A stretch of 64,000 nt of DNA, from positions 248,001-312,000 of the forward strand of contig VUYT01000012.1 of assembly GCA_008802785.1 (NCBI GenBank). The letters are read 5' to 3'. Source of the stretch: Symmetrospora coprosmae (Eukaryota > Basidiomycota > Cystobasidiomycetes > Symmetrosporaceae). The position numbers and the translations under genes were made by a program. The notes under the pieces are model-generated. The model ran no database searches. It saw only the letters and a list, made by a program, of their open reading frames with translations, and was not told the origin of the DNA. Positions 1 to 64,000 of the stretch are shown here, piece by piece. Within the stretch, counting starts at the first letter, position 1. The number at the start of each line of letters is the position of its first letter.

Positions 1-570
1 GCAGAAAGGGCGGGCTCACACGACAGATGGGTTTCCTCTACCGGATGTCGGCAGTTGCCGAGTCTCTGTCCGCTGCTGCGCTCGCCTCTGCGTGCACCAC
101 ACGCTCCTTGCAAGCTCAGACGCTCGCTACGGTCGCGTCGCTGCACGACCGCCGGACAGTCAGGGTGAAGGAGCCCGCTGATTCACTGTTCAAGCTCTGG
201 TTACGACTGTAGATGCGAGTGCAGGGCGTCCTAACTGCCCGACGGATATATGCAATCCGTGCTCAGGCAAAGGGCGTCGACGCCACCCATCGTCCGACCT
301 GAACGCGTCCAAGTCGGCTAGTAGCGGACAATTCCGGCTGCTATGTACGAAGGTAGCGTGGTTGCGGTAGCATTTCAGATGATCCTCTTTTTAGTTCCCC
401 AGTCGCATGGCATCGCTGCGAGCCTTGTCCTTCGCTCTTCTAGGCCTTCCTCCGACGAGCTCGGACATCCGGCATCATCTTCTCGCGTGCGCCGTGTCCT
501 CACCAGCCTTCGTCCTGCCCCTCTAAATCGCCGACTGGTGGTGTATCTCTTCTTTCGGCCTCTCCCCGCC
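1..570. other. Left-edge region with no supported gene
   Basis: The first 570 bases hold only short open frames (for example a 61-codon frame beginning at 27) with no recognisable domain, and an antisense shadow of the F-box gene that ends at 571. The region probably contains the 3' flank of that gene and the flank of a gene outside the window. Confidence 0.5.
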
Positions 571-1821
571 CTACGCTTCCTCCTCTTCCAAGTCGCCCGC
601 GTCCGCCTGATCCCCCCAGTCCCCCTGATCCTCCTCGTCCTCCTCCGACTCCCACTCCTCGAAGAGATTCAGCAGATCCGGCCAGAACTCGGCAATATCG
701 TCTCGCGCTTGCCATCCCTCCCGCTTCCTCAGTCCTTCTGATGCATCCTCAATGAGGCGCCTCACGCCACCGCGCGCTGGCAGATTCGCGTTCCCGTATG
801 CGTATGATCCATCTATTATATCAGACATGATGCTGTCCGTTCGGAGGATCGGAGTTTCGCTGAGAGCCGCAAGCCATGCGGGGGATGCGAGGCGGCGGAG
901 AATCTCGAGGTGCCCGAAGATGTCCGAGTGAGAGAGATCTAGAGTCTGTAGAGTCTGAGGCAGAGCTTCGATGGGGAATAGGTCACCATTGAGGGTGATT
1001 GAAAAGGTGAGATGTTCCAGGCTCGTGAAAGCGCTGAGGAATGCGGCGAGACCATCCGCTCGGGACCACTCGCTGTAGCTTCTCTCTTCGCGTAAGATGA
1101 GCGTCGTGACTGTCCTGTGCAGCTGAAGGGCTTCAGACTTCATGTACATGAAGAAGTGCATGCCTTCCAGCGTGAAGCGTTCCAGACGCTCAAGGGGTTT
1201 CAGGAGCTCCTCCCATACAGCCGAATCGACGTCCCACCAGGACGACAGGGTGAGTTCCTGCAATGTTGTCCCGACACCTTCGAGCAGACTGACGCCTGCC
1301 TCGCAGTGCAGACCTTCGCCAAAGGGGCCTTCGCACGAGAGGTGGAGTATGCTGAGGGCGTTGCAGCCGTTCAGGAGGCCCGGTAGTTCAGCACCCTCAA
1401 AGTATTTTACCGTGAGGTGCTGGACGAGTCTGCGCTTGCGCACTTGACGGCAGAGCAGGCGGTAAAGTCGGGCCTGCTTGTATCCATGTGGCAGTTGCCA
1501 ACGCGTGGGACGGACTTCACCTCCCTCGTCGCGTGATTCTAGTCCTATCTCGAGGTCTATATCGCGATAGAGAATCGGCTGGGAGATGGCCTGCCATAGC
1601 CTGCACACCTGCCCAGCCATCGCGATTCTCCGCTTGCGAGCCGGATTAAGGTAGCCGATGACCATCTCTGCGATCTCGGGGATGGCCAGCACGCGTGCGG
1701 CTGTGCTGAGAACGGAGGAGGATTGTGCAGATGAGCGACGTCTCTTGCTCTTTGCACGGATGCGTCGACCCTTCGACTGTGGCTGAGTCTCGGTCGGGTC
1801 CGCATGCTGAGCTGGGTTCAT
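571..1821 (-). CDS. F-box-like/LRR-like protein, intronless (family A, copy 1)
   Basis: A single uninterrupted frame of 416 codons. Residues about 43-90 look like an F-box: a hydrophobic segment ending in IPEIAEMVIGYL, a basic turn, then WQAISQPILYRDI. The rest has weak leucine-rich patterning (LERLERFTLEGM, LQTLDLSHSDI), as in substrate-binding parts of SCF ubiquitin ligase adaptors. The N-terminus is very basic (KGRRIRAKSKRRR) and the C-terminus is an acidic E/D run. It resembles the next gene in start region, length and layout, which suggests a tandem duplicate. The absence of introns contrasts with the intron-rich neighbours. The F-box call rests on pattern, and the target is unknown. Confidence 0.75.
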   Translation of the reverse strand: MNPAQHADPTETQPQSKGRRIRAKSKRRRSSAQSSSVLSTAARVLAIPEIAEMVIGYLNPARKRRIAMAGQVCRLWQAISQPILYRDIDLEIGLESRDEGGEVRPTRWQLPHGYKQARLYRLLCRQVRKRRLVQHLTVKYFEGAELPGLLNGCNALSILHLSCEGPFGEGLHCEAGVSLLEGVGTTLQELTLSSWWDVDSAVWEELLKPLERLERFTLEGMHFFMYMKSEALQLHRTVTTLILREERSYSEWSRADGLAAFLSAFTSLEHLTFSITLNGDLFPIEALPQTLQTLDLSHSDIFGHLEILRRLASPAWLAALSETPILRTDSIMSDIIDGSYAYGNANLPARGGVRRLIEDASEGLRKREGWQARDDIAEFWPDLLNLFEEWESEEDEEDQGDWGDQADAGDLEEEEA

Positions 1822-2432
1822 CGAGACGGAGTTGCAAAAGCAGAGGGAAGGGATGGACAGACGTCGCAGCTAAAGCGAGGATCGCTGACCGGAACCCAAT
1901 GAGATGATTGTATGTGCGTGGTGCGGGCTGGCCGGGGAACCAGTCCGGACGGTCCCAGGACCGCTCGATGGCGGGACTGCTCCGCTTGGGCGCCTCGAAG
2001 TGGTACAGGGATGTGCATATAGTCGTGAGAGTACGATGCCTGGTCTAGGCGGATATTGTGCTGCGTTCACCGGGCTTTGCTGTTCAGCTTGCCATCCCGA
2101 TCCAGCAACGCCGACTCCGGGAGGGTCAGGGCGCCTTACCGACTTGGCAGACGAAGGACAGAACTGGCTGATGGCCTGACTTGCGTCTCAGCTTTGATCG
2201 ACGTCCTTGAGGCAATTGGCACAAGGCTGACCCTCTCGCGAGATGGATGCAGGTGGGGCATGGCCAAGGGCCAACCTCCTGACACCGAGTACATGCCAAC
2301 GGAGAGACTAGCGCGCTCATGTCGCGCGAACGCCTAAATGTACACTGACCTTAGAGCAGCAAGCGTTGCGGACAAGCCAGTCTTACTGTGACATCGCTGC
2401 TAGTACTGCCAATCAAACGTGTGCGCTCGGGG
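1822..2432. other. Intergenic region between two F-box-like genes
   Basis: About 610 bases between the start of one minus-strand F-box-like gene and the end of the next. Only short, domain-free open frames occur. It should carry the promoter of the left gene and the 3' end of the right gene. Confidence 0.5.
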
Positions 2433-3713
2433 TCAATCGGATCCGCCCCCCACGTCCGTCGACTCTTGCTGCACGACGGACGGCTCTCCTCCAGTTCCAA
2501 CCGCCACGGCGCTCTCGTCCACAGCAGGCCCATCCAGCTCAGTCTCGTTGGCGGAGGCTAGCCTAAGCTGGCGTAGTAGCTCGTTCCAGCTCGCCTTGCC
2601 CCTTCCGCCCTCCCTCCAGTGCGGACGCTGGCTCAGACCGTTGCATGCAGCATCGATCAAGCGCTCGAGCTCGCTAGGCGTCGGTAATACCTCGTGGAAA
2701 GGCGATTGCGCATCGAGGCAATCTGGCAGCCACCCGATCATAACATCGCTGGTATTGAGGATAGGCGTCTGCCGCAGAAGCGGAAGCCAGTTGGGATCGG
2801 ATAGCCGACACAGGATGTCGACGTAACCTCCTAAGGTATCATCATGGAGCTCGAAAGTGCGCAGTGAAGGCGGGAGGTAGATGCTGGGAAGGTAAAACCC
2901 GTCAGTCCACAGGGAGACCTCCAAGTGCTCGAGAGATGTGAAGGCTTGGATGAAGGACCCGAGGTCGTCTGGCCGATATCCATCCATCTGATCTTCGTCG
3001 TGAAGGATAAGTTCTTTGACAGTTGCCCTAAGTGGTAGTTGTTCCACGTCTATGTGTGCGTATCGGATCCGGCCGACCAGCTCGAGGCTCTCGAGGGAAT
3101 GGAACGATCCTAGGAGGATATGCCACTCCTCGTAGAAGTCGTACTCGTGAGTGAAGATACTGAGCGATCGCAATATACTGCCGAGGTTCGTCGTATGCCA
3201 TGGAGGGAAGCTCGACTCGCCGTCTTCGTCAAAGTCGTCGTCGAGATCGCGAACGTAGTTTAGCGAGAGGAGTGAAGTGCAGCCGAGCAGGAGGTGGCTG
3301 AGCCTCGTGTCACGGACGCCTGGGATGGTGATGTGGCGGACAGCAGCAGCCTTTGACTTGTCCGTGGACAGCAGATCCAGCAGCTGATGCTGCTTCTCTG
3401 GGATGCTCGGGTGTCCAAACCCAAATGACGCGAGGTCCGCACACGGTTCGCGACAATTGGCATACCTGCCGATAATGATGGTCTCGTAAAGGAGGGGCGT
3501 GGCCACGGCGTGGAACAGCTTGTTGACGCTTGCTGCCGCTGCGAGATCTTTATGTGAGGGGCTGAGGTGCTTGATGACCATCTCGGCCAGCTCAATGATG
3601 GAGAGTACGCGAGTCGCGATGGTAGGCAACGGCTTTTGCTGTCTCTGGCGTCTGCTCCTGCTGCGCATGACGGGCCCTTCGCCCGTGGCGGAGATGGCGT
3701 CTGAGCGGGCCAT
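2433..3713 (-). CDS. F-box-like/LRR-like protein, intronless (family A, copy 2)
   Basis: A 426-codon intronless frame starting at the ATG at 3713. The N-terminal part (residues about 28-80) matches the F-box segment of its neighbour: VLSIIELAEMVIKHL, then VNKLFHAVATPLLYETI. Leucine-patterned segments follow (LRSLSIFTHEYDF, LESLELVGRI, LEHLEVSLWTDG), then an acidic, low-complexity tail. Both copies contain the pattern (F)TSLEHL(T/E)(F/V)S and a later (P)ILxTxxxM motif, so they are paralogues that have diverged well beyond recent duplicates. The likely role is substrate adaptor of a cullin-RING ligase, from the family pattern only. It is transcribed away from BFR2. Confidence 0.75.
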   Translation of the reverse strand: MARSDAISATGEGPVMRSRSRRQRQQKPLPTIATRVLSIIELAEMVIKHLSPSHKDLAAAASVNKLFHAVATPLLYETIIIGRYANCREPCADLASFGFGHPSIPEKQHQLLDLLSTDKSKAAAVRHITIPGVRDTRLSHLLLGCTSLLSLNYVRDLDDDFDEDGESSFPPWHTTNLGSILRSLSIFTHEYDFYEEWHILLGSFHSLESLELVGRIRYAHIDVEQLPLRATVKELILHDEDQMDGYRPDDLGSFIQAFTSLEHLEVSLWTDGFYLPSIYLPPSLRTFELHDDTLGGYVDILCRLSDPNWLPLLRQTPILNTSDVMIGWLPDCLDAQSPFHEVLPTPSELERLIDAACNGLSQRPHWREGGRGKASWNELLRQLRLASANETELDGPAVDESAVAVGTGGEPSVVQQESTDVGGGSD

Positions 3714-4275
3714 GCTGACGACAGCGGTCGCTTCGAGAGAGGCGGCGAAACCAGGGAGGTGAGTCGAGGCGCACGCCTGTGCTTGGCTTGTAACGCGTAA
3801 GGCTGGGATGGAAGTGGGTGCGAGGAGCGGTGCTTGTGGAGGTGGGGACAGAGCGGCGGTCAGCCGGGAAACGTCTCAAAGCGTCAGAACGCCCTGATGC
3901 ACGGGAGATCGATAGAGGTAGGCAGTCACGCACCCGAACTGTGCGTACGTGCGTGGTAGATTGGGATTTGCCTTGGTCTACGGTATGGCGGTCAGGTCGG
4001 TGTACCCGAGTCGTCCAGCCTGAAGGACTGGCAGATGCCTCGAGGCCTGAAGGACGCGGCGACCGCGGCCAGCAGTCCGCCTGGCGATACCCGGTTGATG
4101 AAGTGTTGCAGATAATGCGCGGTGCGAGACTGTACTTGCGGGCTGGAAGAGAGTGAGCCCTGGGACTACAGCCGTCACTGTCCCTCGCCCCTGCGCGACG
4201 GCGGCTGCACGTGCGCGCTCGAGAATTTGCCCTTCTCCGAGAGACCAACCTGCGTCCTGCATTGCATACACAGCC
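3714..4275. promoter_or_regulatory. Divergent promoter region, F-box-like gene / BFR2
   Basis: About 560 bases between the starts of the minus-strand F-box-like gene and plus-strand BFR2. No coding evidence was found. Both 5' ends must be driven from here. I could not assign a TATA box or factor site. Confidence 0.4.
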
Positions 4276-6031
4276 ATGTCAGGTAGGTCGGAGCGGTACT
4301 GCATGTCACTCTCTGCAGCACTGACGCTGTCTCTTCTCTAGCCCGCCTCTCCCTCGCCGACCAGCTCGCGGCCATCCGAGACCCAGCTGCGCCCGTCGAG
4401 GAATACGACCCCGAGTCTGCACCCTACGACTTCAGCTCTGGGCGGTCGAGCAGCAAAGCGCAGAAGGAGCATCTGGACGCTGGGCGTGCCGACTATCTCG
4501 ATGTGGGCGAGAGCAGCCTGCGCAAGAGTATAGCGCGCAAGCATGCGCCCGAGCTCGGCGGCAGATACGCCGGCGTGAAGAGCAGCAGAGACGAGCTCTT
4601 CGGTGGCAAGAAGGCTGCTCTCGACGGCAGCATTGATGGAAGCGATGAGGATCTGGACGGTGATGACAATGACGAGGATGAGGATGATCTAGAAGAGGAG
4701 GAGGAGCTCGACGAAGACGAAGAGCAAGCCGGACTAGAAGGAGAAGAGTCTGGCAGCGAGGGCGAAGACCCCACAGAGGACGATGAGGAGGCTTCAGGAG
4801 GAGAGGATGACGACGAGGAAGACATCCCTGTTGCTAAAGCAACCTTGAAGCGGTCCGGAAAGTCCAGCATGAATGATGACTCGCGTGCCATGATCCAGGC
4901 GCTCAAGAAGGCATCCTCTGCGGACGTCGAGAAGGGCGGAGAGGTCCGGAGACAGCTCGTGAGTCACGCCATACGTCTAGTTTGGTACAAGCTCAAGCTA
5001 ACAACGCTGTCCGCAGTCCTTCTGGGACACATTGCTCGAAGCGCGAATCCGTCTGCAGAAATGCGTGACAAGCGTCAACGTCCTTCCAGGCGTGAGTCCT
5101 CTCTGCCTGTGTCAAGGTGCCCGCGCTTTACCACTGACAAGCGTACACGTCACAGCCATCGAGTATACCAAACTACACCGATGCCAGCTCGTCCGATTTT
5201 CACAAGACGGTCGCCTCGCTAGAAGAGCTGAGCGAACTGCTCTTCAGCGTTCGCCGGACGCTTTACGAGACGAATGACAAGCTCACTCTTTCTGCGTCTG
5301 CATCTGCATCTCGCAAGCGCAAGCGTGGGAGCGCCAGCTATCTCGACTCGGCCCTTGACGAGCTCGAGCAGCTATCGAGCGTGGTGTCGCCGTACGAGCG
5401 AACCGTCATCTCGCGGTGGAGCGACAAGGTCTCCGCAGCAGGCGGATCGGCCTCATCACAGCAGCAAAACAAGTTCAAGGCAATCGGGACGCAGAACACG
5501 CTCTCGCAGATCGATGGGATCGTCGGGCAGGACATGGAGCGGCTGGTTGAGCGGACACGGGTCCGGCGCAGCGGCGGTGGACGGGCGGCACACGTCAAGG
5601 TTGTCGGACGGGACCGGGCGCTCGAGCCTGTCGAGGGAGAGAAGGACGTGTCGGAGGAAGTGTTTGACGACACGGACTTCTACCAGGCGCTCCTGCGCGA
5701 GGTCGTCGATGCCTCGGCAGGCGCGGGCCCGGCCTCTGGACTGAATGGCGACCGGTACGCGCAGTTCAACAACATCTCGAAGAAGAAGGCAGCAGGTGTC
5801 GATGTCAAGGCCTCGAAAGGCAGAAAGCTCCGCTACCACGTCCACGAAAAGTTGCAAAACTTCATGGCGCCCATCCCGATGCTCACTTGGGAGAAGGAGC
5901 AGACGGACGAGCTGTTCCGGGGGTTACTTGGAAGCTCGACTCGAGATGGTGCTCAGGCTGGTGCGGAGGGCATGCAAGACATGGACGGAGATGGTGCAGC
6001 CGCGTCTGCGGGGCAGCTCAGGATCTTCTAG
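4276..6031 (+). CDS. BFR2: BFR2/AATF (traube-type) ribosome biogenesis protein
   Basis: Proposed exons 4276-4282, 4342-4958, 5017-5091 and 5156-6031 give 524 codons with all phases closing. The first exon is only ATGTCAG. The product starts MSARLSLADQLAAIRDP, has a long acidic D/E block (residues about 115-185), then a conserved segment with SFWDTLLEARIRLQK, and a C-terminal region with KLRYHVHEKLQNFM and FRGLLGS. That is the TRAUB domain order of Bfr2/AATF, a nucleolar small-subunit processome factor for early 40S assembly. The basic KRKRG patch around residue 274 could be a nuclear signal. The cystathionine beta-lyase/mevalonate kinase gene follows about 380 bases downstream on the same strand. 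Confidence 0.9.
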
Positions 6032-6411
6032 ACGGGGACCCTGTTAGGCTTTTCGACGCGGCCTGGTGCGATTTCTTGCTGTTCAGAGTACCAGCGTGCA
6101 AGCAGAACACAGGAATGCACTTCTTCCGCCTCGCGAATGCTCTTTCTCGCAGCCTTCCGAAGCATATTCCCTGAACGGGTCAAAGCGCGGATGATCCTGC
6201 ATCACGCCGCGCCCATGTTGCCAGCTCCCTCACAGCGAGCGCTGCGCAAGCCGAAGCGACAGCACCGTATAGCAAAGACTGAGCGTACCAAAGGTCCAAG
6301 TTGTACAAGTCTGCAGAGCTTTCGCGGAGCGGAGATTACACCGCTGCCGGGTCGATCGGGTCCGAGCCACAATCACGCTATCCGTCGTCGTCGAAGTCGC
6401 ACTCTTCTGCT
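6032..6411. other. Intergenic region upstream of the fused enzyme gene
   Basis: About 380 bases between the BFR2 stop and the first usable ATG of the fusion gene. The downstream frame is open back to about 6301 without an ATG, so an additional 5' exon cannot be fully excluded. No other gene was seen. Confidence 0.4.
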
Positions 6412-9400
6412 ATGACCCCATCCGCAACAATGTCCAACGAAACAGACAGCTACCCTCCTTCACCCAGGGATGTCGACGCGAGCAGCACCGTCGCCAGCTC
6501 GCTCTACCTCGACCACTCGTCAGCGAGCCGCCGGCCTCGGCGCAAGCAGGATCTGAGGCGGTTCGCGACGCAGTGCGCCGTCGTGGATGACCCAGACTCG
6601 GACCACCACGACCAGCACGGCAGCAGCTCGGTGCCCATCTACCAGACTGCTACATTCAAGGGTGCGTGTGTGCGCACTTCGTTGCAGGCGGTGCTGGCTG
6701 GACTGGAGCACGGAGTCACAGCTGTAACTCCGACTGACCTGCGTCATATGCCCCTGCTTGACGCCGCAACTCCTCCTGCAGGTCTTCCCGGTCAGATCTA
6801 CGACTACTCTCGCTCTGGCAATCCTACGCGGACGTTTCTGCGTGAGTCGCTTCTCCCCGCTGGACGCTGGACAACCCCGAGCTGCCATCTCGTGACTAAC
6901 GCTCTTTCCCAATGCGCCCCGTGCACCCCTACGCTCGCAGAACACCACATTGCAAAGATCAGCAATGCAAAGCACGCCTTTGTCGTCAGCTCTGGCATGG
7001 CCGCCCTCGATGTCATCTTCCGGTCGCTCAAGCCAGGAGACGAGATCATCACCGGTGAGGGCGCTCGTCCGCGGCACAAACACCGACTCGAGGCAGGACC
7101 CTAACCCGCTTGATCCACGCAGGCAACGATCTGTACGGCGGCTCGAACCGTCTCCTGACCTTCTTGAAGACGTCCGGAGGGTTCACTGTACACCACCTTG
7201 ACACGACCAAGCCCGAGGTCCTCCTTCCCTACCTGACCGCGCCCAACTCCAAGATCCGCTGGGTCCTGCTCGAGTCGCCAACGAACCCGCTGATCCAGAT
7301 TGCCGACATCGAGTACATTTCGTCGCTCGTGCACAAGCATATTCCTTCTGCTGTCGTCATTGTCGACAACACGATGATGTCGCCATTCCTGCAGCGACCG
7401 CTCGAGCTCGGCGCAGACATTGTCTATGACAGTGCGACCAAATACCTCTCCGGGCACCACGATCTCATGGCGGGCGCCATGTACTGCAACCGGGACGATC
7501 TCGCCAAGCAGATGGCCTTCACGATCAATAGCATCGGCAACGGCCTGTCGCCGTTCGACTCGTTCCTCCTCCTGCGCGGTATCAAGACCATGGCGATCCG
7601 CATGGAGAAGCAGCAATCGACAGCATGCCTTGTTGCGGCTTATCTGGATAATCTCGGCTTCAAATGCAATTTCCCCGCACTGGCAGGCCATCCGGGCAAG
7701 GAGATACATGACAGGATTGCCAAGGGTCCCGGAGCGGTCCTCAGCTTCGAGACGGGAGATACCGGTCTCTCGGAGCGCGTGGTCGGAGCTACCCGCCTGT
7801 GGGGTATCTCAGTCTCGTTTGGAGCGGTCAACAGTCTGATTAGCATGCCTTGCCTCATGTCGTGAGTTGCGAGGTGTGACTTGCAGGGGTGATTATAGTC
7901 GGCGCTGACGTTTTATCTTGTCCGTGCTAGACATGCCTCCATCGACCCAAAGGTCCGCAAAGAGCGCAACTTGCCAGAACATCTCATCCGCCTCTGTGTC
8001 GGTATCGAGGACCCAGATGATTTGCTCGACGATCTGGAATCGGCTCTCCTTCAAGCCGGCGCGATACGGATCGTCGATGACCCCGAGACGCCCGGCGAGC
8101 AGAAGCTGGAGCGAGTGCCTGTAGCGCATGACGATGAGGAGGAGGAGCTTGTCGCCGCGAGTGCAGGCCTCAACATCCAGCAGAGCGGTGCGGCAGCGGA
8201 CGGCATTCCGGAATTTATTACTTCTGCTCCGGGCAAGGTCATCCTCTTCGGCGAGCATGCGGTCGTGCACGGCGTTACGGCCATTGCAGGCGCGCTCGAC
8301 CTGCGCTGCTACTGCCACGTCGAGGCGCGGTCGGATGACAAGGTCTCGCTAGTCCTGCCGGACGTAGGTCTCGAGCGGACGTGGAATCTGGCCGACCTGC
8401 CGTTCGATAGCATCGCGTCTGAGCGCACCGAGGAGCAGGATGATGTCGATGCAGACACTCTGCCAAACTCGCACGCGTCACCTGACCCCAAGCTCATGGA
8501 CATCATCGCTGGCAGCGCCAATCTCGCCAAGAGCGGCGAGAACATGTCGGCAAAGGTCGCCCTGTCCCCTCAAGCCTTCCTTTATCTGTACATGCGGCTT
8601 GCGAAGCCGGGCAAGCCGTGAGTGCTGGCTTCGTCGAGCGAAAGTCAAACTATGCTGACACTACACGTGCTGCCCCGCTACAGTCTCGCTCGGACGTTCA
8701 CAGTCCGCTCGGCGTTGCCGATCAGCGCAGGTCTCGGCTCGTCCGCCGCCTTTTCCGTCTGCCTTTCGTCCGCCCTTCTCTACCTCAACGGTCATCTCGC
8801 TCTCCCGTCGCCTCCCTCCTCTTCTTCGACTTCGACAATCTCGACCGACGCCGCCTATCTAGTCAACAGCTGGGCCTTTGTCGGCGAGAAGATCCTGCAC
8901 GGCAACCCGTCCGGCGTTGACAACTCCGTCTCATCGCTCGGCAGCGCGCTCGCATTCCAGAAATCGCGCTTCCCGGGCGAAGGCCCCTCGATGCACTCCC
9001 TCACCCACTTTAGGAGCATCCGCTTCCTGCTGACGGACACGAAAATCCCCAGGGATACGAAGACGCTAGTCGCAAATGTTGGCAAGCTCAAGGCCGAGCA
9101 GCCGGAGCTTGTTAATCGGCATCTGCAAGAGATCCAGGAGATCGCAGATGCGGCAGTCAGTGTGCTGAATGGCGAGGTGAAGGGCCAGACGCGCGCCCAA
9201 CAGATTGCAAAGCTTGAGGTGGGTCGCTCGGCCTCGCCTACCGGTCGAAGGCGTCGAAGCTGAATTAATCGTCTGTACGCTTGCAAACAGAGCCTGGTCG
9301 ACAGGAACCACGCTATTCTCAAAGAGCTTGGTGTCGGCCATGCTGCTCTGGAAGCCATCAAGCAGAAGGCATCGCAAGCGCCGTACGGGCTGCATACCAA

Positions 9401-9701
9401 GCTCACGGGAGCAGGAGGCGGTGGATGCGCCGTGACAATTGTGCCGGACGACTTCTCCGAGGCGACGCTGCAGCAGCTCAAGAGCGATCTGAGCGCGGAC
9501 GGCTTTGCGTGCTACGAGACTGCGGTCGGCGGCGGCGGTTTCGGCGTCTTGCCACTTTCGAGAGCGGCACCGCAGCAGCGCGTGAGCGCGGAGGGTGGAG
9601 CCGAGGAGGAGAACATCCCTGTTCGAAGCCAGTTCGAAGGCTCGAGCACGAAGGACCTCCACAGGTGGGCTGAGAGTGTCGGGCAGTGGCGGTACGCTTG
9701 A
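6412..9701 (+). CDS. Cystathionine beta-lyase / mevalonate kinase fusion protein
   Basis: Exons 6412-6661, 6782-6841, 6941-7054, 7123-7861, 7931-8617, 8684-9218 and 9291-9701 give 931 codons, with every phase closing. Residues about 80-435 are a Cys/Met-metabolism PLP enzyme: YDYSRSGNPTRTFL, VSSGMAALDVIF, and SATKYLSGHHDLMAG with the Schiff-base lysine near 248. The C-terminal HASIDPKVRKERNLPEHLIR and CVGIED fit cystathionine beta-lyase (cystathionine to homocysteine, pyruvate and ammonia). An acidic linker (about 445-484) leads straight into a complete GHMP kinase: SAPGKVILFGEHAVVHG, LPISAGLGSSAAF and TGAGGGGCAV, which is mevalonate kinase (ERG12). Exon 5 crosses the junction without a stop. 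ATG at 6430 is an alternative start. I do not recall such a fusion, and transcript proof is needed. STR3/ERG12 are the nearest single-gene names. Confidence 0.9.
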
Positions 9702-9930
9702 ATGGGCCGCGTGTGTGTGTAGATGTCTGAGGACTATCCCAGGAGGTGCACATGACTGTTGTCTTTCGTAGCAATGCGGCTCTGGCCTTTCTGTCTCTCT
9801 CTCTGCTTGGATGGCTTTGCTGTTTCATGTTGGTCGCCCTGCCCCGGTCGCGAGTCGCACAGGAACACGGGACGCACTCACCGGCGCGTACCTACGTCTT
9901 GCCTCCCCGACAACCCTCAACGACAGCAGC

Positions 9931-10504
9931 ATGGTCAAGCGCAAAGCATCAGCAGCCACGCCGGCAACACCAGCCGTATCCTCCCAGAGTGCAGGCGCAG
10001 CCCGAGCCACAGCGGCAGCAGGACAGTCGGTCCCACAGGCGGCTCCGCGGTCAGGCAGCAGCAGCAGCAGCGCGTCCGCTCCGCCTACTCATTACTACCA
10101 GTCTGGGAAGGATGAATATCGCGTGCCGAAGGCATGGAATGATCCTCTGGGATACCTTCGGAGCGTGTGGGATCTCTATGAGGCCACTTTTGCCATTTCA
10201 ATGCTCGAGACGGTGAGTGGCGCCTGCTTGACTGCCCCTCGACGTGTGCTACACCGACCGCTATCTGACTTCATTCATGATGATCGACAGTGGGAGAGCA
10301 TACTGCTTCGTGAGCGTCGGTCTTCCTTCGTGCTGACTCTGCCGCCCGCTGACAGATACCCACGCCCTCCTTTCACTTCGCCTAGACGGCATCCTGCTCA
10401 TTATTACCTACTTCCTGTACTGGGCAACGACAAACTACCTTCCAGATCACTTGCGCATCATTGCGAGCAGAGCGAGGTACTATTTCTCTGGCGTGGACGA
10501 GTAA
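9931..10504 (+). CDS. Serine palmitoyltransferase small-subunit-like membrane protein
   Basis: Exons 9931-10212, 10291-10309 (19 nt) and 10356-10504 give 149 residues. The N-terminal 65 residues are low-complexity (A, S, T, P). The conserved part reads LRSVWDLYEATFAISMLE then TWESILL, a hydrophobic segment (LDGILLIITYFLYW), and PDHLRIIASRARYYF. The motif MLE-x-WE followed by one membrane helix is the hallmark of SPTSSA/Tsc3-like small subunits, which stimulate serine palmitoyltransferase in the ER at the first step of sphingolipid synthesis. An alternative donor at 10479 (gtactat) would replace the last nine residues with a longer tail. It lies 229 bases downstream of the fusion gene on the same strand. 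Confidence 0.75.
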
Positions 10505-12403
10505 CGCTAGCATTGCCTGATCTTGCAGTGTGAGCATGCCATCCGCCCCCTGTCTACGATATCAAGCGCAAGGAGAAAAAGCTAACGTCCGATGGCTTTC
10601 GGCGAACAGTATCCCTTGTGATGTTGTGCTGAGAGCTTTTCCGGTCCTGATCTTCTGCAACATTGGCAGACGCGCGAAGCTAGAGCGATGCCCTTCTTTC
10701 GCAACGAGATGCTGTGGCACCAATCTGAAATTATCGCACATTAACCAGATAGAAGATGGCTTGCCGGCGGGCACAAACCCTTCTCGTCCACTCCTACTGC
10801 TTCTACAATCGAAGGACGCCATCGCTGCAAGTTTTCACAGAATGATATACGATGTTCCATGGAGCATGGTTTTGGTTCTGTAGACGCACAATCCTGACCG
10901 CTAATGAGGCAGACTGGGCACGCTCTGTGAGAAGGCAAGACTGGATACAATCTCAACTGTACAGGGCGGACTCCGCGCATCATCGCTTCACCGGGGTTTC
11001 CCGCCAACCCGGAGTCCGCGCATGCATGTCACAGTGATGCTGGGTTTCGGTCTTGTCTTGATGTTGCCACCTCTCAGAGGGATGCATCTCGCTCGACTCG
11101 CAGAGTGAACAGCCCCAGAAGTCCTGCTGATGCTTCTTTTCCCAGTGGATCTTGGCCATCTTATCCCCTGTATTCCAGCCTCTGATCCAATTTTTGCAGT
11201 AGAGACACCTGCAAAAGCGCGATGCCATAGCCAAGGGGATTCGTTCAGCATTCGGCTGTAGCGGCGGTTCCTCCGAGAATAAGCGCACACGGAACCCCGC
11301 TCACCTCAGTTCTCCCAGTACCGTAAGCCTACTGACTCGAATGTGCGTGGCGCGGTGAAACGGCATGGGAACAGGCACGCCGACTCTGCGAGAAGGACTT
11401 GAGGTGCGAGACGGTAAATTTGCAGAGGCTGCTTGTAACCCTAGACCGCCTGTCGAGCGCTGTACGTAGGGGTCCTGGCTGAGTTGCGTTCCGCGTCCTA
11501 ACGGTGATGGTCGAAGCTTGTTTGCAGCGTCCTGATCTGCCTCCAACTTGCGGACCGCTTCCAATGATCACATTCAGCTTGAGTCATCTTCGCGGTGAAG
11601 CGCGCATGGGCTGAAGAGGACCGTGCAGCCCGTGTCTTCGCGCTGACGGGTGCTGAGTGATCAAGGATACTGCTGCGCAATTGGAGTGTTGCGTCAAGGT
11701 TGGTCGAGCTATGCCTTGACGAAAGGGAAGTGGAAGATGTGGGGGTCATGGCGACTAAAGGTGTCCCAGCATGTGCTAAGACTGGGGAATGCAGAGAGCG
11801 CGGAAGAGTATTGCGGCGGTTGGTGGAATGGAGTGGAACGAAGCAGAGAGACCGTTGACTTGGAACCCCTTCTAAATAGTCTGCAGGGGTAGCGCTCGCA
11901 GCAGACCTTTTCCCACACTATCCTGTCCGAATTCTGGTGTAGAAGCGTTCAACAGACACAGCCTCGACACGGACGTCGGCTTGTCCGACATCAAGTCTGG
12001 TCCGACAGCGATCAGATGACTCTTGCCTTGACGTTCGACGACACCATCGTCGCGTGACCCATATCGGGAAATGCGTCAGGTAATAGAGTGATCCGCGCAT
12101 CATGTGTGCCAGAGAGCCTGAACAGGTGGCGTTACAGCATAGGGGAGGGCGTGGAGCTGCATTGCATCGTGGGCAGGGAAAAGAGGTACATCAAGGTAGA
12201 ATTGGCAACGCCCGTGATGCTCTCGGTAGAGAGCGCCAGAAGGACGTTAGACGAAGCTCAGAGGGAACGATGTAGGGATGCTTGCATAACGTCGTGAGGG
12301 AGCGTGACCACACAGCGACAACGACGATGATGACGAGAGTGTCCGTGTGGGTACGATGACTGCTTGAGACAGTCTAGACCAAGCAGATGCGGGGGAGGGC
12401 GCT
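10505..12403. other. Long gene-poor region
   Basis: About 1.9 kb between the SPT small-subunit gene and the GPI-anchored PEBP-like gene, which converge on it. Apart from the small cysteine/histidine-rich frame listed separately, open frames are short, lack domains and show no clean splice chain. It looks less GC-rich than its surroundings by eye. It could contain a decayed gene or a non-coding transcript, but nothing positive supports either. Confidence 0.4.
10980..11228 (-). CDS. Possible small Cys/His-rich (zinc-binding-like) protein
   Basis: From the ATG at 11228 an 82-codon frame encodes two spaced Cys/His sets: CLYC followed 16 residues later by HWEKKH, then CSLC followed by further histidines (SEMHPSERWQH). 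The spacing resembles two degenerate C2H2 or BED-type zinc-binding units, but no named family was recognised. The frame is open further upstream without another ATG. It lies alone in a gene-poor region on the minus strand. It may be a real orphan, a terminal exon, or a remnant of a larger gene. Confidence 0.35.
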   Translation of the reverse strand: MASRFCRCLYCKNWIRGWNTGDKMAKIHWEKKHQQDFWGCSLCESSEMHPSERWQHQDKTETQHHCDMHARTPGWRETPVKR

Positions 12404-13724
12404 CTACGCGAGGAAGGCGACAAGACCAGCGACGGCGGCGAGCATGGCGCCAGCCGAGGCGAAGGTGCTCGAGGCTCCACCGGTAGGTGCCGGGGAGGCG
12501 GCTGATGAAGGGCTGGACCCGGCGTTGTTGCCGGTGCCGGCGGTCGCAGCGCTCGTGGGCGAGCCAGCGGTGGAGCTGGCGGCAGACTCAACGGAAAGCG
12601 TGGCGGTGTTAACTGCCTCGGTGGAAGCGGCCGGGACGGTGCTGCGTGGACATGACGGATTAGCCCTGTCGACAACTGCACAAGGAGGGAGCGGGCTTAA
12701 AAGACACTCACGGAGCACCGTTCTCGACAGTGAAGAAGTTGGCAGCGACAAGAGGGCCGAGACCGCTCTCAGTCACGTAGCCGGCAAAGTCCCAAGGCCC
12801 AGCTGCGGTGCCTGCCGTGCTGAGGTTGGCTGGCGCGGCGAACGTGCTCGGCTGCTCAAAGAGGAGCCACGCGTATCGGTGAGGGCCGGTGCCGGGCAGC
12901 GGACCGGGGCCTGTGATCGCGCATGCATAAGGGGTGAGCGTTCATTTAGCTCGGGGCAGTACCGCTCGCATCAAGCAAAAGCCGCAACGCACCAGCGTAG
13001 CTCGTGACGAGAGTACCGGTGCTGAGGTCAATCTCGCCAGCGGCGACTTGGACACCGTTGTTCAGGTAGTGACGGTACTCGCCGCGCGGGTCCGGGTCAG
13101 AGATGGACGAGAAGTCGACAAGCGCCAGCGTGTAGCTAGCCTCGGCGGTCCAGTTGGCTGGGTTGACGGGCATGACCTGGACTGTTTCGACCATACGTGC
13201 GAGACCGTGTCAGCAGTGTAGCCCAGCAAGAGAAACGGTCTACTGCACGAGACCCACAGTTAGGCCTCTCGGCAACCGCATCGGCGGCATATGCCTGGCC
13301 AGTGACAATCGGGCTAGAGCCGTAGATGACTTCGAGCAGGGCCTGCGCGTCCAGCGGCTGGCCAAGAGCCTGTCCGTTGCCAATGGGGGCTGATGGAGAT
13401 GCGAAACGAGGTCAGCTCTCATGTTGCATTCATGCAGGGCCCCGTGCGGATGGGCCGCTCCGTTGTTGCCTGTTGCCTGTTGCGTCTTTGAGAGCAGCAA
13501 GCCCCGGGCGATCCAACAAGGGGATGGATGGCATCTGAAGACCTTGTCCAATGTCACTCACTGTTGAGTCCTGCAGCGTCCCACTGAGCCTCGACGAGGG
13601 CGACGGCCGTTGCGTTGGCTGCCGTGCTGGTGCTGTTTGTCTCCTGCGCAGAGACGGACGAGACCGCCGCAAAGAGGGCGACTGCGGTGACGGCGAACGA
13701 CGACGATGATGCTGCGGCGAACAT
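12404..13724 (-). CDS. Secreted, GPI-anchored PEBP (phosphatidylethanolamine-binding)-like protein
   Basis: Exons in transcript order 13724-13562, 13389-13258, 13181-12993, 12910-12712 and 12641-12404 give 306 residues with all phases closing. It starts with a signal peptide (MFAAASSSSFAVTAVALFA, cleavage near SAQE). The core has YTLALVDFSS, RGEYRHYLNN and GTGPHRYAWLLFEQP, the ligand-site motifs of the PEBP/YbhB fold. A serine/threonine/alanine-rich stretch and a C-terminal hydrophobic tail (GAMLAAVAGLVAFLA) indicate GPI anchoring. Most fungal PEBPs, such as Tfs1, are cytosolic proteinase inhibitors, so a wall- or membrane-anchored form is notable. The ligand is unknown. The gene diverges from the seven-helix protein gene. 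Confidence 0.85.
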
Positions 13725-14638
13725 GGTGGATGACTGTGTATGGGGTTGAGTGGACGACGATGCTGAAACTGGAACTGATGGAGATGGCAGAAAAGAGAGG
13801 AACAGACGGACAGAGAGGATCAGTGCGTCCCTCAGCCAAACACAACAGCTCCGTCAAGAGGGTGGCGAAAACAGGGGTAGTCGATCGACGCGTCTTCGCT
13901 GAGCACAAAGACGCGTCGTGGCAGCTGGCGCAGAGCGGGAGCTGGCATGCTCCAGGCCATATGCATTCGCGAGCAGCAGCGGGTGTGCACGGAGACGACT
14001 TGCGCACTACTGCTCCTCTCCAGTCCTCAAGCAGTGCACCCTGCTTGGCTTCAGGACTGCTCTGAAGTGCTCGCTTTCGCGAGTCGTGAATGACCCTGCC
14101 TTTGCCTTGAAATTGGTACCGGGAAGCACGCAAAGCTAAGGAAAGCAAAGGCGCAACTGATGGCTGAGCTTCGAGTAGTAGTACAGAGCACACCCACCGC
14201 CGTACGTGAGCGGAGCTGCATCTCCTGCCATGCATTGTGTCGAAGCCCTGGAAAAGCCCCCGAGCACCGACATTCATGCAAAGCTCGTCTCAATAACATT
14301 GCGATCCAGCCTGATCAACATCCGCAAGACCCACAGGGCCGACCAAAGGAGAACTCGTTCGAGAGCCAGTCGCGGAAAGGCGCAAGGGGCTCGCCTCTTG
14401 GGGCTGCCCGTCGGACTCGGAGCTCCATCTCCGTCCGTGCTGGCCAGCTCAGCACACACCCAACCAACCCCCCCCCCCCTGGACCCCGGAGCTTTGCACG
14501 CAGTGACGGGCACACTGGCCACGCACGTTGCAATCAATCTCGATGCACTCAGGTCGCACACGCCCGTCTTCATCTGAAGCTGCTGCCCCTTGATCTTCCT
14601 TCAGCAACGTCTGCGTTTAGTCTGACAACCTCGGCAGT
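13725..14638. promoter_or_regulatory. Divergent intergenic region, PEBP-like / seven-helix protein
   Basis: About 910 bases separating the starts of two divergent genes for membrane or surface proteins. It contains a run of twelve C at 14468-14479. Several short antisense frames overlap but none has a domain. No defined promoter element was identified. Confidence 0.4.
14468..14479 (+). repeat. Homopolymeric C tract
   Basis: Twelve consecutive C residues in the divergent intergenic region about 160-170 bases upstream of the seven-helix protein start. This is a mutable simple sequence and could also be a sequencing-length artefact. Confidence 0.8.
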
Positions 14639-16234
14639 ATGACTGATATCGTCGGCGCTCTGGCCCCACAATGGGCTGCAGATCAGATACTGATTCCCTG
14701 CGCTACAGGATGGTAAGCTGCTTGACTGTTGCTCCCTGCTATGCTGAACGTCAAGCCTGACGCTGCTGGTCCTGGTGCCACCCTGCTCCACAGGGGCCTA
14801 CAGCTCCTCCTCTGCGGTGTTGCGACGACACGAGCCTGTCCGCTACTCAGGAAGCGCTCTTCTCGCCCCTGCGGCGTGCCACATGCGCGCCTGCTCCTCT
14901 CCATTGCGGTCCTCTCGAATCTCCTGGCAGCCGCCTGCACGCAATGGCAGATGACCGTCTACATCGCGTCGCAAGCCCGCAGCCTGGACGCGCTGAACGG
15001 CTTTCAGCTGCCGGACTGTCTAGTCTCGCTACCCGCGGTCCTAGCTGGCGCAGCAACGCAGATCTTCATGGCCGTCAGGTGCTGGAGGGTCAGCGAAGGG
15101 AGTCGCCTCTTTGCCACCCTCATCATTCCGGGAATCACTGCTGTTCTGGCAGGCGGAACCTGGTCTGTCGGCTCAAATGGTGAGCAAGCCAGCTCACACT
15201 GCAAGATCACGTTGTCGGGCTCGAGCTGACTATACGCACGCTACAGTCATGTACATGCAAGGCCAAGTCTCGAGCAAAGGCACCTTCCCGTCATCTCAGA
15301 TCTGGATGTGGGCAAACGTCTACGTCGACTTCATCATCACCTGTGTGCTCGTCTACCACCTCATGAGGCGGAAGACCAATGCCTCGTCTCGATCGAGCCG
15401 GAACGCTGCTAGCCAGGGCAGCCAGGGCAGCCACAGCAGCCGTGCCACTACAGCAAGCTGCCGGAGCCTCGCTAGTGACGACATGCTCAACGCGCTCATC
15501 CGGCTCGCTTTCGAGACGTGCGCTGCGCCGCTGCTGGTCTCGCTCGCTACGGCAGTCACATTCGCGGCAACTGCAAAGACGCCCTTCATGTGGAATGTGA
15601 GACTTCCCCGCTCGGTCCGAGCTCAGCCTTCAATCAGGCTCACCCTCTTTGCCACTGTCCACAGGCCAATAACGCCACATTGCCTTTCATCCCATCCCTT
15701 TACGTCCTCTCGTTCACATACTGCCTCGAGGCCAGCATCCGCGCAGTTTCCTCTGCCGGCTCCAGGCGCGTAGCTGCCAGCCGCCCGGAAGACGAGGAGA
15801 GCGGGCCGCGACGCGCAGCATCACGAGACGAGCCAAAGCTCCCTCACTGCGTGTCAGGGCCGTCGAGTTTCGGCAGCGACAGCGAGCAGACGCACTCTCG
15901 CCAGCGCACCACCATTGCAAATGCGCTCGCGGTGCGTTTCCCATGGATCCGCTATTCGTCCTCCGGCAGCGCGCGCGAAGACCCAGCGCAACGCCGTCGA
16001 GAGCGGCAGACCAAGGACACCTGTTCCTCGGATTGGGAAGCGCCAAACGACTGGCAGACGGCACAGAGCCTGCATCTGTGCTGGTCCTCGCAGGAGCCGA
16101 TGTCGGTTTCACCGTCCCTCGTCGATGTGCCTCTGCCACCTCTCATGCTGCCACCCGCAACTATGCCCAAGCTCAAGATCTGTCAAATAGAGAAGCGCGT
16201 GGAAGTAGTACGGGAGGAACATTATGTAGTATAG
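14639..16234 (+). CDS. Seven-helix membrane protein, DUF6533/DUF6534-like
   Basis: Exons 14639-14712, 14794-15179, 15247-15596 and 15665-16234 give 459 residues. Several hydrophobic segments follow one another: an N-terminal WGLQLLLCGVATT, LLLSIAVLSNLLAAACT, PAVLAGAATQIFMAVRCW, LIIPGITAVLAGGTW, VYVDFIITCVLVYHLM, APLLVSLATAVTFAAT and FIPSLYVLSFTYCLEA. A polar loop precedes the last two helices, and the tail is long, charged and low-complexity. The pattern LIRLAFETC then a final helix pair resembles the DUF6534 module of receptor-like proteins abundant in basidiomycetes. Function is unknown, and a GPCR-like role would be inference. The topology is my count and not computed. Confidence 0.7.
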
Positions 16235-16475
16235 CCTTTCCTTGCCTTCTTTCGGTTCGCCTACCCCTGTAGCATACGGCTCTTCCGCGCGTTGTCCATA
16301 AATGTCGTAGCGCGTCCTCCGAATGATGGTGTTCCCCTGTCCAGTACAGATTCCACATGTTCACACTCAGCCTGTGTGTCAATGTGTGCCGGTTGTGCGT
16401 GTCGTACGCTGTCGCTTCTATTGCCGACAGCCGGAACTACCTCTCTTTCTTTGATCAACGCAGGCTGCTGCATTA

Positions 16476-18140
16476 ATGAAGGCTCCGCTCCCGCCACGAC
16501 TGCTCTTCGCTGTCCCGAGAGGCTTTGAGGACGTCGCTGCGCAAGACATCTTGCGATTTCTGCCACCTCTGCATGATGCGCATTCAAAAGATCTCGATGC
16601 ACAAGCAAAACCGGTAGACGTCCGCTGCGCGCCAGATTCCGGCTACGTCGAGCTTCAGCCGCCGAATGACACTATACTTCGTTCTTGCATCGATGCGTAC
16701 AACTCAGGCGTCCTCTGGGCCGTGACGAGGTGCTTGATAGGCATCGGCCCGCCGATACCCATTCACGCCGAGTTGGAGGAGCACTTACAGGCAGACAGGC
16801 TTCAATTGCCAAGCAGGCAGAGCGCGGCACTACCGGAAGCTACAGAAGACACCCGTCATCGTCTGTCGAAGCGGAGGAAGAAGCGCGGGCCTCGGCCAGA
16901 ACGGGATACCATGCCTTCGGAGACGAGGTTGCTCGAACATCTCTGCGCAGCAGGCTTGAGAGAGACACAAGAGTCCGGCAGTCTGACTGAATCACTCGAC
17001 TCCTGGCAGTGGCAGCGCCAGCAGGCGCCGACCAGGGCGAGGGAGCCAGACGCCGAGCCCGCATTCACATTCGCCGTCAACTTCGAAAGACGCGAGCTGC
17101 ACCTACCGACGCTCAAGTCCTCAGATATCGCGTCAAGGATAGGAGGAGATCTCCACACGCTACTGCTGCAATGGACGGGGAGAGATGAGCAACAGGTGAA
17201 TCTCGGCAATCCAGATCTGAACGTGAGTGCCGTTCCGCCTGAATGCTCGCTCCGCTCAGCCGCTTGCTCACGAGAGCCGGATTATCCTCTACGTAGGTCC
17301 ACATGGAACTAGTACACGATGAAGACTCTCAAGCTTGGTCAGCGTACTTTGGCATCCAGCTTCCTCCGCCTCGCATTCCTCCCAACCATCGACCGTTTGG
17401 CATCCGCACTGGCCGGACGACCCTTAACGCACAACGAGCCTACTGCCTGTGCCTCTGTCATCCTAGCTTACGACTGGCTACATCTGAGGCCGATCCATCG
17501 CACGTGAAAGCAGGCGCAGTCTTATTTGACCCTTGCGCCGGGTACGGCGCGATCCCTGTAGAGCTCGCCGGGATTTCCGCCCGCGACCGGCTGCACCTCG
17601 CCGTGCTGGCCGCCGACAAGGAGCTACCATCTATAGAAGGGGCAATGAGCAATTTCGCTGCCCGTCCAGTAGGACCGGCAGTGGAGATGGGGCCGGAATC
17701 GGGAGTGCTGTGGGATGGTCGTGGGCATGGCTGGAGCGGCGGACTCCGAGCAGGCGTAATCGATGGCATCGGTCGGTGCCTGCCTATGTCAAGGGCGTAC
17801 TACAAACGTACTGAAGCCATCGCCTTTGCCCGCAGTGACGGACTTGCCATGGGGCGTGCGCGAATTGACGAATAAAGCCGTTGCCGTACTGTATCCCCGG
17901 CTGCTCAGGACGCTCGCGGCTGCTATGCGTCCAGGCGGTTACGCAATACTGCTGTGCGGAAACAGAAAGCAGCTGAGCATCGCCATCGCGCAGAACGAGG
18001 CGACCTGGGAGCATATAGCGGAGAAGGTGAGGCGATGTCACTGGATCCTGCCAACATTGAGCGAGTCTGACGAGCGGAGAGGGCAGTCTGTCAATGTGGA
18101 AGGTATCGCCGCGCAGGTCACGACACTGAGGAGAAGGTAG
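16476..18140 (+). CDS. THUMP-domain tRNA (guanine-N2) methyltransferase, THUMPD3/Trm14-like
   Basis: Exons 16476-17222, 17297-17771 and 17836-18140 give 508 residues. The N-terminus (LLFAVPRGFEDVAAQDIL) and middle (FAVNFERRELHLP) fit the ferredoxin-like plus THUMP region that binds tRNA. The C-terminal half is a Rossmann methyltransferase with DPCAGYGAIPVELA (SAM site) and TDLPWGVREL, the N6/N2-type catalytic loop, followed by LAAAMRPGGYAILL. Human THUMPD3 and archaeal Trm14 make m2G in the tRNA acceptor stem, and that role is inferred here. The second intron must use the unusual donor GTCGGT to produce IVTDLPWG. The 3' end faces the MFS gene 166 bases away. Confidence 0.85.
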
Positions 18141-18306
18141 CATGCTTGCTAAGCAACAAGGGTATTACCACTGTTCCACAGGATTTCCGTATTATGTGCA
18201 TGGAAAGACTACGCTACAGCCTGCAGACACCCAAAGCTTTTGCACCGCTCTACAACCCGAATTAATGCAATGGTACAATGACACAGTCCTGAGCCTTATC
18301 CTGTAT

Positions 18307-20471
18307 CTATGCCCGGCTCGCGTTAACCTTGTCGCTCTCGGCGTAGACAGGCTTGGAGAAATCGTCGAGGTCCTCTTTTGGCGAGTCCTCGGTCGAGCCG
18401 CCCTGCTTGAGCACAGCACCGTCGAGAACCTCCATCTCGTGCTCGGAGTCGTTGAACGACTTCGGGTTGAAGGCGAATGCACCCTTGGGGATAAGGGTGG
18501 CGAGGAGGATGACACCGCAGCACACGCTGAACTGAATGCCTCCAACCTCACGCAGCGACTGGACGATGTTGCGGTTGGCGACAAAATCACGGTCGATGAC
18601 CTTGCCGAGAACCGAGGAGAGGACGGCGTTGAGGATGATGCTGTGGTAGCAATAAGCGACGTTAGCGAAGAGCGCAGGTGCAACATTTAAGGAATGGAAT
18701 GATGGACACACTAGGCCGAAAAGAGGAAGGCCATGACGGAGCCAAGCGGGCTGACGCCCATGTCGGGGAGGTCCATCTCGCTGAGCGTGCTCTGGATGTA
18801 AGCAGCGAGCGAGACGTCTCCGGAGGCCCATCCGTACGAGATCGGCAGGAAGCACGCAGCGGTGATCCACGCCCAGGTGACGTTCCTCTGAGCAATGCCA
18901 TTCGCAAAGACGGGCATGATCCAGACGATATTGAGCGCGATGGCGTCGAGACGGAGCCATGGCAGCGGGGTTGGCACACGGTTGGATAGGAGGAAGACCG
19001 TAAGCGCACCGAGGAGCTCTCCGAAGTTGGAGCCTCCGACGATGATCTGCGACCATGCGGATGTCCCAAGGACTCGTCGGGCGTAAGCGGGCGAGAGAGA
19101 CGACTCGAGGAATCGGTGCAGGTAGAGGGCGAGTGAGTATGAGATGGGAAGCCAGATGAACTTGCGAGATCCGAAAATGATCTTGCCGCCAACCCAGATG
19201 GCCTTGCCGAAGCCGAGGAATCCGTAACCGACCGCGACGAAGTAGTTGCGGTTCTGTCGCTCGACGGCGGAGAGAGCAGCATCGCCCTCGGCTTGTTTCG
19301 ATGACGGCTTCTTATACGAGAGCGCAGAGATGAAGATCCAGATGGCAGCTGCGAGCGTGAAGAAGATTGGCGAGAGCATGTAGCTAGTGTCTGCGGGCAG
19401 TGTACGGAGAATCAGTCCAGTTCTGCGAAACTGCAAGACGCCAAGTCAGAGGCTCACTGTTGCCGAAGCGGGAAATGGCAGCGGACGAGGCGAATGCTCC
19501 AGAGGTACCGGCAACTTCGTACAAGACGTGCGTCATTGCGTCCATTCGACGGAGCTTGTTGACATCGCCTCCAACGATGTCGGCGGGACTGCGGGATGGA
19601 AGGTGTGTAAGCCTACTGCATCCTTCCGAAACGGTTCTGACAGGCCAGGCCAGGTCAGATCAGACTCACATGACTCGTCGAATGAGCTCAATCATACCAT
19701 AAAAAATGCCGGCAATTCCCCAGATGGGGAAGATCAGGTCGGCCGGCCAGTTGCCGTATGTGACCGGTCCTCCGGGCTGACGGATCTTGCCTCCAGTCGC
19801 AGCGTCAACGATCAGGAGAACGGTAGTCATCAAGCCGAACCCGACGGCGGCGGCGGAGAGAACAGTCCTGGTCGGGTACGAGCGGACAAGAGGCGCAATG
19901 GCAATACTTCCTGGAGCGGCGGAGTAAGCGGATTATACGCGTCAGCAAGAGTCGTTGGTGTTGCGGGTAGTGGGCATTGCGCACCAACGACCTGCATGGC
20001 CTGGTTCAGACCCTGCGCGGCACCAAGCTTCGTGATGGCGGACTCGGCACGGAATCGCTACATAGCCGGGCGAGCACGAGCGTGATTGTCAGTCTGGGAA
20101 CCCTGCAAACCGGTCAAGAGCGGGAGGCTCACATCGGTAGCGAGAGTGGTAATGGATCCGTTGAAGAATTCGAGGCCGAACTCTATGACAGGAAGCTCGG
20201 AGTCAGCGAGTCTTCGTGCGTCGTCGTTCGGTAGGCTGTGAACTCACTGTACATCATGATACCTGTTGGTGGAGATTGACACAGCTCAGCACCCTTCAGA
20301 CCTCGTCGAAATTGGCAGACTCGTGTATACGTACCTCCGATGTCTGCGGGAAGGCGAAACGGATCAGCTAAGGATGGCGCGCCTAGAGCGAGTCCAAGGC
20401 AACTCACAGATCGCAATGTTCCTGCGCTGCTCGGGCGTGTAGCCGTTGTAGACGTCGCGAAGGTACCCCAT
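18307..20471 (-). CDS. MFS-like transporter, substrate unknown, with micro-exons
   Basis: Exons in transcript order 20471-20408, 20343-20335 (9 nt), 20262-20248 (15 nt), 20182-20133, 20057-19985, 19910-19670, 19588-19458, 19390-18712 and 18640-18307 give 531 residues with every phase closing. The protein has a cytoplasmic start (MGYLRDVYNGYTPEQRRNIA), a conserved loop FGLEFFNGSITTLATD, and about a dozen hydrophobic segments, for example AAVGFGLMTTVLLIVDAA and LSYGWASGDVSLAA-like helices near the C-terminal half. The C-terminus is acidic and cytosolic. It resembles a group of uncharacterised fungal MFS proteins, and I cannot name a substrate. The micro-exons encode the junction between the N-terminus and the first conserved motif. 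Confidence 0.8.
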
Positions 20472-21488
20472 TCTGCCGGTCCGAGTGCGGGTGAGGAGGA
20501 GCTGTCCTGCGGTTCGGGGCGGGCGTGAACAAGGAAATGCCTGATGCTGGAGGGAACGAGTCGAAGCAGAGGAAAAGGCGCTGAGGCGCGTCTGTATCTG
20601 AACCTGCTGCGTCTGCCTGTCAATTTTCCTGACCGTGACACACTCAGGACGAACGTGCCCAGCGAGCCTGTCTCCCTGCCAGGGGAAGGGGAAGGAGGAC
20701 CACTCGCAATCAGTCTTTCTCCATGAAGAGTGAGTGCGCAGAAGGTGGTCCAGATGCTAAATATGCTGCTCAAAAGGGCTTGGCACTGACAGAACGCGCC
20801 GCGGTGAGTGTGTCACTTCTCCGGGGTGACAGCGCCCGCGCGCCCGGCGAGCGCACGTTCCTGAAGCTGGCTTCAACGACCCGCAAGGAGGATGCTGGGG
20901 CTGGGGATCCGCATCTTCCTTCGTACCGTGTCGAGCAGCCAGCGTGGGAGTTCAACTTGCAATCAGATGGTCCGGAAGATTCGCAACGTATGCAGAGAGA
21001 CCTCCTCATCAGTCCCCATCGTCCGGCACGTTCTGCTCTGTCAGGAGTCGCATTGGGGAGGTCCAGGTCGAATGCAAGCATCCGCCTGATTGGCAAATGC
21101 TGGCAGAGGACAGCATGTATCAGCTGCCCCGGTAACGTCGATGATGCGAAGGCGTATAGGCGGTTTTCAACGAGCGACGCTGCATGCCGTCAGTGAGGAT
21201 GGAGGACGCCACTCAGCCTGAGGGGATAGCGCATCAAACAAGCGGGAGCGAGGAGCAGGTTCAGTCAAGCCGGGCTTGTTGAGCATTTTCAATGACCCGT
21301 CGGGAAGTATTTGATCATTGCGTCCTCTGTCATATGTGCGCTCACGAGCTGGAATAAAGGCGAGGCTGTCTGCGAGAGCGCGCGGGCGCGCCGCTCGCCG
21401 TTGGGCCCCTCTGTCCTGACCATCCGCACAACGCGACGAAGATTGCATAACGGCAGCACCATCGTCACCCTCATATCTATCTCTGAAG
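20472..21488. promoter_or_regulatory. Divergent intergenic region, MFS gene / F-box-like gene
   Basis: About one kilobase between divergent starts. A 157-codon plus-strand frame from 20723 and a 108-codon antisense frame lie here, but neither shows a domain or an internal compositional signature of a protein, so both are treated as chance. No regulatory motif was assigned. Confidence 0.4.
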
Positions 21489-22712
21489 ATGCCCCTCGAA
21501 CTCCTTGACCTGCCGCATGAGCTGCTCTCGCTCGTTGCCGAGCAGCTGTACGACCCTCGTCGCCTGGCAGACCTAAAGAACCTCCGCCTTGTCAGCAGGG
21601 AGTGCCGCGAGATCGGGGTTGAGCATCTCTTCAGTCACAAGCATATGCACATGGAAGAGTCGGACTCTGCCAGCAGTATAGCTGCCAAGTTGCCGGCGGC
21701 GGACATCAGGAATGCCTGCCGGATCTTGCAGCTCTCATATTACGGAACAGCCGGGGAGCCATGTTTGGAGCGGTTGGCCCATTTACAGGCTGCTTTCCCA
21801 GGCGTGACCCGCCTGAAAGTCGTTGTCGCACGGGAGATCCACCCAGACGAAGCAGTTCACATGCTGCTCCATCCTTTCATCTTCAGCAATGAGCAGAGAG
21901 GGCTCGACATCTGGATGTCACCCCGCTCACTCACTCCCAGCGGGGTGACGCAGCCGACACTCAGGTCGGGGGACACTTGGGCGTTCACTCCTTTCAGCTG
22001 TCTAACCTACCTCAGGCTTGGGGGCCTTGCCAGCCAGGCTTTCTTCCGACTAATTCTGGCTGAGCGCTCGCAGAGTCCGCTCTTCCCAGTCCTCACCTCA
22101 TTCTCGCTCAACGACGATGAGGAAGTGCAGAATGAGCACGTCGATCGCTTCCTTCTTGCCGCAGCCGCGACCATCACCAGGCTGTCTGTAATGGGCTGCC
22201 CCTGCCTCTTCCTCGCTCCACTGCTTACGAGCATCGAGAAACACCTCGGGCATACGCTCAGATCCCTTCGTATCCTCCACTACGACATGTTGGGCGTCGA
22301 CACGCCAGCGCAAGGCTACTCCTTCCATAGCCTGGAGCATTTACCCATCGAAGACGGGGACGAATCGCTCGACATTGACGAAGCGGAACAAGTGGAGGCG
22401 GTGAATAGCATCACGGCCAAGCTCTTACCAGCCGTGTCCGCTCCAGCTCTAAGCCGTTTCAACGCCTCGTATCGCCTAGGCGAAGGCAGTGACGACGCCG
22501 ACAGAATGCTGCGTCGGCATCTCAGCTCCTCGAAGCGCTTTCCTGCTTTGCGCGACATCTATTCTTACTGCGATGATGACGATATCGAAGAAGATAGGCG
22601 GGCTGCATGGCGCGCGATGGAAGCCATCTCATTGTACACTCTCAATTTCAGCTGTGTCGCGTCCGACATGGAGGGCCTTTTCGGCGCAGGAGCTCTTCCC
22701 GGGATTCTCTGA
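21489..22712 (+). CDS. F-box-like protein, intronless (family B, copy 1)
   Basis: A 407-codon intronless frame. It opens with a clear F-box-like start: LLDLPHELLSLVAEQLYDP, LADLKNLRLVSRECREIG, VEHLFSHKHM. The remainder has irregular leucine-rich segments (LSVMGCPCLFLAPLLTSIEKH, LRSLRILHYDM, LEHLPIEDGDESLD). It shares these positions with the next gene downstream (SIEKHLGHTLRSLRI versus IIEAHLDDSLVSLRI), so the two are tandem paralogues. The family differs from the minus-strand F-box genes of the left part. It probably acts as an SCF ligase adaptor, from domain pattern only. Confidence 0.8.
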   Translation: MPLELLDLPHELLSLVAEQLYDPRRLADLKNLRLVSRECREIGVEHLFSHKHMHMEESDSASSIAAKLPAADIRNACRILQLSYYGTAGEPCLERLAHLQAAFPGVTRLKVVVAREIHPDEAVHMLLHPFIFSNEQRGLDIWMSPRSLTPSGVTQPTLRSGDTWAFTPFSCLTYLRLGGLASQAFFRLILAERSQSPLFPVLTSFSLNDDEEVQNEHVDRFLLAAAATITRLSVMGCPCLFLAPLLTSIEKHLGHTLRSLRILHYDMLGVDTPAQGYSFHSLEHLPIEDGDESLDIDEAEQVEAVNSITAKLLPAVSAPALSRFNASYRLGEGSDDADRMLRRHLSSSKRFPALRDIYSYCDDDDIEEDRRAAWRAMEAISLYTLNFSCVASDMEGLFGAGALPGIL

Positions 22713-23254
22713 AGCAAGCAGGGGTCGGCCGACCACGAGCAGGAACGTCCGCGGTCAGATCGCCCCAATCCCATCACCTCGGCGGCCGGTGCGAGGTGAG
22801 TGGACTCGCGATGTCGCCCATTGATTCCATCGGCCCTGAAGCGAGTCAGTCTCACCTTCAGGCAATCGACGCGATCCAGCCGAACGAACGACTTCTCTCG
22901 CGCCTTAGCAGCCCTTTCTGGCGGCTGTCTGGCTGCTGTCAGGCGGGTTAGCCGTGATACGGTAGATATATCGGTGCCCCGGTTGTAGCCCGGATGTGTC
23001 GCTGGAGGAGTCGTATGCCGCGCTCCACGGCTGCGAGTGTGGTCTTCGAGCGCATGCTTTCGTAACTCCCGACCAGTGTTGCTCGTAGTGTCTGCAGCAT
23101 GCCTTGCGATGGCTTTGCCACGGCCCGCATCGATGTAGTCGTCTCCGCGTTGATCCGCCGAAACCCCTGTCTGCTCCGCTCCGACCGCACATCCTTCAAA
23201 CGCACGCAGCCCGCCAGATAGGCCTCTCAGCTCCCGCATATCTCGAGGATCATC
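22713..23254. other. Intergenic region between tandem F-box-like paralogues
   Basis: About 540 bases. The long minus-strand frame spanning 22565-23638 overlaps this gap and both paralogues but shows no domain, so it is regarded as antisense chance. The gap should hold the 3' end of one paralogue and the promoter of the next. Confidence 0.45.
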
Positions 23255-24475
23255 ATGCCCGGCCAGCTTCTCGACCTGCCTCACGAGCTCCTCTCGTACA
23301 TCGCACTGCACCTGTACGACCCGCAGAACCTTGACGACCTCAAGCACCTCCGTCTCGTCAGCAGGGCCTGCCAGGATATCGGCATCGAATATCTCTTCGC
23401 GTACCAGTTCCTTGATTTCCAAAACGTTCACCATATGATGACGCAGCCTTTGGCTGGAGTCAGGATCCGAGGCGCTTGCCGAGAGCTCCACCTGCAATGG
23501 CGGAAAGAGGTTGCCCCGCGGCTGGGGCAGCCGGCATGGCTCAAGGGACTCGAGCACATACAAGACACGTTCCCTGCTGTAATTCACCTGCAAGTTGTGG
23601 GCACTGGGTACATCGAGGCTACGTACATGCTGCGACATCTCCTTGCGCGCAGTCCGCTACATCGCAGCCTGCGCATATCGATCGACCGCCATCAGTACAC
23701 CCCTACGATCATCACATCGGAGACGATTATCGATACCAGTATGAGCCTCCCACACCTGACGTACCTGAAGGTGGAGGGCCGGGCGTGCCAGATCCTGCTC
23801 AGAACCATTGCCAACTCCGGAAGTTCAGTCTTTCCGGGTCTCACCTCGCTCTCCATCGGGGACGATCCCAGCGCAGAAACTCAGCAGATTGCAGTCTTCG
23901 CGAAGGCATGCCCGACCGTAACCAAGCTCTCCATTGATGGGTGCCCGTCCCTGCACCTGGTACCGCTGTTATCGATTATCGAAGCGCATCTGGACGATTC
24001 TCTCGTCTCGCTACGAATCGTAAGGTGGGAAGCAAAGGAATTGGACCCTCCGACAGCAGGCTTTGCATTCGCGAAACTGGAGGCACTCTCCATCGAGGAT
24101 GGCAGTGATAAACCTGACGACGACGACGACGGCCTCAATCTGTCGGAAATCAGCACGATCGTCGCTGCGACAGTCAGAATCGTGACAGCCATCAGGTGCC
24201 CCACCCTGGTACATTTCAATCTCCAATGGCGATCCATAGAAGCAGATGAACCAACGTCGTTGTCCCTTCGCGATCACCTCAGTTGCGCGAAGCGCTTCCC
24301 AGCCCTTCGCCTGCTATATAGTAGACCTGCACAAGATCGACGAACCGACGGCAACACCAGCAACGTTGCAATGTGGCGCGCGGCGGAGGCAGCCTCGCAG
24401 TACACGATCTTGTGGGGTCAGACGCTTCAGCAGATAACCGATATTTTCGGAGCCGGGAGGCAGCCCTGTGTATGA
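23255..24475 (+). CDS. F-box-like protein, intronless (family B, copy 2)
   Basis: A 406-codon intronless frame almost identical in length and layout to the upstream gene. It begins MPGQLLDLPHELLSYIALHLYD, followed by LDDLKHLRLVSRACQDIGIEYLF, the same F-box-like framework. Later conserved blocks include LTYLKVEGRACQILLRTI, LSIDGCPSLHLVPLLSIIE and FAKLEALSIEDGSDKPDDDD. The two copies agree strongly at the N-terminus and only moderately afterwards, as expected when the F-box is constrained and the recognition part diverges. The partner is unknown. Confidence 0.8.
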   Translation: MPGQLLDLPHELLSYIALHLYDPQNLDDLKHLRLVSRACQDIGIEYLFAYQFLDFQNVHHMMTQPLAGVRIRGACRELHLQWRKEVAPRLGQPAWLKGLEHIQDTFPAVIHLQVVGTGYIEATYMLRHLLARSPLHRSLRISIDRHQYTPTIITSETIIDTSMSLPHLTYLKVEGRACQILLRTIANSGSSVFPGLTSLSIGDDPSAETQQIAVFAKACPTVTKLSIDGCPSLHLVPLLSIIEAHLDDSLVSLRIVRWEAKELDPPTAGFAFAKLEALSIEDGSDKPDDDDDGLNLSEISTIVAATVRIVTAIRCPTLVHFNLQWRSIEADEPTSLSLRDHLSCAKRFPALRLLYSRPAQDRRTDGNTSNVAMWRAAEAASQYTILWGQTLQQITDIFGAGRQPCV

Positions 24476-25132
24476 TAAGTGCGCGGCAGGTCGTCTAGTC
24501 GAGGCGCCCAGCTTTGCGAATCAAGGTAAGTTCTGAGAGTTGCTCCGCTTTCCGGGTTCTGGTGTATTCATACCCACGCGATTCTCGCTACTTGCCCGCA
24601 GTAGACCCGCGATGCATCCATTTCCCGCTCTCCATGACAGTCCCTACAGCAGCGCTGCCCGTCAAAATACGCTTCCAGCAGTAAGCCTTTCCCAAAGCTC
24701 CGCCGCCTTCTCCCGCCTCGAGCTTCATCGCCTCGCCCGGGAATTCCAGCGTCCTCCGAAGAAGTGATACACCCTGTATGTCAGTCGCACAGCAGCTTCG
24801 CTCGTGCTTCTGCTAACATACATATTGCGATACTGACGGGCCTCGTTCCGGCGCCACCTTCCTCAGCTGGCCACCGAGCCGACACGTCCGTCCTGCATTC
24901 TCAGTCTCGGCGCGGAGCGATGCATGCGTAGCCGCTCAAGCAATGCAAACAAACACTTCCTGCACAACAACTGGATCGTGTTGTGCCGCTACAAAAGCTA
25001 CCCGCTTCCTTTCCTCCCCTCTCCTTCCCATCAACCACTCCAGCCCTTTCAAACACCATAGCTCTCCACACTCAAGCACATACGCCTAACACACTCGCTT
25101 AGCACCCTCACATACCACTCTCACATATCAAC
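24476..25132. promoter_or_regulatory. Upstream region and pyrimidine-rich leader of the hydrophobin gene
   Basis: About 650 bases without a convincing gene. The last 140 bases before the hydrophobin ATG are strongly C/T-rich with runs such as ttcctttcctcccctctcc near 25008-25026, typical of leaders of highly expressed fungal genes. A TATA-like ctacaaaagc sits near 24990. Both are suggestions from composition, not proven sites. Confidence 0.45.
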
Positions 25133-25618
25133 ATGTTCTCCCGCATCTCCGTCCTCTCGCTCGCCGCCGCCGCGCTCCTCTCGGTCTCAGTCTCCGCGGC
25201 ACCCGCACCCTCGACGCAGCATCTCACTGCGCGCGACTTCAACTGCGACGTCGAGAATGTGCAGTGCTGCAAGTCGACCATGACGCACAAGGAGGCGCAG
25301 AAGGAGTTTGGCGGGCTCCTGGCGCTCGACGGCCTCATCGGCAATATCGGACTCAACTGTAGCGTACGTCGCGCCTTCTTTACCTGAGACTGCAATGACT
25401 GGGACATAGCTGATGAGTATGATGCGGACGATGCAGCCCCTCGGCATTAGTGCGCTCTCCAGCTGCAAATCGACGCCGGTCTGCTGCTCGCAGGTCAACC
25501 AGAATGGCCTGGGTGAGTCGCGGACCGCTTCACATCGACGGAGAGACTATGGACTAATGTGATCATTGACCGTGCTCCTGCAGTCAACGCTGGATGCTCT
25601 CCTCTGAGTGTCGCTTAG
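25133..25618 (+). CDS. Hydrophobin (eight-cysteine, class I-like)
   Basis: Exons 25133-25363, 25437-25512 and 25584-25618 give 113 residues. A signal peptide (MFSRISVLSLAAAALLSVSVSAA) is followed by a short propeptide-like stretch and the diagnostic cysteine order C-x6-CC-x(n)-C-x(n)-C-x5-CC-x(n)-C, seen as NCDVENVQCC, LNCS, SSCKSTPVCC and AGCSPL. Hydrophobins self-assemble into amphipathic layers on aerial hyphae, spores or at air-water interfaces. The long, variable spacing after the first CC suits class I. Three small exons with all phases closing support the model. It lies alone upstream of ATP-citrate lyase on the same strand. Confidence 0.92.
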
Positions 25619-26166
25619 ACGCGTGCGTCGCAGGCGCTATCCGAGAAGCCATAGATGTTGCGCTTCGCTTCGCTTTTCGCGACTCGAATGCGAGTCTTGC
25701 ACACCTTCGCATGTCTGCTGCAACCCTCCATACCCACCCCTCTGTATGCTGTCGACGTTGTCGTTGCCGTCTCCACCCTGCCCGCTAATTTATCCGGACC
25801 GCCTCCAAACCATCTCGAGCCTCTAGCGCGCACAGTCTCCATCGCGCATCCCTTCTCGACAGCGGTATTGCAGCCTTTGCATGCATCTGCCCCTTCCGTG
25901 CACGATGGCAGGAGAACGCATTGACCCTGTGCACTTTTTGGATGAGGTTGCGCCCCGTCTCCGTGTCCGATCGGCCGGCCGGAGCGTTGCCGACGGACGA
26001 GGCGACTCGCCCCAGTCGCCGCACTCGCTGCGGCAGAGGCTGAGGTTGAGGAAGGGGCGCGTGCACCACTCGAAGACCCGAAGCGAAGAGCGCTTTGAGC
26101 TGAGAATTGGGACGAACATCCTCTAGTCCGACAACCACACCACCCACCACCCACACCACCACAACC
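25619..26166. other. Intergenic region between hydrophobin and ATP-citrate lyase
   Basis: About 550 bases. A long antisense frame (25615-26712) crosses it and the first ACL exons but has no domain. The last 30 bases before the ACL ATG are an A/C-rich leader (caccacccacaccaccac), a common feature of strongly translated fungal mRNAs. Confidence 0.45.
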
Positions 26167-29100
26167 ATGTCTGTCAAACCCATCGCAGAGTACGATGCGA
26201 AGCTCCTCCTGAGCCACTGGCTTGACGTGAGTGTCCTGTTCCTGGTGGAGAGACTGGCCCGCTGCTGCCCAGGTCACGCTGACCCTCACCCTGTTCCTGG
26301 ATGCGGATGGGATCCTGCGCGTCTGCAGCGCTCGCCCGCATTCGGCACGACAGCAAAGGCGGGTGGAAGCTACGTCCAGCCCTCTGTCAAGGTCGCCCAG
26401 GTGTGTGCCATCTTGTCGTGTCTGCTTCGAAATGCTGCTGCTGCTGCTGCTGCTGTCGCTGCTGCTGCCATGGCGTTGCACTATCGCTCGTCGCTGCGAC
26501 TCGCCGCCGCCCGCCTTTATCTCAGAATTTTGGGGGCGGCCTAGAGGGGGGATGGCGGCAATCTCAACGCGCGATTCGACATGAGCACAGTCGAGGTAGC
26601 ATAGCAGAGAAGACGCGTGCAGATGCGTGCAGACAACAGACAGCAGCAGCTGCGCTTCCCTCTGAGCCAGCCTGGCGCTGACACTCCAGCAATTCACACG
26701 CGTGCCCCGCACAGATCCTCTGGGACGCCGACACCGACACCATCACTGCAGACTCGCAGTTGCCTTCATGGGTCTTCACCGAGAAGCTCGTCTGCAAGCC
26801 GTGGGTTGCCATCTCTTTTGCGCGCGCTTGACCAAGGGCTGACCCGTCGACACCATGTACCCAGAGACCAGCTCATCAAGCGACGTGGAAAGGCCGGACT
26901 CCTCAAGCTCAACTGCGACTGGCCCGCAGCCAAGCAGTGGATCCAGGAGCGAGCTGGCAAGCCCGTCACTGTGGGTCTTGTTCGAGCTCGCTTGACGAGG
27001 AGCGCACGCGCACCGCCAGCTGACAGTCACCCTGCCGACGACATTGCCTGAACAGGTCGAGGGAACCACCGGACGCCTGAACAAGTTCATTGTCGAGCCT
27101 TTCCTCCCCCACCCTTCCAACACGGAATACTACGTCTGCATCAACTCTGTCCGTGAGGGCGACTACATCCTCTTCACCCACGAGGGAGGTGTCGATGTCG
27201 GAGATGTCGACGCAAAGGCGCTCAAGCTCCTCATCCCAGTCGGAGCCGACCTCCCCGACCGCGAGACCATCAAGTCGCAGCTGCTCCAGCACGTCCAGGC
27301 GGAGAAGCGTGACGTCCTCGTCGACTTCCTCATCCGCATGTACTCGACCTACGTCGACCTGCACTTTGCCTACCTCGAGATCAATCCCCTCATCTGCCTC
27401 GACGCGACACCCAACAGCCCGGCACAGATCCACTACCTCGACATGGCCGCCAAGCTCGACCAGACGGCCGACTTCATCTGCGGTCCCAAGTGGGCCATCG
27501 CCCGCGACACCACCGTCATCTCGGCACCGTCCGGCAGCAAAGTCCAGGCAGACCGAGGACCGGCAATGGTCTGGCCGGCCCCCTTCGGCCGAGACCTGAC
27601 CAAGGAGGAGGCATACATCCAGAAGCTCGACGCTTCCACGGGAGCCTCGCTCAAGCTTACCGTCCTGAACCAGGAGGGCCGAATCTGGACCATGGTTGCT
27701 GGTGGTGGTGCTTCCGTCGTCTACTCGGACGCTATCGCGGCTTACGGCTACGCACACGAGCTCGCCAACTACGGAGAGTACTCTGGTGCACCTACCGAGG
27801 GTCAGACCTTCGAGTACGCCAAGACCATCCGTGCGTTCCCGCTGTCGTCGCAGACTTTCCTGTCCTACTACTGACACACATGCATTCATGCACGCAGTCG
27901 ATCTCATGACCCGAGGCAACCCCAACCCTGAGGGCAAGCTCCTCATCATCGGTGGTGGTATCGCCAACTTCACCAACGTCGCCTCCACCTTCAAGGGCAT
28001 CATCCGAGCCCTCAAGCAGTTCCAGCAGCAGCTTCAGGCCCACAAGGTCAAGATCTTTGTCCGACGTGGTGGACCCAACTACCAAGAGGGTCTGAAGGCC
28101 ATGCGTCTCCTCGGTGAGACTCTCGGTGTCGAGATCCAGGTTTGTTTGCTCCCTTCCCTGTATTACCTTGAGCAGCAGCTGATTCCGCTCTTCACCCGCC
28201 ACAGGTCTTCGGCCCCGACACCCACATCACCGAGATTGTCCCTCTCGCTCTCGGCGCCACCAAGCCCAAGGCTCCTTCCGCAGCCGTCAACGGCCTGTCG
28301 GCTGGCAATGCCAACGGAGCCCACGCCACGCCTTCTGCCTCGGTCGTCCCCTCGCGCGCTGCCAGCCCGACCAACACGCCCAGCACTGCGGCCAAGACCA
28401 ACGGCGACGTCGTCAGCTTCGAGGCCGCCTCTGACCTCGCTTCCTCCTCGCGCCCTTGGTACCGACCGTTCGACAACACCACCCGTGCTCTCGTGTTCGG
28501 TCTCCAGCCCCGTGCCATCCAGGGAATGCTCGACTTTGACTACGCATGCGGACGTGAGACGCCCTCCGTAGCTGCGATGGTCTACCCCTTCGGTGGTCAC
28601 CACGTTCAGAAGTGAGTACGCCCATTTCCTGCAACGCTCGGAGAATGCTAGCTGACGATGCACTCCCTTAACGCAGATTCTACTGGGGTACCAAGGAGAC
28701 CCTCCTTCCCGTCTTCACGAACGTCGCCGAGGCCGTCAAGAAGTGCAAGGACGCCGATGTCCTCGTCAACTTTGCCTCTTCGCGATCCGTCTACCAGTCG
28801 ACCCTCGAGGCTCTCGAGATCCCGCAGATCCGGGCGATCGCTCTCATCGCTGAGGGTGTCCCCGAGAGGCACGCCCGAGACATCCTCCACCGCGCCCTAG
28901 AGAAGAAGGTCCTGATCATTGGCCCCGCGACTGTCGGTGGCATCAAGCCAGGATGCTTCCGAATCGGCAACACCGGAGGCATGATGGACAACATCCTCGC
29001 CTCCAAGCTCTACCGAGCTGGTTCCGTTGCCTACGTCTCCAAGTCCGGAGGCATGTCGAACGAGCTCAACAACATCCTCTCGCTCACCACCAACGGTACC

Positions 29101-30611
29101 TACGAGGGTGTCGCCATTGGAGGAGACCGATACCCGGGCACGACCTTCATCGACCACCTGCTCCGATACGAGGCAGACGACAATGTCAAGATGCTCGTCC
29201 TCCTGGGTGAGGTCGGAGGCATCGAGGAGTACAAGGTGATTGAGGCGGTGCAGAAGGGCACCATCAAGAAGCCCATCATTGCCTGGGCTATCGGTACCTG
29301 CGCCAAGATGTTCACATCCGAGGTCCAGTTCGGCCACGCTGGCTCGATGGCCAACTCGGACATGGAGACTGCCGAGGCCAAGAACCGCGAGATGCGAGCT
29401 GCCGGCTTTGTCGTCCCCGACACATTCGAGGAGCTGCCCGCTGTCATTGCCCAGCAGTACCAGAAGCTCGTCTCGTCTGGCGAGATCGTTCCTCAGGCCG
29501 AGCGCCCCGTCCCGTCCATCCCCGTCGACTACAAGTGGGCGCAGGAGCTCGGCATGGTCCGAAAGCCCGCCGCCTTCATCTCGACCATCTCGGACGAGCG
29601 AGGACAGGAGCTGCTCTACTCGGGCATGCCCATCTCGGACGTCTTCAAAGAGGACATCGGAATCGGAGGTGTCATCTCGCTCCTCTGGTTCAAGCGCCGT
29701 CTCCCCGCGTACGCGTGCAAGTTCCTCGAGATGGTCGTCCAGCTTACCGCCGACCACGGACCGGCCGTCTCTGGTGCCATGAACACCATCATCACCACCC
29801 GTGCCGGCAAGGACCTCATCTCTGCCGTCGTGTCTGGTCTCCTCACCATCGGTGATCGATTTGGAGGTGCCCTCGACGGTGCCGCCAAGGAGTTCACCCG
29901 GGCACAGGACATGGGCCTCACCCCGCGAGAGTTCGTTGACTCGATGCGCAAGGCCAACAAGCTGAGTGAGTGTTGCCGATTTCAGCGGGGGTCTTAGGGA
30001 GGTCCGACACTGACGGAAGTTTCGCTTCGTCCGCAGTCCCCGGTATCGGCCACAAGATCAAGAGCGTCAACAACCCTGATCTCCGAGTCGAGCTCGTCAA
30101 GGCGTTCGCAAAGAAGGAGTTCCCCTCAACCGACTGCCTCGACTACGCGATCGCCACCGAGAAAGTCACGAGCGCAAAGAAGGATGTAAGTTGCTTTTGA
30201 GCCATGGCACAACAAAGAGCGCATGCCTGACGTATGTTTCATCACCCCTGTAGACTCTCATCCTCAATGTCGATGGTGCCGTTGCCGCGTGCTTCTGCGA
30301 CCTGATCAAGTGCTCCGGCGCCTTCACGGCCGAGGAGCAGACCGAGTACCTCTCCATCGGTACCCTCAACGCTCTCTTCGTTCTCGGACGCTCCATTGGC
30401 TTCATTGGTCACTACCTCGACCAGAAGCGGCTCAAGCAGCCTCTCTACAGGTGGGTTTTTGCCACTCCGCTTCGCCCCCGAAGTCGCGCAAAGTCCTGGG
30501 CATCGCTGATAATTGCATGGACGTCCTGTACCGAGCAGACATCCAGCAGATGACTTTCATATCGATCTGGGGTCTCCCACGCGTGTCATTGTCGCTCCCA
30601 AGAAGCAGTAG
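26167..30611 (+). CDS. ACL: ATP-citrate lyase (single-polypeptide form)
   Basis: Exons 26167-26226, 26329-26400, 26715-26800, 26865-26970, 27056-27830, 27898-28139, 28205-28611, 28677-29965, 30037-30185, 30254-30450 and 30539-30611 give 1151 residues, close to human ACLY, with every phase closing. The N-terminal ATP-grasp and CoA-ligase parts show [35 protein letters not shown] and [15 protein letters not shown] variable linker follows, then the CoA-binding domain ([19 protein letters not shown]). The phospho-histidine loop is [12 protein letters not shown] (His near 803), and the citrate-synthase-like end has [11 protein letters not shown] and [13 protein letters not shown]. The enzyme makes cytosolic acetyl-CoA from citrate, ATP and CoA, feeding fatty acids and the mevalonate pathway. 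Intron 2 is unusually long (314 nt). Confidence 0.97.
26433..26470 (+). repeat. CTG/CAG trinucleotide repeat in ACL intron 2
   Basis: About seven uninterrupted CTG-type units followed, after one break, by three more, inside the longest intron of the ATP-citrate lyase gene. No coding role is expected. Length variation between strains would be likely. Confidence 0.75.
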
Positions 30612-31017
30612 TCGTCGAAACGGCCGAAATCCGCCGGTTCGGGGCTACCCGGGCAATTCCGGGCCGCTCTGCCATGAACGGCTCCGCTACGATGCCAGGC
30701 AGCAGATACACAGTGCTACATCACGCTGCCTTCCTTCTCGTTCCTCATTTCACCGTCTGAATGCCGAGTTGGCCATGAGTCCTCGCCACCTCCGTCAGTG
30801 CCACCCCACCTCTCGCTTTAATAGACTTTGCAATAAGAGGCAGTGCTTACCTTGTCAGAGGTTGTAATACTAGGGTGCTTGTCGAGCGAGATTAGCTCGC
30901 TTGACCTGCTTCGACGCAAAAGAGCCGTTGCGTACATCTTTCGGAGCATGGCCGAGCTCGAGGCGGACGTGGGGATCTGTCCAGGAACCAGGCTCTTCTC
31001 TGCACGGAATTGCCATC
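30612..31017. other. Intergenic region after ATP-citrate lyase
   Basis: About 400 bases with the ACL 3' end and the presumed promoter of the following membrane-protein gene. Short open frames overlap but lack domains. Confidence 0.45.
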
Positions 31018-32907
31018 ATGGACTATTCGACCTTGCTTGTGCTTGCTCTTCCCTTCGTGCTCCCTCGCGCCCTGCGAGCTGTGAGCGAAGTCACGGGCCG
31101 GAGGCGCCAGGCACGTTTGGCATCCAAAGACGGCTTCGTCGCGCCTCAGCGCAGCAGAGATGGGCGACCGCAATCGACTGCGTTGCGGATACTGGCAGCT
31201 GGTCCGCCGGTCCTCATCGCCAGCTACGCCCTGATCGCCCTCGCCTTTCGGACTCCCTTCGACCTCTTCTCGAGCCTGGGCGTCATCCCGCTCACCACGC
31301 CGAGCAGCAAGCTGTCCGCGCTGCTAGCCTGGCACAAGCTATCCGAAACACACGGATCACTTCTTCCCTACCTCACATCGCTTGATGCGCGCCTCCTCTA
31401 CTCGCACTTTGGACACGCGACGTTCCTGGGCTGCCAGCAGGTCCTCGGCGGTGCGGCATCAGCAAAAGACCTCCTCGCTTTCCACGCTGCACACCTCGTG
31501 CGGATCTACGCTTTCGTAGTGCTTGCGTTGGCATTCGCGGACGCAAGATGGAGGGTGTGGATAGGCATGGCTGGGATTGCTGGCTGCTTGAGCGAGCTTT
31601 ACCTCCTCGGAACGACGGAAATACGGCTACAAGCGAACGGCCTGCCGACGTCGAAGGTGAGATACCTCCAGTGATTGTTCAGCCGTAAAGATGCTAAAGG
31701 TGTCCTATTGACGCTACAGCTCGCGGTAGACCTGCCGTTCTATCGGCACCTGGGCTTCGTCGCCCTCGCCTTGCTAGTCTGCCTTCTACCTCGTACGGCT
31801 CTACCTCGACGACTCACTCAGGATGAGGCTGCTATAGTCGGTGGCTTGCAATCGCTGGTCCGGCAGCAGGACATGCTGCAGACGCGCATACGAGCACTCG
31901 AAGCCTTGGACCTAATCGACGGTGAAGGCGGCGTAGCCGCGGGCAAAGGGCAGGAGGAGCGGCCAGATGGCTTGAACGCTCAGCAGAGGAAGGAATTGCG
32001 TGCATGGTTGGAGACAGTCTTGGGCGACAAGGGCGAAGCAAAGGCGCCAGTTACAAGCAATGGCAGGTCCGACAAGATTGTTCAGGATAACGCCGCGTCG
32101 ATTCCCATCCTCAAGCTTGAGGAACAGGATTCAGGCCTGCCCAGCGAGCAGGCCCAGGATCTGTCGCGTCTGGTAGCGGAGCCGCAACCGCTCCCGATCC
32201 CGGCGATGCAGCTCGAGCAGCGAGTCGAGTCACGGCCCAGCTCGATCCTCCTCGCGTCACCGCAGCGGGAGTTAGATCATGATCTTCTCAGCCCACCGCT
32301 CTCCTCCACCTCGTCCTCCGAGTCATCATCGTCCAGAATGGACACTCCTACACCCGCCACGAATGTCCCGCAGTCTTTCGACCTCTTTGCGGCAGCAATG
32401 AAGCTCGCCAGCACAGATGCCGCAGAGAAGCGCACGCATGGCAAAGCCGGCGATAGCAGCGCAGAGCCTCCTGCTACTGAGGCCACGGCTAGTACGCAGG
32501 CAGGGCCTCCGGCGGCAGCTGCCTCTACCAAGCCAGAGTGCCCCGAGCAAGCCATCAACTCGGTGTCGCCATCAGAAAGTGCGCCCGTACAAGATACGGC
32601 CTCGCCCCTCATAACCGTCGAGTCGACACGAGAGGCTGCAGCAGACAGTGCATCGGACGACACCCTGCCGAGTGCATCCGACCTGCCAACTTTGGCCGAG
32701 ACTCAGGATATGCAGAGCAATCTACGTCTGCCCGATGACGAGAGGCAAACGGAGGCTGTCTCAGAGACCTCCAGCGGATCGCAGCCGTCTCTCGAAATCG
32801 TGCAGCCGAACGGCACGGGGGGGACGCCGTACGTAGATGCAGTGCAGTACCGCGAGGACATGGGTTGGACGACGGTAGTCAGCAGGAAGAGTAAGCAGGT
32901 TCGGTAG
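31018..32907 (+). CDS. Membrane protein with long disordered tail, unknown function
   Basis: Exons 31018-31656 and 31720-32907 give 608 residues. The N-terminal half has about five hydrophobic segments (YSTLLVLALPFVLP, PPVLIASYALIALAF, LVRIYAFVVLALAF, IGMAGIAGCLSELYLL, HLGFVALALLVCLLP) with a conserved-looking loop SLDARLLYSHFGHATFLGC. I recall a similar loop in unnamed conserved fungal membrane proteins, but I cannot give it a family name. A predicted coiled segment (RQQDMLQTRIRALEALD) is followed by roughly 330 serine/alanine/proline/acid-rich residues, ending in a short basic motif. No enzymatic motif was seen. It converges with a minus-strand F-box-like gene 71 bases away. Confidence 0.75.
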
Positions 32908-32978
32908 ACGCAGACGCATGTAATTATTATTGCAGCTCGCTAGTAAGAATCGGCGGCCGCCCGGCTTCTCCTCTCCCT

Positions 32979-34163
32979 CTACTCCCAAGGCTCGACCTTG
33001 CAGCCAGCCTCTTCTGCATCATACAGCAGATGCCGGGTCTCCCAATCATCGAGAGGGACAAAGCTCCACATAATATACAACAGTTTGTCGACAGCCTCCT
33101 TCGTCCAGACAATGTGTTCGCGTTGGCGAAGGCCGGCGAGACACCTTTCCAGGAGATCTTCGGCCTCCAGTATCGTTGGCCTTTCTCGCCCTATTACCTC
33201 ACAATGCTCCTGCATGCTGTACCCAATTTCCTCGCAGATGAGCATCGGGATCTTCTCGAGCAAGGGCATCCACGATGGATCTGCGAGGCGCTCCAGGGTG
33301 TCGAGGTATTCAACGATGACGCTACCTCGGCACTTGAGGGTCCGTATCGATGCATGTGGGAGAGTGTCGAAATCTACGGACTCGTTCCCACTGAGCATGC
33401 CCACCATTGACAGGTGCTCGATGCGCTCAAGGCACCTGAAGCAAGCTCGCAGGTCGTCCTGCAGCCACCACACGTGGTACTCCTCCCTGAGCCCATAGTC
33501 GTCGGCCCCACCGAGGTGCAGGCTTGTCAGGGTAGGGCCGAGGCGCTTGAGAATGGCCTTGGGGACGCCGAGCTGATACCAGATCAGGTTGAGCGTAGTG
33601 ACGTGTCGAAGTGGCAGTACGGCGTGCCAGTAGTCGTCGCACTGGCGAGCGTCTTCCCCGGAGCCATACTGCTGCCGAATAGTGAGCTCGACGAGCGTAG
33701 AAGCGCAGGAGTCGAAGGCTCTTCCTTGTCGGAGGACGCTGGCGGTGTCATCCTCGTAATGCAGTATGTCGAGAGATCGAAGCTGCGTGCAGCATGCCAG
33801 CAAGTCCTTTAGCAGGCCGCTAGCTATGAAATCCGTCCGCAGCGTCCGGATCCATGCTCCTCTGTGGCTGTCGTTTTCGGCGAGACGCCCGATGAAGGCC
33901 GTAAGATACAAGCACTGAGCAGAAAGATCGTTCCTGCACGGGTGATATCCGCCCCATGCAATCGTGTCGTAGTCCAATTTCCGGTGCGTGTCTACGGAGC
34001 ATTCCAGGCGAACGTCCTTGAGTAGGAGCGACTGGGCAACCTCTCGCCAGAGCGAGTTGACGAGCGATGCAGTTGCGCGGTCGGACTTGTCGGGGATGTG
34101 AGTGAGGATGAGATGGACCAGGTCGGTGATGCTGCCGACAAGGGTGCTGGGAGAGAAGCGCAT
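32979..34163 (-). CDS. F-box-like/LRR-like protein, intronless (family A, copy 3)
   Basis: A 394-codon intronless frame. Residues about 8-55 read LVGSITDLVHLILTHIPDK, then TASLVNSLWREVAQSLLLKDVRLE, the F-box framework seen in the two left-edge copies. The rest contains leucine-patterned lines such as LRSLDILHYEDDTASVL, LTSLHLGGADDYGL and LERIEHLSMVGML. Near the C-terminus, a LERLADPSWMPLLEKIPML line parallels the RLSDPNWLPLLRQTPIL line of family A copy 2, which argues for common descent. It is a likely ubiquitin-ligase adaptor with unknown substrate. Confidence 0.75.
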   Translation of the reverse strand: MRFSPSTLVGSITDLVHLILTHIPDKSDRATASLVNSLWREVAQSLLLKDVRLECSVDTHRKLDYDTIAWGGYHPCRNDLSAQCLYLTAFIGRLAENDSHRGAWIRTLRTDFIASGLLKDLLACCTQLRSLDILHYEDDTASVLRQGRAFDSCASTLVELTIRQQYGSGEDARQCDDYWHAVLPLRHVTTLNLIWYQLGVPKAILKRLGPTLTSLHLGGADDYGLREEYHVWWLQDDLRACFRCLERIEHLSMVGMLSGNESVDFDTLPHASIRTLKCRGSVIVEYLDTLERLADPSWMPLLEKIPMLICEEIGYSMQEHCEVIGRERPTILEAEDLLERCLAGLRQREHIVWTKEAVDKLLYIMWSFVPLDDWETRHLLYDAEEAGCKVEPWE

Positions 34164-34970
34164 GGCGATCGTTGCGAGGGCAGAGAGCTCGAGGCGCTTA
34201 GGGCGAGCGAGACCAGGCGAAGCAGGTATTGCGCTTCAACCCCAGGACAGGCAGAAAGGCTGCTGGGACAGAAGTCGATTGTTGAGATGCGCCATGCCAG
34301 CTCGCGCATTAGCTGTCCCGCTCACAAGTCGAATGTCCGGCTTGAGTCTCGAGATGTCGCTCTTCGCACTTCGTGCAGACGTGAGAAAGGCAGAAGTGGC
34401 GCGATTACAAGTCGCAGAGGTCCGCTCGTGTAGCCATGTAAGACTGCTCGAAGCGCGTTGTAAACAGATCTGGATGAAGTTGCTAGGACGGAAAAAGGTG
34501 CGGAGAACACGAAGGGGCGCCATTCGCTTCGGCGAGAAGTCGAACTGCGGGTCGCTTCACTGATCCCTTCATGCAGCGACTGTACATCTATGTCGCTTCT
34601 CCGCAGCAGCACGTCCCTATCGTCATGTCCTCCTCCCCCGGTACTCGAGTTGGCATCCGGATTCAGTGGCGACTGCTCGGTGATCAAGTCACGAGCCAAC
34701 GCGAGCCAAATCAGTCAGTCCTGCAGGATCAGCCTCGGATCAGAAAGAAGAAAGCAGCAGAAGCTCCTTCGAAGTTTCCCATCTTCATCCACTGTTCTCG
34801 TGTCTATTCCCTCTACTTGCGAAGTTGCCCGCCAGCCCAGCGACCCTATACTGCTGTTCGCCTGCAGTTCGCCGCAATCTACGCGGGAACGACGAGCGCG
34901 AAACCTGTCGTGACCGGTGCGGTCAGACGCGGACAACAGCTTCTCATCTACCCACTCCCCATCGAGGTGA
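34164..34970. promoter_or_regulatory. Divergent intergenic region, F-box-like gene / RING protein
   Basis: About 800 bases between divergent starts of two putative ubiquitin-system genes. Overlapping short frames on both strands (for example 34322-34699 minus) show no domain or splice chain. Nothing further was recognised. Confidence 0.4.
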
Positions 34971-37900
34971 ATGGATCCAAGCACGCAGTCCTTCTCATCC
35001 ACACTACGCCGTCGCATCCCTTCGCTGGGCAGCCGCATCCCTGCGCCCGTGCAGCCTCGAGCGCGCTCGACTTCTGGCGACGGCGGGATCCTGCAATCAT
35101 CGTCTGTCGATACCAGGCGGAGACGGCGGACGCGGGAGCACAGCGACAGCGATGCGAGACTGAGCTGGAGCGGGACAAGTACAGGAGCAGGTACGGGTGA
35201 CCAAGGACAAGGTGAGCTGCTGCCCTGCATGCTGTCGTGGCGGTTGGTAGACCCGCTTGACGCTTGGCTACGCCACACTCCCCGCCCCGGCAGCTCTATC
35301 GCTCGAGCTCGAGCTAGAGCTCGGCGACCCCTTCTCCTTCCCAACCCATACTTCAGCAGACACTTCAGAAGGAGCGCCGCTCTCAGCTGCATCCGCGCCC
35401 GTGACGCCCCTCTCGCACGTCCCGAGCAGGCCTATTCAGGAGCGGTCGCACGGGTCCAGTCGCGAACCCGCCGGCAGCAGTCCGGAACGGACTGCAGTGA
35501 TGGACGTTGTACAACAGCGGCAGGATGCTGGCGATGAGGGCCCACATTTTCAGGGGGAAGCGCCGTTGCTGCCACTGCCAGCCTCCCTGTCCTGGCCCCT
35601 CTACGACCCGCTCACCGGCGAGTGGTCGCCACACTCGCTGTCAGAGGCCGCCGATAACGCCAGCCGGCAAACACAGCGTGCCACGTCCGTGTCAAGCGCG
35701 TCGAGCTACGAGAGCCAGTCGTTGCAGTCCAGTCATGCAAGCGGCGAGCACCCGCAGGCGTCCTCGACCTCGCTGCCTCCGCGTCTCGCGCCGCTGCACT
35801 TCAGCTTCGAGCAGTCCGAAGCAGCGGAGACTGCCATCGTACACACCACCGCGATGCGGCCGCGAGAGGTTGTCAGTACAAGTCGTCTCCGTCACAAGCG
35901 GCCTGTGCAGCGAGCGAGCCCGTCACCGCCAGCTCTAACGTACAACAGGAGCGACGTCTCAGGCTCGGCATCACCGTCCGGCAGTTCCTCCCGTTCATCT
36001 CCTCACCATGCTGCGCCGTCCGGCCCTGAGACCGTAGCCCTTCTTGGAGAAGAGAGCGACGTTCGCTACGATGAAGTGCTCTCCACGAACACAGCCGATG
36101 CCGGCCCAGCGTCCACCTCGACCACGCTCGACTTCTTCCACATGTACTCCATCCCGCCATTGGGCACCACATCGGCTTCGAGCGCAATAGCCATGCCGCA
36201 CTTTGCGGCTCGGCCGGATACAAGCTTCACAGCGAGCGTGAATGCGTCAGCAACTACGTCTGCACACCGGCACTCGCCGCCTGCCGCTGCAGAGCTCGGG
36301 GCGCGCGTCAAGCGGCGCAGGTCTGGCACGCGCAATGCTCGAAACGAGGACGACGACGAGTCGTTCGTGGCATTGTCGGAGCGCTCGGTGCGGCGGGCTT
36401 CGTCGCGCAGCACTGTAAACAGCAGCGAGATGGGCGAGTCTGCGATGATCGAGCGTTATCCAAGCAGGACTTCAGTCTCGCACCCGTTTGCACGGACCGA
36501 GTCACTCGCAGAGGAAGACGGGCGCTTGGCGTCGTTCTCCCTCGACTCGTCAGCATCCGACTCTATGCCCGGGGCGTCACCCGCAGAGCCCGCGGTCGGG
36601 GCGTTGAGAACACGGGAACAGACGCCGCTCACCCGGTATATCGACACTCTCTTGGCTAACGAGGACACGCGCAGAGCGGGCGTCACTGCTCGACCGCGTA
36701 CGCTCCAGCAGCACCTAACCGGAACAGACGCCAGCACTACGAGAGCCGCATCTCCAACGCGTCTTGCCAGTCCCCATGCACTCTTCGAGACGTCTCAGGC
36801 ACAGCCTGTGTCGCCCGTCGTAGCGACTGTCACTGCGGTGCCCTCGCTGCCTCTCCCCTCAAGCCGCCCATCCCTCGCGCGATCGTCGCCGTCCGTTTCT
36901 GAGCGTCGGGGGAACGAGGCGCCCTTCTCGCTTGGCCTGCTGCCCCGCTTTCACTTCGATGCTGCGACTGATGGCGACGACAATCTGATGTCACCGAGAG
37001 ACACTTCGCTTCCTTCGGCTGATTCTGGCACGACGAGAAGTGCACGTAACACCTTCTCTCCCCGCGGAACGTCGGGCCCTATCCTATCACCCCACACTTC
37101 GGCCGCGACACCAGGTGTTAGGCGACCTAATCTGCAGAGAAATGCGACAGCTGTCTCACCGCCGGAAGAGTCCCCGCTGAACACGCCAGAGGTGGACCCG
37201 GCTGGTCAAGCCTTGACTCCGCCTACTGCTGGCAATGTGGGTCTTGCAGAATATCCCCGCTCGTCCTTCTTCAGGCAGCAGCCTGGACGTGCTAGCCTAC
37301 CCACTACGGTCAGGGACACCGCCACAGCGCGGTCGGCTGGCGGCGCTTGGGCGGGCACCTCCGGCCTGGCGGTACCCGGCCTGAGAGAAGCAGACTCGCT
37401 CTGGCAGTACGTCTGGAACGAGGAGGATGAGCGCAGGCGAGCAGAGGACCTGCTCCGGAGCTTCGAGACGAGCCGGAGAATTACGGATGAGATCCGTTCG
37501 TTCGATGCGCACGCCTCAAGCTTCAGGGACCCACGACACCGCTTGCCCGGACCGGTTCCGCGCCCAGCTTCTGCTGAGCATCATGAGTCCGGGCAAGGTT
37601 CCGGATATACGCTGTCCCTCCTTGAGTCTTGGGAGTCATCTCTACCATCCACGAGCTCCGAAACATCTGCCGGCAGCCTCTCAAACTCGCTCGCCTCCAG
37701 CCAGCCGGCGTCTCATGATGGCAGAGGAAGCAATCCAGGACTTTGGGGTACCCTACCAGCCGAGCCGATCTCGGGCAACCTCCTCCAGTCCGTCACCTCG
37801 CGACGGGCAGACTCTTCATCCGGCGACCCGGGCAGCTCCTCGGGTTCTACTCGCTCCAGGCGCCCTGGCTCGCTCCGGAGCGGCACCATGCGTGGTCCAA

Positions 37901-40110
37901 CGCGTACCAACAACGAGAATTGGCTTCGCTCGCAGGGTATCGACTTCCACCACGACTCGAGCTCAACGACCGCATCTGCTGGTGTTGAGCCGCGCTCTTC
38001 ACCTTTCGCGCACGGCGCATCCAGCACGCCCAACCATCCATGGCGCACAGGTCGGACTGCCCCGTTGGTGGGCGCGACGCGCACGACAATCGCGACGGGC
38101 GTGTCTGTGTCGACCTCCGCTCCCTCGTCCGCAGCATCAGCAGTTGGGACTGCACAAGGTGCTGATGCCGCGGACCGTACGCTGCGGCGCATGCCTCACC
38201 GCCCGTTCGTGCCCATCGCGCGATCCGCAACAAGGTCTGTTACGATGGGAAGGGACAGTCCGCGTCTTGATGGCATCCGGCCCGTCTCGCCACTCTTCGA
38301 GATGGCTGAAGACAACACGTCGTCCAGTGCGGCGGATCGCGTACCCGAGTCTACCCTCACTCGCCGGCAGTCAGCGCTCTGGTCTCATCTCGAGGCCTTG
38401 CGGCGCCTTATTGCTGCCCCTGCTGGAGCTGAAGTGTCAGGTGACCAAGCGGACAGCGCTTCTGCCGAGACGACACATCGACATGTGTCTGGAGAGCCTG
38501 TTGATCCGGTTCGACCAGCGGCTACATCCAGTAGAAGCTCTCACGGCACAGGGGAGACGGATCACATCTCTGGTCTTGAAGCGGAACTGGCCAACATTCG
38601 TGCCATGATGGATCAGGTGAGCCTGGGCAGCAGAAGATGTTTGAGCGTGCGTTCACTCATCGTGTTTGTTCCCACAACAGCTCGAGCGCAATCGTCCAGT
38701 GCAGCGATCTTCGGGAAACGGGCCGACTCGTGCAACGCATCCAGAAGCACAGACGCAGCGGCTCCTAGATCTGCAGCTTCCAGATGCTGGGCAGCCTTTC
38801 TGGTCGAGGCCCACTCCTGTGCATGCTCGTGGTCGATTTGTACCTCCATCGACTATGACTCCAGCAGGAGCAACAAGCCGACAGTCCCGACAGCAAGGGC
38901 TCGATTCGCACACCGATTCAATGCGGCCTGGTGCTTCCAGCCGCCAGCCAAGCACGACAGCCCGCCAGCCATTCGATGACATCTTTGCCGAAGTCGAGGC
39001 CGAATTCGCGGGCCGCAACCTACACCGGACGGCCTCTACGCCGACACGTCGCAGATCCAGGTCCGAAATGGCGGCGGCACTCGAGGACGCCTCCATCGCG
39101 GAACGGGACGGCGATGCGAGGCAGACTCGGACGACTGCCTTCATGGACGGGCTTCTGCGAGGGTTGGATTACGACATCTCACCGTCTCTGATCGGCACAG
39201 ATTCGCTCTCTTCGACGGGAGCCGAGGTCGCTTCTGGATCTGGCGCCTCGATCACGTCCACTCCAGCAGGCTATGCGCCGCAGGTCTCGGGAGCAGCCCC
39301 GCCGCGGCTCAGTGTCGACTTCATGGACACGATGGGCACTGGATGGGATCGACTTGGCCTTGATGGCAATCATCCGGTCTTTGGCGAAGAGGACCATCCC
39401 AATGAGGACGGCGTAGCAGATACGCTCTTCCGCGCGCTCAACGATGAGCGTCGTGATGTGTGGGCTACAGAATCCATGCGCTCACTGGGTCAAAATGACG
39501 TTGACGGCCCATTTCCACAAGATGTCGAGGGCAGCTCAGACGAGAACGCCATGTCGAGCGGTCGAGTGCCGCTCCCGCCTTTCCTCCTGCGTTCCATCCA
39601 CGCCAGGCGCCGCAACATCTTTGGAAATCGCGAGCCAGGCATCACGCATACGCGCCCGCTGCATGCCGGAACGGGCGGCAGCGGCATTGCATTCGAGTCG
39701 CGCAACTATCTCAGTGATCTCGACCTCGACCTGTCTTACGAGGGGCTGCTCGCGCTGTCCGAGAGCATCGGCGAAGCGCGCCCGCGCGGAGCTTCGGATG
39801 TCACACTCAATGCGGCGCTGCGCAAGTTCCTGCACGGTGCCAATACATCTATGTCTTCTGCGATCCGGGTGGCTACCATGAGCGAGACGCGATGCGGTAT
39901 CTGCCTCGAGGACTATGAAGACGGGGATGAGTGTGCAGAGAGCGTCAAATGTGGGCACGCCATGCACGCCGTCTGCTTCGAGGTGAGTATATCGCTGCTT
40001 TCGACTGTCTTGATGCGGTAGTTCTATGTGGCTGACCTGTATCGCGTCTCTCGTAGGGATGGCTTCGCCGGACGGCCAACTGTCCCATCTGCCGCACATC
40101 CGTGCACTAA
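34971..40110 (+). CDS. Large, mostly disordered RING-H2 protein (putative E3 ubiquitin ligase)
   Basis: Exons 34971-35211, 35294-38616, 38681-39982 and 40057-40110 give 1639 residues with all phases closing. Almost the whole protein is Ser/Thr/Pro/Ala-rich and lacks folded domains. The only clear domain is at the extreme C-terminus: RCGICLEDYEDGDECAESV, then KCGHAMHAVCFEGWL and NCPICRTSVH, a complete C3H2C3 RING split by the last intron. Such a domain recruits an E2 enzyme and transfers ubiquitin. The disordered part may hold degron- or partner-binding motifs. A weak helix with ERNRP lies near the third exon start. Substrate and location are unknown, and no membrane segment was seen. Confidence 0.88.
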
Positions 40111-40346
40111 TTTCCCTGTATACTTTCAATCGCTGCTCCGTTTCCTCTCGTCACCGTGTAGAGTATCTTCGGCCATGACCAACAACCTGTATCTATTGCC
40201 TCTGCCCGCTGCTCTCATGCTGTGAATCATGCTGGGTCCGGCCAGTCCTTGCCACCTTGCCGCAGTCCCCGTGCCTGAGCGTGCCGACTCTCCGAGCGTG
40301 TCGCCTGCAGCTCAGCCTCACAGCAAGGCCTGCACACCGGACAGAG

Positions 40347-42999
40347 ATGGTCGCGCCTCACCGCCTCACGCCAGAGACGCTTCTCTCGCTGCCGCGCCCT
40401 GGTGCAGCCGTCCCCAATCCATCGGGGACAGCGTACATCCAGCCGTACACGTCCTTCGACTTTGGCTCGGGGAGGACGAGCCGGGCAGTCGCAGTCGGCT
40501 CACTGAAGAAGGCGTCGAGCGCAGAGAATGGCAAGGGCAAGCACGACCACTCGCCTGTCGTCGATATCCTGCAGGATCTGCGGTACTCGGACGTGGCCTG
40601 GCTCGACGACGACACGCTCGTGTACCTGCGACCGCGTGGTGCTCAAGCGGGGCACGCGGACGTCGACGTGAGCCTGAGCGACAAGGCCTTTGCAGCGAAG
40701 CTGGCGAAGGAGAAGCAGGCGGGGGATGCAGAGACTGCTGAGGAAGGGCAGGAGCTGTGGTGCAAGACGCTCAGCGGGGACAGCTACAGGATCGGCGAGG
40801 TCCCCGTCGAGTGAGCCGCGTCCAGGTTCACGCCACCTTGAGCCGCCTGCCTACATTGCTTGGCTGACCACGCCAATCCGCCCGCGCACATCACACAGGA
40901 TCACCGATTTGAAGACGGCCCGCTCGTCGCCTGATGGCGCCCTGCTGGCCTTCTCTGCCGAAGTGTACCCAGAGGACCCATCACTGGACGCCGTCGCCCG
41001 ACTGGACAAGGAGTACGAGGACAAGAAGAACGGCGCAGACGTAACGGTCTTTGACAAGCTATACATCCGGCACTGGGATACATGGACGACCGAGAAGCGA
41101 AAGCTCGTCTTCTACCTAGAGCTCAAGAAAGGCAGCGACGGCAACTCCGCTGCTGCTGCTCCTGCCGACGACGATAGCTTCGATGTGCACTCGCTATCCA
41201 GTACGGACGATGAAGACGAGTCCGCGCACAGAGACGCGAAGCACGCCTGGTCCATCGTCGGCACGCCTTCGTCGCCGCTCGCTGGTTTCGAGCCAAGCGC
41301 CATCGAGTGCCCCGTCCGCCCATTCGGAGACAGCAGCGATTTCGATCTGACCGCCTCGCACTTTGCATTCGTCTCGAAGGAACCTCACCTACCGGAAGCG
41401 TGGCACACCCGCATGCACGTCTACCTCGTGCCCCTGCGGCCACGGAGCGAGGACGAGAAGAAGCCAAGGTGCCTGACGAGCCAGGGAGGAGCGCGGTCCA
41501 GCCCGGTCTTCTCGTCGCTCGCAAAGAGCGGTAGCCGCGGCAAGGGCAAGCTCGCTTGGCTCGAGATGCGCAAAGACGGCTACGAGGCGGACAGGAACAG
41601 GATCATCGTCTATGACTTAGAGAAGGACGTCAAATTCGGCATTTCCGAATCATGGGAGCTCTCGCCCGGCTCCATCGCTTGGAGCGAAGACGATTCCGTG
41701 CTCTTTGTGACGGCGGAGGATGAAGGGCACAAGAAGCTATTCGAGTTCAGGGTGCCAGAAGTGCCCTCATCCTCGTCTTCCTCCCCGGAGGCCTTGAAGC
41801 AGGTCGCCGTCAAGCCTCGAGCTCTGACATCAGCCCACAATGTCTCCTCTTTCCACGTCCTGCCGACAATCTACGCAAAGGCAGGCAAGCATGCACCGAA
41901 CGCCAACCTCCTGCTCACCATGAATAGCCTCGTTTCTCCCAACGAGGCGTATCTCCTCCGCACGAGCAGTGACGAGGACGGCAGCGACACGCGCTCGCTC
42001 GACCGCATCTCGAACATCACGACCGATCTGGTTTCTGGCTTGTCGATGGACCAAGGCGAGGAATTCTGGTTTACCGGCGCCGACCCGGAGCGACAGGTAC
42101 ACGGATTTCTTCTACGGCCGCATGGGTACGACAGCTTGGCCGTGGCAGAGAAGAAGGAGAAGTACGGACTGGCCTTCCTCGTGCATGGTGGACCGCAGGG
42201 TGCCTGGACAGACTCATGGTCGACCAGGTGGAACCCCAATGTCTGGGCTGCGCAGGGTTACGTCGTGGTCGCTATCAACCCGACCGGAAGCACAGGGTAC
42301 GGGCAAGACTTCACGGATGCCATCAACCAGGAGGTGAGCAGAAAGCTAGCGGATTGGGCTTTGTGGTGATAGACGCTGACTTGCCCTCGCGCGCACGATC
42401 TAGTGGGGCGGAAAGCCATACAAGGATCTTGTAGCAGGCCTTGACTTTGTCAAACGAGTCTACGCGGACCTCATCGACACAGACCGTATGGTCATGCTGG
42501 GTGAGGAGATGTCTGTCAGGCGCCAAAGCCGGGTCTGCATGCTGATTGCATTTCTTAACCAGGCGCCTCGTATGGAGGCTACATGGCGAACTGGATGCAG
42601 GGCCACAACGATGCGCTTGGCTTCGCTGCCATTGTCTGTCATGACGGTATCCTGAACACCACCGCGACGTGGTTCTCGACCGAGGAGATCTACTTCCCCG
42701 AGCACGATCTGGGCGGCACGCCTTGGGAGGTGCCGAACGAGTACGCTAAATGGAGCCCGCACAACCACATCGGCAACTGGCGCACGCCTCAGCTCATCAT
42801 TCACGGCGGAAAGGATTACCGCCTGCCAGAGACCGAGGGCATCGGAGTGTTTAACGCTCTCCAGCGGCGAGGGGTCCCGTCCAAGCTCGTCTACTTTTCC
42901 AAGGAGAACCATTGGGTGACGAATGCGTACAACAGCAGGAGGTGGCATGAGGAGATCTTCAGCTGGATGGAGGAGTGGGCGCCGAGCGGGCCGCGGTAG
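40347..42999 (+). CDS. S9-family dipeptidyl peptidase (DPP5-like)
   Basis: Exons 40347-40810, 40899-42333, 42404-42500 and 42563-42999 give 810 residues. The N-terminal half is a beta-propeller-like region beginning LTPETLLSLPRPGAAVPNP and including LQDLRYSDVAWLDDDTLVYL and LLAFSAEVYPED. The C-terminal alpha/beta-hydrolase has HGGPQGAWTDSW, the nucleophile elbow GASYGGYMAN (Ser near 668), GGKDYRLPETEG (Asp near 750) and ENHWV (His near 782). That triad and motif set fit the S9C dipeptidyl peptidase 5 branch, which cleaves X-Ala, Ser-Ala or similar dipeptides. I see no signal peptide at this start. A short hydrophobic open frame at 40175 is out of this frame, so the protein may be cytosolic or the true first exon may be missed. 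Confidence 0.88.
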
Positions 43000-43271
43000 G
43001 CGATTTGGTTCTGGTCGTCCGAAACAATGAGCAGGATCTCGAAGCAGTGTAGCAGGTGTGACTCCTCGCGCAAGAGACAACGTCGCGTTCACGAACGGGT
43101 AGACGTGCCTGCTGTTTGGGCACTGTGTAAAGTCCTTCGCCGCCTGGCATCAGCATGACGTCCGCCCGCAGGGGCAACGCACGTGCACCGGCCTGAAAGG
43201 GGGGTTCGCGCGACAGCATGATGGCGCTCTGCTCTCTAACGTACAGCGGCAGTAGCAGCAGCGCCGCAGCC

Positions 43272-45366
43272 ATGAATCGCATCCGGAGGATTGTCTCTGG
43301 CAAGAAGTACGGTGCACTGTGGTGACAGCTATGATGGTCGAGCTGATCTGTTGACCTCGCGGCTCTCGTCAGGGCACGCTTCGTGACGGAAGATGGGAAC
43401 GAGCTGGACCTCTGCTGTGAGGGTGGCCCCCGATGATAGCGTCACATGTGCCTACTGACCCTCTCCTCTCTCTTGTTGGCGTGGTATCTACAGACATCAC
43501 CGACCGCATCATCATCTGCGGCTTGCCGTCTTCAGGCGTCGAGGCGCTATATCGAAACGACCGGTCTACCCTGCGGCATTTCCTGCAGTCGCGCTATGGG
43601 ACCAAGTACCGCATCTTCAACTTCTGCCCACGCTTCGAGAACGGGTACGATGCAGCCTATTTCAATCACCAGGTCTCGCGCTTCCCGTTTCCAGATCACC
43701 ACCCGCCGCCGCTGTCCATGATCCCGTTGGTGACGCGTGCAATGCACCAATGGATGCAAGCAGACGAGAAAAATATCATTGTCATCCATTGCAAGGCCGG
43801 TAAGGGCCGCAGCGGGACCATGTGCTGCTGCTACCTCCTCTCGCTGCCAACCCTGCCCAAACCGCCCCAGCTTGCCCAAAACTACTCGAAGGGCAGCAGC
43901 CGACCGGAGAGACTGCTCGCTGTCAAGGAGGAGACTAGTCTTCCGTCTCCTGTCGGGCAGGGTTCGGAGTCTGACAGCGCTGATGAGGTCGGCGGTAACC
44001 CGTCAGACCGAGTCTCCCGAGCGCAAAGCGGAGGAGCTGCTCTGGATCTCGCAGGCAAGAGGGGAACAGACCGGCACAACAAGGGCCGAGAGCGGATCAC
44101 CCAACTAGTGGAGAACCTGGCTTCGTCCGGCGACGAGACGGGCATCGGCCACCCAGAGGAGCACGATGACGAAAGCAGCGAGGCGTCAGATGGCGAGCAG
44201 GACCAGGCAGCCGACAAAGAGATGAGAGGGATGGCCGATAAGCTGCAGCAGATTTTTGATCTGCACACGGCACAGCGGATGAAGCCGCAGAAGCCGGTCA
44301 GCTCGAGCACCGTAGCGGCCCAGACGTCATCGGACTCTCCCGTGACTGCCTCACCCACTTCTAGCAAAGCGCCTTTCAAGTACCCCAAAAAGCCCGTACG
44401 GGGCGTGTCGATACCCTCGCAGAGGCGCTTCGTCAGCTACTGGAGCCGGGTCCTGACGAAAGCGGACCCACGCCCGCTGGACCTGCTCGCGCCGCCGAAT
44501 CCATCCAGGCTTGAGCGCGTCCGGCGCGAAGTGTGCATCACGGAAATCCGAATCTACATGCCGAGCCGCATGCCCGGCTTTCCGGCGCTTATCAGCGGCA
44601 AGCGCGTCAGCGTGCACCTCGGACGGTACAAGACCAGCTTTGTCGATGGCCTCGAGAAGCGGGAACTGGCGCTCAGGGACGAGCGGCGGCTAGAAAAAAT
44701 GCTCAGACGAGAGCCGGATCGGATGACCAGGGAGGAGCAGGAGAAGCTGCAATCGCTTCAGAAGTCCAACGCTGAATGGAAGGACGATGACGATTGGGAT
44801 GACAAAAGCAAGATGTTCGAAGGCGAAGGAAGCCTTGTGGAAAGCTCGGGAGCGGTAAGCCCTGGCGACGCCCTTGATGGGGATGCCGACTCTGATGCGC
44901 AGGAGGTGAGCGTGCGCTTTATTCTCTCAACGTCTCGTGTAGCTTGCTGGAAAGTCGTTATCGCGCCCGCAGGACCAGCTTTTCAGGCGACTTCTGCCCA
45001 AGTCCGCTGTAGCGGCGCAAAGAAGTCTGCAAGTCGACGCAGATCGGGAAGTGCAGCTGAAGATATTGATCGGCGACACGGGCAAGAAGCACGCCTTCTT
45101 ACCAGACGTGGTAAGTACACGCCGGCCCCGAACACTCTCCTTCGCTGTCTGCCACCCCTCGAAGTCTAACTTGCCCGGTGTACCGCCAGGGCTCGCTCGG
45201 ATATGCCTGGGTCATCCCGTCCTTCGAGGCATTGGTTCAACCGGCGATAGATGATCCGGCGTCTCTCCGCTTCACGTCGACGCTCGACTTCGCCGAGATC
45301 GACTTCTTCAAACCGCAATCTGGCATATTGAAGATGGAGGTTGACTTTTTGTGGACAGTCAACTGA
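43272..45366 (+). CDS. PTEN-like phosphatidylinositol 3-phosphatase with a large insertion
   Basis: Exons 43272-43306, 43373-43416, 43494-44905, 44973-45110 and 45190-45366 give 601 residues. It starts MNRIRRIVSGKKARFVTEDG and continues YITDRIIICGLP, RIFNFCPRF and FPFPDHHPPPL. The P-loop is HCKAGKGRSG (catalytic Cys near 126), nearly identical to PTEN's. The next core motif, GVSIPSQRR, comes only near residue 330, so roughly 150 extra acidic, serine-rich residues interrupt the phosphatase domain. A C2-like domain with CITEIRIYMPSR and a final DFFKPQSGILKMEVDFLW follow. The expected function is PtdIns(3,4,5)P3 dephosphorylation at the plasma membrane. Two short first exons restore the conserved N-terminus. 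Confidence 0.92.
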
Positions 45367-45499
45367 GTGCTGAGTGTTGTGCCATGGGGCAATGTATGCT
45401 GTCTGTCGTATGTACGTGTATAGACGAGTCGAGCGACGTAAGATTGCCATGCTGGAGTGGATCTAGCCCGGCTGGCTGCCAGCGTCCATCCTTATAGCT

Positions 45500-46404
45500 C
45501 TACGCCTTCTCCTTCAGGCTGTAGTAGCCCTGATGACAGTAGAGCAACGGATCCTGTTCCTCATCCCGCACTGTGACACGCGCGACCTTTGCAATGAAGA
45601 GCTGTGACGTCGCTTGGCTGGGATCTGCGCTGCTGAGCTTCGCTGAGGCTTGCGGGTCAGACACTTCCGTTCGGAAGCGTGTACCGATGTGAGCGGGCAG
45701 CGGGTCGTCCAGGTGCACACTGCCGACGATACTACATTCCAGTGTGCCCAATGCACTCTCGTCAAGCTCGTCGAAGAGCTGACGCGGAAACGGCGCAAAG
45801 GTGGGGCCGGACGCGCTCTGCTTTGCGGTCGATGGCGGTGGTCGAGCAAAGGCGCGCGCTAGATGCTCGTGCGAGGAGGTTAGGAGGTGTATTTTGATTG
45901 TGGGATCTGCTGCATTGCCCGATGCTGCCGTTCTCGCAGCACCGCTGTTGAGGAAGCTCGCCAGGCGCGACGGCAAGCGTAGGGCGAAAGCGACGAGCGG
46001 AGCGGGTGACATGGATATGGACACGAAAGAGGAGACTGTACCTCCATGGTCTGTGCAGCACTCACGCCCAGTCAGCCTGGCCAGTCGGTCTGGTCGATCC
46101 TCTGCCGTCATTCGTGCTCACCTGGCTCGTGAATCGAGGAAGCATCCTTCAGATTGGCAGTGATGACGGCGACAGGCTGCGCGACCTTGCGCATCAAGCG
46201 TCGCAAGTCATTGCTCGCTGGTGGAAGCGTAGGCGGAGCTGTACTGCTGGAAGATTGGCACCTGCGAATGTCCAGACTGGCGGAGGCCGAGTGCGCTGCG
46301 ACTGTGGCAGCTTGCGGGCGGCCAGGAACAGGCGCGAGCTTAGTCGCCGGCCTGCAAGCAAGAGCGCTACGGTATGCAATGGCTGGACGCCATCCTGCTC
46401 GCAT
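45500..46404 (-). CDS. Flavin-reductase-like (FMN-binding) protein, probably mitochondrial
   Basis: Two exons in transcript order, 46404-46122 and 46050-45500, give 277 residues. After a basic, hydroxylated, acid-poor start (MRAGWRPAIAYRSALACRP, RRCQSSSS) typical of a mitochondrial presequence, the conserved core reads LMRKVAQPVAVITANL, HGGTVSSFVSISMSPAPLVAF and LRLPSRLASFL, the flavin reductase-like/FMN-binding split-barrel signature. Members reduce free flavin for partner oxygenases or act as small oxidoreductases, and no partner is evident nearby. The frame is open upstream of 46404, so an earlier start is possible, but this Met gives the best presequence. It converges with the PTEN-like gene 133 bases away. 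Confidence 0.82.
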
Positions 46405-46876
46405 CGAGGAGCTGGGCGTGCTTGCTATGATGTTGTATGCACGAGAGGCAAAGAGGCGGAAGCCGCCCCGGCAGCGATCTGGCAGCGGAGGCTCTCGCTG
46501 GGTCTGTGCTGCGCCAGCAATGCGAACATGGCATCGCTCATCCAGAGATGGAAAGGTACAACCGTGCAGATCTGGTCTTGTACGGATCTGCCTAACTCTG
46601 TCTGTCCGAAGGATGGCAGACATTCCCGGTGACGCAGGGCAAGAACAGCGCGCCGCGGCAAAGCGGAGATAGTCCACGTTTCTTTCCCAATACTGCACCG
46701 TTGTTGAACTACGATACACAAGATCCCCCTTTCACATATGCTGGCAGGCTCGTACAGTTGAATATCTCTGAGTGCCACTGCTCGTGCGTCCTGAGCAAAG
46801 CCCTTGTGGCGACTCTTCCACCATTGATTAGTCGAGGAACCTGTGCAAGCGCGGGAGAGCTGAGTCAGTGCCCAGT
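46405..46876. other. Intergenic region between flavin-reductase-like gene and MFS gene
   Basis: About 470 bases. It holds an upstream continuation of the flavin-reductase reading frame (open to about 46719) and the 3' flank of the MFS gene. No separate gene was recognised. Confidence 0.4.
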
Positions 46877-49079
46877 CTAGCATCTACAGAGCATGCGCAG
46901 TGCGTCGCACCTGAAGGCCGGGTGCTTGTAGCCGAGGCGCTGCTGCTCCTGCTCGGACAGGCCCTCGATCCTGTGGTCGAGGTCGCCTCGGTCGCGACGC
47001 TTGTTCTCCCACTTGACATACCACGTCAGGAAGGCGCCAATGATGAAGACGAGGCAGGTGGTCTGTGATGCAGGAGCGTTGGTCCCGTCAGTTCAGCGCT
47101 ACGACCCAGAATCGGCAAGATAGGCCTATGGACGTCCAGGACAGCTCAGACACGCACCGCAACGTTGATAGAGTTGCCAGGGAGGTAGCGAGGCGAGAAG
47201 TTAGAGGTATACGTCTTTGAAATTGCTGTATTAGCTTCCTCGAGAGTCGCAGAACGGAGCTTGGAGCGTGTGGCTCACCCAGGTCGACACGACTGAGCCG
47301 ATTGTTCCAAGCGACGGGATGAGAGCCGACAAATACGATCGCGGCTGCGCGTTGGGCATGTTATTGAGACCCCAGCTCAGGAAGTAAGGTCTGTGGGGGC
47401 ATAGCGTCAGTTGTCAGGCCTGTTCCGTCCGGGGGCCTGCGGGGACCTACCCAAGTGGGACGACGCCGGTAAACTGTGGAAAATCAAGTCAGATCAAGCC
47501 AGAATTCTGTGCAGAAGACGCAGAGCGACTTACGCAAAGGAAGCATCCTGCGTATCGCAGCTTCGGGTTAAGGGAGGCGACGAAAAAGATGTATCCGAGA
47601 ATGGCCATGGGGATGGAGATCATGATGAAGATGCCTCGCTTCTGGACCTTCCAGGAAATGTACGTGATGACGACAGACCAGACGGCTGCAACGACGAATG
47701 GGGGCACAGTCCGGAGCTGCACCTCGATGGTCGTGTATCGTCCAAGAGTCCTGATTACGGTCGGCATGAAAGTCGAAAGACCGGCGACGGAGACCTGAGG
47801 GCACAGCATGTGTGAGCAACACAGAAACTACGCGATGAGCATGTGGTACTCACGTTGATGCACGAATAGCCAATGATGCAAAGGACCGAGTGAGTGCTAA
47901 AGGCCTGCTTGAAAGCCATCCAGAAGGGCATCTTGTCCTTCTCAGTGTCGGAATCGCTGTGGTCCTCATTGCGGATACGCGCAAGGGCAATGCGGCGCTC
48001 CTCCTCGTTGAACATGCGGGTCTTCTCTGGCCAGGTCGGGAGCAGGAAGATGGCGATGATACCGACGACTGTGGTGATGACACCCTCCCACAGGAAGATC
48101 TTGCGCCAGCTCCGAACAGAGCCAATATCGTTACTGGCCAGGAAGCCACTCGCGAGCAGACCGCCGAAGGCTCCAGAGAGGGACGGCGAGAGAGCCAGGA
48201 AAAAGCCGATTCTTGCGATGAGTTCCTGTCGAGTGTAGTATCGGCTGAGGAGGAAGGCGATGCCGGGCAGGACACCTCCTTCGAAAATACCGAGGAAGAC
48301 ACGGGTGACGTAGAAGCCAGCCTCGTTGTGGATGAATGCCGTGGCGATGGAGACGACTCCGAACCCGATGACCAGGAAGGCGAGGTACATCGAACCAAGG
48401 CGCTGGAAGATCATATTTGACGGAAGCTCGACGATGATGTAGAAGATGTAGAAGACGGTCTACACGCATTCGCAGTGCAGGTGTGCACTTGTCAGTCAGC
48501 TTTGTCTGATCTCTTTGTGTCAGGGCAGGGAGAGCTCGTGATTGCCTGACGTGCGCGCTCTCAGCCAATAATGTGAGCGACTTACGAGACCAAGGTTCAG
48601 CGTGTTGCCTGCGATGCCGACATCCCTCTCGAAGCCGGCGACTCGAGCGTTTCCACTGTGAAGGGAGGAAAGGTCATAGACGGGGTCAGACAACTTTCTT
48701 GTAACTTTATCGTCGGAGGAAGACCCACATTGCTGCTCTGTCAATGTAGTTGAGCCTGTGTCCATGTCATTGTAACAAAGAGCAGTGTGCGAAGTACTCC
48801 ATCGTCAGCCTCAAGCTCATCATGCATGTTCCTACCTCACCGGATGCGAATCACAACGCACAAGTAGAGCAACGTGCAGAATGGCACGAGGCGCACGTCA
48901 ATCTTGCGACGCAAACGAGCCTCTGCCTTGGGATCAATCTCGATGTAGTGGGCCGGACGGTTGAAGGGCTCTGCATCGCCGTTGATGCGACCTTTGGCAG
49001 CCTCGAGGTGCTCCATGCGGTGCTTCTCCTCTGGGGTCATCCCAGTGACAGAGCGGTCCTTCTCCTCGTAGTCCGACAT
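46877..49079 (-). CDS. MFS anion:cation symporter, DAL5/allantoate-permease type
   Basis: Exons in transcript order 49079-48862, 48755-48729 (27 nt), 48655-48586, 48459-47854, 47794-47534, 47473-47451 (23 nt), 47390-47279, 47214-47158 and 47062-46877 give 519 residues with all phases closing. The product has a soluble acidic start, then IDVRLVPFCTLLYLLNYIDRAAIGNARVAG. Twelve helices are expected, with EGGVLPGIAFLLSRYYTRQEL (the MFS A-like loop), IGYSCIN, LSWGLNNMPNAQPRSYLSAL and a tail ending EGLSEQEQQRLGYKHPAFR. This tail and the DRxxIGNA motif mark the DAL5/TNA1/vitamin-anion group, proton symporters for allantoate, nicotinate, pantothenate or similar. The acceptor of exon 8 is the least certain junction. 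Confidence 0.9.
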
Positions 49080-50197
49080 GGTTGGCTCTATTGTGTGCTT
49101 ATGTGTGTGTGCTGCTGCCGGTACTGGCTGCTATGCAGATCTCGAAGCGGGCTTGTCGGGAGACGCGGCGGCCGAACTTTCGGACAGTCCGCGTGCGCTT
49201 GCGAGCTCGGGCTTGGAAACGGGCAGGCTTATGGGCGAGATGAGGATACAGCAGGAAGATCCGTCTGATGGAAAGGGAGGAGAGCTGCAGAAGAGAGAAG
49301 AAGCGGATCAGATCAAATCAAATCAGATCAGACTCAGCGGGCGAGACAGCCAGGGTCCAGAAGCCCAGTTCCGGGTGAGCGGGTGAAGCCTTCCCCTCCA
49401 GCCCGGTGCCCCGTGCCCGTGGCTCCAGGCACGCGCCCCCGGCCTGACCCTCTGCCGGAGGCGGATCCGCAAAGGGCGGCTTTCAAAAGCTGGGACTCCG
49501 CAATCAGGGCTTGACCATTCTTCCGAGATGCAGGATGGAAGACCGGGGATCTCCTTCCTCCAGTCAAGCATCATCAGTGCCTTATTACAGATCGGCGTGA
49601 AGCAGCAAGTCAAAAGGGTGCTTGCGTAAAATGAAACGCTTCGACAGAGCGGGTCACCACCGATACATAGTGGTCTGGGATCTGTCTGATACATCATGCA
49701 GCAATGCGTACCACAGCTACAGGCGGGTGCTAGACAACATCCTCCGAGATGGTGCACAGTCATCAGCGCTCTCGCTGCAATGTCCTTCCTGCGCCCGTTG
49801 ACAACTTTAAATATAGCTGCGCAAACTGGAGCGCGGAGCTCCCGGTCTTACGGTTGACGCCAGTGCGGGTGGACGTGGCTCGAAGCTTACGCGGACAGGG
49901 CGTATCTGGTACCGCAGTAGAGAAACGCTCCGAGATGCTCCGAAGGTGTTTCGGAGCTCCATGCTGCCAAGCTCTCTGCTTTGCCGTCTGTAGCGCTGAC
50001 CAAGATCGGTGATCCAGCTTCCTCACCTCGGCTGGCTCGCGCACGGACTGAGATGGCCTGCACAGCGGAGCCATGGGAGCCGACCGACTGTAGCCAACGT
50101 TTGGTTGGCATAGCTCGCGCATCTGCCGGACCCAGCACGTATGGATGTGCTTTGATTGGAGCTATCCCAAGGTGCTTCCAAGATGCCGACCACCACT
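49080..50197. other. Intergenic region, MFS gene promoter side and POP4 3' flank
   Basis: About 1.1 kb. The stretch 49304-49333 is a short tandem array of GATCA/AATCA units about 225 bases upstream of the MFS start. Open frames on both strands are short or cysteine-rich by chance (49323-49763 minus) with no coherent domain. No gene is called. Confidence 0.4.
49304..49333 (+). repeat. Short tandem GATCA/AATCA array
   Basis: About five imperfect five-base units in the upstream region of the DAL5-type transporter gene. It may be a simple repeat or a cluster of short factor-binding cores. Confidence 0.6.
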
Positions 50198-51341
50198 TCA
50201 GAAGTCCATTCCCTTGGTTCCCTTTGCCTTGAACTTCTTGTTGGACCTGTCAGACCCTCTGAACGCGAAGTTGCCGCCGTGTAGCTCGAAGCGCAGGTCC
50301 TTCGTCACGCCGTGATCGTCTGGCCCAGCAGCCAGCGGAAGGTCGAAGGTGTACGTCACATTCTCCTTTGGTAGAACTGCGCGAGGAGCACCACGTCATC
50401 GACACTTGCACATATGCTTACTGCCATCGGGCAAAGGGCCTGACCTTTGATTTCGTTCTTGCTGGTCACGATCCGGAAGGTCCCAGCCGTCTCCTGGACA
50501 ACGATGCCAGCAAGCCCGACGAGTGATGGGTGCTTGGCTTTGACAACTGCGAGCTGCATCGTTAGCGCGTTGTTGACACCTTGCGAGAGCCTCGTGCTGC
50601 GTACCCTCCACTTTGCAGCCGTGAAAGTCTGCTTTCACGAACTTGGATTGCCAGGCCTGCATCTGGGTGAGAGAGGTACCGTTTTCCAATGCTGACACGA
50701 ATCTTGGCCCTTCTATCGGAGCACCCCGCGACGACTCCCTTGTTGTACCTTGGCCTGATGGCTGCAATGCCTCTTGAGCCAATGCGACTGCGCTCGTAGC
50801 TCCTCGCAAGGGCACGCCGAGGAGCTCGCTGATGTAGCCGAGCCAGAGGTGGTGCAGAGGCTCCATGAGCCCATAGCTGTCAACGAAACGGGTCAGCGAC
50901 GAGCGGTCCGCCAGCCTGACAACCGCAGAACCGCCCCACCTGACACGTCCTCGCACCAGAGGTTTGCCCTTCAGCGGAGGATGCTGGCTACCTTTTACGC
51001 CGCTAGCGTCCTGCCTGACAAGCCGTCCGCTGCGTTTGCGCTTGTTGGCAACTTTGACCTTTTGCCTCTCATCGCGCTTGACCTCCTGCTCGCGCTTGCG
51101 GCGGTCAGACGTCTTGGCAGGATTCTCAAGCGGAAGAGCCTTGTTGGCGAGCTTGGTCGCTATGGACGCGTGCGACACGATTGGAACAAGGCCAATTAGG
51201 TCGGAAGGAGGAGCGGCAGGCTGCCTTCGCTGCTGAGGCCGGCGTCTAGCTTCTGTAGATATGCCACTTGCAGACGCAACCGCGGCTGGCGGATTGAGCT
51301 GCGCTTCGGAGGTGATCAGACAATCATACGTCAAACATCAT
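50198..51341 (-). CDS. POP4: RNase P/MRP subunit POP4 (Rpp29-like)
   Basis: The secure exons in transcript order are (about 51334)-50605, 50546-50445 and 50376-50198. They encode DRRKREQEVKRDERQKVK (basic), MEPLHHLWLGYISELLG, KADFHGCKVEVVKAKHPSLVG, GIVVQETAGTFRIVTSKNEIK and a C-terminal GSDRSNKKFKAKGTKGMDF. This is the Pop4/Rpp29 Sm-like fold, a subunit of nuclear RNase P (tRNA 5' processing) and RNase MRP (rRNA processing). The first exon has no in-frame ATG. A 12-nt initial exon at 51341-51330 (MMFD) spliced into the frame near the QRRQPAAPP region is one workable start but is uncertain. The second intron uses the unusual donor GTCAGG. It is head-to-head with the racemase-like gene. Confidence 0.88.
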
Positions 51342-51577
51342 CGAAAGTCGACGCACTTTCCGCCGCAGTGAAGGAGGTAGCTCTCCGTAGACATCCTCGG
51401 TGTGCTGCTGCATTGTAGGGTTCGGTGAGGAGCGTTTCGTTGGTTTGAGCAGGGCCAGCGAAGCGCTGGTCCACCCATCGATCGGGGTTCGCGGAGCTCC
51501 TCCGGCGCTTCGACTTCGGGTCTGAGGTACCCACCGGCGCTCCCGGCAAGTCGCTTGGTCACATCATCGCATTCGTA
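51342..51577. promoter_or_regulatory. Short bidirectional promoter region, POP4 / racemase-like gene
   Basis: About 236 bases separate the proposed POP4 start from the ATG of the CoA-transferase-family gene. Both must be transcribed outward from here, which suggests a shared bidirectional promoter. No motif was assigned. Confidence 0.45.
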
Positions 51578-53271
51578 ATGCCTCTCACAGGGACAAAGGT
51601 CGTTGAGTTTGGCGGTCTGGCCCCGGGGCCCTTTGCCGGAAGTGAGTGCCAGAGGTTCGCCGGGTCATGAGACTGCGCTGGCACGCAGTGACGCTAGTGC
51701 AGATAGCTGACTTAGGCGGCGCCCTTCCTCTCCTACCAGTGCTGCTAGCTGACTTCGGTGCAGAGTAAGCTCGGACGGCGCCTATGGCAAGGGACCCCTT
51801 GTTCCGGCCAACCTTCTCCACTTTGTCTTGCCCGCTTTCAGCGTCATCCGCATCGACCGGCCGGACGCCAGCACATCCGCAGAGATCCTTGCTCGGTAGT
51901 GTTATCAGTATTCAATATGAAGATGCACTTGGCCGAGGCGTACTGATGCAGCGGCTCCACTCTTGCTCCCTCCGTTGCACACAGCGGAAAGCGCTCGTTG
52001 GCTATCTCACCCAAGACAGCTCGCGGCCGCGATATCATCTTAGACCTCATTGCTCAGTCCGATGTCCTCATCGATCCTTTCCGGCCCGGCGTCCTGGAAC
52101 GCCTTGGCCTCGGCCCTGAAGTCTGCCTAAAGCGAAACCCGCGGCTTGTCTATGCTCGACTGACTGGATATCGTCGGACTGGACCGTACGCCAATGCTGC
52201 GGGTCACGATATCAACTATCTAGCCCTGAGTGGTGTACTCGCTATGCTCCGTCCCAAAGGCGGCACACCCTACCCTCCTCTGAACCTGCTCGCCGGTAAG
52301 TTCCTCCTTTTCCCCGCAGGTCCGCTTGCATACGATTGACAGCATTGATCCTGCAGACTTTGCCGGCGGCGGCGCAATGTGTGTCATCGGCATCCTCTTA
52401 GCCTTGTTAGAGCGCAATCGCAGTGGGAAAGGGCAAGTAGTGGAGGCGGACATGGTAAGTGCGCCGAGAGCCCGGCTGAGAAACAAGAACACGCTCAGAT
52501 GTCTCACTGCATGCACAGGTCTCTGGAACCCGCTATGTTGCGAGCTTTCCTTTGCTATCCAGCTTGCCCGCCGCGCAGACGCCCTACTTCGGCAAGCGAC
52601 CGGGAGACAATGTCCTGGATGGGGCAGCCCCATGTAAGCGCTTCATTGACATTACAGCAGCCAGGCCATTTCTCAACTACCGTCTGACGATACCCTCAAG
52701 TCTACGACGTGTACAAAACCAAGGACGGCAAATACGTATCGGTGGGCGCTCTGGAACCCCATTTCTACGAGGAGCTCCTGTGGGTCCGGCTGTCAGCGTA
52801 TGGCGGGCACGGGGTGATCATCGAGCCTCTGAGACTTTCATCCTTCTCTACATTGGCAGAAAAATCTTGAGATCGGCCAGTCCCGAGACCAAGCAAGCGC
52901 TGCCTCATTCAGGTGACCAGTATGACCGCTCCACATGGGCTTCTCTCCGCGCCTACTTCGAACTGGCATTCATGAGCAGGACACGAGACGAATGGGCAGC
53001 CGTCTTCCTTGGAAGTGACGCCTGTGTAGCACCGGTGCTCGAGGCGTCCGAAGCTGGAGGAGATGTGCCGGCTGTGGCACCAGCCCTGTTGAGATCGCCC
53101 GCGAGGGTGTTGCCAGACACGCACAGTGTCGGAGAGCAATCCTTGATCTCGGGCGTCGACACAGAGGACATATTGAAGGAAGAGCTGGGTCTGTCGGATG
53201 AGGTCATCAGCGGGCTGAACCAGGAGGGGGTGGTCAATGTCGGCAGTCGACAGAGGAATGCAAAGCTGTAG
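51578..53271 (+). CDS. Alpha-methylacyl-CoA racemase-like (CoA-transferase family III)
   Basis: Exons 51578-51641, 51740-51764 (25 nt), 51842-51895, 51985-52295, 52357-52454, 52519-52633, 52701-52779 and 52860-53271 give 385 residues with all phases closing. The protein begins [21 protein letters not shown] and continues [49 protein letters not shown] and [13 protein letters not shown], which carries the catalytic Asp of [39 protein letters not shown] and [11 protein letters not shown] follow. The family racemises 2-methylacyl-CoA so that branched chains can enter beta-oxidation, usually in peroxisomes or mitochondria. The tail RQRNAKL is close to a peroxisomal PTS1 (A-K-L) and supports a peroxisomal site. 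Confidence 0.93.
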
Positions 53272-53476
53272 GCTATCAGCCTGAACGAATGGGTGCGCAG
53301 TCACTGCCTAGCTGCGTGCATAAGTTAGCTTGCTGTGAGCTGTACGGTCAGGATTCGGGATCTGGAGAGCCAGGCGGTCGAGGCGGCTCTCTTTCGCGCC
53401 TACCGGCTGTCGACGGCCAACGATTGATTCCGAGCACTCGCCTACAACCGCGACTGCAACCACCCCGCACGGAACA

Positions 53477-56400
53477 ATGTCCAGCAGAAGCGGGGCAGGC
53501 CTAGAGCAACAAGTTCCGACCTCTGCATCGTCCGCGGGCGCAGAGGATTCCTCTACGAGCAGGAAGAGGTCGTACATCGATCTCGACGGTCAAGCCGGCG
53601 CCAGCAATGATGGCGCACCGCGTGAAGGACTGCTCCCAGGACATACTAACGGCAATGGCGATAGCAACAGCAGGAGCATCGCCGGTAATGATGGCATGAC
53701 CATGGGTAACTCCAGCATGGATTTTAAACACGGGGACGAGTACGAAAGCGACAACTCGGGGGACGGCGGCAACGCAGCGGCTTCAGGGTCGACCGCCGAA
53801 CAGAGAGACGCCGCCGAGAAGAAGCGGCGAGCGTTCAAAGCATGTACGTCGAGGATGGCACCATACTGTTGCACCCCTGTGAGTATACACTGACACTGGA
53901 TTGCGTTCCGCTGCTGAACAGGCGCCCATTGCGTGAGTGATCCGGTACTTCACAAAAGCAGACGCGAAGCGCCGGCTAGCGAAGCGAGGTTAGCTGACTC
54001 ACAGATCATAACTTGCGGTTCACAGAGGCAGAGAAAGGCCAAGTGCGATTTAGGTGAGCAATAGTCTGGCGCGCGCCCTCGGCCATCATCGGCGCGCCGT
54101 CACGGTTGGGCTCTGGAGCCTCAACAACGCACAGCGGTTCCTCCCCGTGGGGGGGCAAAGCGGGAGGGCGACGAAGCTGAACAGTCACGTCTTTCTCTCC
54201 GTCTTCTGCAGGTGATCTGAACAATCCTCGGTAAGACCGCGATACTTCACCCTCTAGCTAGCATGGGGTCGTCCTGAGCCCGGTTCGCCACTACTTCGCC
54301 CCGCCAGCGATCCACCGTGCGCGAGATGCAAGCGAGAAGGGATACCTTGCAACTTTCTTCCTTCAAGAAGGGGCGGTCGAGTTCCGGTACGCGTATGGCT
54401 ATGGCCATGGTCAGATCTCGACTGAGTGGCCATCGTAACATCTAACTGACTGCCCAATCCCGCCCCGGCACGCCCATCGCAGTTCGCCGCACGGCAGGCA
54501 GCGAAGCTGGAAGAGGAAGCCTCGGCGGAGTTCGGAGTCATGCCTCGCGACAATAGTTCGAGCAGCAAGCCGCAGAAGCGGAAGACTGCTCAGTCTCGCC
54601 CTCGGGAAGGCAGCTCGGCCGCCGCACAGGGCACCTCCGGCCCGTCTGCCATGAAGCAGAACCGGCCACAGGATATGCCGCTGCCTCCACTACCCCAGCC
54701 ATCTTCGTCAACCTCGCTCGACTTTCCTAGTCTGAACGACAGCGGGGATATTTCCATCGATGCCAGCCTCGCCCAGTTCGCCAATCTATCGCCAATGGCG
54801 CCGTCCCAGATGAGCAGCGCTTACAGCGACAACATCCCCCTGCCATCCGGGGATGGCTTCTATCGCTCGCCTGTCATTGCTCGACCGGGACAGGACCTAC
54901 CAAGCTATGCTCTCCCGCTGCAAGCCAGTCCACCGATCCCGCAGGGCATGCTCAACCAGCAGCAGAACAGTGAGAACCCTGCCAATTGGGAGTTCGCACG
55001 ACAGAACAGCTCGGGCGGCACAAGCCAAGGTCAGAGCCTAGGAAACAATGGCTCCAGTAGCATCAACTCAATGCTATTCGACCCGACAACCCAGCCATCC
55101 TCCGCGACCTTCAACAAGCAAAATCCACAGCAGCAGCAGCAGCAGCAGTCTCAGCAGGCTTTCCATCGCACCCATTCTCAGTCAGTCTCACAGTCACACG
55201 CGCAGCCGCCAATAACACACTCAAGCTCGAATCAACAGCAGACAAGCACGTTTGCAGGCGGACCCTTCCCTTCAGCTTTATCAGCCTCGGCCAACCATAA
55301 TCAGCCTACACAACAAGGCTCACAGTCGAATGCGCAGCAGTCACGGCCGGAAATGCAAACGCAATCCCACAACAAATCGGAGTCGAGGCAGCAGATACAG
55401 CAGCTACAGGCGTCCACTAGCGCGTCTAGCCATTTCGGTGCAGGCCCTCCAGCCGCCAACAAAACGAGCCTGTCGAGCACTTCCAGCAGTCATCCCCTAT
55501 ATGGCTCCTCCCATACTACTGCTGCAGGATTGAATCAGAGCGGCTCAATGCCGTCCGGCATATCGCCAGGCGGTGACTCGCACTCTTCGTACGACTCCAT
55601 GAATCGCCCGAAACGGAAGCATGGCGCGACAGACGATAATCGCATCGCAGATCCAGACGCACTAGCAGCAGCGAGCCTCCGCAACCCGGTCGACGCCTTG
55701 AATCTCTTGGTACTGGCTGCTGACACCAGAGAGGGCAAACCAGAAGGGGGAGGGAAGAAGGGCGCAGACACCACTCAGGATTCCCACGAGGGTGACGGGC
55801 AAGGCTTCACTGACGCTAGCAAAGGTGCTCTGGCTCTGCGAGGAAAGGCGTCACCCACTCCGACGCCTTTTACCCTATCCGATTTCGCGCTTGTCAAGCG
55901 AGGCATCATCAACAGCATGGAGCTGATCTACTTCGTAAACCTCTTCTTCCGTGAGCCAGAATCCTTTCCGCGTGGTTCTGCATTTGACCTGAATGCTTAC
56001 CTTTGCTAACACTGCCGATACGGCATCGCCTCAGGCAAGGTTCACCATGTCTTCCCGATCGTGCCATATAGTAGGATCCCGGCGACGGAAGCGGCGCTTA
56101 TCGCTTTCTGTCGGGACGAAGTGCATCTCACGACAGTCTTTGTGCTCATCGCGAGCAGACTCGACAGCGGAGGGACACGGCAAATGGAGATTCACGACAA
56201 AAGCTGGGCGTATATGCGCGAGCTCATCAACGATCTCGTCTTTGGGAAGGATGCCACCGTCGGAGCGGTTGAGGCACTCTTGCTTCTCTCGGAGAATCCG
56301 CCACGGGAGCTGGCAAGTGACGACTATGCCGATGAGAACAGGATGAGTTGGATGCTGGTTGGAAACGCTGTCCGGCTCGGCTGTGAGTCATTGATCAGAT

Positions 56401-58442
56401 ATGTGTCCAGATGGTTCCCCATCTAACACCCCGGTATCTGTGCCTGCAGATATGCTCGCGCTTGATCAAACAACACTATATCCCACCATCCCCAAGATAG
56501 CTGATACCCCAGAAGGGAAGGCAGCTGAGGAGAAGCTTGACCGCGATCGGATAGCATGGACATACTGCTACCTATTCGACCGACAGATCAGTATCAGGAC
56601 CGGCAAGGCTTTCTGTGAGTACCGGCTGACAGGCCAATGCAATACGAAAGGATCGGAGCTGACCTCCAACTTGGTTTTCGCAGGGAGTCGAGGGTGAGCC
56701 GTTGTCGGTCGAGTCGGTTCCGCATTTCTTCGCTGATCATGTCTGCGCATCCAAAAGGCCGGGTCTCTGCTTCACGGGCTCGTCATCGGCGAGCTTTCCT
56801 TCGATGCGCTCGATCTCGGGAGTGCAGGACGACTATGCCAGTCTTATCCAGGCCTACGTCGAGATCACGCAGAGTAGGTGATGTAGTGTATCTGAGCTTC
56901 CGAATATCTGCTGAAGACAGCGCTACTCCCCTTCGCAGCGATGACGAGCGCTCACGACGTCCTTGTAAGCCGGCTACATCCGCGAGACAGTCAGCCCGGT
57001 AGCAACGCTGACGCTGCCGAGGCTTCTCGCCGACCAACTCGTCTCATTCACCATCACTCTTCCTCCATCCAGTACCCAAGCAAGGACAGGACTATCGCTC
57101 TGGTCCGCGTCGGAGAGGTAAGTGTCGCGGCAGTACATAAAGCTCTTCCAGATTCAGCTAGATTAACAACCCACTGCTGTGGCCCTTCTTACCAATCTCA
57201 GTATTACAAGTACATCGATGAATTCAGTTAGTTCTGGATCTTTCGCTACGCATGTGGGCAGCGGTGCTAACTTGCTTCACTCGCTCAGCCCGGACGCTCA
57301 ATGCATTCCGCTACACATGGGAAGGAAAGAAGTGGGAGACCTTTCCATTAACGGAGCTCGTCTGGATCACCTTTCACTATCTGCGCCTTTACATCTACGC
57401 CTTCGCCTTTCAAGCTCATGTTCAGCGAGCAACAACGCAGATCACCGAAAGTGGCGGTCAGCCTGACGCGGCAACCGTGATGTTCCCTCGAGGGCCGATG
57501 GGCAGTCCAGATGCCAAGTTCATCCTGGAAGCCATCGATGCGGCAGCCGACCTGCTGCGAATTGTCGTCGAGAAGCTACATCCGCAAGGAGTACTGCAGT
57601 TCCTGCCCTGGCGATACTTTCTATACTTCGCGTACGCCGGAGTATTCCTGCTCAAGGCAGTCTTCATCAACGCTGTGGCGCCGCTGGTGAGCACGCCCTC
57701 GTCGACGGGACTCACATACCTGCCGTACTGACTGGGGTGGGCTGCGCTGTCTAGGACCGGCACATCATTGTCCGACTACTGAAGCGCCTGATCGTTTGCC
57801 TGGCATGCTCGAGCAAAGACGTAAGCAAAAGGCGTGATGCCCTGCGATTGAGATTGCCCACCTGACTCCCCTTGGCGCACACAGGAGCATCACCATGCAG
57901 TGCGCTACGCTCGGCTTCTCAACAGCTTGCTCCGCACTTTCTCTCGGGGCCAGGATGGCGTTGGCACGGGTGCCCCGACACCAAGGCGAACGTCTCCGGC
58001 TGGTTCACCCACCGCGCAAATGCAGGACGACTGGCCAGTCAGTCGGGCCGCATCGCCCGTCAATGCCCAAGCGGCAGGTGCCTCGTTTGGCTCAATGAAC
58101 ATTGGGCATTCTGGCGCGATCCGGAGCGCCTTCTCGGGCTCGGCCACGCCCGGCACGCATGCCGGCATCTTCAATTCCCAGCTCTTCGGCGGCGGCGGAC
58201 AAGAAGCCTCGCTCGCCACGAGTCATCTGCTCTCAGACTCTTTTCAGCCCAGTACAACGCAGGAGGAAGCGACCGCTGCCGATCTCTTGGCGGACTTCAA
58301 CCTCGACTTTGGCTTCACTCAAGGGGAACCTTCCGCTGCGCTGGACGGGTACAGCAACTTGCTAGATGATCAAACAATGTCGTTCTGGGCGTCCATGGCT
58401 ACGAGCAACGGCGCCGACTGGTTTAGTAATAATCCCATGTAG
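53477..58442 (+). CDS. Zn(II)2Cys6 fungal-type transcription factor
   Basis: Sixteen exons: 53477-53843, 53922-53932 (11 nt), 54026-54053, 54212-54230, 54308-54386, 54483-55950, 56035-56382, 56450-56614, 56684-56693 (10 nt), 56758-56873, 56921-56964, 57073-57117, 57202-57226, 57289-57686, 57755-57820 and 57885-58442. All phases close, giving 1248 residues. The zinc cluster starts at Cys 123 and reads CAHCRQRKAKCDLG, then PPCARCKREGIPC. A roughly 500-residue Q/S-rich segment with polyQ follows, then the fungal transcription-factor domain (VHHVFPIVPYSR, DRDRIAWTYCYLFDRQIS, SKDRTIALVRVGE). The C-terminus is acidic/aromatic (LLADFNLDFGF), suggesting an activation domain. It is a nuclear DNA-binding regulator, probably recognising CGG half-sites. 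The target pathway is unknown. It lies 205 bases behind the racemase-like gene on the same strand. Confidence 0.92.
55128..55148 (+). repeat. CAG repeat encoding polyglutamine in the Zn2Cys6 factor
   Basis: Seven in-frame CAG codons followed, after one interruption, by two more, in the Q-rich segment between the zinc cluster and the regulatory domain. The tract is a likely length polymorphism. Confidence 0.85.
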
Positions 58443-58658
58443 CCGTAGTTCCACTCGACTTCTTGACCTTGACCATAGTAATGTCGTAGCCAGCCGCTCG
58501 CGCGCGCGCGGACCGTTAGTCGCGAGAGGACGATCGCACACGAAGCGTGACCAATAGTATGAGTGCCACGTCGTGTTGCTTCTCCGTCTTCGGTAGTAGC
58601 CTAGATACACTAATGCCCCGTACAGACCTACTCCCAACTGCTCTGCGAGACAAGCGCA

Positions 58659-60977
58659 TCAAGCCAGGACACTGAGAAGACCCTCGAAGATTTTGGAGAG
58701 GACAAGAGCTCCCGGGTCAGGGATGCCCTGCTTCATGAGGTCATCCTGGTTGACGTAGGCCGCTCGTCCGGCTCGGGCCGTGAGCTTCTTTGTCTCCTCG
58801 GTCGCGGTCTGCGCCTCCTTGACGGCGCCAGCGAGGTCTGCGCCCTTTGACGCGCTGAAGGACTCGACAAACGCCTGGAGCGGGTCGATGAGCGTCCTCG
58901 ACGGGCGGCGCGCAGACGTGTAGCCGAAGAGCGAGTTGAGCGCGTAGGCGGCCGCGCCAGCGTACACTGAGCCAGTGGCCTCCTTGGCGCCCTGCTGCGT
59001 CACGGCGTCGTTGATGCCGGCGGCGAAAGCGTTGAAGTAGATGTTAAAGAGGGCGCCTGCGGGTGCGCAACGGTGTCAGGCATATTCGGGTTTCAGCTAG
59101 TGGGTAAAGCGTCGGACCCACCAGAAGTTCCGTCTCCCTCCTTCTCGATGACGCGGGCGATGTCAAGGAATGAAGCCGTCACGTTCTGCTCGTCGATCTT
59201 GCCCGACTTGAGCAGGTTGGCAACACCATCTGCCATTGCCTTCGCCGTCTGTCCGGCGTCACCGTCTCCGGCAATCGTGTCGTACTTTGTGATCTCTGGC
59301 TCGGACTTGGACACGTTCTCGCATGCAGCAATGATGGCCTTCTTGAAGTTGGCGAAGTCGGTGTCTGCGCGAGAGGTTCGAGATCAGCATCGGCATCGTT
59401 TCAGGCGGTACAAGGCCAGCCGAACTTACGGGCAACGGGCTGGCCGCCGGACTTGACCTCGGCAGGAGCGGCAGCCTCGCCTGCAGGCTGAGGCTTGCCA
59501 GGGGTACCATTGTAGAGGAACTTCCATCCGGGGCTGGACGCAGGGGCGTCGAGGACCTGGAGGATGCGCTCGGCGGAGTAGGCCTCGCCTTGGCGGGGAA
59601 GAAGGAGGGTGGTGAGGGAGAACCCTGGCAGGTTCAACGATGTCTGGCGCAAGGATGAACATTGCGAATCAGTTATCAGGTCCGTAGCGCAGCCTCTCGC
59701 AATGACAGGGGATCCCGGGGTCTCACCATGACGCTGCCGACCATAATCCGCTTGACCGAGATCTTTTGACTTTCGAGCTCCTCGACGGCGTCGTTGGCAA
59801 TGCTGCTCAACTCAAGCTCTGAGATGCCGCCAAGATTGTTGACAAGAAGCACCACCTCGTCCTTTCCGTCATGCTTGAAAGGCAGGTAGGCCCGGTCGGA
59901 GTCATCCATGTTGGTGACGTATCCGAGCATCTTCTTGATGAGCTCCTTTGACTTTGGCAGCTTGATCTTCTCGATACCAGCCTCGTTGTGGATGCCCATG
60001 CCAATCTCGACCTCGTCGGCAGCCAAGTGGGACTCTGCCTCGCCGGTGCCTGGAATCTGCATCGACCAAGAAGAGCGATTCAGCACAAAGGCACTAAGTC
60101 CCCAGTAGCAAGCAGCAAGGGACCCACGTGGCAGTGCTCAAGACCGGCTCCGATGGTGCCGACGCGCTCGGCGACGAACTCGGACATCTTGTAGGCGTCC
60201 TCGATGCTTCCGCCCTCCTCGGCGACGGTGCTCGCGCACTTGTAGACGAGCACGGTTCCGGCGAGACCTCGTCGTCCGACAATCTCGCCCTGCTTCCTGC
60301 CGACTGCGACATCGTCTCCGACAATGGTCATTCTGACCGGGTGCTTCGGGTCGGCCACGGCAGCCTGCTCCTTTGCGAGCCCAAAGAGGAGGACGTCGCC
60401 CGTGTAGCGCATGATGACGATGAGCGTGCCCTTGTTGTTCTTGACGAGCTCGAGGCAGCGGCGGACCTGGCCGTTGTTGGGCGAGGCAAAGACATTGCCG
60501 GAGATTGCGCCGGTGAGCAGGCCTGCGCCAACGAAGCCGGCGTGCGAGGGCTGTTTCAGGGACAAGGCATTAGCGGTAATCAGGTAATCTTCAGAGCTGA
60601 CGCTCCAGCGCACCTCGTGTCCAGAACCACCACCAGAGATCTGGTGGAAAGCAGGCCAAAAGGGCAGAGAGGTTCACGCGGAAAGCCGCGACGGCGCGTG
60701 CGCATGGGTGGAGACAGAGGCAGGCAGGCACGGGGATCAGCATCTTTTGCCGAGTCTGTCCCACGACAGGGGACAGCACAGCATAGGTGCGACCGGGGAG
60801 GGAGGCAGAGATGGCAGCACCACCCACCAGAGCGACTCTGTCCTGAGGTACGAGGGCGAGTGTGGTGACCCTGTAGTTTGCATCGACTCGGACGTTCGGG
60901 TTCAACCGCGCGAGTCCGGCGAGGCCATCGTTGACGAGCTGCCTCGGCTCGTTGACGACGTGCTTTGTGCTGACCAT
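58659..60977 (-). CDS. DAK: Dihydroxyacetone kinase (DAK1/2-like)
   Basis: Exons in transcript order 60977-60828, 60640-60614 (27 nt), 60550-60128, 60056-59727, 59643-59430, 59364-59122 and 59056-58659 give 594 residues, with phases closing. MVSTKHVVNEPRQLVNDGL opens the DhaK domain. The 27-nt exon encodes exactly ISGGGSGHE, the substrate loop, followed by PSHAGFVGAGLLTGA and MRYTGDVLLFGLA. The C-terminal DhaL domain has YDTIAGDGDAGQT (metal-ATP site) and EGDGTSGALFNIYFNAF. The enzyme phosphorylates dihydroxyacetone to the glycolytic phosphate, detoxifying DHA and supporting glycerol use. It diverges from flavocytochrome b2 and its 3' end faces the transcription factor. Confidence 0.96.
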
Positions 60978-61491
60978 GGCGGTAAGGCTAGTGTAATGAG
61001 GGGTGGTACTGTGAAGAAGATGGCAGCTGCAGTCAATGGCTGATATGCAGAGAAGCAGAAAGGCAGGCAGTCGGGTTGCAGGAAACCATGCTCAGAGTCG
61101 GGTAAAGTGGGGCTCCGCTAGCCGATGCCGGTGCCGCCGTCCATTTACTGTACTTGCGGGTCACGGGGCGGGGGCTGCAGCAGCCTGGCAAGGCCTGGAG
61201 GGACAGGACGGCTCTCAGGCACTGACATAGCAGCACCGACATGCCCATACGCACCCCATTCTGCTCGCTCCGTATACCGCACTGTCGCTCCTACGTATGC
61301 CTAGGCCCATCACCACCACTGGTGGGTGCCGCAACTCGGGACTCGGGGGCGCGCTGTACCTGAATTCTGCTAGCCGGGCGAGTCGCCGACGAAGCGGCTA
61401 TCTGCGCGGCAGGATTGGCCTTCTGCGCATGCTCGCCCCTCTGCTTTCACCCAGAGCTTCGCTTCTACCACTCCCACAGTATTCCTACACG
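60978..61491. promoter_or_regulatory. Divergent promoter region, dihydroxyacetone kinase / flavocytochrome b2
   Basis: About 510 bases between two starts of C3-metabolism genes transcribed outward. No coding frame with a domain lies within. Shared regulation by carbon source is plausible but is inference. No binding site was assigned. Confidence 0.45.
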
Positions 61492-63578
61492 ATGCGCCCT
61501 ACATCACTCCGAACAGCTCTTCGCAAGGCAGCGGCGCCGCGGCCTCGCTGCTCAAGCGGCGGCAGCTCCTCCCGTGCTTTGTCCTCGTCCTCGTCGCACG
61601 CAGGAACGCAGCAGGCATCGAGCAGCGGCCGCCGTGCAGGTCTAGTGCGTGGCTCGCTCGCTTCTTGACTGGCCTGCTTTGCTGATGGCACCTCATCATT
61701 GCAGCTCGCAGCCGGCATCGTTGCAGCCGGCGCCGCTTTCGCCCTCGCGTCCCCCCGCATCCACCTCGATGCGCCTCCAAGCAGTGGCAAACAGCGCTCG
61801 CCCTCTGGCTCTGCAGGGCACAAGCCAGAGCGCTCCGACCTGATCTCGTACGACGAGGTCACCAAGCACAACACCGAGGACGACCTCTGGGTCGTCATCA
61901 ACGGCAAAGTGTACGACCTGACGGAGTGGGTCGAGGCGCACCCGGGCGGGCCTTCGCACCTCATCAAGTCGGCCGGCAAGGACGCGAGCGCAGTCTTCAA
62001 CATCTTCCACCCCGAGGGCACCATCGAGAAGTCAGAGACGCTGCCCATCACGGCGCTCAAGGGCTCGGTCGACCCGGACACCCTGCCAAAAGTGCCACAG
62101 GGCGCAGCGCCACCACGGCCAAGCGAGGACGAAAAGAAGAAGATTCCCCTCGAAGCCATTGTCGGCATCCCAGATCTCGAAGCTGCAGCAGAGTCCTTGC
62201 TGCCTGCAAAAGCCTTTGCGTACTACTCTGCCGGCGCGACGAGCATGCACACTCTCGGCCTGAACAGCTCGGCCTGGGACGAGGTCCTCTTCCGCCCGCG
62301 CATCCTCGTTGATGTAGCGAATGTCGACACGTCGACCGAGTTCCTGGGTCACAAGACGTCGCTCCCTCTCTTTGTCGCTCCAGCAGGCATGGCCTCGTTC
62401 TCGCACCCGAGAGGCGAGTGCGCCATTGCCGAGGCGGCCGGAAATGAAGACATTGTCCAGTTCGTCTCGACAAATGCCAGCATGAAGCTCGAGGACATTA
62501 TCGGATCAGCGAAGGACAAGGATCAGGTCTTCATGATGCAGCTGTACGTTTTGACAGCACACCGCCTGGATGAGCAATCTCCGTTGCACCTCCTGACATT
62601 GCCAGTCTCGCTCTCGCTTCCGCGCAGATACGTCAACAAGAACCGAGCCGCGACCGAAGAGCTCATCAAGAAGATTCACGACCTGAAGCAGCTCAAAGCC
62701 TTCTTTGTGACTGTGGATGCAGCTGCACCGGGCAAGCGAGAGGCGGACGAGCGGTTGCGAGCGGAAGTCGAAGTCGCTTCGGGCATCTCTGGCGGCAAGA
62801 TTGCGTCCGACAAGCGCGGCGGTGGCATTGGGCGGTCCGTTGGTGGCTTCATTGACCCAAAGCTGTGTGAGTGGGCCCGCTCGCGACTCGCACATGCAGA
62901 TAGGGCTGCTAATGTCCTGCTTCTTCGTACCGCAGCATGGCAAGATGTCAAGTGGCTCCGGTCGCAGACGAGTCTCCCTATCGGGCTGAAGGGCGTCCAG
63001 ACTGTTGAGGATGTCGTCAAGGCTGTGGAAGCAGGTGTCGACGCGGTCTACCTCTCCAACCACGGTGGCCGAGCGCTGTCAGTCGGGAAGGGCATGCACA
63101 AATGTCGAGAGCCAGCGCTGACATCCTTCACCCTTGCAGAGATGGCGCACCTCCGGCACTGTACACGCTCGTCGAGCTGAACAAATACCACCCCGAGATC
63201 ATCAAGGAGAAGAAGCTCGAGATCTACATTGACGGCGGCGTGCGGCGCGGCACAGATGTCGTCAAGGCGCTCTGCCTGGGCGCGACGGGTGTCGGAGCAG
63301 GTCGGCCGTTCCTGTACGGGCTGTGCTACGGTGTTGAGGGTGTCGAAAAGACCATTGAGAGTGAGCGGACCGATCTGTACTTGTTTTCGGTGCTCTACTG
63401 ACTGCGCCCTCTCCCCATCGCGACGGCAGTCATGCGAGACGAGGTCGAGACGACGCTGCGCCTCCTCGGAGTCAACAGCGTAAAGGAGCTCGGGCCCCAC
63501 CTCATCAACACGAGGCGCATCGAGCACCTGCTCATGCAGCCGACGTACGGTGCCAACGAGAAGAGGTCGCCTCTGTGA
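61492..63578 (+). CDS. CYB2: Flavocytochrome b2, L-lactate:cytochrome c oxidoreductase-like
   Basis: Exons 61492-61644, 61705-62543, 62628-62866, 62936-63077, 63140-63360 and 63430-63578 give 580 residues with closed phases. The start [19 protein letters not shown] is a mitochondrial presequence, followed by a sorting helix ([16 protein letters not shown]). A cytochrome b5 domain carries the haem ligands in EAHPGGPS (His near 130) and NIFHPEG (His near 153). The FMN-dependent alpha-hydroxyacid dehydrogenase domain shows [39 protein letters not shown] (catalytic His) and [16 protein letters not shown]. In yeast Cyb2 the enzyme sits in the intermembrane space and passes electrons from L-lactate to cytochrome c. 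The substrate could also be another 2-hydroxyacid. Confidence 0.95.
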
Positions 63579-64000
63579 GGGGAGCAAGCCTGCTCGATCG
63601 TCCCTGCCTTAGGAACCGCTCCAAGTAGTCACGTAGTCAGACATCTGCAGTTAGTGTTTCTCGTCCTTGTTGCTGTCTGAAAACCTCCTATGCCGGCTGT
63701 GCGTGAAGCTTGCAGGATGTGGAAGCGGCACGCGACTCAACAGACACTGCAGCTGGCGGCTAATCAGCTTGACGTCAGTGCTGCAAGATCTCCTCGACTG
63801 TGCCCAGTGGTCTGTTCCATTGCAGGCAGCCAGCACTGCTGAATCGCTCATGACTCCTTCGCTCGAATGTGTTGACGTGAGATAGAAACGCAGATGCTGG
63901 TCGACTCCGACTCCGTCGACGCTCTGACCAGCTCCGACTCTGCGTGAGCCAACCGAGACTCCACAGCCATGCCGCCAACCTCTCCGCGCAAGCGACGGCG
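63579..64000. other. Right-edge region, possible start of a gene at 63969
   Basis: After the flavocytochrome b2 stop there is no clear gene. An ATG at 63969 opens MPPTSPRKRR at the window edge, with a basic N-terminus that could begin a gene cut by the boundary. Too little is visible to judge. Confidence 0.3.

Follow-up and report, generated by a model that had tools for sequence, protein, structure and literature searches.

A protein in which cystathionine beta-lyase is fused to mevalonate kinase has been known in basidiomycetes since 2012. The accessible text of the Ganoderma genome paper of that year (PMC3342255) describes a 'metC-MVK' fusion in 12 basidiomycetes, with Laccaria bicolor as the exception, and reports its absence from the other species examined. 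According to the same text, the fusion is the only mevalonate kinase homologue and the only best lyase match in each genome, dates to the ancestor of Basidiomycota, averages about 886 aa in length, and has, in 7 of those 12 species, a kinase region lengthened by a 16-residue insertion, a feature that is hence not universal. In the available part of an independent study (PMC3468542, 2012), the STR3 orthologues of the basidiomycetes examined, Postia placenta excepted, possess approximately 450 extra mevalonate kinase-like residues, a stand-alone mevalonate kinase was not found in basidiomycetes, and the two genes are apparently not clustered in ascomycetes. Further records, as far as the accessible texts go, include a fusion of 918 aa in Lignosus (PMC4129116) and a transcript-derived fused unigene in Pleurocybella mycelium (PMC3720577), while the accessible passages of PMC8058980, PMC7396576, and PMC4393869 mention mevalonate kinase without the fusion. 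The papers describing the fusion leave its function, in the parts available, for future study, and a search of the open-licence literature found no functional study after the first descriptions.

The locus considered here lies in a stretch of 64,000 nucleotides from Symmetrospora coprosmae, referred to as the window, and comprises the following features, numbered from the first letter of the window:

6412–9701, plus strand: whole fusion gene, cystathionine beta-lyase, linker, and mevalonate kinase, 931 aa (spliced translation, family matches)
6412–6661, plus strand: exon 1, start ATG at 6412 (spliced translation)
6601–8048, plus strand: cystathionine beta-lyase domain, residues 64–427, introns included (PF01053, 395 bits; TIGR01329)
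6782–6841, plus strand: exon 2 (spliced translation, intron 1 comparison)
6941–7054, plus strand: exon 3 (spliced translation)
7123–7861, plus strand: exon 4, with the PLP lysine K248 codon at 7440–7442 (translation, alignment to 1ibj)
7931–8617, plus strand: exon 5, lyase end, linker, and kinase start in one open frame, with the K490 codon at 8235–8237
8076–8216, plus strand: acidic, poorly conserved linker, residues 437–483 (conservation profile, composition)
8226–9437, plus strand: mevalonate kinase domain, residues 487–844, introns included (TIGR00549, 205.3 bits; PF00288, PF08544)
8684–9218, plus strand: exon 6, GLGSSAA motif, with the E685 codon at 8886–8888 and the D696 codon at 8919–8921
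9291–9701, plus strand: exon 7, TGAGGGG motif and C-terminus, stop at 9699–9701 (spliced translation)

Spliced translation joins all seven exons in phase, as the first-pass annotation of this DNA had stated, into 2796 bases encoding 931 residues with one terminal stop; the stop-free protein has a computed mass of 99.9 kDa, and all introns are of the GT..AG type and 66–120 bases long. Methionines stand at residues 1 and 7, the second in-frame ATG, at 6430, being a possible alternative start. When the splice junctions are compared with the best 120 of 943 homologues, the 14-residue stretches at junctions 2/3, 3/4, 4/5, 5/6, and 6/7 align gap-free in 120, 120, 119, 84, and 120 proteins, respectively, with low identity around junctions 5/6 (0.30) and 6/7 (0.39). 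Junction 1/2 aligns gap-free in 0 of the 120; the gene is one residue longer there than 114 of them, equal in length to 5, and eight residues longer than 1. Four in-frame open choices exist for intron 1, of which the adopted one scores best against four homologues; the three remaining options score lower in the same comparison and were rejected. Upstream of the gene, a plus-strand neighbour at 5138–6031, perhaps beginning near 4287, scores 92.5 bits against TRAUB and 37.5 bits against AATF-Che1 and is probably, judging from these matches, a ribosome biogenesis gene of the Bfr2/AATF type. Downstream, a possible plus-strand gene at 9931–10504 would encode a small protein whose N-terminus is rich in serine and alanine, and no Pfam match was found for the 9772–10530 frame.

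The joint between the two enzymes lies within exon 5, which reads without a stop from NLPEHLIRLCVGIED, the motif at the lyase C-terminus that starts at residue 401, across the acidic linker to SAPGKVILFGEHAVVHG (residues 486–502). The claim of a lyase-kinase fusion in one gene, with exon 5 open throughout, is thus borne out by the in-phase 931-residue frame, together with the passing of both family cut-offs given below. It is hardly credible that two adjacent genes have been misread as one, the lyase being transcribed from its own gene up to some point before about 8100 and the kinase from another whose transcript begins within exon 5. Such a reading could appeal to the poor conservation of the linker, which varies in both length and sequence across the best 120 of 943 homologues, the distance from lyase motif to kinase motif ranging over 64–109 residues (median 74) and being 80 in this gene. 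However, exon 5 contains no stop, and no Met occurs between residues 387 and 577 in the spliced frame of this gene, so that 7931–8220, the interval proposed for checking a separate kinase start, offers no in-frame ATG for a separate full kinase. The same joint protein is, moreover, predicted in all 120 of the best 120 homologues, and the fused Pleurocybella unigene recorded in the available text of PMC3720577 also argues against two genes. A Met within the linker is absent in 69 and present in 51 of these 120 homologues, and separate kinase starts may therefore occur elsewhere in the family.

Shorter products of the fusion gene could also be envisaged, as retention of intron 4 leads to a stop after residue 388 and retention of intron 5 to a stop after residue 617. 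Seven database models (P0243, P0246, P0247, P0249, P0256, P0263, and P0282) end in short unrelated tails soon past the kinase motif EHAVVHGV; they look as though translation had run on into an intron whose position they share and which this gene lacks, and are likely gene-calling errors or retained-intron forms. A lyase-only product made through retention of intron 5, by which the lyase:kinase ratio could be tuned, is very unlikely. It would be consistent with the position of the stop past the whole lyase domain and with the several database models that break off within the kinase N-terminus at what resembles an intron, but such models may result from faulty gene calling, and they do not end where intron 5 lies in this gene.

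The two halves of the full-length protein can each be assigned to a characterized family. Pfam places Cys_Met_Meta_PP at residues 64–427, GHMP_kinases_N at 621–655, and GHMP_kinases_C at 788–851. In NCBIfam, the N-terminal half matches eukaryotic cystathionine beta-lyase (TIGR01329, 515.9 bits against a cut-off of 487.5) and the C-terminal half mevalonate kinase (TIGR00549, 205.3 bits against 163.05), so that both lie above curated equivalog cut-offs; EC 4.4.1.13 for the lyase half and EC 2.7.1.36 for the kinase half are the activities predicted from these family matches. The best solved-structure matches by sequence are the Arabidopsis cystathionine beta-lyase 1ibj and the rat mevalonate kinase 1kvk. 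K248 is the PLP lysine and falls opposite residue 278 of 1ibj; K490, E685, and D696 align to residues 13, 193, and 204 of 1kvk, all four being catalytic positions in those structures. GLGSSAA and TGAGGGG are both present in the kinase half. Thirteen active-site and motif residues, namely these four and nine others chosen by hand, are identical in 120 of 120 proteins among the best 120 of 943 homologues, which agrees with the earlier impression that both enzymes look catalytically complete.

Compared with the stand-alone fungal Str3/MetG-type cystathionine beta-lyase (TIGR01329), the lyase half likewise scores above the cut-off and has the PLP lysine in place; such lyases stand alone in the ascomycete and Mucoromycota rows used, whereas here the linker and mevalonate kinase come after the lyase. 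The kinase half similarly resembles stand-alone Erg12/MVK (TIGR00549) in exceeding the cut-off and in retaining the Lys, Glu, and Asp aligned to residues 13, 193, and 204 of the rat protein, but it is preceded by a lyase and a linker. Yeast Str3 carries a C-terminal PTS1 signal, and peroxisomal retargeting, in which the fusion would mask such a signal, was considered and dropped because a PTS1-like C-terminal tripeptide was found in 0 of 103 lyase-half matches lacking the first kinase motif (fragments and shortened models included) and in 0 of 120 listed fusions.

The distribution of the fusion was surveyed by a whole-protein search, in which 943 of 8000 scored candidates reached E <= 0.001. 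The best 120 of these are 819–994 aa long and 50–63% identical, and each of the 120 carries both Pfam domains. Rows with an organism name among them are basidiomycetes throughout, an assignment made from general taxonomy except for taxa that were looked up, namely Meredithblackwellia (Pucciniomycotina), Bartheletia (Agaricomycotina), and Exobasidium (Ustilaginomycotina). The Tremellomycete Vanrija, likewise looked up, comes from the lyase-half search and has a shorter model that covers lyase sequence and reaches the first kinase motif. The named rows are mostly labelled 'cystathionine beta-lyase' or hypothetical protein, and the kinase is therefore easily missed. A search of E. coli genomes found nothing, which carries no weight for the distribution.

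Searches with each half separately extend this survey, the named rows, except Vanrija, again being assigned to basidiomycetes from general taxonomy. Among the best 120 of 7773 kinase-half matches, drawn from candidates of about 256–814 aa, all six named basidiomycete rows carry a lyase domain. Seventeen short kinase matches without an organism name were picked by hand from this list; the first residues of 7 belong to the C-terminal tail of the lyase and those of 1 to linker-like sequence, while lyase sequence was not found in 9. Among the best 120 of 7998 lyase-half matches, 10 named basidiomycete rows occur, of which 8 reach the first kinase motif; of the remaining two, one shows kinase sequence solely from further downstream and the other ends inside the lyase. 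The same search contains a 251-aa JGI metagenome protein (P0252) that is 99% identical over 57% of the lyase query, an identity pointing to a very close relative of Symmetrospora coprosmae sequenced from the environment. Postia placenta is fused in current data (P0077), contrary to the exception named in the available text of PMC3468542. The same domain order, which the first-pass annotation had suggested seeking in other basidiomycetes, is thus widespread in the listed homologues; the novelty implied by its remark that it knew of no described fusion does not hold, in view of these 120 proteins and of the accessible texts of the two 2012 papers (PMC3342255, PMC3468542). The wide basidiomycete spread and the 2012 descriptions make the gene an ordinary member of a known family.

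The genome of the organism itself, searched as 20.05 Mb in 77 contigs that may be incomplete, contains five places with kinase similarity, of which only the fusion gene passes the mevalonate kinase cut-off (TIGR00549). No second mevalonate kinase above that cut-off was found in this possibly incomplete assembly, which speaks against the second complete ERG12 whose presence elsewhere had been raised as an objection to the fusion. NCBIfam identifies two of the remaining GHMP places as homoserine kinase and diphosphomevalonate decarboxylase; a place on contig 20, without an NCBIfam match, looks galactokinase-like. On contig 5, 393300–393518 matches the mevalonate kinase model weakly (19.4 bits, below the cut-off) and is possibly phosphomevalonate kinase. 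Other Cys/Met enzymes include an O-acetylhomoserine sulfhydrylase (contig 27) and a cystathionine gamma-synthase-like gene (contig 3, 35–37 kb), in addition to which contig 16 carries a weaker relative and contig 75 a weak match. The TIGR01329 cut-off is reached by no single exon but by the spliced protein, and the largest exon of the fusion gene (332.8 bits, against 73.9 for the next gene) makes it the only best lyase match. The gene therefore shares with the metC-MVK fusion, as described in the available texts of PMC3342255 and PMC3468542, its domain order, its phylum, and its position as the only kinase above the cut-off in the genome, and is similar in length (931 aa against the average of about 886 aa in PMC3342255). 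Nothing of substance was found to differ; the N-terminus is longer than in most homologues, and the extra residue at exon 1/2 distinguishes it from 114 of the 120 listed.

The history of the two halves was examined in trees of hand-chosen rows, which include no non-fungal outgroup to fix the root. The kinase-half tree comprises 40 rows (23 fused, 10 Mucoromycota and allies, and 7 Ascomycota), and the lyase-half tree 39 (24 fused, including the shortened Vanrija model, 6 Mucoromycota, and 9 Ascomycota). In both, a single branch separates the fused proteins from all other rows, its support being 100/98 for the kinase and 99/98 for the lyase, and this gene groups with the other basidiomycete fusions. 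Vanrija and Exobasidium form two long branches in the lyase tree and rusts are separate from other Pucciniomycotina in the kinase tree, leaving the deep branching order unsettled. Across the best 120 of 943 homologues (7140 pairs), between-species distances of the two halves correlate at r = 0.91, as would be expected from shared descent alone, with the kinase half more divergent on average (0.42 against 0.23). A single fusion event before the sampled basidiomycetes diverged, followed by vertical inheritance, is probable from these trees. Taken as a whole, the protein is very probably bifunctional, its two active sites working independently and joined by a variable acidic linker; it was probably fused once in a basidiomycete ancestor and inherited vertically.

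In such an enzyme, a presumably single mRNA in Symmetrospora coprosmae would be translated into one chain of approximately 100 kDa that bears both active sites, each separate from the other. The PLP-dependent lyase half would convert cystathionine into homocysteine, pyruvate, and ammonia, and the GHMP kinase half would phosphorylate mevalonate. The two reactions have no common substrate or product, and channelling is therefore not expected; the fusion would instead fix a 1:1 ratio and shared expression, from which a benefit of co-expression may arise. Lyases of this family are tetramers and mevalonate kinases are dimers, and the assembly of the fusion is therefore probably governed by the lyase half.

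The fusion might, as the first-pass annotation proposed, link the two pathways functionally. In a stronger form, the lyase half, or the supply of sulfur or methyl groups, would regulate how active the kinase half is or how it assembles, and methionine supply would in this way govern sterol synthesis; this is regarded as unlikely. The long retention of the fusion across the phylum and the correlated distances of the halves (r = 0.91, though shared descent alone gives that) are compatible with such coupling, as is the dependence of C-24 sterol methylation on S-adenosylmethionine made from homocysteine. On the other hand, no metabolite is common to both halves, the linker, variable in sequence and in length (64–109 residues between motifs), lends no support, and the accessible literature on the fusion contains no report of coupling.

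The fusion serves as a phylum-level marker, and terpenoid engineering with a native basidiomycete kinase would mean handling a 100 kDa two-enzyme protein. If the coupling were true, the fused enzyme would be a phylum-wide regulatory link between methionine supply and sterol synthesis.
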